Counted from the first letter of the stretch, positions 1-35,033 are shown. The stretch is 35,033 nt of DNA from a virus (IMGVR_UViG_3300046413_001110:1-35033), one strand, 5' to 3'. The notes: generated by a model not told the origin, from the sequence alone. Numbers and translations are program-made.

Positions 1-141
1 CAACTTCCAGAATTTAATTTTGAATATGAAGCAGATTATTTTAGTGAGAATATTGAATTATATAACGATCCTAAAGAAGATTATTTATTAATAATAGATT
101 ATGATATAAAAAATAATTTAATTTATGATGATGGTGATTAT
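1..141. repeat. Terminal direct repeat, left copy
   Basis: Bases 1-141 match 34893-35033 at 140 of 141 positions. The only difference is base 127 (G) against base 35019 (C), which changes Asp to His in the gene that crosses the ends. The repeat most likely marks a circularly permuted assembly: 141 is also a common largest k-mer in short-read metagenome assemblers. A genuine short terminal redundancy is less likely but cannot be excluded. Confidence 0.9.
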
Positions 142-294
142 TGGAATCCTCCTAGCTCAGATGGAGAATTAAAAATAAATGTTAATAGTGTAATATTAAG
201 CAATTATGAAGATAGTGATCAATCTTTTGATATAATTGATTCAAAATGGATCAAAGAATTGGAAGAAAAAATTTGGTATTTTTATAACTCTTAA
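1..294 (+). CDS. 3' part of an acidic hypothetical protein split by the window ends
   Basis: This is an open frame from base 1 to TAA at 292-294. It continues in phase from the ATG at 34797 when the 141-base terminal repeat is overlapped. The joined protein is about 129 residues. The N-terminal ~30 residues are lysine/serine-rich; the rest is very acidic, with many Asp, Glu, Tyr and Asn, ending in a helix-like segment (KWIKELEEKIWYF). I recognise no family. It is the first gene behind the promoter at 34734-34768, so it is probably expressed early. An acidic small early protein fits a host-takeover or DNA-mimic role, but that is only a guess from composition. Confidence 0.75.
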   Translation, partial: QLPEFNFEYEADYFSENIELYNDPKEDYLLIIDYDIKNNLIYDDGDYWNPPSSDGELKINVNSVILSNYEDSDQSFDIIDSKWIKELEEKIWYFYNS

Positions 295-304
295 TTTATA
301 AAAA

Positions 305-508
305 ATGAATTTATTATTAAAATTAGGGGAAACAATAGAAAATTGTAAAAAGCATTTATTTAATCAAGGATATTCTTATGAAGATGCTTCACAATTTGTT
401 GAATTGTGTTTTAATGAAACTAAATTTAATTATAATGTTTTTGATGAAATTCCAAAAGAAAAAATTAAAGATGTTATCAATTATTTAAATAAAACAATTA
501 TAAATTAA
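305..508 (+). CDS. Small hypothetical early protein
   Basis: This 67-residue protein starts at ATG 305, 10 bases after the preceding stop. It appears mostly helical (ETIENCKKHLFNQGYSYEDA, then KEKIKDVINYLNKTI), with no membrane segment and no recognised motif. It lies in the promoter-proximal early operon that starts at 34797 and closes at the terminator at 964-993. Its function is unknown. Confidence 0.7.
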   Translation: MNLLLKLGETIENCKKHLFNQGYSYEDASQFVELCFNETKFNYNVFDEIPKEKIKDVINYLNKTIIN

Positions 509-509
509 A

Positions 510-516
510 AAAACAG
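510..516 (+). promoter_or_regulatory. AAAACAG leader motif before the ATG at 521
   Basis: AAAACAG ends four bases before the ATG. The same heptamer precedes the ATGs at 1066, 1246, 19323 and 34797. It is not a Shine-Dalgarno sequence and may be a phage-specific translation or leader signal. Confidence 0.3.
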
Positions 517-520
517 AAAA

Positions 521-775
521 ATGAAATCAAAGTATAATGTATTTACAGAAAAACAAAAATTAGATTTAGCGGAAGATTATATGTCGCAAATAGGATCAAG
601 ATTAGCAGCAGCTTGTGGAAAATTAAAAGCATATCAAGAAATGGAACATTGTCAAATAGATCAAGATCATGTTAAAATGAGAAAAGATACTTTACAAGAT
701 GCAATTGATATAGTAGAATTTGCTATGAATATTAAAAGTCATTACATTGAGGAATTATTGGAAGATTATGAATAA
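521..775 (+). CDS. Helical hypothetical early protein
   Basis: This 84-residue soluble protein is predicted to be almost entirely helical. It has an alanine-rich segment (GSRLAAACGKLKAYQEMEHC, residues 25-44) and an acidic C-terminus (EELLEDYE). The start is preceded by AAAACAG at 510-516. The 3' end overlaps the next gene. It belongs to the early operon before the 964-993 terminator. I recognise no family. Confidence 0.75.
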   Translation: MKSKYNVFTEKQKLDLAEDYMSQIGSRLAAACGKLKAYQEMEHCQIDQDHVKMRKDTLQDAIDIVEFAMNIKSHYIEELLEDYE

Positions 776-932
776 AATTATTTTAGAAAATAAGGATCAA
801 ATTGATCATTTAGTTAATATTATTTATTTAAAAGATTCAAAATCTGGAAGAATAAAAAAAGATATGATTTCAAAAGTATCAAAACAGAATGCAAATTATT
901 TAGTAAAACATGGAATAGCAAAATTAATATAA
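768..932 (+). CDS. Small basic hypothetical protein
   Basis: This 54-residue basic protein is lysine- and isoleucine-rich (YLKDSKSGRIKKDMISKVSK, then NANYLVKHGIAKLI). I chose ATG 768, which overlaps the preceding stop by 8 bases and gives typical coupling. The frame also has an ATG at 747, but that would overlap by 29 bases. The compact fold with a basic C-terminal half could bind nucleic acid, but no motif proves it. It is the last gene before the double hairpin at 932-993. Confidence 0.65.
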   Translation: MNKIILENKDQIDHLVNIIYLKDSKSGRIKKDMISKVSKQNANYLVKHGIAKLI

Positions 933-960
933 AAGATCTTTTTTCTGTTTATAGATCTTT
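931..960 (+). promoter_or_regulatory. Palindromic hairpin with two AGATCT arms
   Basis: AAAAGATCTTTT at 931-942 is a perfect 12-base palindrome. Its inner 8 bases (932-939) also pair perfectly with AGATCTTT at 953-960 across a 13-base loop. It lies between the stop at 932 and the terminator at 964. It could be an operator, an RNA processing site or part of a tandem terminator; nothing in the sequence decides. Confidence 0.35.
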
Positions 961-963
961 ATG

Positions 964-993
964 AGGTAAGTGTAAAAACTTACCTTTTTTTTT
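964..993 (+). terminator. Intrinsic terminator of the first early operon
   Basis: AGGTAAGT at 964-971 pairs perfectly with ACTTACCT at 978-985 across a 6-base loop, followed by T at 985-993. This is a textbook rho-independent terminator. It separates the first early operon from the promoter at 1000-1034. Confidence 0.9.
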
Positions 994-999
994 GTAAAG

Positions 1000-1034
1000 T
1001 TGTAGGATAAACAAAAATAATCTTTATCTTTGTT
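1000..1034 (+). promoter_or_regulatory. Early phage promoter, copy 1
   Basis: TTG at 1000-1002, a 22-base spacer, and TATCTTTG at 1025-1032. The latter fits the Bacteroidota -7 consensus TAnnTTTG and the TTG is a -33-like element. The same 35-base layout occurs at 19267-19301 and 34734-34768, including GTAG and AACAAAA between the two boxes. It lies directly after a terminator and 33 bases before the ATG at 1066. Confidence 0.75.
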
Positions 1035-1058
1035 ATATATTTATAAATCAATAAAAAT

Positions 1059-1065
1059 AAAACAG
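1059..1065 (+). promoter_or_regulatory. AAAACAG leader motif abutting the ATG at 1066
   Basis: AAAACAG directly abuts the start codon at 1066. It is one of five gene starts in the window with this heptamer within four bases. Confidence 0.3.
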
Positions 1066-1224
1066 ATGAATAATTTAATTAGCAAAGCAAAAAAATTAAT
1101 GTTAAATAATCCAAATGAGGATTTCGATATTTTAGCGGAAAGATTTATTTCTCAAAATAAATCAATTAATGAAGATAAAGTAATAGATGCTTTTTCAATG
1201 GCTCATGATTTAATTAGTGAATAA
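1066..1224 (+). CDS. Small acidic hypothetical early protein
   Basis: This 52-residue helical protein begins MNNLISKAKKLML and ends with an acidic stretch. I chose ATG 1066 because it follows AAAACAG. The upstream in-frame TTG at 1030 lies inside the -7 promoter box and would not be transcribed as a start. It is the first gene of the recombination and replication operon. Function unknown. Confidence 0.7.
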   Translation: MNNLISKAKKLMLNNPNEDFDILAERFISQNKSINEDKVIDAFSMAHDLISE

Positions 1225-1238
1225 TAATATTTTAAAAA

Positions 1239-1245
1239 AAAACAG
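1239..1245 (+). promoter_or_regulatory. AAAACAG leader motif abutting the ATG at 1246
   Basis: AAAACAG directly abuts the ATG, as at 1066. No promoter is visible between the two genes, so here the motif would act on an internal cistron. Confidence 0.3.
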
Positions 1246-1521
1246 ATGAAAATTAAAGTAGAAAACATGATTAGTAATAATGGAAATTCTATTCCTAATC
1301 AATTTATTATAGAAACAAATAAAGGATTATATTTTCAAAGCTATGATTCATTAATAGCATTTAAACCTTTTGGAAACTCAAAAATTCAACTAGATAAAAA
1401 TTTTTGGGATTATTCAAGAACCACATCAAAATATAGAAATCAGTTTTTAAATGAAACTAAAAAAGAAACTGAAAAAATGATTGCTTCAAAATCATATTTA
1501 TTAAAAGATCTAAATAAATAA
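1246..1521 (+). CDS. Conserved hypothetical phage protein (possibly DUF8033-like)
   Basis: This is a 91-residue protein. Its pattern (a start with N-G-N, then PNQFIIETNKGLYFQSYDSL, a later FWDYSRTTSKYRNQFL, and a lysine/glutamate C-terminal helix) resembles a small family I recall from phages of Bacteroides, sometimes called DUF8033. That assignment is from memory and unverified. It is predicted as a beta-rich N-terminal half and a helical tail, with no catalytic motif. It is followed after one base by the RecE-like exonuclease gene, so it may serve DNA replication or recombination. Confidence 0.75.
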   Translation: MKIKVENMISNNGNSIPNQFIIETNKGLYFQSYDSLIAFKPFGNSKIQLDKNFWDYSRTTSKYRNQFLNETKKETEKMIASKSYLLKDLNK

Positions 1522-1522
1522 T

Positions 1523-2338
1523 ATGAAATATTCAAAAGGTTATACCAAAAAAACTAGATTAAGTTATTCAAGTTTAAAGCATTTTTATTCAAGTCCAATT
1601 GATTTTATTAAATATATAAATCAAGATTATAAATGGACAGATTCAATGGTTCTAGGATCTGCAGTAGATTGTAAATTATTAGAGCCAGAAAAATTTAATG
1701 ACAAATTTATTATTGTTCCGAAAATTGATAAAAGAACAAAGCAAGGAAAAGAAGATTATAAAAATCTTCAAGAAAGATTAAAAGATTCTGATTTAATTTC
1801 TATTAGTGAAGAATTAAATGATCAAGCTGAATTAATGGTAAATAATTTAAAAACAAATCAATTTTCAAAAATGATTTTAGATAATACTACTGAGGTTCAA
1901 AAAAATATAAGCTTTAATTTTAAAGGTTATAATATTAAAGGAATATTAGATGGATTTGGAGAATTAAATAATAAACCTTTTATTTTTGATTTAAAAACTT
2001 CGCAAGATTCTGATCCAGAAAGATGGAATTTAAATGTGATAAAATGGCTCTATCATTTACAAGCTTATATTTATAGACATGGTATTATAAAAGAAAAACA
2101 AATAATTCCAGATTTTTATCATGTTATTATTGAAAATAAAGCTCCTTATAAGGTATCTGTAGTTAAATTTTCAAATGATATTTTAAATTCTGGAAAAAAA
2201 ATATTTAATAAAATTATGGAAGATTTTGATTATTGTGTAAAAAATAAATCTTGGGATCAAGGTCATGAGTTTAATCATGTAAATATTAAAGAAATTAATT
2301 TTCCAGATTGGTATTTAAATAAAATAAAAAATAATTAA
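1523..2338 (+). CDS. RecE / exonuclease VIII-like PD-(D/E)XK nuclease
   Basis: This 271-residue protein carries the hallmarks of the RecE-type exonuclease family, which resects double-stranded DNA to give 3' overhangs for single-strand annealing. The segment at residues 45-58 (GSAVDCKLLEPEKF) matches the family pattern of a conserved G-S-A and L-L-E-P. The PD-(D/E)XK core is KGILDGF (Asp143) followed by FDLKTS (Asp156, Lys158). HLQAYIY at 178-184 supplies the Q-x3-Y motif common in these nucleases. The RecT/Bet-like gene at 3699 is the expected partner, so the two should form a phage-encoded recombination pair. Length is normal for a free-standing exonuclease domain. Confidence 0.85.
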   Translation: MKYSKGYTKKTRLSYSSLKHFYSSPIDFIKYINQDYKWTDSMVLGSAVDCKLLEPEKFNDKFIIVPKIDKRTKQGKEDYKNLQERLKDSDLISISEELNDQAELMVNNLKTNQFSKMILDNTTEVQKNISFNFKGYNIKGILDGFGELNNKPFIFDLKTSQDSDPERWNLNVIKWLYHLQAYIYRHGIIKEKQIIPDFYHVIIENKAPYKVSVVKFSNDILNSGKKIFNKIMEDFDYCVKNKSWDQGHEFNHVNIKEINFPDWYLNKIKNN

Positions 2339-2340
2339 TT

Positions 2341-2499
2341 ATGAAAAATTTTCATTTTGAAGCTGAAAGAAAACTTGGACTTTTAGCTGACATTCAAATT
2401 TATTCAAGAGCATTAAGAATGTGCAAGTGGTATGAGTATAATAGAAAAAATAAGTATAAAGCATTAATAGAATTAACAAAAAGACAATATGAAATTTGA
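2341..2499 (+). CDS. Small basic hypothetical protein
   Basis: This 52-residue frame starts at ATG 2341, two bases after the exonuclease stop, and ends at TGA 2497-2499, overlapping the next ATG at 2489. It is basic and helical (ADIQIYSRALRMCKWYEYNR), with no membrane segment. The tight spacing on both sides is the main support that it is real. Function unknown. Confidence 0.6.
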   Translation: MKNFHFEAERKLGLLADIQIYSRALRMCKWYEYNRKNKYKALIELTKRQYEI

Positions 2500-2695
2500 T
2501 TATTATAGAGGAAAATTAATTTACAATATTAGAAAAGATATTTCTGAAAGAGCAAATGAATTGATAAACTGTGGAAATTCTAGAGAAAAATCATTTGGTT
2601 GTGGAATGATTCACACATTAGAAATAATTGAATCACATTATAAAAATTATAAAAAACTAAATGAATACTTCGACAATTCAGAAGAAAGTGATTAA
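2489..2695 (+). CDS. Small hypothetical protein in the recombination operon
   Basis: This 68-residue helical protein has two cysteines (NCGNSREKSFGCGM) and an acidic C-terminus. It overlaps the upstream frame by 11 bases and the downstream nuclease-like gene by 35 bases, the compact packing typical of this region. I recognise no family. Confidence 0.65.
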   Translation: MKFDYYRGKLIYNIRKDISERANELINCGNSREKSFGCGMIHTLEIIESHYKNYKKLNEYFDNSEESD

Positions 2696-3080
2696 TCAAT
2701 GTCTTTATTTTAATCATCAATTAATAGCAAAAAATTTTTATTATTTTGATGAATGGGAATGTGATGTATTATCTTTAAATAGATCTGATTTCACAACTGA
2801 ATTTGAAGTCAAAAGATCAAGATCTGATTTTTTAGCAGATTTTAATAAAAAGGAAAAACATTTTCAAACATCAAATGGATATGGATGCAATTATTTTTAT
2901 TACGCTTGTCCTATTGGTTTAATAAAAGCTCAAGAGCTTCCAGAATATTGTGGATTGATTTATTGTAATAATAAAGGATCATATATAGTTAAAAAAGCTC
3001 CTATTCTTCATAAGGAAACTGTAACTTTTAACCAATTAAAAAAAATTGCTCATAAAATAATGATTAGTAAATATGTCTAA
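2661..3080 (+). CDS. Small PD-(D/E)XK nuclease-like protein (MmcB-like)
   Basis: This is a 139-residue protein. WECDVLSL (Asp35) followed by EFEVKRS (Glu49, Lys51) is the PD-(D/E)XK arrangement D...ExK. The following RSDFLADFNKKEKH resembles a small family often labelled MmcB-like DNA repair protein. The likely role is single-domain nuclease or DNA repair, but no substrate can be assigned. The ATG at 2661 overlaps the preceding gene by 35 bases; GTG at 2688 would reduce this to 8 bases. The 3' end overlaps the NinB-like gene by 8 bases. It is the second nuclease fold within 1.5 kb, next to RecE and RecT homologues. Confidence 0.7.
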   Translation: MNTSTIQKKVINQCLYFNHQLIAKNFYYFDEWECDVLSLNRSDFTTEFEVKRSRSDFLADFNKKEKHFQTSNGYGCNYFYYACPIGLIKAQELPEYCGLIYCNNKGSYIVKKAPILHKETVTFNQLKKIAHKIMISKYV

Positions 3081-3462
3081 ATTTTTAGGTTTTTTTAAAG
3101 TAGATGAAAGAGGAACTACGATTTGGAAAAATAAAAAACAAATTGAAGATTTTATAAAAAAATTACCTAAAGGAGAATATTTAATTCAAATTTCTGATTA
3201 TAAAGAAAATAGATCAATAAATCAAAATAAATATTATTGGAAACTAATTGAATTTATTGCAAATGAGATTGGTTATGAATCTGAAGAACTTCATGAAGTT
3301 TTTAAATATAAATATTTGCAAAAAACAATTGAAGATAAAAACGGAAATCTAGTAAAAGGTCTAGGATCTACATCTAAATTAAATATTAATGAATTTTCTG
3401 CATATATAGAAAAAATTAAAAATTATGTAGAAAATAATTTAGATATTAAATTACCAGATTAG
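3073..3462 (+). CDS. NinB-like recombination protein
   Basis: This is a 129-residue protein. The segment RSINQNKYYWKLIEFIANEI at about residues 46-65, followed by a helix ending in HEVFKYKYL, resembles the R-S/T-x-x-Q-N-x3-W core of NinB (lambda Orf) and relatives, which assist phage recombination at single-stranded DNA. The assignment rests on that motif and on its place between RecE- and RecT-like genes. The extreme C-terminus (NLDIKLPD) also fits the family. No catalytic residues are expected for this DNA-binding role. Confidence 0.6.
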   Translation: MSKFLGFFKVDERGTTIWKNKKQIEDFIKKLPKGEYLIQISDYKENRSINQNKYYWKLIEFIANEIGYESEELHEVFKYKYLQKTIEDKNGNLVKGLGSTSKLNINEFSAYIEKIKNYVENNLDIKLPD

Positions 3463-3485
3463 TAGTATTTAACAAGAATTTAATT

Positions 3486-3493
3486 TAAATTTG
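3486..3493 (+). promoter_or_regulatory. -7-like element four bases before the ATG at 3498
   Basis: TAAATTTG, four bases (TTTA), then ATG. It fits TAnnTTTG with the start codon where transcription would begin, so a leaderless mRNA is possible. No TTG lies 22 bases upstream. Confidence 0.4.
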
Positions 3494-3497
3494 TTTA

Positions 3498-3683
3498 ATG
3501 AAGTATATTATTTTAATAACATGGAAAAATGGAAATCAAGAAGTCTTTCCAACATTAACTGGATTTTTAGTGAAGCATCATGTTGCTCCTATTAATACAA
3601 TTAATAATTATATATCAAGAAGAAACAAACCTTATATATGTGAGGAATGTATAATTCAAAAAATAAAAATAAATAGAGAATAA
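3498..3683 (+). CDS. Small hypothetical protein with a Cys pair
   Basis: This 61-residue protein has a C-E-E-C pair near the end (YICEECIIQKIKINRE) and a basic middle with ISRRNKPY. One CxxC pair could bind metal in a dimer. The threonine/asparagine-rich segment (FPTLTGFLVKHHV) looks like a small helical DNA-binding element, but I cannot assign it. A TAnnTTTG box sits four bases before its ATG. Confidence 0.6.
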   Translation: MKYIILITWKNGNQEVFPTLTGFLVKHHVAPINTINNYISRRNKPYICEECIIQKIKINRE

Positions 3684-3698
3684 TTAAAAACGAGAAAA

Positions 3699-4454
3699 AT
3701 GAGCAAACTTACAATCTACGAAAAAGTATCTGATATTACTGGGTACAAACCAAATGAAATAGCAATAATTCAACAGAATGTAGCAAAAGGAACAACTGCA
3801 ACTGAATTAGCATATTTTTTAAATATATGCAAAACAATGAAATTAAATCCATTTAATAAAGAGGTTTGGTGCTATAAAGATGGTAGAGGTAATTTATTAA
3901 TTTTTGCTGGTAGAGATGGTTTTCTTTCTAAAGCACAACAAAATCCATTATTTAATGGAATAAGATCTTGTGAAGTAAGAGAGGGTGATCAATGGTCTAT
4001 TGATGTAGCAAATAATAATATTAAGCATGAAATAACAAAACCTTTAAAAGAAAGAGGTAAAATTATTGGTGCTTATTGTTTAGTTTTTAGAAAAGGAGGT
4101 GAGCCAACAATTGAATTTGTAGATTTTGAAACTTATAACAAAGGATTTTCTGCATGGAAAACTCATCCATCTGAAATGATTAAAAAAGTAGCAGAATCTC
4201 ATGCTTTAAAAAAAGCTTTTGGTATTTCTGGAATCCAATCAGAATACGATTTTAATTTTGATAAAACTGCTTCACCAATAAAAACTGAAAACATTGGATT
4301 GAATGAAAATGATGTTTTAAATGAAATTAAAAATCTAGATAAGGATCAATGTATGGATTATTATATGGAGAATGTAGATCAATTTAATGGATCTGAAGAT
4401 GAATTGATGCAAATAATTAAAAATCATATTAATAAAAAAGTTGTAGAGATATGA
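3699..4454 (+). CDS. recT: RecT/Bet family single-strand annealing protein
   Basis: This 251-residue protein matches the RecT/Redbeta family, which coats single-stranded DNA and anneals it to complementary strands. The diagnostic part is TELAYFLNICKTMKLNPFNK (residues 35-54) followed by EVWCYKDGRGNLLIFAGRDG, corresponding to the L-D/N-P-F and G-R-D/A-G region of Bet. The segment KVAESHALKKAFGISG (about 164-179) matches the family's conserved K-x-A-x3-A-L-x-x-A-F. The partner exonuclease is encoded at 1523. The last ~60 residues are acidic and probably flexible. The 3' end overlaps the next gene by 4 bases (ATGA). Confidence 0.88.
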   Translation: MSKLTIYEKVSDITGYKPNEIAIIQQNVAKGTTATELAYFLNICKTMKLNPFNKEVWCYKDGRGNLLIFAGRDGFLSKAQQNPLFNGIRSCEVREGDQWSIDVANNNIKHEITKPLKERGKIIGAYCLVFRKGGEPTIEFVDFETYNKGFSAWKTHPSEMIKKVAESHALKKAFGISGIQSEYDFNFDKTASPIKTENIGLNENDVLNEIKNLDKDQCMDYYMENVDQFNGSEDELMQIIKNHINKKVVEI

Positions 4455-4762
4455 AAAAGTATAAAATAACAGAGTGTAAAAAATTGGTTAAAAAGATTTT
4501 GGAAGATTATTCTGACACTAGAGATTGTGATCAAAAATTAATTGCTAGATTATGGTTGAGTGAATGTGTATTTTTTAAAATAGATTATCATAAAAGCTTA
4601 GAACATTTATTTAATAATAAATTGACTTCACCTACTTCAATAATTAGAGTTAGAAGATTGCTTCAGAATGATCATGAAGAACTAAGAGGCAAAAAATATA
4701 AACTAAGATCTACAAAGCTGGAAAGTGATGTTAGAGATGATTTAAAAAATTATAATGGATAG
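4451..4762 (+). CDS. Conserved hypothetical phage protein with a basic core
   Basis: This is a 103-residue protein. The segment DCDQKLIARLWLSE and the later LTSPTSIIRVRRLLQNDHEE, ending L-R-G-K-K-Y, form a pattern I recall from many phage replication regions (L-T/S-S/N-P-x-S-I-x-R-x-R-R-x-L-Q then P/E-x-L-R-G). No biochemical role is established to my knowledge. The basic helix suggests nucleic-acid contact. It overlaps recT by 4 bases and the methyltransferase-like gene by 8 bases, so the three are probably co-translated. Confidence 0.75.
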   Translation: MKKYKITECKKLVKKILEDYSDTRDCDQKLIARLWLSECVFFKIDYHKSLEHLFNNKLTSPTSIIRVRRLLQNDHEELRGKKYKLRSTKLESDVRDDLKNYNG

Positions 4763-5264
4763 AGAAAGAGGTAATTTAATTTATGGTGAAATTCAATATC
4801 AAGGATTAATTGTTATTTCAAACGAAATTAGAAAAACAGCAGAACTAAGAAAATCAATTTTTACTGAAATTGGATCTGGTTTTGGAAAAGGTTGTAGAGT
4901 AATAGCAGAATTAAATTCAATTTATTGTAATGCGGTTGAATTAGATTCTGATAAACATGAAATAGCAAAAAAAATTTCTTATTCTAATCAATTACAATTA
5001 ATAAAATATATAAATGAAGATATAAGAAAAATACCTAAAATTTTGAATAAATCAGATTATGTATATTGCAATAATTGGACTTATGATAAAAATTTAAATA
5101 GATTTATTTGGGAAAATTTAAAAAAGGGTTGTGAATATTTTGTATTTAAAATTGATGATCTTGAAGATGTTTTAACAAATGATCAAAAAAATTCAATTAA
5201 TAAATTTGGAGTTAAAGTATCATGGCTTGTAAATGGTATTCAATGTTATAAATTAATAAAATAA
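4755..5264 (+). CDS. Class I SAM methyltransferase fold, DOT1-like
   Basis: This is a 169-residue protein. TEIGSGFGKG at residues 37-46 is a SAM-binding motif I of the form E-x-G-S-G-x-G. VELD at 61-64 supplies the acidic residue that holds the ribose hydroxyls. NEDI at 87-90 fits the adenine-pocket acidic position. YCNNWTYD at 104-111 occupies the motif IV position and, with motif I, resembles the D/E-x-G-S-G-x-G plus N-N-x-x-x pattern of DOT1-type methyltransferases rather than the N/D-P-P-Y of DNA methylases. LKKGCEYFVFK (122-132) fits the strand after motif IV. The substrate is unknown; it could be a phage or host protein. The similarity is from motifs only. Confidence 0.6.
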   Translation: MDRERGNLIYGEIQYQGLIVISNEIRKTAELRKSIFTEIGSGFGKGCRVIAELNSIYCNAVELDSDKHEIAKKISYSNQLQLIKYINEDIRKIPKILNKSDYVYCNNWTYDKNLNRFIWENLKKGCEYFVFKIDDLEDVLTNDQKNSINKFGVKVSWLVNGIQCYKLIK

Positions 5265-5268
5265 AAAA

Positions 5269-5499
5269 ATGGAAGAGCATAGTTACGAGTATTGGGAGAA
5301 TTATCATAATAAATTATCTGATTACATAGATTATTATAAATCAATTTTAGATAAAAAAGATACTATAGAAATGATAAAATTTAATTATAATGTAGAGTTT
5401 TGTGATGAAAAAGTAGGATCTTTATATTCTGAATTAACTAGAGTAAAAAGTATTATGAGTGTTTTAAAATATAAATATGATTCAAACGAAATACAATAA
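5269..5499 (+). CDS. Small helical hypothetical protein
   Basis: This 76-residue protein is rich in Tyr, Lys and Asp. It begins EEHSYEYWENYHNKLSDYID and ends with a helix (ELTRVKSIMSVLKYKYDSNE), probably a short coiled coil. It starts four bases after the methyltransferase-like gene and overlaps the replication initiator gene by 23 bases. Function unknown. Confidence 0.7.
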   Translation: MEEHSYEYWENYHNKLSDYIDYYKSILDKKDTIEMIKFNYNVEFCDEKVGSLYSELTRVKSIMSVLKYKYDSNEIQ

Positions 5500-6205
5500 A
5501 AATTGGATTGCAATAATACCAGCTTTTATTTTATATGATCCAAATCTTAGTGATAAAGATAAAATTGTTTATAGTGTAATATCTAATTTAACGCATGAAA
5601 AAGGATATTGCTGGGCTAGTAATAGATATATTGGAGATCTTTTAAACTGCTCTCCTTTAACGATCTCTAGAAGCGTTTCTAATCTAAATAATAAAGGTCA
5701 TATTAAAAATTCAGTTGAAAAAAGTCCAAATGGAACTTTAAGAAAAATTTATTTATCAATTTCAAATCCAGCAAGGGGGTTAGTCAAAAATGATAAGGGG
5801 GTTAATCAAAAACAGCAAGCAAATAATATAATTAATAATATAGTTAAAGAAGATAATAAACAAACAGATCAAAACGAACTTTTAAATTCACAATCTAAAG
5901 AATTATTATCTTGGATTAATTTATCATTTAAAAGAAAATTTAATATTTTAAATAAATCAAAATTAAAACTTAGATTAAAAACTTTCGGAATTGAAAAAAT
6001 TAAAGAAGCAATTAAAAATGCTTATAATGATGATTATCATATAAAAAACGGATTTAAATATTTAACTCCAGAATACTTTTTAAGAAATGATGAAAATATC
6101 GACAAATGGTTAAATGCAAAAAATGAGAATAATGAGAAAACAAGATTTACAAGTAGAAAAGCAACTAGCTATACAGAAAACATCTCTAAAGAACTTGGAT
6201 GGTAA
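5477..6205 (+). CDS. Winged-helix replication initiator / DnaD-like phage replisome organiser
   Basis: This 242-residue protein has a two-domain layout typical of phage replication initiators. The N-terminal domain (about residues 12-92) is a winged helix: SDKDKIVYSVISNLT, then an HTH with CSPLTISRSVSNLNNKGHIK (58-77), then a wing. A low-complexity Asn/Gln/Lys linker covers about 97-138. The C-terminal domain (about 140-215) ends KYLTPEYFLRNDENIDKWLN, resembling the conserved C-terminal domain of phage replisome organisers that loads the helicase. The linker-coding DNA contains two 18-base G-rich repeats at 5773-5812, as expected for an origin embedded in an initiator gene. The start overlaps the previous gene by 23 bases. 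Confidence 0.75.
   Translation: MIQTKYNKNWIAIIPAFILYDPNLSDKDKIVYSVISNLTHEKGYCWASNRYIGDLLNCSPLTISRSVSNLNNKGHIKNSVEKSPNGTLRKIYLSISNPARGLVKNDKGVNQKQQANNIINNIVKEDNKQTDQNELLNSQSKELLSWINLSFKRKFNILNKSKLKLRLKTFGIEKIKEAIKNAYNDDYHIKNGFKYLTPEYFLRNDENIDKWLNAKNENNEKTRFTSRKATSYTENISKELGW
5773..5812 (+). repeat. Pair of 18-base G-rich direct repeats, candidate origin iterons
   Basis: AAGGGGGTTAGTCAAAAA at 5773-5790 and AAGGGGGTTAATCAAAAA at 5795-5812 differ at one base and have a 22-base period, about two helical turns. Since 22 is not a multiple of three, the copies are read in different frames (RGLVKN and KGVNQK), so conservation is at the DNA level. GGGGG is very rare in this AT-rich sequence. The location in the linker of the initiator gene parallels the lambda origin inside gene O. 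Confidence 0.6.
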
Positions 6206-6593
6206 TAAAGAAATTCAACAAACTTTAGTCTATTGTGCTTTAATGGTTGGTTTAAAGCCAGAAAAAATTGAAATTGAAATTGCTGAAAAGTTTATAAAAT
6301 CAAATTATAAAAATATTACTTTAGAAGAAATTGTAAATGCTTTTGGATTTAATTCTTCTGGAAACTATTGGAAAATAATAGAACCTTTTGGAAGCTTTAA
6401 TACTTTATTTATAGGAAAAATTTTAAATGCTAATCAAAATTATTTACAAAAGAAAAAATTTCAAGAGCTTAAAGCATTACCAATTGAAACAAAAAAAGAT
6501 TTAATTACTCATGAAGAAGCAAAGCCATTATTAAAAAAATTATCTGAAGAATTAAAAAAAATGGATCTTAAATTTAAAATAAATAACAAGTAA
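6195..6593 (+). CDS. Hypothetical helical protein, possible helicase-loader position
   Basis: The conserved-looking part begins at KEIQQTLVYCALMVGLKPEK and continues through a helical segment to GNYWKIIEPFGSFNTLFIGK, then a long lysine/glutamate helix. From TTG 6195 it has 132 residues and overlaps the initiator gene by 11 bases. ATGs at 6114, 6123 and 6132 would force an overlap of 70-90 bases and add a low-complexity N-terminus; ATG 6243 would cut into the domain. It lies directly after the initiator, where many phages encode a helicase loader, but I see no AAA+ motifs. The role is inferred from position only. Confidence 0.6.
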   Translation: MDGNKEIQQTLVYCALMVGLKPEKIEIEIAEKFIKSNYKNITLEEIVNAFGFNSSGNYWKIIEPFGSFNTLFIGKILNANQNYLQKKKFQELKALPIETKKDLITHEEAKPLLKKLSEELKKMDLKFKINNK

Positions 6594-6599
6594 TTAAAA

Positions 6600-6607
6600 T
6601 AAATTTG
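6600..6607 (+). promoter_or_regulatory. -7-like element upstream of 6634
   Basis: TAAATTTG fits TAnnTTTG and lies 26 bases before the ATG at 6634, in the only noncoding gap before the DNA-modification cassette. No TTG is present at the 22-base spacing. It may be the promoter for the cassette. Confidence 0.35.
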
Positions 6608-6633
6608 TTAGTATTGTATAAAATATATAATTA

Positions 6634-6846
6634 ATGAGCGATTTAAAAATTAAAGATGTTTGTTATCCAAGAAAATACATGGATAAAAACGGAGAGGAAA
6701 AAACAAACTGGATCAAAATTGGAACATCATTTGAAAAAATTGGTGGACATCATAATATTGAAATATATACTTTACCAGTTTCACAAGATGGAAAAATAAA
6801 AATAAGTTTATTTGAGAAAAAAAAGTTTGAAGAAAATCCTTTTTAA
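6634..6846 (+). CDS. Small hypothetical protein preceding the modification cassette
   Basis: This 70-residue protein begins MSDLKIKDVCYPRKYMDKNG, continues with a beta-rich middle (IEIYTLPVSQDGKIKISLFE) and ends with a basic-acidic tail (FEENPF). Similar small all-beta proteins occur in many phage replication regions; the acidic-aromatic end is reminiscent of single-strand-binding-protein tips, but I cannot establish that. It is the first gene after a noncoding gap containing a -7-like box and may head the operon through FolE. Confidence 0.65.
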   Translation: MSDLKIKDVCYPRKYMDKNGEEKTNWIKIGTSFEKIGGHHNIEIYTLPVSQDGKIKISLFEKKKFEENPF

Positions 6847-6990
6847 ATGAAAAGTATTATAGCAATAGGTCTTAGTCTTTTAATATTTTCTACAACTGAT
6901 AATTTAGCAATTAAAATTTTAACAATTATATATTTAATTATTTCAATTTTAACTGAATTATATGTATTAGGAGATGAAAAAGGAAAATAA
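6847..6990 (+). CDS. Membrane microprotein, 47 residues
   Basis: The ATG at 6847 directly follows the stop of the preceding gene and the TAA is at 6988-6990. The protein is almost wholly hydrophobic: IIAIGLSLLIFSTT and IKILTIIYLIISILTELYVL form two probable membrane helices, and the tail is GDEKGK. It overlaps the next ATG (6974) by 17 bases. Perfect packing supports it as a real gene. Function unknown; it is not near the lysis genes. Confidence 0.55.
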   Translation: MKSIIAIGLSLLIFSTTDNLAIKILTIIYLIISILTELYVLGDEKGK

Positions 6991-7123
6991 AATAAAAAAA
7001 TTACAAAATTTATTTTCATGGAAACAATTTTATCAATGGAATGAAGATTTTGAAAATATAGAAATTACTCAAGATCAGATTGATCTTTTACAAATTGAAA
7101 TAGATGGAAATAAAAGAAATTAA
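6974..7123 (+). CDS. Small hypothetical protein, 49 residues
   Basis: This frame runs from ATG 6974 to TAA 7121-7123. It begins basic (MKKENKIKKLQNLFSWKQFY) and continues acidic (NEDFENIEITQDQIDLLQIE). It overlaps the preceding gene by 17 bases and the ParB-like gene by 20 bases. I recognise no domain. The acidic helix may be a protein-binding peptide. Confidence 0.55.
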   Translation: MKKENKIKKLQNLFSWKQFYQWNEDFENIEITQDQIDLLQIEIDGNKRN

Positions 7124-7685
7124 AATATCAGAAATTAAGGAATCTGAATATAATCCAAGAAAAATTTCTCCAGAAGATAAAAAACAATTAAAAAATTCTC
7201 TTTTAAAATTCGGAATAGTAGATCCAATAATATTAAATAAAAATCCAAAAAGAAAAAATATATTAATCGGAGGTCATCAAAGATTAAAAATTTGGAAAGA
7301 ATTAAAAAATAAAACTATTCCAGCAACATTTGTAAATCTAGATATTGATCAAGAAAAGGAATTGAACATAAGATTAAATAAAAATTCTGGTGAATTTGAT
7401 TTTGAATTATTAGAAAAGCATTTTGAAACTGAATTATTAGTAGATTTTGGATTTTCGCCTTTTCAATTTTCAGATGTCACTTTTATTGATGATCTTGATT
7501 CTATCAAAATTGAGCATGAAAATAATTCTTTAAAACATAAAGATGAAGCTGTAATGCTAGAAATTCCTATGTCCCCAGAACAAAAAAAAGAAATAATGCT
7601 AACAATTAATTCATATAAAAAAAATAGAGATATTTCTAATGGAGTTGCTTTATATGAAATTACTTGTATAAATAATGTTTTATAA
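7104..7685 (+). CDS. ParB/sulfiredoxin-fold protein, possible DpdB-like partner of DpdA
   Basis: This is a 193-residue protein. Its N-terminal ~95 residues form a ParB/Srx domain: EIKISEIKESEYNPRKIS with YNPR at 16-19, the family pattern IVDPIILNK, and GGHQRLK with GGHQR at 56-60 (the G-G-H-Q-R nucleotide-binding motif of ParB-type enzymes). The C-terminal half is acidic and not recognisable. The stop TAA shares its last base with the ATG of the DpdA-like gene (TAATG), so the two are tightly coupled. In bacterial Dpd islands, DpdB is also a ParB-superfamily protein required with DpdA for preQ0 insertion. The same role here is an inference; a ParB-type nuclease or segregation protein is the alternative. 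Confidence 0.75.
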   Translation: MEIKEIKISEIKESEYNPRKISPEDKKQLKNSLLKFGIVDPIILNKNPKRKNILIGGHQRLKIWKELKNKTIPATFVNLDIDQEKELNIRLNKNSGEFDFELLEKHFETELLVDFGFSPFQFSDVTFIDDLDSIKIEHENNSLKHKDEAVMLEIPMSPEQKKEIMLTINSYKKNRDISNGVALYEITCINNVL

Positions 7686-8605
7686 TGATTTGCGAAAAGC
7701 AAAAAAATTTAAAAGTTCATTTTGCTGGAGCAGAATCTTTAGTAAGATCTGAATTATTTACAAATTGTGTTAATGCTAATTATACTCTTTTTACAATTTT
7801 TCCTTTTATTTGTTATGAATTTGGTATTCCTCATGGTTTTTTTAATGCTAATAAAGATGGATATAAAAACGTAAGTAAATCAAATTATATAAATTCAAAA
7901 CACTCAATTCAAGATTCTGGAATTTTTAGTTTGGTTCATGGCTCTTATAAAGGAGATAAATCAAAAAATTTTATTGACAAATATTATAATAAATTAATTG
8001 AATTAACATTAAATAATGAATTTAAAGGAACAGTTGTAGAACTTGATTGCCAAAAATTATTAGGTATAAAAGAAACTTGGAATTTTAGAAAAAAAATAAG
8101 AAAAGATTTACCAAACAATAGAATAATGAATGTTTTTCATTTTGAAGATGGAACTAAAGGACTTGATGAAATGATAGAATTTTCAGATTATATTGCTTTA
8201 TCTATTCCAGAATTTAGATTTTTAGGTTTAAAAAATAAAGCTTACAATATATCAAATTACATAAAAAATAAAAAACCAGATATTGATATACATTTATTAG
8301 GATGCACAGATAATCAAATGATAAAAGATTTAAATTTTTGCACATCATCAGATTCTACTTCATGGCTATCTTTAAACAGATTTGGACATTTTAAATATAA
8401 TGATAAAACTAAAACACATACTATCAAAAAATCCAATATCAATCGAGAAAAACTTTTAAAAAAATATAAAAATGAAATAAATTATTTATGGAATAAAGTT
8501 GATTTAAAAGATAATGAAAATCTAAAATTTTATTATTCATGTGATATGCTTCAAATTTCTTATTTATTAAAACAATACACTTACTATGCTGGGGAACAAA
8601 CATAA
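7685..8605 (+). CDS. dpdA: DpdA-like DNA 7-deazaguanine transglycosylase
   Basis: This 306-residue protein is related to tRNA-guanine transglycosylase (TIM-barrel). DpdA enzymes exchange guanine in DNA for a 7-deazaguanine such as preQ0. DSGIFSL at residues 77-83 corresponds to the substrate-binding D-S-G-x-F motif of the TGT family. VELD at 118-121, HLLGCTD at 203-209 and SSDSTSW at 221-227 follow in order; Asp223 is the candidate nucleophile. The Cys zinc site (C-x-C-x2-C) of bacterial TGT is absent, as expected for phage DpdA. It overlaps queC by 20 bases. With queC, queD, queE and folE downstream, the assignment is strong even though DpdA families diverge widely. Confidence 0.85.
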   Translation: MICEKQKNLKVHFAGAESLVRSELFTNCVNANYTLFTIFPFICYEFGIPHGFFNANKDGYKNVSKSNYINSKHSIQDSGIFSLVHGSYKGDKSKNFIDKYYNKLIELTLNNEFKGTVVELDCQKLLGIKETWNFRKKIRKDLPNNRIMNVFHFEDGTKGLDEMIEFSDYIALSIPEFRFLGLKNKAYNISNYIKNKKPDIDIHLLGCTDNQMIKDLNFCTSSDSTSWLSLNRFGHFKYNDKTKTHTIKKSNINREKLLKKYKNEINYLWNKVDLKDNENLKFYYSCDMLQISYLLKQYTYYAGEQT

Positions 8606-9272
8606 AAACGAAAAATGCTTAATTTTATTTTCTGGAGGACAAGATTCTACGACTTGTTTATATTGGGCAAAAAAATATTTTAAAGAAGTGACTGCAATTG
8701 GTTTTGATTATGGTCAAACTCATAAAAAAGAACTTGATCAAGCTTATAAAATAGCTAATAAATTAAATGTAAAATATAAAATATTTAATATTAGCAATAT
8801 AATGACAAAATCAAGCTTAACTAGAAATCACAATCATAATGAAAAAAGTCATATTAATAAAGATTTACCAGCAAGTTTTACAACTGGAAGAAATATAATT
8901 TTTTTATCAATTGCTGGAGGTTATGCAGCAGAAAATAAAATTAATAATATAGTAACTGGAGTTTGTCAGACTGACTATTCTGGTTATCCAGATTGCAGAA
9001 AAACTTCAATAGATGCAATGCAAAATGTATTATCACTTGCTTATGGATCTGGTGATTTTTTAATTCACACTCCTTTAATGTATTTAAATAAAGCAGAAAC
9101 TTTTAAATTAGCAAATGAATTAAATTGTTTAGATATTATTATAAATGAAACTTTGACAGATTACAATGGAGACATGACAAAAAATGATTGGGGTTTTGGT
9201 AAAGCAGATAATCCAGCTTCTATATTAAGAATGAAAGGTTTTAAAGAAGCAAAAAAAAATAAATGGATATGA
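8586..9272 (+). CDS. queC: QueC-like 7-cyano-7-deazaguanine (preQ0) synthase
   Basis: This 228-residue protein would convert 7-carboxy-7-deazaguanine to preQ0 using ATP and ammonia. The PP-loop SGGQDST is at residues 16-22. FDYGQTHKKEL (40-50), TGRN (100-103) and GVCQTDYSGYPDCR (125-138) match QueC. The C-terminal region ETLTDYNGDM (188-197) aligns with the usual E-T-L-T-C-Y-N-G, but Asp192 replaces the first cysteine. The following NDWGFGKADNPAS lacks the usual C-G-x-C-x-x-C, so all four zinc cysteines are missing. The enzyme may have an altered zinc site or belong to a zinc-free subgroup. It overlaps the DpdA-like gene and the next microprotein gene (ATGA). Confidence 0.85.
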   Translation: MLGNKHKNEKCLILFSGGQDSTTCLYWAKKYFKEVTAIGFDYGQTHKKELDQAYKIANKLNVKYKIFNISNIMTKSSLTRNHNHNEKSHINKDLPASFTTGRNIIFLSIAGGYAAENKINNIVTGVCQTDYSGYPDCRKTSIDAMQNVLSLAYGSGDFLIHTPLMYLNKAETFKLANELNCLDIIINETLTDYNGDMTKNDWGFGKADNPASILRMKGFKEAKKNKWI

Positions 9273-9403
9273 AAGAATTTATATATCATGCTTTAGGAAT
9301 TTGTGGAGAACATTCTCATCCGAATTTAATTAATATTACATTTATTATTTTAAGTTTAATTTTAGTAGGATCTATAATTTTTAAATTAAAAAATCAAAAA
9401 TGA
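9269..9403 (+). CDS. Membrane microprotein between queC and queD, 44 residues
   Basis: ATG 9269 overlaps the queC stop (ATGA) and the stop overlaps the queD ATG at 9400 (ATGA). This double 4-base overlap is strong evidence for a real gene. The N-terminal half (FIYHALGICGEHSHPN) has one Cys and three His; the second half is one membrane helix (INITFIILSLILVGSIIF) and a basic tail (KLKNQK). The helix would place the histidine segment outside under the positive-inside rule. Its presence in a cytoplasmic modification operon is unexplained. Confidence 0.65.
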   Translation: MKEFIYHALGICGEHSHPNLINITFIILSLILVGSIIFKLKNQK

Positions 9404-9804
9404 TAATTGAAAAAAAATATTATTTCTACGCTGGACATAGAAATAAAACTGCTGGGGAAAAATGTTCTAGACTTCATGGACATACTTATGATGTAATCGT
9501 AAAGTTTAAATTTGATAAAATGAAAGATGGAGTAACAATGCTTTTTTCTGATATTGATAAACTTGTAGAACCTATTATTAAAAGTTACGATCATTATTTA
9601 TTACTTCATGATACAGATCCTTTATGTCCATTATTAGAAATTAATGATGAGCCATTTATAAAATTACCATTTGAAACATCTGCTGAAAATATGGCTATTT
9701 GGCTTTTTAATCAAATCAAAAACGAAACAAAATTAAATATAATTGAAATTCAATTTTCAGAAACTAAATCATCAAAAATAATATATAATGGAATTAAAAA
9801 TTAG
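9400..9804 (+). CDS. queD: QueD, 6-carboxytetrahydropterin synthase
   Basis: This 134-residue protein would convert dihydroneopterin triphosphate to 6-carboxytetrahydropterin, the second step from GTP to preQ0. Zinc ligands are His13 (AGHR), His26 and His28 (RLHGHTY). The catalytic cysteine is Cys22 (EKCSRLHGH). Asp64-His65 (YDHYLLLH) and Glu121 (FSETKSS) complete the expected catalytic set. FETSAENMAIWLF (91-103) matches the P-T-x-E-N-L-A family signature. All key residues are present and length is typical. The start overlaps the preceding microprotein stop by 4 bases and the end overlaps queE by 17 bases. Confidence 0.92.
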   Translation: MIIEKKYYFYAGHRNKTAGEKCSRLHGHTYDVIVKFKFDKMKDGVTMLFSDIDKLVEPIIKSYDHYLLLHDTDPLCPLLEINDEPFIKLPFETSAENMAIWLFNQIKNETKLNIIEIQFSETKSSKIIYNGIKN

Positions 9805-10387
9805 TGAACTTTTTTATTCTTTACAAGGCGAAGGTGCTAGATGTGGTGTTCCAACTTTTTTTATAAGAACATCTGGATGCAAAACTAAAAATGCTTGTTA
9901 TAAAATGGGTATTAAATGCGATACAGATTTCGAGGGAGGAGAAAATAAATCAGTAGAAGATTTATTAAAATGGATGAAAGAAACAAATGAAGAATGTAAA
10001 GAAATAACATGGACTGGAGGCGAACCAGCAGATCAATTAAATGAAGAAATTATTCAATTTTTTAAAGATCGTGGATATTATCAAGCAATTGAAACAAGTG
10101 GATTATTTAAAGTTCCAGATAATTTAGATTTTATTTGTGTTTCTCCTAAAGTTGCTGAGCATGTTATTAAAAGAAATTTTGATCATGTTAATGAATTAAG
10201 ATATGTAAGACATAAAGGTCAATTTGTTCCAGAACCATCAATAAGTGCTGATCATTATTGGATCTCACCTCATTCTGATGGATTTAATATTAATAAAGAA
10301 AATTTGAATCATTGTATAAATATATGTTTAGAAAATCCTAAATGGAAACTAAGTGTGCAAAATCATAAATTATGGAATATCCTTTAA
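9788..10387 (+). CDS. queE: QueE, 7-carboxy-7-deazaguanine synthase (radical SAM)
   Basis: This 199-residue radical SAM enzyme would form 7-carboxy-7-deazaguanine from 6-carboxytetrahydropterin. FYSLQGEGARCGVPTFFIR (9-27) is the QueE substrate signature and TGGEP at 76-80 the SAM-binding motif. The iron-sulfur cysteines read SGC31-x5-C37-x6-C44-DT, spaced unlike the usual C-x3-C-x2-C; phage and some bacterial QueE proteins have such an expanded loop. The final KLSVQNHKLWNIL matches the conserved end of QueE (L-S-V-Q-x-H-K). It overlaps folE by 16 bases. Confidence 0.9.
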   Translation: MELKISELFYSLQGEGARCGVPTFFIRTSGCKTKNACYKMGIKCDTDFEGGENKSVEDLLKWMKETNEECKEITWTGGEPADQLNEEIIQFFKDRGYYQAIETSGLFKVPDNLDFICVSPKVAEHVIKRNFDHVNELRYVRHKGQFVPEPSISADHYWISPHSDGFNINKENLNHCINICLENPKWKLSVQNHKLWNIL

Positions 10388-10917
10388 ATTCTCCAGAATA
10401 TCATTTTAAAGAATTATTAAAACAATTAGGGGAAGATCCAGATCGTGAAGGATTGGAAGAAACTCCTAAAAGATATATTAAATTCTACAAAGAATTTCTT
10501 TCTCCACCAGAATTTAATTTTACAACTTTTAGTTCTGAAGGATATGATGAAATGATTATTCAATCTAATATTCCTTTTTATTCTTTATGTGAACATCATA
10601 TTGCTCCATTTACTGGAACTGGAACAATTGCTTATATACCAAATGAGAAAATAGTTGGACTTTCAAAACTAGCTAGAACTTTAGAAACATTTTCAAGAAG
10701 ATTACAAAATCAAGAAAGAATTACAAATCAAGTTGCTGAATTGATTCAAGAAAAACTAAATCCAAAAGGGGTAGCAGTTATATTAAAAGCAAAACATTTA
10801 TGTATGGAAATGAGAGGCGTAAAAAAGCATGATACTTATACTACCACATCAAAAATGATAGGAGCATTTAAAGATGATCCAAAAGCAAGAAATGAAGTTT
10901 TAAATTTAATTTCATAA
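10372..10917 (+). CDS. folE: FolE, GTP cyclohydrolase I
   Basis: This 181-residue protein would convert GTP to dihydroneopterin triphosphate, the entry step to preQ0. GEDPDREGLEETPKR (20-34) is the family's N-terminal signature. SLCEHHIAPF (71-80) and HLCMEMRGVKK (142-152) supply the zinc ligands Cys73, His76 and Cys144. GLSKLAR (96-102) and RRLQNQERIT (109-118) are the second conserved block. All active-site residues are present and length is normal. Placed last in the cassette, it would push host GTP toward the modified base. A 12-base gap separates it from the terminase genes. Confidence 0.95.
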   Translation: MEYPLNSPEYHFKELLKQLGEDPDREGLEETPKRYIKFYKEFLSPPEFNFTTFSSEGYDEMIIQSNIPFYSLCEHHIAPFTGTGTIAYIPNEKIVGLSKLARTLETFSRRLQNQERITNQVAELIQEKLNPKGVAVILKAKHLCMEMRGVKKHDTYTTTSKMIGAFKDDPKARNEVLNLIS

Positions 10918-10929
10918 CTTTATATAATA

Positions 10930-11322
10930 ATGAGCAAAACTACAAAATCGGACATATTAAAAAAGCAACTTGTTTTGGCTATGGAAAAAAGTTTGGGAGT
11001 AATAACAACTGCTTGCAAAAGTGTTGGAATAGCTAGATCTACTTTTTATGAATGGTATAATTCAGATATTAATTTTAAAAATGAAATTGATGATATTAAA
11101 GAAGTTGCAACTGATTATGTAGTTTCCAAATTATTTGAACAAATAAAAAATAACAATCATGTATCTACAATCTTCTATTTAAAAACTAAAGGAAAAGATC
11201 GTGGATTTGTTGAAAGACAAGAGATAGTTCAAAGAGTAGATTTGGAATCTGAATTACAATTACTTAGTGATGAGGATCTAGAAAAAAGATTAATAGAGCT
11301 TCGTAATGCAATCCAAAACTAA
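10930..11322 (+). CDS. terS: Terminase small subunit
   Basis: This 130-residue protein would recognise the packaging site and present DNA to the large subunit. The N-terminal half contains an HTH (GVITTACKSVGIARSTFYEW at about 23-42), and the C-terminal part has HVSTIFYLKTKGKDRGFVER, typical of small terminases where a conserved F/Y-Y-L-K-T-K-G-K-x-R-G-F/Y follows the helical region. It ends with a helical oligomerisation/TerL-contact segment. It overlaps the TerL gene by 17 bases. Confidence 0.85.
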   Translation: MSKTTKSDILKKQLVLAMEKSLGVITTACKSVGIARSTFYEWYNSDINFKNEIDDIKEVATDYVVSKLFEQIKNNNHVSTIFYLKTKGKDRGFVERQEIVQRVDLESELQLLSDEDLEKRLIELRNAIQN

Positions 11323-12715
11323 TTTATCTGAATACAGAATTCTAAAAGAAATTCAAAGGAGACAAAACAAAAATTCCTTTTCTAAATTTATTCAATTCAC
11401 AAAAAAAGATTATGAATTAGAATGGTTTCATAAATTAATATGTGAAAAAATTGAAGCTTTTGAAAGAAAAGAAATAAAAAAATTAATGATTTTTGTTCCT
11501 CCTCAACATGGGAAAAGTGAGATTAGCACAAGAAGATACCCAGCATGGACATTAGGTAATAATCCAGATCAAAAAATTGGAGTAGTTTCATATAATCAAA
11601 CTATTGGCTCAAAGTTTGGAAAAGATATTCAAAGAATAATGACTGATCATGAATACAAATATCTATTTCCAGAAATAAAATTAAATATTGATTCTAAAGA
11701 TGGTTATTTAAAAAACAAATCAGAATTTGAAATTCCAAATACAACTGGATCTGTTGTTTCTATTGGAGTTGGTGGAGCATTAACATCTAGACAAATTGAT
11801 AAATTAATTATTGATGATATTTATAAAGATGCAAAAGATGCTTGGTCAAATATAGTTCGTGAAAATGTTTGGGATTGGTATTCTTCAGTTGCTGAAACTA
11901 GACTTCATAATAATTCACAGATTTTAATAGTTTTTACAAGATGGCATGAAGATGATCTTGCTGGAAAATTATTAGAACATGAAGGAGATCAGTGGGAGGT
12001 AATAAAGTTACCAGCTATAAAAACAAATGATTTTAATATTGATGATCCTAGAAATGAAGGTGAATCTTTATGGGAATCTAAACATAATAAAGAAAAACTT
12101 TTAAATATTAAATTAAAAAATCCTTTAGTTTTTGCTAATTTATTTCAACAAGATCCTCACCCTCAAATAGGATTATTATATAATAATTTAAAAACCTATA
12201 ATGAAATAAAAAATGAAAATGGTCAAAATTATATTTATTGTGATGTTGCTGATACTGGCAAAGATTATTTGTGTTCAATAGCTTACAAAATAATAAATTC
12301 AAAAGCTTATATTTTAGATGTAATATTTACTCAAGAGCCAGTAGATATTACTGAAGATTTAGTTACAAATCAAATAATTAAATTTAATATAATTCAAGCA
12401 TTAATTGAATCTAATAATGGAGGTAGAGCATTTAGTAGAAATATTGAAAGAATATTATCTGAAAAAAATTCTTTAAGATGTCAAGTTTTACCTTTTCACC
12501 AATCAAAAAATAAAATATCTAGAATATTATCTCAGCAATCTAATGTCCAAAATAATGTTTTGTTTCCAAAAAATTGGCAAATATTGTTTCCAGTATTTTA
12601 TGATCAAGTAACAAAATTTCAAAAATCTGGCTTAAATAAATTTGATGATTCTGTTGATGTCTTAACTGGTATTGCAGAAGAATTAGAAAATGCTTCAGAT
12701 CCTTTCATTTATTGA
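11306..12715 (+). CDS. terL: Terminase large subunit
   Basis: This 469-residue motor-nuclease packages DNA into proheads. The ATPase domain has Walker A PPQHGKSE at 65-72 and Walker B LIIDD at 167-171, then a coupling-motif region (VFTRWHEDDLAGKL). The nuclease domain has an Asp in YCDVADTGKDY near residue 313, an acidic IESNNGG near 373, and FDDSVDVLTG near 446-455, the RNase H-like metal set. It is full length and intact. It overlaps the small subunit gene by 17 bases; 25 noncoding bases separate it from the portal start chosen here. Confidence 0.95.
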   Translation: MQSKTNLSEYRILKEIQRRQNKNSFSKFIQFTKKDYELEWFHKLICEKIEAFERKEIKKLMIFVPPQHGKSEISTRRYPAWTLGNNPDQKIGVVSYNQTIGSKFGKDIQRIMTDHEYKYLFPEIKLNIDSKDGYLKNKSEFEIPNTTGSVVSIGVGGALTSRQIDKLIIDDIYKDAKDAWSNIVRENVWDWYSSVAETRLHNNSQILIVFTRWHEDDLAGKLLEHEGDQWEVIKLPAIKTNDFNIDDPRNEGESLWESKHNKEKLLNIKLKNPLVFANLFQQDPHPQIGLLYNNLKTYNEIKNENGQNYIYCDVADTGKDYLCSIAYKIINSKAYILDVIFTQEPVDITEDLVTNQIIKFNIIQALIESNNGGRAFSRNIERILSEKNSLRCQVLPFHQSKNKISRILSQQSNVQNNVLFPKNWQILFPVFYDQVTKFQKSGLNKFDDSVDVLTGIAEELENASDPFIY

Positions 12716-12728
12716 AAATAAAAAATTG

Positions 12729-12736
12729 TATATTTG
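12729..12736 (+). promoter_or_regulatory. -7-like element four bases before the portal ATG
   Basis: TATATTTG, four bases (GATC), then ATG 12741. It lies in the short gap after terL. The geometry would make the first base of ATG the likely transcription start. It also supports ATG 12741 over the upstream in-frame ATG at 12690. Confidence 0.45.
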
Positions 12737-12740
12737 GATC

Positions 12741-14018
12741 ATGAATAGATTAGGAAAGTTTTTTTTTAATATTGGATCTGGATTAGAATCCTTACCTACT
12801 GATCTTAAAAAATCTGGTTTTTTTCAATATATCAATAATGATAATTATGTATTTGATTATGGAAATCTTCCAAATATTGTTAATGAAAGTTACGCTAGAT
12901 CTTCAGATGTATATTCAATTGTTTCTTATATAGCAAGAAATGCTGCATCTATAAAATGGGAAGTAAAACAATATAATAATGATGGATCTCATGAGGTTGT
13001 TTATGATAGTTTATTGAATAATATTTTAGCTTCACCTAATTTAAATCAAAGTTGGGGAGAATTTTTAGAAGAGCATTTTATTTATAGATTATTAACTGGA
13101 GATAGTTATATACATGGAATTAAGCCAGAAGGATTTAATTATTTTGCTGAAGTTAAAAATTTGATGTCTCAATATGTAGAGATCAAAACTCCAAACATGA
13201 ATCCCTACTCTGATTTTATTACTGGCTATTCTTATAATGAAAATCAAATTTCAAATTATTCGGCTGAAGAAATTCTTCACACTTTTTATCCTAATCCTTG
13301 TGATACACAGCCAAAATTGTATGGACTTTCACCTTTAGAACCCACATTAAAAGTTTGGAAAACAAGCTCTGAAAGATGGAATGCATCTGCTCATGTTTTA
13401 AAAAATAGAGGAGTTTCTGGAATATTGACCGATAACTCAGATCGACCAATGACTCCAGAACAAGCAAAAGCAATGCAAGAACAAGCAAATCAAAGATTAG
13501 GAGGAAGTAGAAAATTTGGACAAGTTATGGTTTCAAATAAAAAACTTGATTTTATTAAAATGGGATTAAGTCCTCAAGATATGGAACTTCTAGATCTTGG
13601 AGTAATTTCATTAAGAGCATTATGTAACGCTTATCATGTTGATTCAAGTTTATTTAATGATCCAGCAAATAAAACTTTTAACAATAGAAAAGAAGCACAA
13701 AAAGCTCTTTGGACTGATGCTATTTTACCAGAAATTTATAAAACAGAAAACGGATTAAATAATTGGTTAGTAGATCCAATTTCTAAAATAGAAAATAGAA
13801 ATCTAAAATTATGTCCTATTCTTGATAATATAGAACCATTACAACAAGACATGGAACTTTTAGCAGATAGATTGGTAAAATTAAGAACTTCTGGAATAAT
13901 TTCTGGAAATGATGCTAGAAAACAATTAGGTCTTGATCCTATTGAAAATGAAGAAATGGACAGTGTTTATATTTCACAAAATCAAAATAATATAACTGAA
14001 GATATAAATGAAGAATAA
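12741..14018 (+). CDS. Portal protein (HK97 family)
   Basis: This 425-residue protein forms the dodecameric head vertex for DNA entry. YARSSDVYSIVSYIARNAAS, the following WEVKQ, and a later FIYRLLTGDSYIHG match the HK97-type portal fold. NRKEAQKALWTDAILPEIYK near the middle-C-terminal part is the conserved N-x-x-E-A-x-x-x-F/L-W segment, followed by a helical crown region. I chose ATG 12741 (MNRLGKFFF). The longer frame from 12690 overlaps terL by 26 bases and adds an unlike N-terminus. The acidic C-terminus is typical. Confidence 0.92.
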   Translation: MNRLGKFFFNIGSGLESLPTDLKKSGFFQYINNDNYVFDYGNLPNIVNESYARSSDVYSIVSYIARNAASIKWEVKQYNNDGSHEVVYDSLLNNILASPNLNQSWGEFLEEHFIYRLLTGDSYIHGIKPEGFNYFAEVKNLMSQYVEIKTPNMNPYSDFITGYSYNENQISNYSAEEILHTFYPNPCDTQPKLYGLSPLEPTLKVWKTSSERWNASAHVLKNRGVSGILTDNSDRPMTPEQAKAMQEQANQRLGGSRKFGQVMVSNKKLDFIKMGLSPQDMELLDLGVISLRALCNAYHVDSSLFNDPANKTFNNRKEAQKALWTDAILPEIYKTENGLNNWLVDPISKIENRNLKLCPILDNIEPLQQDMELLADRLVKLRTSGIISGNDARKQLGLDPIENEEMDSVYISQNQNNITEDINEE

Positions 14019-14037
14019 AAAATGAAAAATTTATTAT

Positions 14038-14045
14038 TATATTTG
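14038..14045 (+). promoter_or_regulatory. -7-like element upstream of the prohead protease
   Basis: TATATTTG in the 49-base gap between portal and protease, 22 bases before the ATG at 14068. No TTG occurs at the 22-base spacing. It may be a promoter for the protease and capsid genes. Confidence 0.4.
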
Positions 14046-14067
14046 TATAATTAAATAAAATTGTTAA

Positions 14068-14871
14068 ATGACTAAAGATTATAATTATCGAAATTTACAA
14101 ACTTCTTTAAGTATTAAAGATGTAGATACAAATTCCAGAATAGTTGCTGGATATTTTAGCTCATTTAATAACATAGATTCAGATGGAGATTTAATTAAAA
14201 AAGGAGCTTTTTTAAAATCAATAAATGATAGAGGTCCAGAATCTTCAAGTAATCGAAAAATTGCACATCTTGCTCATCATGATATGAGAAGACCTATCGG
14301 AGAAATTAAAGTATTGAAAGAAGATGATAAAGGATTATATTTTGAAAGCAAAATTGGAACTCACACTGATGGTGAAGATGCTCTAAAAATGTATGATTCT
14401 GGAATAATAAAAGAACATTCTATAGGATTTCAATACATAGAATCTAAATCTAATTGGATAGATTATGAAGATGAAAAAAATGTAGATTATACAGAAGAAG
14501 GAAAAGATTATTTAGATAGAAATAAAGGTTACAACGAAATTAATGAAGTCAAACTTTGGGAAGGAAGTTATGTGACATTTGGATCAAATTCTTCTACTCC
14601 TAGTTTTGGAGTTATAAAATCAATTGAAGATCAAGAAAAATATTTAACTGAAGTAAATCAAAGAATGTCTTTAGTTAGAAAAGAAATTAGCAATGGCACT
14701 TATTCAGATAGAGGATTTAAAATTCTATCACAAGAACTTGCTTTTATACAAGAACAATATAATTCACTTTTGATTAAAGAGCCAGTTTTAAAAACTACTC
14801 AAAATAAAAAAGCCGAATCCGAAGAAAAACTTCGTGAGTTTTTATTATTTACATTACCAAACATTAATTAA
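14068..14871 (+). CDS. Prohead protease (HK97 gp4 / peptidase U35 type)
   Basis: This 267-residue protein would cleave scaffold and capsid N-termini during head maturation. RIVAGYFSSFNNIDSDGDLI (24-43) and KKGAFLKSI match the family start (G-y-a-s-x-F-x-x-x-D-x-x-x-D-x-x-x-x-G-A-F). The catalytic His is in LAHHD (His70 or His71) and the catalytic Ser is Ser118 in KEHSIGF. The C-terminal ~80 residues are helical and may be a scaffold or targeting tail. It is located between portal and major capsid as in HK97-type phages. Confidence 0.9.
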   Translation: MTKDYNYRNLQTSLSIKDVDTNSRIVAGYFSSFNNIDSDGDLIKKGAFLKSINDRGPESSSNRKIAHLAHHDMRRPIGEIKVLKEDDKGLYFESKIGTHTDGEDALKMYDSGIIKEHSIGFQYIESKSNWIDYEDEKNVDYTEEGKDYLDRNKGYNEINEVKLWEGSYVTFGSNSSTPSFGVIKSIEDQEKYLTEVNQRMSLVRKEISNGTYSDRGFKILSQELAFIQEQYNSLLIKEPVLKTTQNKKAESEEKLREFLLFTLPNIN

Positions 14872-14888
14872 AATTAAAATTTAAAAAA

Positions 14889-16157
14889 ATGGATTTAAAA
14901 TCAAATGATGAAATATCAAAGTTATCTGTAGAAGAATTAGCTGGATATTACAATACAATCAATGAAGCAAAAAATGCTGAAATTGATGAAGCGATTTCTT
15001 CAAAAAGTTCAAAAGAAGAAGTAGCAAAATTATACAATAGTTATAAAAAAGAAACTGAAGAACAAGTATCAAAACTTAATTCAATTTTAGCTGAGCAAGG
15101 TTTGAAAATCAAAAGACTTTCAGAAATTAAAGAAAATGAAACTGATATATTAAATGTCGGAGGAACTAGAAAAGGATTAAATAAAAATTCTGAAAAATTA
15201 AAAGGTCTTTCTGGATCAATGTCTGAAGCAAAAGATAATGAATTTTCTTATAAAATTGGAACACCAATTTTCGGAAAAACTATGACTTATGACAATAATG
15301 CTGCTCAATTAGGTGAATTACCACAATCTTATAGAGAACCTGGAGTTTATGACGAAAGAAGATCAATTTTAGGATTTCTACCTTTTGTTGAGCAAACTCC
15401 AATTTCTTCAAATGTAGTTTCTTATGTAAGAAAAGAAGGAAGAAAAAATGAAGCTGCTGCAACACCAGAAGGAGAGGATAAGCCAGAATCAAGATTTACT
15501 TTAGTTGTAGAATCTAAATTTGTTGTTAAGTATGCAAACTTTATAAAAGTATCTACTGAAATGTTAGATGATATTTCTTTTTTAGAAGGTGAAATTAACA
15601 GAGATTTAGTTGGAAACATTTTGGAAAGAGTTGACAGAGATTGTTTTGAAGGTGGAGGTGCTCCTCAACTTGATGGAATCTTAGGTGCTGGTAATGCCTT
15701 TGGTGCTCAAACTTTTGCTGGAACTGTTAATGCTCCAAATCTTATTGATGTTTTGGAAGTTGCTATGACTAACATGGAAGCAGACTATTTTTACAAAGCA
15801 TCTCATATATTTTTAAATCCAAAAGATTTAGCAACTTTAAAATTAACTAAAGATCTAGATAATAATTATCAAAATAGATTGCTAGTTACTGCTGATCAAA
15901 TGAGTTTAAATGGAGTTACAATTTCTACTTCAAATCATATTGCTGCTGGTAATTTTGCAATGTGTGATATGTCTCAAATTAGAATGTATGTAAAAGAAGA
16001 TATGAGCTTAGAATTTGGAATGTCTGGAGATGATTTTACAAAAAACCTTAGAACTATTTTAACAGAGTGGAGAGGTGTTTTAAGAATTGTAGATAATAAT
16101 GCAATCGTTCGAGGAGGTATAGAAGATGCAATTAAAGAATTAGCAGTAGCTATATAG
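14889..16157 (+). CDS. Major capsid protein (HK97 fold)
   Basis: This is a 422-residue protein. Residues ~1-90 are a Lys/Glu-rich coiled coil (the delta or scaffolding domain), probably removed by the upstream protease. The body begins near YKIGTPIFGKTMTY and shows capsid segments: RRSILGFLPFVEQTPISSN, then YVRKEGRKNEAAATPEGEDK (the E-loop region), then KVSTEMLDDISFLEGEINRD and ILERVDRDCFEGGGAPQLDG, the typical HK97 P-domain spine and G-loop area. Near the end, TILTEWRGVLRIVDNNAIVR matches the family C-terminus. A strong terminator follows at 16193-16222. Confidence 0.93.
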   Translation: MDLKSNDEISKLSVEELAGYYNTINEAKNAEIDEAISSKSSKEEVAKLYNSYKKETEEQVSKLNSILAEQGLKIKRLSEIKENETDILNVGGTRKGLNKNSEKLKGLSGSMSEAKDNEFSYKIGTPIFGKTMTYDNNAAQLGELPQSYREPGVYDERRSILGFLPFVEQTPISSNVVSYVRKEGRKNEAAATPEGEDKPESRFTLVVESKFVVKYANFIKVSTEMLDDISFLEGEINRDLVGNILERVDRDCFEGGGAPQLDGILGAGNAFGAQTFAGTVNAPNLIDVLEVAMTNMEADYFYKASHIFLNPKDLATLKLTKDLDNNYQNRLLVTADQMSLNGVTISTSNHIAAGNFAMCDMSQIRMYVKEDMSLEFGMSGDDFTKNLRTILTEWRGVLRIVDNNAIVRGGIEDAIKELAVAI

Positions 16158-16192
16158 CAGCAGTTTAATTTTTTTTTTTAATAAATCTCATC

Positions 16193-16222
16193 AAAGGGTA
16201 GTTTAATCGCTACCCTTTTTTT
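16193..16222 (+). terminator. Intrinsic terminator after the capsid gene
   Basis: AAAGGGTAG at 16193-16201 pairs perfectly with CTACCCTTT at 16210-16218 across an 8-base loop; seven T follow at 16216-16222. It closes the transcript carrying the capsid gene. Confidence 0.92.
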
Positions 16223-16223
16223 G

Positions 16224-16231
16224 TATATTTG
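16224..16231 (+). promoter_or_regulatory. -7-like element directly after the terminator
   Basis: TATATTTG starts two bases after the terminator T run and seven bases before the ATG at 16239. Any transcript would have almost no leader. No TTG lies 22 bases upstream, since that position falls in the terminator stem. Confidence 0.45.
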
Positions 16232-16238
16232 AATTAAT

Positions 16239-17018
16239 ATGGAACTAATTACAAAATCAGACTTTAAAGGAAATATTAAAATTAGTCAAAACACAAAAGA
16301 AACTAATGATCTTGATCTTTATATAAAACGAAATCAAGAAAATTTTTTCAGAGATTTAATTGGAGACTTTCAATATAATGAAATTTTAAAAATTGATGCA
16401 ATTGATTCTAATAAATATAAATCTTTAGTTTATGGAATTGATGCTTATGATAATCAATTTTTTTATTTTGATCATAATGAAATTTATACATCTTACTTTG
16501 GAATAATTGAATCTTTAAAATATTTAATATATTGGGATTATGTAAGAAATCTAAATGCTAAGCCAACAAGTGTTGGAATTCGTTTTGCTGATGCTGAAAA
16601 TTCTATTGGTTCAAGTCAATTACAAACTAATAATGTGATAGAGCAAAGATATAATTTAGGTATTGAAATTTATCAAGAAGCGTGCAATTTTCTATATAAT
16701 ACAGATGATAAAAAATTACATTATTTTGATATTACAGAAATAGGAGTTTCTGGAGAATATTTAATGATAATAAAACAAGAAGATTTAAAAAATAGTTTAA
16801 ATTTTTGTTCACTATTAAATGTTGGAGATTCTTTTGAATTAGATGAAATTGATTATATAATTGATTCAAATGATGTTGGTGATGTTCCAGATCAATGTTC
16901 AATAATATTTAAAGCAAATTCTGGATTATCATTTGAAAATAAATATATACATATAAATCCCTATAAAGATTTTAAAACTAAACAAAAAAATTTAAGTGTT
17001 CTTGATGGAATGTTTTGA
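16239..17018 (+). CDS. Head-tail connector protein (DUF6712-like)
   Basis: This is a 259-residue protein. The start MELITKSDFKGNIKISQNTK, with DLYIKRNQENFFRDLIGD soon after, resembles a Bacteroidota phage family (DUF6712-like) found directly after the capsid gene and thought to be a head-completion adaptor. The assignment is from memory of that pattern and from position. The first ~150 residues are helical, as in gp6-like connectors; residues ~160-259 form a beta-rich extra domain not usual for the adaptor. The stop TGA overlaps the next small frame. Confidence 0.65.
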   Translation: MELITKSDFKGNIKISQNTKETNDLDLYIKRNQENFFRDLIGDFQYNEILKIDAIDSNKYKSLVYGIDAYDNQFFYFDHNEIYTSYFGIIESLKYLIYWDYVRNLNAKPTSVGIRFADAENSIGSSQLQTNNVIEQRYNLGIEIYQEACNFLYNTDDKKLHYFDITEIGVSGEYLMIIKQEDLKNSLNFCSLLNVGDSFELDEIDYIIDSNDVGDVPDQCSIIFKANSGLSFENKYIHINPYKDFKTKQKNLSVLDGMF

Positions 17019-17127
17019 TAAATGGCGAGAAAAAAAAATTGTTTTGATTGAAAAATATGGATTATATTTTTTTGCAATTTGGTTAATATTAGCAGAATTT
17101 TTATTTTATTATTATGGAAAATCTTAG
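17005..17127 (+). CDS. Membrane microprotein, 40 residues
   Basis: The frame begins at ATG 17005 and ends with TAG at 17125-17127, overlapping the preceding connector gene by 14 bases and the next gene by 14 bases. The protein reads as a short basic N-terminus (FDKWREKKIVLIEKYG) and one membrane helix (LYFFAIWLILAEFLFYYYG). It fills the otherwise noncoding 95-base gap exactly, which is the main support. Function unknown. Confidence 0.55.
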   Translation: MECFDKWREKKIVLIEKYGLYFFAIWLILAEFLFYYYGKS

Positions 17128-17890
17128 TCAAGATATTATTAAATTTATTGAAAAAATAGTTGATAAACTTCGCTTTGAATGGGAAGTTACTGCAATAGAT
17201 AAGCCAGATAAAGTAAAACCAATTTTAGAATACAAAATTAATAATGATCAATCTTTAGAAATTGATGAAAAAATTGTTTTAGGTTATTATGAATTTATTT
17301 CTGGAACTGGATATGTATTTAATTTAGTTTTAGAAACTAGAGTTTTATCATTTGAAGAAAGTTTTGATGGAATAAAAATTGATAATCCAGATCTTGTTGA
17401 TCTTGAAAATGTTACAGTAATAAGGAATTGTAAACCTAATTTTTATCATGGGACTTATATAGATGTAAATAAAGAACTTGATACTTCAAAAGAAATATTT
17501 TCTGATGCAATATATCCAGCAGTTATTTTGTGGGAAGTTATAAGACAAAATTTTGAAGCTGATCACACTTCAATAATAGGAAACACTCCTAGATTAACTT
17601 TAAGTTTTTTAGATACAACAAATAAACTAGATTGGACAAATGATGAGCAATATTATAATGTTGTAGATCCAATGGAAAATCTTGCTGACACATTTATTAA
17701 AATATGTGATAAGCATCCATATTTGGCAAAGCTAGAAAACTATACTTATACAAAGCATACGAATTGGGGAAAAGTTGTTCAAGACAGAGGTCATGTAAAA
17801 TATTTATTAGATGAAAATTTGGCTGGTCTTAATTTAGAAATTGATCTTCCAGTAAAAAAAGCTTGTTTAAATAAGTTTGCTAAAATATGA
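17114..17890 (+). CDS. Probable tail completion / connector protein
   Basis: This 258-residue protein sits between the connector and the major tail protein, where phages encode stoppers and tail terminators. Features include a helical N-terminus (IIKFIEKIVDKLRFEWEVTA), a long beta-rich middle, and a C-terminal part with KLENYTYTKHTNWGKVVQDR followed by LLDENLAGLNLEIDLPV ending in a Cys-Lys segment. I recall that end from structural proteins of Bacteroidota siphoviruses but know no defined function. It overlaps the microprotein gene by 14 bases. It is followed by a 67-base gap before the tail tube. Confidence 0.6.
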   Translation: MENLSQDIIKFIEKIVDKLRFEWEVTAIDKPDKVKPILEYKINNDQSLEIDEKIVLGYYEFISGTGYVFNLVLETRVLSFEESFDGIKIDNPDLVDLENVTVIRNCKPNFYHGTYIDVNKELDTSKEIFSDAIYPAVILWEVIRQNFEADHTSIIGNTPRLTLSFLDTTNKLDWTNDEQYYNVVDPMENLADTFIKICDKHPYLAKLENYTYTKHTNWGKVVQDRGHVKYLLDENLAGLNLEIDLPVKKACLNKFAKI

Positions 17891-17957
17891 ATTAGAAAAA
17901 ACTTTTGTATATTAGCATAATATTACTAATGAAACTAAACTAAAAAATTAAATAAAA

Positions 17958-18866
17958 ATGGCAATAGATTGTAATTGTAATGCAACTTTACAAAACTTAG
18001 GTAGTCCCGACTGCCCTCCAGTTATGCAGATTGCTAGAAAATTTATTTTTGTTCCAAGATATGATGCTTCTGGAAATGAAAATAAATTAAATCTAGATCC
18101 TTCAAACATAACAAAAACCGAATTACTTACTAAAATTAATGCTTTAAATCCTTTAGATAGATTTTATCCAACAGCTCAAGTTGATAATACTGAAGATGTA
18201 AGAGAAGATCCAGTTACACAAGAATTTAATTCTGGAAAAATTATTACAGTTAGAGAAGGAGCAAGAACAAATACTTCTTACGTTCCTTTAGGATCTACTC
18301 AAGAATTAGGTCACTACAAATCTTTTGGATGTTCTGAATTCGGAGCTTATGTAATTGATGCTGGAGGTAATTTTATTTATTATGATAAAGGAGATGGACA
18401 TGCTTATCCTATCGCAATAGATAATGAAACTTTCTACTGTACTTTGATGAAAGCAACTGATGCTGAAGTTCAAATGATAATGTTGAGGTGGCAGTGGAGA
18501 TTGAGTCAAAAAGATCAAAATTTAAGATTTGCAGAAGCTGACACTTTAGATTTTGATATTGATGATTTAAATGGTCTTTACGATGTTTCTGCAACTTATT
18601 CAAATCAGACTACTTCTGGATTCACAATTGATCTTAAAACAACTGATTTTGGAACTCCAGTTAGTGATATATCTCCAGCTGATGTTGATATGATATTAAA
18701 TGGTAATCAAGTAACTTTAACTTCATGGACTGAATCTTCAGTTAATATTGGATCTTATGATGCGGTATGGCCAGCACCAATTGCTGCTGGAGATAAGTAT
18801 TCTACAGTCGTTTCTAAGGTTGGTTACGATTTTAGCAAAGTTACTGCTGATGAACAAACTGCTTAA
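17958..18866 (+). CDS. Major tail tube protein with C-terminal Ig-like domain
   Basis: This is a 302-residue protein. The N-terminus AIDCNCNATLQNLGSPDCPP is a cysteine-rich start I recall from tail proteins of Bacteroidota phages. The middle (TREGARTNTSYVPLG region onward) looks like a tail-tube beta-sandwich. The last ~80 residues (from about FTIDLKTTDFGTPVSDISPA) resemble an Ig-like decoration domain common at the end of siphovirus tail tubes. Its place before the tape measure gene supports the call. The 67-base upstream gap is A-rich and contains TATATTAG at 17908-17915, one mismatch from TAnnTTTG. Confidence 0.7.
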   Translation: MAIDCNCNATLQNLGSPDCPPVMQIARKFIFVPRYDASGNENKLNLDPSNITKTELLTKINALNPLDRFYPTAQVDNTEDVREDPVTQEFNSGKIITVREGARTNTSYVPLGSTQELGHYKSFGCSEFGAYVIDAGGNFIYYDKGDGHAYPIAIDNETFYCTLMKATDAEVQMIMLRWQWRLSQKDQNLRFAEADTLDFDIDDLNGLYDVSATYSNQTTSGFTIDLKTTDFGTPVSDISPADVDMILNGNQVTLTSWTESSVNIGSYDAVWPAPIAAGDKYSTVVSKVGYDFSKVTADEQTA

Positions 18867-18868
18867 AA

Positions 18869-19033
18869 ATGAAAAAATCTGATTATATAATTCTTAAAGG
18901 AATAAACTTTAATAAAGAATCTGTTTTTAAAATGTCTAAAACTAATTTTTTAAAAGCTTATAAAGATGAAGATTTATTTGATCAAATTCAATCTTTAAAA
19001 CCTAAAAAGAAGAAAAAAAACAAATCAGAATAA
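18869..19033 (+). CDS. Small basic protein after the tail tube, 54 residues
   Basis: ATG 18869 lies two bases after the tail tube stop and TAA is at 19031-19033, just before a terminator. The protein has an N-terminal hydrophobic strand (DYIILKGINFNKESVFKM) and a strongly basic C-terminus of lysines. Position (tail tube to tape measure) suggests a tail accessory or assembly factor. No family is recognised. Confidence 0.65.
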   Translation: MKKSDYIILKGINFNKESVFKMSKTNFLKAYKDEDLFDQIQSLKPKKKKKNKSE

Positions 19034-19054
19034 GATTCATTAAGTAATATTAAG

Positions 19055-19088
19055 AAAGGGAACTATTAATTTAGCTCCCTTTTTTTTT
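19055..19088 (+). terminator. Intrinsic terminator in the tail region
   Basis: AAAGGGAACTA at 19055-19065 pairs with TAGCTCCCTTT at 19072-19082 with one A/C mismatch and a 6-base loop; T run at 19080-19088. It closes the tail-tube transcript. Confidence 0.88.
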
Positions 19089-19089
19089 A

Positions 19090-19097
19090 TATATTTA
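19090..19097 (+). promoter_or_regulatory. Variant -7-like element four bases before the ATG at 19102
   Basis: TATATTTA (one mismatch, final G to A), four bases, then ATG. It directly follows a terminator, repeating the arrangement at 16224. Confidence 0.3.
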
Positions 19098-19101
19098 ATC
19101 T

Positions 19102-19257
19102 ATGAAAAATAAAAAAGGTCTTGGAGATGTTGTAGAAGATGTAATTAAAAAAGTTACATTAAATAAAATCAAAGCTTGTGGAGGTTGTCAAAAAAGAAAA
19201 CAAATATTAAATAATATTAAACTACCTTTTTCAAACTATAAGCCAGAAGAAAAATAA
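19102..19257 (+). CDS. CxxC microprotein, 51 residues
   Basis: ATG 19102 lies 13 bases past the terminator T run and TAA is at 19255-19257. The protein has an amphipathic helix (GDVVEDVIKKVTLNKIK), then ACGGCQKRKQILNNIKLPFS. The C-G-G-C-Q-K-R-K-x-x-L-N block is a small cysteine motif I recall from phage tail regions, often annotated as hypothetical. The CxxC could bind metal, possibly as a dimer. It is isolated between the terminator and promoter copy 2, and may have its own leaderless start. Confidence 0.65.
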   Translation: MKNKKGLGDVVEDVIKKVTLNKIKACGGCQKRKQILNNIKLPFSNYKPEEK

Positions 19258-19266
19258 TCTAATTAT

Positions 19267-19301
19267 TTGTAGTAATAACAAAAATCTTTCTTATATTTGT
19301 T
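19267..19301 (+). promoter_or_regulatory. Early phage promoter, copy 2, inside the tail region
   Basis: TTG at 19267-19269, a 22-base spacer, and TATATTTG at 19292-19299, with the same GTAG and AACAAAA pattern as the copies at 1000 and 34734. It is the only copy outside the early region. Downstream, TATATTTATAAA is also shared with the leader of copy 1. Confidence 0.75.
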
Positions 19302-19312
19302 TTATATTTATA

Positions 19313-19319
19313 AAAACAG
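19313..19319 (+). promoter_or_regulatory. AAAACAG leader motif before the ATG at 19323
   Basis: AAAACAG ends three bases before ATG 19323, as at the other early-promoter genes. Confidence 0.3.
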
Positions 19320-19322
19320 ATT

Positions 19323-19454
19323 ATGGAAGATAAAGCAGATACTAAAGAAAATAATGAATTTTTAGAATTATTATTTGATAAAATAGATTCAGAAAGATAT
19401 TTAAAAGCATTAAAGTTTATTATTAAAACTCAAAATAAAAAAGATGACTTATAA
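19323..19454 (+). CDS. Small acidic protein under an early promoter, 43 residues
   Basis: ATG 19323 follows promoter copy 2 and AAAACAG; TAA is at 19452-19454. The protein is acidic at its start (MEDKADTKENNEFLELLFDK) and ends with a helical basic segment (YLKALKFIIKTQNKKDDL). It overlaps the next gene by 11 bases. Early expression from within tail genes sets it apart from its neighbours. Function unknown; an early regulator or anti-defence peptide would fit but is not shown. Confidence 0.6.
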   Translation: MEDKADTKENNEFLELLFDKIDSERYLKALKFIIKTQNKKDDL

Positions 19455-19671
19455 AGAAATTAAAGAAAGTTTAGAAGATGGTAAACAATTTAAAATTGAT
19501 GATATTTTTGGAGGTTGGTCAACAGTAAATAGAATCAAAATTGATGGAGCATTACAAATCATGTATTTTGATAAATCTGGTAAAGCAGAATTAAGATCAT
19601 ATAAAACAATTGATTCTTATGCTAAAAGAATAAAAGAGCTTTTAAATACTGGATATGATGAGACACTCTAA
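19444..19671 (+). CDS. Small hypothetical protein in the early-promoter island
   Basis: This 75-residue protein has a helical start (YKEIKESLEDGKQFKIDDI), a central GGWSTVNRIKIDG turn, a beta segment (LQIMYFDKSGKAELRSYKTI) and an acidic end. It overlaps the preceding gene by 11 bases and the membrane microprotein by 14 bases. No family recognised. It shares promoter copy 2. Confidence 0.65.
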   Translation: MTYKEIKESLEDGKQFKIDDIFGGWSTVNRIKIDGALQIMYFDKSGKAELRSYKTIDSYAKRIKELLNTGYDETL

Positions 19672-19756
19672 AAGATCTACACAAGCTTTATTCTTATCTA
19701 TTTTTAATCTTCTTTTAATATTGTTTTTAGTTTTCATATTTTTGAAATATGGATAA
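19658..19756 (+). CDS. Membrane microprotein, 32 residues
   Basis: The frame starts at ATG 19658 and ends at TAA 19754-19756, overlapping both neighbours (14 and 8 bases). It has a short basic start (MRHSKRSTQ) and one membrane helix (ALFLSIFNLLLILFLVFIFL). The gene fills the gap between the early-promoter island and the tail completion gene. A single-helix inner-membrane peptide is likely; its role is unknown. Confidence 0.55.
   Translation: MRHSKRSTQALFLSIFNLLLILFLVFIFLKYG
19737..19744 (+). promoter_or_regulatory. -7-like element four bases before the ATG at 19749
   Basis: TATTTTTG, four bases (AAAT), then ATG. It lies inside the coding end of the membrane microprotein gene. It is one of five exact TAnnTTTG-N4-ATG sites. 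Confidence 0.4.
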
Positions 19757-20210
19757 ATTATTAAATTTTTTAAATAAAGCAAAATCAAAATTAAACGAAA
19801 GATTAATTCTTTTACATATAGTTTCAAAAGATAGAGATGTTTTAGATTTAATTATAAATCTTAATACAGAGGATCAATTGTATAAGGATGGAATTAGATC
19901 AGATGGATCTAAAATTGGAACTTATTCAAATTTAACAATTGAATTTAAAAAAATAAAAGGACAAAAATATGATCATATTACCCTAAAAGATACTGGTGAT
20001 TTTTATGATTCTTTTAAACCTTTTGTAGATTCTAATGGAGACATCGAAATAAATACTGATCCAATCAAAATTGATGTTTTTGGTGATAAAACTAATTTAA
20101 TTGAAAAATATGGATCTAATATTGTTGGACTAACATCTGAAAATATTGATAAATTAAACAAAGTATTAATTCCTAAGATTCGTAAATATGTTTTGGAACA
20201 AGTTTTTTAA
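19749..20210 (+). CDS. Probable tail completion protein
   Basis: This is a 153-residue protein. HITLKDTGDFYDSFKPFVDS in the middle, with FGDKTNLIEKYGSNIVGLTS toward the end, resembles the loop pattern of HK97 gp10-like or minor tail completion proteins of Bacteroidota phages (D-T-G-x-F-x-x-S-F then Y-G-x-x-I-x-G-L-T). The resemblance is a memory of the pattern, not a computed match. The position two genes before the tape measure protein fits. A -7-like box sits four bases before its ATG. Confidence 0.6.
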   Translation: MDKLLNFLNKAKSKLNERLILLHIVSKDRDVLDLIINLNTEDQLYKDGIRSDGSKIGTYSNLTIEFKKIKGQKYDHITLKDTGDFYDSFKPFVDSNGDIEINTDPIKIDVFGDKTNLIEKYGSNIVGLTSENIDKLNKVLIPKIRKYVLEQVF

Positions 20211-20739
20211 TAAAAAAAAAACTATTAATTATCAATTTTATGAAACTTTGGAAGAACTTCCATTATGGAATTGGATTAAAATTTATCAAGAAAAGGATTT
20301 TACCTATATTTTAAAAGATGTAGATTATCGTATATTTGTAATAGATACTGAAATTATCAAATTAATAGAACCTATTTGGAAAAATATTTATGATGAGTAT
20401 TTAAATGATTTTGGATTTACAAAAAAATATAAAAGAGTTTTAGAGCTGGAAAGAAAAATTAGTTTATTGAAATGCAAAATGTGGATAGATGATAATAAAT
20501 TTATCCAAAACGAAATTAGAATAAAAGAGAAACAATTATTAAAAGAAAAAAATAATAATAGTATTGATGAAAATGGAAATGATTTTACAAAGCAAGTTGT
20601 TTTAATTGAAAAGTGGCTAAATTCTAGTTTAGATATTTATAATCTTTCTACTAGAAAATATTTTACTTATCTTAATATAATAAATGATGAAGCTGAAAAT
20701 ATAAAAATGAAACAAGCAAAAGAAAATGTCAAAAATTAA
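20188..20739 (+). CDS. Hypothetical protein in the tail assembly chaperone position
   Basis: This is a 183-residue protein rich in Lys, Asn, Trp and Ile. It has a helical domain (ETLEELPLWNWIKIYQEKD near the start) and a long basic coiled coil (YKRVLELERKISLLKCKMWI onward). It lies directly before the tape measure gene, where phages encode tail assembly chaperones, and overlaps that gene by 14 bases. I see no obvious slippery-site fusion to the tape measure gene. Function by position only. Confidence 0.6.
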   Translation: MFWNKFFNKKKTINYQFYETLEELPLWNWIKIYQEKDFTYILKDVDYRIFVIDTEIIKLIEPIWKNIYDEYLNDFGFTKKYKRVLELERKISLLKCKMWIDDNKFIQNEIRIKEKQLLKEKNNNSIDENGNDFTKQVVLIEKWLNSSLDIYNLSTRKYFTYLNIINDEAENIKMKQAKENVKN

Positions 20740-23700
20740 AAAAGAAGATATATTTGATTCAAATTTATTTAAAGGAACTACTGAAGAAATAAAAACAATG
20801 ATCGAAGTGGTCAAGACATTAAAAACTGAAATGATCAGTTTGCTTAAAGTTTCACAACAAGCATTGAAATCAAAACCAACAAATTCTGATGGAATAAGAA
20901 AACAAGCTGAAGAAACTCAAAAAGTATCACAAGCTGAAAAAAACTTGATTATATTAGAAAAAGAAAGAGTAAAATTAGTTAATAAATTAAATCAAGCATC
21001 TGAAAAACAAGCAAAAAACAATGCTAGAACTAAAGTAAGAATTCAAGAAAGAAACAAAGCTTTAAAACAACAAGCAAGGGAAGAATTAAAACTTGTAGGA
21101 GCTTATGAAAAACAATCAAGAACTTTAAATTCTTTGAGGAAACAATATAAAGACTTATTAGTTCAAGGAAAAGGAAACACAAAGCAAGCCAGATTATTAG
21201 CAAAAGAAGTTCAAAATTTAGATAAAAAATTAAAATCTGTTGATGCTGCTGCTGGTCAATATCAAAGAAATGTAGGAAACTATGGCAATAAATTAAGATC
21301 TGGATTTCAATCTTTAATGGGAGCAGTAGGTGTAACTGCTGGAATTACTGGAATAGTTAGAGGTTTAAGAGGTGCTATTTCTGTTGTAGTTGATTTTGAT
21401 CAAGCTATCGCAAATCTTGGAGCAATCAGTCAAGCAACAGATTCCGAAATGATAGCTTTGGAAGAAAATGCTAGAAAATTAGGAGGATCTACTGCGTTCA
21501 CCGCTACTCAAGTTGCTAGTCTTTCAACTGAATTAGCAAAATTAGGATTTAAGCCAGATGAAATTATTGCTAGTTCTGAAGCAATTCTTCAATTAGCACA
21601 AGCAACTGGCTCAGAGCTTCCGAGATCTGCCGAAATCGCTGGATCAACTTTAAGAGCTTTTGGACTTGAAGCAAATGAAATGGAAAGAGTAGCTTCAGTT
21701 CTTGGAGTTGCAACTACTAAGTCAGCTTTAAACATGGAATTTTTTGGAACTGCTATGTCAAAAGTAGCTCCAGTTTCTGCTAAATTGGGTTTTAGTTTAG
21801 AAGATACAACTGCCTTATTAGGAACATTAGCAAATGCTGGATTTGATGCTTCAACGGCTGCTACATCAACAAAAAATATATTATTAAAATTAGCAGATTC
21901 TGGAGGAGAACTAGCAAAAGCATTAGGCGAACCAGTAAGAAATGTAGAAGATTTTATTCCAGCTTTAAGTAAATTACAAGCAGAGCTTGGAGAAGATGGT
22001 CTTGCTAGAGCTTTAGAATTAACTGATCAAAGATCAGTAGCAGCGTTTGCTACATTTTTAGAAGGAACTGAAACTATAAATGAATTAAAAACTGGTGTAA
22101 CTGATGTAGCAGATGAATTGAAAAAAATGTCTGAAGATCAACTGGACACAGTTAATGGTCAATTTCAATTATTAAAATCAAGATTACAAGAACTTATTCT
22201 TGGAACATCTTCAACAACTGGAGCAGTAGACAAATTAAAAAATGCTTTAGCTTTTGTTACTGCTAATCTAGAAAACATTTTTAGAATAATTAAATATGTA
22301 GCAATCGCATTTATATCATATAAAACTGCTGTGATTGCTTCAAATGTAGCAATGACTTCTTACCAAATGATCACAAAAGGTGCTAGAGTTATTACTTCTT
22401 TATTTTCTAAAGGTTTAAAAGGAGCTGCTATAAGCATGAAGGGTTTAAATACTGCTATAAAATCTAATCCATTAGGTCTTTTAATTTCAGCTTTAACAAC
22501 TGCAATCGCTTTATTTTGGGATTATTCAGATTCTGTGGAACAAGCAAGTATTGACAATCAAAAATTTGCTGATTCATTTAAACTTTTAAAAGATAGTTTG
22601 TCAGATGATTTAAGTGGAATTGAATCTGAAACAAAAGCAAAAATTCAATCTATTCAATTAGAATTAGCAAAGCTTCAACAAACTGGTACAGATGAAGAAA
22701 TTCTAGGAAAACAAGCTGAACTAGATGCTGCTCAATTAGAGGGATTAGAGCAACAAATTGAAGCAGTAACTTCTAAAATAAATGAACAAAGAGAAGCAAT
22801 TAAAAGTGTTGCTAGAGAAAGTTTAATGGATGCTTTTCAAGAAAATGATGACATTCGTGAAATGGGGTATGGATCTTCAGATTGGAGATCTGTTCAAAAA
22901 ATAATAGATGAAAATGTTTCTAAAATGGAAGAGGGGAAACAGCTAGAAATTGAACTGTCCAAGATGTTAGTTTTTGTTCAAAAAAAATATAATGAAGATG
23001 GAATAAAAGCAAAAGCAGATTTGATGCAACAAGCTTTGGAGCAAGGTAATGTAGAGGTCGGAAATTTAAAAACTTTATTAGATCAACTCAAAGCAATACA
23101 ACAACAAAAGAAAGATTTAAAATTTAATACAGAATTAAGGAAAACAAATGGCAAAGAAGAAAAATCAAATTTAAGAACAGTAGAAGTAATTAACAAAGAA
23201 ATTGCTGAGCAGCAAAGATTATTAAAAGAAACTGCTACTACTAGAGCTGAAGCAAAAGTTTTCCAAAATAATATTAAAAAACTTGAAAAAGAAAGATTAG
23301 GAATCTTAGGATCAACAAACAGAAAGACTGTAATTAGAAATAAATATGAAGATGATTTAAACAAAATTTTATCTGATAGAGAAAAATTAACTAGAAAAAT
23401 TGAAAAAAATACAAGAGGTTATTTAATAGGTCAAGCAGAAAGAGATCAAGAAACAACATTTAACAGAGGTTTAAAAATTGCTGAAGATGAAACTAAAGTA
23501 GATATTGATAAGGATGGTGTTATTGATAAAAGTTTTTATGATGATAAAATTTTTAATGATATTGAAGAAAGTTTTCAAGCATTGTTTTATGCTGAAAGAG
23601 AAGGATTGAAAGAGAATAGAAATTATTCATATACACAAGCTGAAAAAAGAAATTCAGATAATAAAAAGCTATATGCAAAGCAGTTAAAAGATCGACAATT

Positions 23701-24730
23701 AACACAAAATCAGTATGATGATTTAATTAAACAATCTGAAAAAAATCTTAAAAAAGATCGAGAAGAAATTTTACAAACCTATAATTATGCAGTTGAAGAA
23801 TCTGAACAAAAAAGAGTAGATGATACAAAAAGAGCAAATGAAGATATAATTAAAGCTGCTCAAGTAACTGCTGATTCACAATTAAAAATAACTCAAGCAA
23901 ATGAAGAAGCAAGATTAAAAAGTTTATCTGACACAATAGCTGCTACAAATGCTCTTTTAGATTATTTTCAAAGACAAAATGATCTAAGAGCTGAAAGACA
24001 ATTACAAAATATTAATGAAGAAATTTCAGCATCTAAAAATAGATATAATGAATTAAAACAATTATCAATTAATGGAAACGCAGATGCTGAAAAATCTGCT
24101 TTATCTGAAGAAAGGAGACAACAAGAATTGGAATTGAAGAAAAGAAAAGTTCAAAGAAATCAGCAATTATTTAATGCTGGAATCGCTGCATTTAAAGTTT
24201 TTGCTTCTAAAGTTGAAAGTGGAGATAAATCTCCTTTAACATCTACAATAAAAGATATTACTGCTCTTACTGCTTTTATTCAAAGTTTACCAGCTTTTTA
24301 TGGAGGTACAGAAAATGTTGGTGACAGTTTAGGAAAACCTTTGATGTCTGGCAGAGATGGTCATGTAGTTAGAGTTGATTCATCTGAAAGAATTGTAGAT
24401 CCTAGCAATAATGCTAAACTAGATGGAATTTCAAATGATGAACTTGGTAATTTAGCTTTAGATTATAAATCAAAATCAATTGAAGGAATAAAATATAATA
24501 AAGTTCCAACATCAAATTATGAAATGATTGCTAATAATATTTCTGTAAATTATCAACTTAATAAAAAACTTGATGAAATATCTAGATCAAATAATAAAAT
24601 AATTTCTGCTATCGAGCATATTCCTTTCGAGTCTTGGAATTATGATGAAATGAGTAATGCAGTTATACAAAAAATAAAAAACCAAAAGAAAACAGAAATA
24701 AAACATTATAAAAACAATAATATTTTTTAA
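20726..24730 (+). CDS. Tape measure protein (TP901 family)
   Basis: This 1334-residue protein sets tail length. Residues ~50-190 are a coiled coil. About residues 215-470 form the TP901-type core, including FDQAIANLGAISQATDSEMI, then GSTAFTATQVASLSTELAKL, then VATTKSALNMEFFGTAMSKV. Hydrophobic segments near 517-545 (IIKYVAIAFISYKTAVIASN) and 584-598 (GLLISALTTAIALFW) are typical of tape measure membrane-insertion regions. Long Lys/Glu/Gln coiled coils fill the rest. A partial calcium-loop-like DIDKDGVID near residue 926 lacks the usual acidic residue at loop position 12. At the usual ~1.5 angstrom per residue the tail would be about 200 nm; that is an estimate. Confidence 0.92.
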   Translation: MSKIKKEDIFDSNLFKGTTEEIKTMIEVVKTLKTEMISLLKVSQQALKSKPTNSDGIRKQAEETQKVSQAEKNLIILEKERVKLVNKLNQASEKQAKNNARTKVRIQERNKALKQQAREELKLVGAYEKQSRTLNSLRKQYKDLLVQGKGNTKQARLLAKEVQNLDKKLKSVDAAAGQYQRNVGNYGNKLRSGFQSLMGAVGVTAGITGIVRGLRGAISVVVDFDQAIANLGAISQATDSEMIALEENARKLGGSTAFTATQVASLSTELAKLGFKPDEIIASSEAILQLAQATGSELPRSAEIAGSTLRAFGLEANEMERVASVLGVATTKSALNMEFFGTAMSKVAPVSAKLGFSLEDTTALLGTLANAGFDASTAATSTKNILLKLADSGGELAKALGEPVRNVEDFIPALSKLQAELGEDGLARALELTDQRSVAAFATFLEGTETINELKTGVTDVADELKKMSEDQLDTVNGQFQLLKSRLQELILGTSSTTGAVDKLKNALAFVTANLENIFRIIKYVAIAFISYKTAVIASNVAMTSYQMITKGARVITSLFSKGLKGAAISMKGLNTAIKSNPLGLLISALTTAIALFWDYSDSVEQASIDNQKFADSFKLLKDSLSDDLSGIESETKAKIQSIQLELAKLQQTGTDEEILGKQAELDAAQLEGLEQQIEAVTSKINEQREAIKSVARESLMDAFQENDDIREMGYGSSDWRSVQKIIDENVSKMEEGKQLEIELSKMLVFVQKKYNEDGIKAKADLMQQALEQGNVEVGNLKTLLDQLKAIQQQKKDLKFNTELRKTNGKEEKSNLRTVEVINKEIAEQQRLLKETATTRAEAKVFQNNIKKLEKERLGILGSTNRKTVIRNKYEDDLNKILSDREKLTRKIEKNTRGYLIGQAERDQETTFNRGLKIAEDETKVDIDKDGVIDKSFYDDKIFNDIEESFQALFYAEREGLKENRNYSYTQAEKRNSDNKKLYAKQLKDRQLTQNQYDDLIKQSEKNLKKDREEILQTYNYAVEESEQKRVDDTKRANEDIIKAAQVTADSQLKITQANEEARLKSLSDTIAATNALLDYFQRQNDLRAERQLQNINEEISASKNRYNELKQLSINGNADAEKSALSEERRQQELELKKRKVQRNQQLFNAGIAAFKVFASKVESGDKSPLTSTIKDITALTAFIQSLPAFYGGTENVGDSLGKPLMSGRDGHVVRVDSSERIVDPSNNAKLDGISNDELGNLALDYKSKSIEGIKYNKVPTSNYEMIANNISVNYQLNKKLDEISRSNNKIISAIEHIPFESWNYDEMSNAVIQKIKNQKKTEIKHYKNNNIF

Positions 24731-26491
24731 ATGAATAATGCAATATTTTTATTAAATGGTCAAATAGTTAATCCAGTTAAAGACTGGGGATCTATTGAAG
24801 TTCTAGCAACATGGAACGAAAACGGAGGAGAAGCAAATATTTCAATGGAAGAATTTACTTTTGTAAATGAAAATGCTCAAACTATTAGAGAATATATTGC
24901 AGATGGAATGACTGGAGGTCTAGGAATTTTTGAGGGAATTCCATTTAAAATAAATATACAAGATGGACAGAGTTTAAATGTATTTGATGGAATTTTAGAT
25001 CTAAATGATTTTGAAGAAATCTCACCAGTAGAAGTAAGATGTAAAATAAAAAAATTAGATGGATTAAATCAATTATCGGATAGAGCTTCTGGAATAACAA
25101 TGCAATTTTTATATGAAGAAGGATTTTTGACTGAAAGCGATTTTGTAAAAATTCCTTATATAAAAGAAGAACCTTTAAAAGAATCTGCTACTGAACTTGC
25201 TTTACTATCATTAACCATTTTTTTATTTATAAAAGAATTAAATGATTTATCTGAAGAATTAATAAAAGAATTAGGAATTAATGCTCCAGCTCACACAGTT
25301 GGTGGAATATCTGGTCCAGCCGCTGGTGCTTATTATACGACTGCTACAATTGTTGTAAATATAATTTATGCTGCTTTATTATTAATCCAATTGACTTCAT
25401 TGATATTAGATTTAATTGAAATTTTGTTTCCACCTATTAGGTGCTACATGGGTTCAAAATTAAAACATCTTTTAGAAAAAACACTTGGGTATATTGGTTA
25501 TCAATATTCAAGCAGTATTGTGGAACTAGAAAATTTATATATTCTTCCATCAAAAAATGATGAGGGAAAATTATTCATTGCTTCACAGTCTGGATTAGTT
25601 GGTTATCCAGATTCAATTGATTATGGATTTACAATAAGTGAATTAATAACTCTTGTAAATAATTTATTTGATGCTAGAATTAAAATAATTGGAAACACAG
25701 TATTTCAAGAATCATTAATTAATGATAATTTTTGGATCGGTCAAACTCAATTTCAAATACCAGATGTAGAAAATGAAAAAAAATTATATAATACAAATGA
25801 TTTAAAAGCCAGAAAAATTTTTAGATATGAAACTGATCTAGCAGATTATTGGACAATAATTAGATATTTAGGAACTGGATATGAAACAGTGACTACTCCG
25901 ATTACAATAGGTGATTCTAAAAGAGTTTTAATAAAAGGATTTGATGAAACAATTATTCCTTATGCTTTAGGTGATGTTAAAAGAGGTCTTAATCCAGTTG
26001 AAGGATTTGTAAAAATTATGGCTGGAGCTATTGATGCTGTAATAAATTTAGTTGGAGGGAATGGAAACAATAAAGCAAAAATATTAGCTAGAACAGAAAT
26101 GCTTCATTTAACTGGTGATAGTTTAACAGTTGGAAAACTTTTATATTTAACTGAAGGAGCTGGAGGAAAATTATTAATGAAAGAAGATAGAATAAAAATT
26201 GAAGCACAAACTTTAGTTAATAAATATCATTATAATAATAGTTTTGTTTTAAATAATTATAGAGGTCAAAAAAAATTAATATCAGAATTAAAAATACCTT
26301 TTGGATTTTCTAACTTTATACAAGTTTTAGGAAACTCGTATTGTACTGATCAGCAAGGAAACATTGTAAAAATAGAAGAATTAAAATGGAATTTTGGTAA
26401 TGATTTTGCTTTAATATCTGGTTGGATTAGATCACCATATACAAAAAATTTAACCGAAAAATCATTTTTAGGATTAGAAAATCAAACATAA
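24731..26491 (+). CDS. Tail tip / distal tail protein of unknown family
   Basis: This 586-residue protein is encoded directly after the tape measure gene, as distal tail proteins usually are. It opens with a beta-rich domain (PVKDWGSIEVLATWNENGGE). The middle is unusual: LALLSLTIFLFIKELNDLSE and TIVVNIIYAALLLIQLTSLI followed by LILDLIEILFPP form strongly hydrophobic helices (about residues 155-245). These could insert into the membrane or pack inside the tail hub. The C-terminal third is beta-rich again. I recognise no defined family. Confidence 0.7.
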   Translation: MNNAIFLLNGQIVNPVKDWGSIEVLATWNENGGEANISMEEFTFVNENAQTIREYIADGMTGGLGIFEGIPFKINIQDGQSLNVFDGILDLNDFEEISPVEVRCKIKKLDGLNQLSDRASGITMQFLYEEGFLTESDFVKIPYIKEEPLKESATELALLSLTIFLFIKELNDLSEELIKELGINAPAHTVGGISGPAAGAYYTTATIVVNIIYAALLLIQLTSLILDLIEILFPPIRCYMGSKLKHLLEKTLGYIGYQYSSSIVELENLYILPSKNDEGKLFIASQSGLVGYPDSIDYGFTISELITLVNNLFDARIKIIGNTVFQESLINDNFWIGQTQFQIPDVENEKKLYNTNDLKARKIFRYETDLADYWTIIRYLGTGYETVTTPITIGDSKRVLIKGFDETIIPYALGDVKRGLNPVEGFVKIMAGAIDAVINLVGGNGNNKAKILARTEMLHLTGDSLTVGKLLYLTEGAGGKLLMKEDRIKIEAQTLVNKYHYNNSFVLNNYRGQKKLISELKIPFGFSNFIQVLGNSYCTDQQGNIVKIEELKWNFGNDFALISGWIRSPYTKNLTEKSFLGLENQT

Positions 26492-26495
26492 AATT

Positions 26496-26720
26496 ATGAT
26501 GAATTTAAATCAAATACAAAATAAATTATTATCTACAATAGATGATTATAAAAAGATTTATGAAGATTCTTTAAATCTTGCTTTCGATCAAATGAAGGAC
26601 ATTCCAGAAGATAAAAAAAAGGAAGTAGAAAAAACTTTAAATGAAATTAGAAAAGCAACAAAAAAACAAGATGTAAAAGAATTAAAATCAATACTTAAAA
26701 AGTTCAAAAATAAACTTTAA
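26496..26720 (+). CDS. Small helical coiled-coil protein
   Basis: This 74-residue protein is composed of Lys/Glu helices (DYKKIYEDSLNLAFDQMKDI, then EVEKTLNEIRKATKKQDVKE). The start could be the first or second of two adjacent ATGs (26496 or 26499). It sits between two large tail genes with 4- and 9-base gaps. It is probably a structural accessory or chaperone. No family recognised. Confidence 0.65.
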   Translation: MMNLNQIQNKLLSTIDDYKKIYEDSLNLAFDQMKDIPEDKKKEVEKTLNEIRKATKKQDVKELKSILKKFKNKL

Positions 26721-26725
26721 CTTTG
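26718..26725 (+). promoter_or_regulatory. -7-like element four bases before the ATG at 26730
   Basis: TAACTTTG, four bases (TATC), then ATG. The first three bases are the stop codon of the preceding gene, so part of the match is constrained by coding. Confidence 0.35.
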
Positions 26726-26729
26726 TATC

Positions 26730-29216
26730 ATGGGGTTGCAAACATTTGTTACAGAGCAGAAATTTTTTTCTACATTAAGAAATGGGGAAAATTTAAATCA
26801 AAATCAAAATGATTTTACTTATAATCTTCAAGGTAATGTAGGAGAAAAAGTAAAAGCTTTAACAACTTTGCAAATCAGATGGTATTCTCAAGCATCTGAA
26901 TTTTCTACCATTAATATATCATCTTCATCTTCAACAATAACAGCAAATAATGGAGATTTTATTTTAGATGGTTGGACTGTTGGTGATGTGGCATCAGTAA
27001 CTTTAGTTGATACAACTCAGCCAACTAATACAATTTTTGTTGGTGAAATAACATTTGTTTCTTCAACAGTAATGTTTTATAATTTAATTAGTGGATCTCC
27101 ATCAGCTGGCACTTATAATTTTGGATCTATCTTAGGATCTAATACTTTAGATGCTGCGATTTTTAAATATAATTTAGTAGAAAATTCTGGTAATGTTGAT
27201 TATATATCTTCTATAAATCAAGAGGAACAAGTTTATTATGGAAATCAAATTTCTTCTGGATTTCAAACTTTTCAGCCATTAACAAATGGTACAAACATAA
27301 CTTGGCAAAATGGATCTTTGAAATTAAAAAATGATGGAGTAAATTCTGCTGGGTATCAAGTAATAACTATAAGTCATGAATTTATAATTCTTCCATATTA
27401 TTTAACTAATTATAATCAATATTATAATTCTGGAACTATTCCACCAGATTTAAATGGAACAAATTCCTTAAAATATGTTTTTGAAGCTGACATGAGACCT
27501 AATTTAGGTAATCCAAATTCTTCTAAAGTTTTGACATCATCTGATCTTTTGGGTAATGTTGGTTGGTATAATGAAAACTTCAATGGATTTTCTAATAATT
27601 ATTTATTGACTGGATGGTTAACAGACAAAACTAATAATGTAATTTCTTCAGCTGGAACGACTGTTTGTCAAGCAAAAATTGACTGCCCAAATCTTCAAAA
27701 TGGAACTCCTTTTTCAATTGGTATATCTAGATTAATTGATCAGCCAAATTTTATTCCTAATACTATTTATGAAAATACTTTTTTCTATCAAACCACAAAC
27801 GGAATTGCTGGAACTCCTAATGCTGGAAATAATTTAATTACAAATATATCATCTTCAATTTCTGGATCTATTTTACAAATTGATTTTGATATAAATTATA
27901 CAAGTTCACAAGCTTCATTAATTCAAAATGGAGAATATTATATAATTTGGATTTCAGTAGGTCAAATTAATTTGACTAATTTACAAGATGATAGAGTTTC
28001 ATTAATTGCTTCTTTTGATCAATATGAAGATACTTCTGATGTATTTGGACTTGTTGATATAATGCAAACAGAATCATATCCAATTAGTGTTTATAATCAT
28101 AATAATTTTTTAACAGATCCAAATGCTGATATTTTTGATTCATTTAATGGAATGGTGGAAGATGGGTATTTATATGAATTTTATTTATCATCATGGGCAA
28201 AAGCTGGATCTTATATTCAAAAATTATCTTTTAATATTGTTGCTTATAATGAAGAAACAAATGATGAATTTATTATTTATCCATTTGATTTAGATTTATC
28301 AAGTTCTATTAATGTTCCAATTATAGGAACTAATCTTACTGAACAAGCAATCACATTAAATTCTACAAGAGGTTTTAATCTTTCGCAAAATGATCAATTT
28401 AATTTTGCTAATATATCAACAGTTGGTACTGTTAACGAATATACAATTTATAAACTTCAAATTGGATTTAAAATAAATTGGGAAGATTGGATTCAAAATC
28501 CAAATATAAATTCTATTTTTTATGATAATTCAAAGCCAAATAATAATTTAAATAATAAAACTTCAAATTATTCAGTATGGCAAGATTACAACATTTATCC
28601 TAGATTGGATCTTAGTGTCGATAATAATGATTTTGTAGATAATCAAGGTTTTAATGTAGATGCTTCTAATACTCAATACAGATTATATTTTCCAATGTCT
28701 ATTGCTAGAGATTATGGAAATGATAATGATCCAAAAACTGATTTAAATCCTATTCATAATTGTAATATAACTACTTCTCAATCATCAACTGGTAACGATT
28801 TGGGAGGAGCAATTCTAACAAATGAAAACACAATTATCAAAGCAAGATTTTCAAGAGTAGATGGAACTATAATGGATTTTACAAATTATACTGGCGCTAT
28901 AAGATTAGATCAAAATCTTGGAGGTTTGTTTTCAATTGAAGAATTGAGTACTTTAGTAGAAAATGTTCCTTTACAAAATGGTCTTTTGCAACCTTTAGCA
29001 AATGAAACAAGAACAAAAATAGAAATTGATCCAAATAATTTATTTGTAGATTTAATTTGTATGACAAATTCTAATAATTTAACTGAAGGTACAAGTTATG
29101 ATATTTCAGCAAGATTGTGGTCAAGTGATGTTGAGCCACCTCAAGTTGGAAATAAAATTATGGAAAACAATTTACAAAAGTTAATGGAAGATGGAACTTT
29201 AAAATATATAGAATAA
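26730..29216 (+). CDS. Large tail structural protein
   Basis: This 828-residue protein is beta-rich, with abundant Ser, Thr, Asn and Gly and no catalytic motif. The start (GLQTFVTEQKFFSTLRNGEN) and many repeats of short beta strands indicate a baseplate or fibre protein. A low-complexity segment near residues 60-75 (SSSSSTITANNGDF) separates two parts. The last ~40 residues (PPQVGNKIMENNLQKLMEDG) form an amphipathic helix suited to trimerisation or binding the next protein. It lies in the tail tip block. A TAnnTTTG box lies four bases before its ATG. Confidence 0.75.
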   Translation: MGLQTFVTEQKFFSTLRNGENLNQNQNDFTYNLQGNVGEKVKALTTLQIRWYSQASEFSTINISSSSSTITANNGDFILDGWTVGDVASVTLVDTTQPTNTIFVGEITFVSSTVMFYNLISGSPSAGTYNFGSILGSNTLDAAIFKYNLVENSGNVDYISSINQEEQVYYGNQISSGFQTFQPLTNGTNITWQNGSLKLKNDGVNSAGYQVITISHEFIILPYYLTNYNQYYNSGTIPPDLNGTNSLKYVFEADMRPNLGNPNSSKVLTSSDLLGNVGWYNENFNGFSNNYLLTGWLTDKTNNVISSAGTTVCQAKIDCPNLQNGTPFSIGISRLIDQPNFIPNTIYENTFFYQTTNGIAGTPNAGNNLITNISSSISGSILQIDFDINYTSSQASLIQNGEYYIIWISVGQINLTNLQDDRVSLIASFDQYEDTSDVFGLVDIMQTESYPISVYNHNNFLTDPNADIFDSFNGMVEDGYLYEFYLSSWAKAGSYIQKLSFNIVAYNEETNDEFIIYPFDLDLSSSINVPIIGTNLTEQAITLNSTRGFNLSQNDQFNFANISTVGTVNEYTIYKLQIGFKINWEDWIQNPNINSIFYDNSKPNNNLNNKTSNYSVWQDYNIYPRLDLSVDNNDFVDNQGFNVDASNTQYRLYFPMSIARDYGNDNDPKTDLNPIHNCNITTSQSSTGNDLGGAILTNENTIIKARFSRVDGTIMDFTNYTGAIRLDQNLGGLFSIEELSTLVENVPLQNGLLQPLANETRTKIEIDPNNLFVDLICMTNSNNLTEGTSYDISARLWSSDVEPPQVGNKIMENNLQKLMEDGTLKYIE

Positions 29217-29226
29217 AAAAAATAAA

Positions 29227-30507
29227 ATGGCTGGAAAAATATCTCAATACCAAAATAACGGAAATATACAATCTTTTGATTTATTAGATTATTCTCATGA
29301 AAATGAACAAGGATCTGGAATCTGGGAGAGTAGATCTATTTCTTTAGCTCAATTACAAACTGCTTTAGGTAATTCTGGCGAAGCAAATACTGCTTCTAAT
29401 ATTGGAACTGGACAAGGTTTATTTAAACAAAAAACAAATTTAGATCTTGAATTCTATTCTTTGAAATCATCTGATAATACAGTAGATATTGATCTAGTTA
29501 CTCAAGATAATATAATCGATCTAAAAATTCCAGCAAATTCAGATCTGCCAATAGGAAAACAAAATCAAGAATTAACTTCAGATAGAACTTTAGATTTAAA
29601 AACTTTTAATTTAACTTTTGATATTGCACAATCTATATTTAGAATTGAAAGTGATCAAACTCAAACGGAAAGAACGTATTCTACTCAAGATTTAACCGAC
29701 TTTTGTAGAAATACTTATGACACAAATTATTCTGATGAATTAGAAGAAAAATTAAATTTTCTAAGAGGACACCAAGTATTATTTTCTTCAACTGAAGATC
29801 CAGCAAGATTAAGATTTATTGATTCAATTACAGATAAAACTAATCTTGGAAAAGGATCTGTTGGATGGCATTGGATGAATAATGGACAGACAAAATATGG
29901 ATCAGATTTAGATTTTCCAAATAGTGATCACATATTTGCAATCGAGCAAACTGGTAGAGATATTTTATTGCCTAATATAAATGGATCTCAAGAAGCAAAT
30001 TTAAATAAAACTGATCAAGGTAGTTTCTGGTTTAATGCTGATGCTTTAAGTTCTAGATCACTTGGTGGCAGAGAGCTTACATATGTAGATGATGATAATA
30101 GAATTCGCAGAGTTCAAAATTATGGTAAAAGAGGTTATGAAGTATTAAATGTTCCAAGTGATCCTCCAACTAATAGGTGGGACATTGATTGTGAAATTAG
30201 TTATAATTATTTAATAATTCCAACTGCTGCTGGTGATTGTAATTTAAATTTTATCGATTTAGTTGATGGCGATTTTGGAAACATTATAATTGATCTACAA
30301 GCTCTTCCAGAAAATGCAAAATTTAATTTATACGTTCCTTCTTCAAGTCCAGAATCATTTGTTGTGAATGGAGGTAATGGAATTTTAGATCCAAATGATT
30401 TTGTGGCTGGTCAAATTCATACTTTAACATGGACTTATAATGAGTATAATGTAGGAGCTAGAATTTCAAGATTATATTTTACTTATGGTTTAAATTACAC
30501 AAGTTAA
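29227..30507 (+). CDS. Tail fibre-like protein
   Basis: This is a 426-residue protein. The N-terminus (AGKISQYQNNGNIQSFDLLD, with LAQLQTAL) resembles the adsorption or attachment domain found at the start of many phage fibres. The middle (TYSTQDLTDFCRNTYDTNYS) may be a short helical segment. The C-terminal part is a beta-sandwich with Gly- and Asn-rich turns (FVVNGGNGILDPNDFVAGQI). I see no enzymatic motif for glycan cleavage. The next gene begins one base after the stop. Confidence 0.65.
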   Translation: MAGKISQYQNNGNIQSFDLLDYSHENEQGSGIWESRSISLAQLQTALGNSGEANTASNIGTGQGLFKQKTNLDLEFYSLKSSDNTVDIDLVTQDNIIDLKIPANSDLPIGKQNQELTSDRTLDLKTFNLTFDIAQSIFRIESDQTQTERTYSTQDLTDFCRNTYDTNYSDELEEKLNFLRGHQVLFSSTEDPARLRFIDSITDKTNLGKGSVGWHWMNNGQTKYGSDLDFPNSDHIFAIEQTGRDILLPNINGSQEANLNKTDQGSFWFNADALSSRSLGGRELTYVDDDNRIRRVQNYGKRGYEVLNVPSDPPTNRWDIDCEISYNYLIIPTAAGDCNLNFIDLVDGDFGNIIIDLQALPENAKFNLYVPSSSPESFVVNGGNGILDPNDFVAGQIHTLTWTYNEYNVGARISRLYFTYGLNYTS

Positions 30508-30508
30508 T

Positions 30509-31183
30509 ATGGGACCAAATTATTTTTTCATGAATAAAAAATCTAGTGGATCAAATCCAGTTCTAGATATAATTCAAATTGGCACACCAAGTTCTAGCAC
30601 TTCGGATTTAATTCCATTATGGACTTTTTATGAGCATACTAGATGTGGTATGATTTTCGATGCTTCAGAAATTGGAAAAGCTGGTGAAATTCAAGCAATC
30701 GAGTTTGCTATGGCTGGACCATCATCTCCGACATCTCATGTATCTCCTAGAAATAGAGTTTATATATGTCATTGGACTAAAACAGATATAAATGGAAGAT
30801 ATGAATTTACAAATGGCAATGTAGATGTAGATTGGGTATCAAGTTATCAAGCAGCAGATTATCAAAGAACTTTCGGAGCTGGAACTGGAGATAATGTCAC
30901 TTTTGCGATGGGTAGAAATAATCCAACTTGGATAAAATTAGATTTTGGAGGAACAAATCTTACAACTTTAAATTATAATAATATTGATGCTTTGGGAATT
31001 TTTTATGAAACTAATCAACAGCCATCTGGAATTACAAGTCAAGCAAATTCTGTAGATTTTCCAACAAATGCTGGACCATCTTCTAATGATCGAGGGTGCT
31101 ATTCTTATCAATATGGTGGATTCCCTACATCTATGACCAGAGTAGATTACAGACCATGTGTTAAACTTCATATATTTGGGTAA
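30509..31183 (+). CDS. Putative receptor-binding or surface protein
   Basis: This is a 224-residue protein. From about residue 35, LIPLWTFYEHTRCGMIFDAS followed by IQAIEFAMAG resembles beta-sandwich modules of secreted Bacteroidota proteins where T/S-R-x-x-x-L/I-F-x-A-S/x-E-I leads the domain. Many Gly, Ser, Pro and Asn turns, three cysteines, and no catalytic triad. It sits at the end of the tail block, where receptor-binding proteins are often encoded. It could be host-derived, but the codon use does not look different from its neighbours. The call is tentative. Confidence 0.6.
   Translation: MGPNYFFMNKKSSGSNPVLDIIQIGTPSSSTSDLIPLWTFYEHTRCGMIFDASEIGKAGEIQAIEFAMAGPSSPTSHVSPRNRVYICHWTKTDINGRYEFTNGNVDVDWVSSYQAADYQRTFGAGTGDNVTFAMGRNNPTWIKLDFGGTNLTTLNYNNIDALGIFYETNQQPSGITSQANSVDFPTNAGPSSNDRGCYSYQYGGFPTSMTRVDYRPCVKLHIFG
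31171..31178 (+). promoter_or_regulatory. -7-like element four bases before the ATG at 31183
   Basis: TATATTTG, four bases (GGTA), then ATG. It is inside the end of the preceding gene, whose TAA shares its last A with the next ATG. Confidence 0.4.
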
Positions 31184-31455
31184 TGAGCGAACAAGGAAAT
31201 TTAATAATACTATCTGAAAATTTATCAACTTTATGTGAAAGCGTTGAAACTTGTGGAATTAAAGATGATACACTTGCTATTTTTTTAATTACAATTGATT
31301 CTTCTAAATTAGATCAAATTAAATATTATGTTGATCTTTTTTATGGAGACATAGATCATACTTGGTACAAAGAAGAATTTTATTTAAATAATTTTAAAGG
31401 AACTTGTTTGCCAACTGAAATTTTCAATCAAAGAAAACTAAAAATAGATGATTGA
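31183..31455 (+). CDS. Small acidic hypothetical protein
   Basis: This 90-residue protein is acidic, with a repeated hydrophobic pattern (LIILSENLSTLCESVETCGI). TAATG coupling joins it to the preceding surface-protein gene. It overlaps the next gene by 8 bases. It is probably a chaperone or accessory protein for the neighbouring tail proteins. No family recognised. Confidence 0.65.
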   Translation: MSEQGNLIILSENLSTLCESVETCGIKDDTLAIFLITIDSSKLDQIKYYVDLFYGDIDHTWYKEEFYLNNFKGTCLPTEIFNQRKLKIDD

Positions 31456-32371
31456 TATTTTTAAAATAGGAACTAGACCAGAGGGATTTGCTATACAAAA
31501 TGGAGTTTTAAAATCTTCTGTAGTTCGTATTCCATCAGATCCAGTTGAAATTTGTCAATGTGTTGCTCAAGATTGTGAAAGAACTTTAACAGTTTATGGA
31601 TCTTTAGATTCAGATGATGAAAGATTCAATGATAAAACTTCTTTTATATATAAAGTAATGGCTGCTAATGATACAGTGGATATTAAATTATTTAAAAATG
31701 ATATAGAAATTGAAACTCTAAATACAAATGATTTTGGATTATATTTTGCACTTGGAGATGTTGGAACTGGTGATCAATTATTATATAGCGGTTATTTAAT
31801 AGAATGGCAGAAAGTTTTACAAATTCATGGAGTTGGAGAATATGTTATTAAAGCAGATTTAACTCAGTTTGGAAATCCAACTCAATTAGAATCTGTTAAA
31901 TTTACTTTAAAAAAATATTCTGATCAAGATGCTGATGGAAGTGTAAAAATAGTTTCTTTCCAAAATGGTTACATTGAAAATTCACCTTTTGATTTTACTG
32001 GATTAAACTGGTATCAACAAATTAGAATTAATGGAATTTTGTGGAATAAGCAATCAGAATATATTTCAGATACTTATTTTACATCAAATAGAACTATCAC
32101 ACAAATTCAAGATTCAATAGAGTATACTTATGATCTACAGATTGAATTTGTCCAAGATTCAGTTTCAAAATTTATAATTGAAAATAATATTTTAGCTAAT
32201 GAAATTTATATTTCAGATTATAATTTAACAAATACTTCTTTTTATAATCAAATTCCTTTAGCAGTTAAAGAAATTTCACAAACTACTGAGCTATATTATT
32301 ACAATGGAAGATCTCATGTAATTCAATTTACTGATAGAGTTCAAAATATAAGAAAACGTAATTATAAATAA
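31448..32371 (+). CDS. Beta-rich tail-associated protein
   Basis: This is a 307-residue protein. The first ~60 residues include a short Cys pair (EICQCVAQDCERTLTVYGSL), and the rest is beta-rich (YLIEWQKVLQIHGVGEYVIK, then VSFQNGYIENSPFDFTG). It has no catalytic motif and no signal peptide. It is the last gene of the tail block, upstream of the lysis genes. I recall similar proteins in other Bacteroidota phages but no function. Confidence 0.65.
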   Translation: MIDIFKIGTRPEGFAIQNGVLKSSVVRIPSDPVEICQCVAQDCERTLTVYGSLDSDDERFNDKTSFIYKVMAANDTVDIKLFKNDIEIETLNTNDFGLYFALGDVGTGDQLLYSGYLIEWQKVLQIHGVGEYVIKADLTQFGNPTQLESVKFTLKKYSDQDADGSVKIVSFQNGYIENSPFDFTGLNWYQQIRINGILWNKQSEYISDTYFTSNRTITQIQDSIEYTYDLQIEFVQDSVSKFIIENNILANEIYISDYNLTNTSFYNQIPLAVKEISQTTELYYYNGRSHVIQFTDRVQNIRKRNYK

Positions 32372-32372
32372 A

Positions 32373-32738
32373 ATGGATTCAATTAATATTAAAGACGCTA
32401 TATATTTTGGATCTATTCTAGTTGGTGTTGTAATTTGGTTATTTAGAGATAAAATCAAAAATGCAGAACAAGAACTAAAAATCAGTAACTTAGTAGAAAA
32501 AATTAATGATGTTACAAATAATAAATTGATCATTAAAAAAGAAATTACTAAGAATATCGAAGATAATATGAAAATTACTAATCAAAGAATTGACCGTTTT
32601 AAAGATGAATTTAATACTTATAAAGATGGTATTAATGACACTCTAAAATCTTTTCATGATCTTCATTCTGAATTAGACAAAAAAGTAGATGTTGGATTTG
32701 CTACTATTTTAAGTGAATTAAAATCATTAAAAAAATGA
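32373..32738 (+). CDS. Membrane-anchored coiled-coil protein of the lysis module
   Basis: This is a 121-residue protein. One membrane helix near the start (AIYFGSILVGVVIWLFRDKI, residues 9-28) is followed by a long coiled coil (about 30-115) with Lys/Glu heptads. This resembles XhlA-type lysis accessory proteins, though in those the helix is C-terminal. It overlaps the holin-like gene by 4 bases (ATGA). It is probably an accessory holin or anti-holin; the order in the lysis block is the support. Confidence 0.65.
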   Translation: MDSINIKDAIYFGSILVGVVIWLFRDKIKNAEQELKISNLVEKINDVTNNKLIIKKEITKNIEDNMKITNQRIDRFKDEFNTYKDGINDTLKSFHDLHSELDKKVDVGFATILSELKSLKK

Positions 32739-32914
32739 AAAAAAGGTTAATTGAAAACTATGTAACTACAATTTTAGGAGTTTTAATTTTAATATTTTGT
32801 GGAGTAATGTTATATCAAGAAAAACAAACTACTAAAGATCTTTCTGGATGGTTAACTCTTGGAATAATGTTTTTAAGATCTAAAGATTCTTTAATATCTT
32901 TACCTAAAGAATGA
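32735..32914 (+). CDS. Holin-like small membrane protein, 59 residues
   Basis: ATG 32735 overlaps the preceding TGA and TGA at 32912-32914 overlaps the amidase ATG (ATGA on both sides). The protein has one clear membrane helix (YVTTILGVLILIFCGVMLYQ), a loop with Lys and Asp, then a second weaker hydrophobic stretch (GWLTLGIMFLRSKDSLI). This matches the two-segment layout of small holins and the position before the endolysin. It would form inner-membrane lesions for lysis timing. Confidence 0.75.
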   Translation: MKKRLIENYVTTILGVLILIFCGVMLYQEKQTTKDLSGWLTLGIMFLRSKDSLISLPKE

Positions 32915-33540
32915 GTAAATTTAATTACATTTTAGATGCTGGTCATGGAGGAGTGATTAATGGCGAATATGTAACTGCTGGAAAAAGATCTCCAATTTGG
33001 GAAGATGGATCACAATATTTTGAAGGTGTTGGAAATCGAAATATTTGTAATTTATTAGCTCAAAAATTAAGAACTGCTAACATAGATGTAGTTAATTTAT
33101 TGCATGGAATTAATGAAGATATTTCTTTAAAAGAAAGATGTGATTTAACTAATCGAATATATAGAGAAAACAAAAATTCAGTTTTTATTTCTATTCACTC
33201 AAATGGATTTACTTCAGAATCAGCAAATGGATTTTCAATATATACATCAAAAGGAGAAACTAAATCTGATCAAATTGCATCCATTTTCATTAATAACATG
33301 ATCACAAATTTTCCAAATCACAAATCTAGATTAGATTTTACTGATGGTGATTCTGACAAAGAAGCAAATTTTTATGTCTTAAAAAATACAAATTGTCCAG
33401 CAATTTTGATAGAAAATTTTTTTATGACTAATTATAAAGAATGTAAAGAATTAATGAATCCTTTATTTGTTTCCAAACTTGTAGAATCTCATTTTTCATC
33501 AATTATAGACATGGAAAATTCTGAAACGCTTATTTTTTGA
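32911..33540 (+). CDS. N-acetylmuramoyl-L-alanine amidase (Amidase_3), endolysin
   Basis: This 209-residue protein would cleave the bond between muramic acid and the peptide of peptidoglycan. Zinc ligands and the catalytic Glu match Amidase_3: His12 in LDAGHGG, Glu38, His96 in SIHSNGF, and Glu168 in ILIENFFMTN. It has no signal peptide, so it depends on the holin. The reading frame ends at TGA 33538-33540; the last 20 bases overlap the exonuclease frame. UUU-UGA at the end is a possible +1 slip site. Confidence 0.9.
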   Translation: MSKFNYILDAGHGGVINGEYVTAGKRSPIWEDGSQYFEGVGNRNICNLLAQKLRTANIDVVNLLHGINEDISLKERCDLTNRIYRENKNSVFISIHSNGFTSESANGFSIYTSKGETKSDQIASIFINNMITNFPNHKSRLDFTDGDSDKEANFYVLKNTNCPAILIENFFMTNYKECKELMNPLFVSKLVESHFSSIIDMENSETLIF

Positions 33541-34303
33541 TATAGAAACAAGTCCATTAGTTGTTTATTCTTGGAGGGTAGGATATAGAATAAATATACC
33601 TCATGATAATATAATTCATCAAAATAAAATAATTTGTATATCTTATAAATGGGCTCATAAAACTAAAGTCAAAAATCTATCTTGGGATAAAAATCAATGT
33701 GATAAAGAAATGCTTCAATCATTTATGAATATTGTTAAAGAAGCAGATGAATGTGTCGCTCATAATGGTGATAAATATGACATCAAATGGCTTAGAACTA
33801 GATGTGCTTATCATGATATATATTGTCCAGATAAAATTGATTCTTATGATACTTTAAAAAAAGTAAGAAAACAATTTAATTTGAATTCTAATAAACTTGA
33901 TTATATAGCAAAATTTTTTGGAGTTGGTGAAAAAATGGAAACTGGAGGATTTAAGCTGTGGGTAGATGTTTTAAATAATAATAAAGATGCTTTAAAAAAA
34001 ATGATTGAATACTGTGATCAAGATGTTTTAGTTTTAGAAAAAGTATTTTATAAAATTTATAAATATGCAGAGGTAAATTCTCATGTTGGAGTGTCATTTG
34101 GAGATCATAGATGGACTTGTCCTAAATGTGGCTCACAAAAAATAAGATCAAATGGAGATAGAACATTAAAATCTGGAACAGTTAGGAAAAGAATGAGATG
34201 TAATACTTGCGGTGGAGGTTGGTCAATTTCTCAAAATATTTATAAAAATTATTTAATTTGGCAATATGAAAAAAATAAGTCTGATAATAATAATAACAAT
34301 TAG
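33521..34303 (+). CDS. DEDDy 3'-5' exonuclease-like protein with C-terminal zinc ribbon
   Basis: Read from CTG 33521 the protein is 260 residues. Exo I is FFDIETSP (Asp7, Glu9), Exo II is AHNGDKYD (Asp84 or Asp87), and Exo III is YCDQDV (Tyr164, Asp168), the DEDDy set of DnaQ-fold exonucleases. The C-terminus has CPKCG (Cys200, Cys203) and CNTCG (Cys227, Cys230), a zinc ribbon. No ATG occurs in frame before 33710, and starting there would delete Exo I. The natural start reads as CTG (L-K-R-L-F-F-D-I-E-T-S-P), with ATT 33518 as an alternative, overlapping the amidase by 20 bases. A +1 shift at UUU-UGA of the amidase is a third option. Substrate is unknown. Confidence 0.8.
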   Translation: MKRLFFDIETSPLVVYSWRVGYRINIPHDNIIHQNKIICISYKWAHKTKVKNLSWDKNQCDKEMLQSFMNIVKEADECVAHNGDKYDIKWLRTRCAYHDIYCPDKIDSYDTLKKVRKQFNLNSNKLDYIAKFFGVGEKMETGGFKLWVDVLNNNKDALKKMIEYCDQDVLVLEKVFYKIYKYAEVNSHVGVSFGDHRWTCPKCGSQKIRSNGDRTLKSGTVRKRMRCNTCGGGWSISQNIYKNYLIWQYEKNKSDNNNNN

Positions 34304-34718
34304 CTTTTTAAGTTTATTTAAATGCTCTCCAGAAAGAAGATTGGCAAGATTAGTAGATAAGTACCCATCTTTAAAAGTTAATCACTTAGATACGATTAAA
34401 ATTAATGACACAATTATTATAAATGAAATTTCTTATGATACGACTAAATTAATAGAATATCATGATACAACTATCATTGTAAATACTGAAAAAATATTTG
34501 CTAGATATATTTATGATACAATTACAAAAGAAATCTATCATGAAATAAAATGTCTTGGAGATACAATAACCATTATTAAAGAAATTCCTTTTGAAGTTGA
34601 AAAATTAATTTATCAAGAAAATAAACCATTAACAAAATATTTAAATTATGGACTTATAATAATAGGTTTATTAATATTATTAGCATTTTTAAAACAGATC
34701 AGAGAATTATTTTTTTAA
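34266..34718 (+). CDS. Unimolecular spanin-like lipoprotein with C-terminal membrane helix
   Basis: This is a 150-residue protein. It has an N-terminal signal (KKISLIIIITISFLSLFK) with Cys20 as a lipobox-like residue; Lys at -1 is not canonical. A periplasmic beta/coil region with Thr-Ile-rich runs (DTIKINDTIIINEISYDTTK) follows, then a C-terminal membrane helix (YLNYGLIIIGLLILLAFLKQ at 125-144). A lipoprotein at one end and a membrane helix at the other is the u-spanin layout, which fuses inner and outer membranes at lysis. The gene overlaps the exonuclease by 38 bases and is last in the lysis block. Confidence 0.7.
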   Translation: MKKISLIIIITISFLSLFKCSPERRLARLVDKYPSLKVNHLDTIKINDTIIINEISYDTTKLIEYHDTTIIVNTEKIFARYIYDTITKEIYHEIKCLGDTITIIKEIPFEVEKLIYQENKPLTKYLNYGLIIIGLLILLAFLKQIRELFF

Positions 34719-34733
34719 AAAAAAACCATTTTA

Positions 34734-34768
34734 GTGTAGGAATAACAAAAAAACCTTTTATATTTGTT
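34734..34768 (+). promoter_or_regulatory. Early phage promoter, copy 3
   Basis: GTG at 34734-34736 (TTG in the other copies), a 22-base spacer, and TATATTTG at 34759-34766, with the same GTAG and AACAAAA pattern. It is 30 bases upstream of the ATG at 34797 and follows the end of the lysis genes. Confidence 0.7.
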
Positions 34769-34786
34769 CTAAGTTTAACAAATAAC

Positions 34787-34793
34787 AAAACAG
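34787..34793 (+). promoter_or_regulatory. AAAACAG leader motif before the ATG at 34797
   Basis: AAAACAG ends three bases before the ATG. All three early-promoter genes (34797, 1066, 19323) carry this heptamer. Confidence 0.3.
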
Positions 34794-34796
34794 AAA

Positions 34797-35033
34797 ATGG
34801 AAACTTTTAAAACATCACAAATACAAAAAATTAAAAAATCAAATTTTTCAGATTTATTAAATATTGATGCAATTGAAAAATCTTTAAATTCTCAACTTCC
34901 AGAATTTAATTTTGAATATGAAGCAGATTATTTTAGTGAGAATATTGAATTATATAACGATCCTAAAGAAGATTATTTATTAATAATAGATTATGATATA
35001 AAAAATAATTTAATTTATCATGATGGTGATTAT
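34797..35033 (+). CDS. 5' part of the acidic hypothetical protein split by the window ends
   Basis: ATG 34797 opens a frame that runs off the window end and continues in phase at base 1 through the repeat. The first 32 codons (beginning METFKTSQIQKIKKSNFSDL) are unique; from 34893 the bases match 1-141 except 35019. It is the first gene of the early operon behind promoter copy 3. See the entry at 1-294 for the rest of the protein. Confidence 0.75.
   Translation, partial: METFKTSQIQKIKKSNFSDLLNIDAIEKSLNSQLPEFNFEYEADYFSENIELYNDPKEDYLLIIDYDIKNNLIYHDGDY
34893..35033. repeat. Terminal direct repeat, right copy
   Basis: It matches bases 1-141 with a single difference at 35019 (C against G at 127). 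In the shared gene this changes Asp to His. One mismatch in 141 suggests either a population variant or an assembly artefact at the join. Confidence 0.9.

Follow-up and report, generated by a model that had tools for sequence, protein, structure and literature searches.

A ParB-linked 7-deazaguanine cassette predicted to place deoxy-preQ0 in the DNA of a phage probably infecting Bacteroidota

DNA disguises in phages, including dPreQ0 systems, are already known. The closest described examples are the systems of phages CAjan and Rosebush, the second group of Hutinet et al. 2019 (PMC6884629), which contain FolE, QueD, QueE, QueC and DpdA and no amidotransferase. That these five enzymes give dPreQ0 is an experimentally supported rule, with dPreQ0 found in both phages (PMC6884629). 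The locus presented here has the same enzyme set and the same predicted product, deoxy-preQ0. It differs from the CAjan and Rosebush systems in that its DpdA belongs to another branch, with similarity at the profile level only, its QueC is zinc-free, its QueE has a CX5CX6C cysteine spacing, and a ParB partner and a membrane microprotein are encoded with the enzymes in one block of overlapping genes. The stretch of CAjan that was examined has no annotated ParB gene. ParB-DpdA cassettes of the DpX type, such as those of Faecalibacterium phage Roos and loci L016-L022, share the ParB-DpdA core, and their DpdA is up to 62% identical to that of the present locus. The complete cassettes of this type also share QueD, QueE and FolE, whereas Roos contains a Vut_1 transporter instead. 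These cassettes contain DpX, a protein with a QueD fold but no catalytic cysteine, and no QueC; the present locus contains QueC and no DpX. This very widespread ParB-linked form with its two types is little described. What is new is mainly that ParB is linked to DpdA from locus to locus and that QueC and DpX are exchanged for each other; like the zinc-free lineage of QueC, this goes beyond the initial annotation of the locus.

The window, i.e. the whole stretch that was analysed, comprises 35,033 nt of viral DNA from a metagenomic contig (IMGVR_UViG_3300046413_001110:1-35033). Its ends form a 141-bp direct repeat (positions 1-141 and 34893-35033) with a single mismatch, so that the record probably represents a complete genome of ~34.9 kb that is circularly closed. 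Since the nearest relatives of its large terminase are found in phages of Bacteroidota, the host probably belongs to this phylum. Seven overlapping ORFs on the + strand, all with ATG starts, occupy positions 7104-10917 (Table 1); neighbours overlap by 1, 20, 10, 4, 17 and 16 bases in gene order, and genes for the small and large terminase lie downstream. This layout, with its coordinates, start codons and overlaps of 1-20 bases, confirms the initial annotation, and the family matches are far above chance. The absence of QueF, QueA and a glutamine amidotransferase, also part of that annotation, was borne out by Pfam/PHROGs scans of nearly all ORFs of at least 80 aa (outside the scan were 521-775, a 1334-aa ORF at 20726-24730 and most very short ORFs). 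As the genome is probably complete, the absence of QueF and an amidotransferase is probably real. Outside the cassette, a small methyltransferase-like ORF at 4755-5264 matches DOT1 (PF08123) just above the cut-off.

Table 1. Features of the cassette, with coordinates in the window and supporting matches.
Feature	Coordinates	Strand	Evidence
ParB_N (ParB/Srx-fold) protein, 193 aa	7104..7685	+	PF02195 E=1.2e-10, above cut-off
DpdA-type DNA-guanine transglycosylase (predicted), 306 aa	7685..8605	+	phrog_887, hhalign to CAjan DpdA, AF2 model
QueC, 7-cyano-7-deazaguanine synthase, 228 aa	8586..9272	+	PF06508 E=1e-60; TIGR00364 above cut-off
Membrane microprotein, 46 aa	9263..9403	+	14 homologues
QueD, 6-carboxytetrahydropterin synthase, 134 aa	9400..9804	+	PF01242 E=1.7e-24
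QueE, 7-carboxy-7-deazaguanine synthase, 199 aa	9788..10387	+	TIGR04508 E=9e-35, below cut-off; 4njg E=4e-22
FolE, GTP cyclohydrolase I, 181 aa	10372..10917	+	PF01227 E=4e-67; TIGR00063 above cut-off

For the DpdA-like ORF, Pfam and NCBIfam gave no significant match and in particular no TGT model. It matches phrog_887 'queuine tRNA-ribosyltransferase' with E=4e-15, and hhalign of a profile built from 48 relatives to the DpdA of phage CAjan gave a probability of 96.8 (E=2e-10). Asp77 (D77, in DSG) and Asp223 (D223, in SDSTSW) align with LDSGAF and CDSSSW of CAjan and are invariant in 51 relatives. They are candidate catalytic aspartates, for which we assume the roles of their counterparts in the TGT family. 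A fold search was needed, because PDB sequence searches with the DpdA or DpX profiles returned nothing useful. The AlphaFold2 model, calculated from alignments without rows from phage records, has a pLDDT of 94.4 and a pTM of 0.91 and forms a TIM barrel. In the PDB, TGT (5lps) ranked second with E=2.6e-4 and a TM-score of 0.48 among generic TIM barrels; this match alone is weak, because other barrels score alike. Among the viral models of BFVD, phage queuine transglycosylases were matched with E=1e-7 to 5e-5, and every functionally named entry among the top 25 was a queuine or queuosine tRNA-ribosyltransferase. The initial annotation had based its DpdA assignment on motif order. The assignment is upheld by the phrog_887 match, the CAjan profile match with both aspartates aligned and the AlphaFold2 model, and 5lps, BFVD and the CAjan alignment agree on a fold that is TGT-like. 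These results support a predicted DpdA-type transglycosylase with a TGT-like TIM barrel at 7685-8605.

Such a protein could also work on tRNA, with the phage raising preQ0 and queuosine in the tRNA of its host. All four biosynthesis genes are used for tRNA queuosine as well, and some relatives contain a queuosine-precursor transporter. We regard this reading as very improbable, since phage DpdA, and no TGT model of Pfam/NCBIfam, is what the transglycosylase matches, the scanned ORFs contain no QueA, the pairing with the ParB_N protein is constant, and 9g DpdA did not replace TGT (PMC6884629).

For a comparison of the cassette with its relatives, ~170 loci were gathered by searches with DpdA and with QueC. 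The ParB_N gene adjoins DpdA, or DpX-DpdA, in 143 of 149 testable loci, with overlapping genes in 110, and loci with an inverted gene order (L059, L173-L178) keep this adjacency. Gly57 (G57) and Arg60 (R60) of the ParB box are conserved. Fusions of ParB and DpdA do not occur among the collected loci, and none of the papers searched dealt with DpX or with a link between ParB and DpdA. ParBc proteins without an assigned role occur next to CmoX base modifiers of phages as well (PMC12783734), and work cited in PMC10853773 includes ParB/Srx proteins that are nucleases or NTPases. Most likely, the ParB-like protein is a DNA-targeting or DNA-binding, or else NTP-using, partner of DpdA. If it were instead a nuclease, as those cited cases would allow, ParB and DpdA might form a modification-based weapon that spares modified phage DNA and cuts unmodified DNA of the host or of rivals. 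The tie of ParB to DpdA in nearly all loci would fit such a pair as well. We consider a weapon of this kind very unlikely, as ParBc is also a neighbour of other base-modifying enzymes of phages, and DNA binding is an equally likely role for it there (PMC12783734).

QueC was identified by TIGR00364 (205 bits vs a cut-off of 150) and keeps the P-loop SGGQDS at residues 16-21, but all four C-terminal zinc cysteines are replaced (TDYNG..GFGKADNPAS). The substitute motif is common to ~80 viral relatives, whereas CAjan and others retain the cysteines. Zinc-free QueC is also encoded on the chromosome in Bacteroidota genomes (L185-L195), i.e. the lineage is shared by cells and phages. In eight Bacteroidota genomes it is the only full-length QueC; QueD and QueE lie beside it in seven, QueF lies within ~1 kb in all eight, and all of them contain QueA and TGT. 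Because these genomes with QueF, QueA and TGT have no other full-length QueC, the zinc-free lineage should, by the logic of the pathway, make preQ0. For the same reason the idea that zinc-free QueC is a new enzyme was ruled out. Since the lineage is presumably active, the zinc site was not counted as essential for QueC membership.

The remaining biosynthesis enzymes were compared with their families in the same way. QueD (PTPS) keeps the motif residues H13, C22, H26 and H28 and matches TIGR03367 with E=3e-19, below the NCBIfam cut-off. FolE reaches 211 bits for TIGR00063 (cut-off 182) and keeps the zinc motif CEHH (in SLCEHH) and the distal Cys in KAKHLC. QueE matches a solved QueE structure (4njg), and its three cysteines, ending at a CDT motif, are spaced CX5CX6C, not CX3CX2C or CX14CX2C. 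The earlier statement that all key residues of FolE, QueD and QueE are visible is therefore correct for FolE and for the QueD motif and only loosely so for QueE. Within the window and its relatives, the QueE spacing is CX3CX18C in 72, CX5CX6C in 64 and CX3CX2C in 25. CX3CX6C also occurs in the set (L016-L180), and CX20CX3C-like spacings occur in Bacteroidota chromosomes (L185-L195). As far as sequence comparison goes, zinc-free QueC and CX5CX6C QueE are conserved variants. In several cassettes of the DpX type (L003 3297-4118, L004 2399-3241 and others), FolE has an N-terminal extension that weakly matches phosphoribosyl transferases (phrog_8995). The full route from GTP to preQ0 and the DNA-inserting transglycosylase, as initially proposed, have support from profile matches, the predicted structure, the conservation of active-site residues and the ~170 homologous cassettes.

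The membrane microprotein contains a GxCGExxHxN-type motif (G-x-C-x-E/H..H-x-N in relatives) followed by one hydrophobic helix. It had been listed as a gene from the outset, and homologues in 14 other loci (L052, L065, L072-L074, L076, L085, L112, L127, L128, L130, L131, L148, L176) show that it is real. Nearly all homologues lie between QueE and FolE, whereas that of the window lies between QueC and QueD. A comparison with cultured phages gave no match.

The ParB-linked cassette comes in two forms that exclude each other, one with QueC and one with DpX. Among 175 DpdA loci, QueC without DpX is present in 87, DpX without QueC in 78, neither in 10 (mostly cuts at contig ends) and both in none. 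Because DpdA or QueC served as the query when the loci were gathered, counts per query are fairer: the DpdA query gave 62 complete DpX and four complete QueC cassettes with no overlap, and DpX is found in 0 of 79 loci from the QueC query. In cultured phages, DpX occurs in five whole genomes, all without QueC, and QueC in three phage records, all without DpX. Cultured relatives with the DpX form include Faecalibacterium phage Roos and Cellulophaga phage phiST; a DpX profile matched none of the ORFs of the window. A phylogenetic sign test gave opposite states in four of four independent pairs, too few for significance (p=0.125). The two genes do not replace each other in the same slot, since DpX precedes DpdA and QueC mostly follows it. 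Queuosine-precursor-type (Vut_1-like) transporters are encoded in 26 of 78 DpX and 8 of 87 QueC cassettes (L006, L007, L019, L022-L025 and others; p=2e-4 without phylogenetic correction). DUF6884 proteins adjoin DpdA or QueC in two cassettes (L007 6670-7104 and L168 6645-7067).

DpX is a relative of QueD (hhalign 94%), and its AlphaFold2 model (pLDDT 96.8) has E. coli QueD as the best PDB match (TM-score 0.70). It keeps the histidines H15, H31 and H33, which we take to be the zinc ligands of QueD, and has an invariant leucine at the position of the catalytic cysteine. Because of this leucine, DpX should do something other than the QueD reaction. Cui et al. 2023 reportedly described additional 7-deazaguanine enzymes of phages, among them a predicted carboxy-deazaguanine decarboxylase, DpdL, along with subfamilies of DpdA. 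Since DpX stands in for QueC downstream of QueE, it could be DpdL; the window itself is without this candidate.

The DpdA of the window shows 57-62% identity to the nearest DpX-associated DpdA and is far from most QueC-associated ones. In the DpdA tree it lies inside the DpX-type clade, most members of which are without QueC. Within this clade QueC arises about three times (window/L167, L084 and L081/L092/L098), with several long branches whose exact placement is unsure. Because a DpdA of the DpX-type clade sits with QueC, the cassette of the window is a natural swap. Exclusivity and repeated exchange suggest that the base supplied to DpdA is set by QueC in one form and by DpX in the other. 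Several residues conserved in DpX-type DpdA, for example M84 and L80, both close after D77, and C122, differ in some members with QueC; these differences may reflect base preference, a suggestive reading confounded by the long branches. Tentatively, and with somewhat more doubt than conviction, we propose a ParB-coupled 7-deazaguanine system that is separate from the phage DpdA systems described so far and has two interchangeable forms. In this system, an exchange between QueC (preQ0) and DpX (QueD fold, acting on carboxy-deazaguanine) would switch the base used by DpdA, ParB would pick the target sites, and the window would represent a DpX-type DpdA fed by QueC.

What the computation supports is the set of genes, their folds and active-site residues, the tie of ParB to DpdA and the mutual exclusion of QueC and DpX. 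The enzyme activities, exact base, choice of sites, role of ParB and protection, which we infer, would combine as follows. FolE, QueD, QueE and QueC would convert GTP to preQ0 (7-cyano-7-deazaguanine). After replication DpdA, as a TIM-barrel base-exchange enzyme, would remove guanine from chosen sites in the DNA and insert preQ0 there, with the ParB-like protein as its DNA-targeting or NTP-using helper. The resulting deoxy-preQ0 in phage DNA would block host restriction enzymes. It is quite probable that the cassette makes preQ0 and inserts it into the phage's own DNA, giving such a restriction-blocking base. All five enzymes of the dPreQ0 group are present, with no amidotransferase or QueF in the scanned ORFs, and deoxy-preQ0, in agreement with the five-enzyme rule, is the best prediction for the DNA of this phage.

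Host enzymes or the preference of DpdA might instead lead to another 7-deazaguanine in the DNA (dPreQ1, dADG, dG+ or carboxy-deazaguanine). The base preference could differ from that of QueC-type systems, because the clade to which the DpdA of the window belongs normally works with DpX and not with QueC, and the variation at M84, L80 and C122 would fit this. Should the host possess QueF, preQ0 could be channelled to preQ1, and for Campylobacter phages there is a report of dADG in a group that lacks the enzymes expected (PMC6884629). Nevertheless, a different base appears rather unlikely: the cassette acquired QueC as it lost DpX, the scanned ORFs of the probably complete genome contain no tailoring gene, the five-enzyme set gives dPreQ0 in the two tested phages, and the DpdA residue differences are confounded by the longer branches.

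The restriction and defence systems that a phage can evade depend on its DNA disguise. If the proposed reading of the cassette is true, a cassette for DNA modification that is very common among uncultured phages has scarcely been described so far. ParB would nearly always accompany the inserting enzyme, and phages would swap the enzyme that sets the base, which would permit direct tests of how DpdA picks base and sites. It would also suggest that the zinc of QueC and the standard cysteine spacing of QueE are dispensable.
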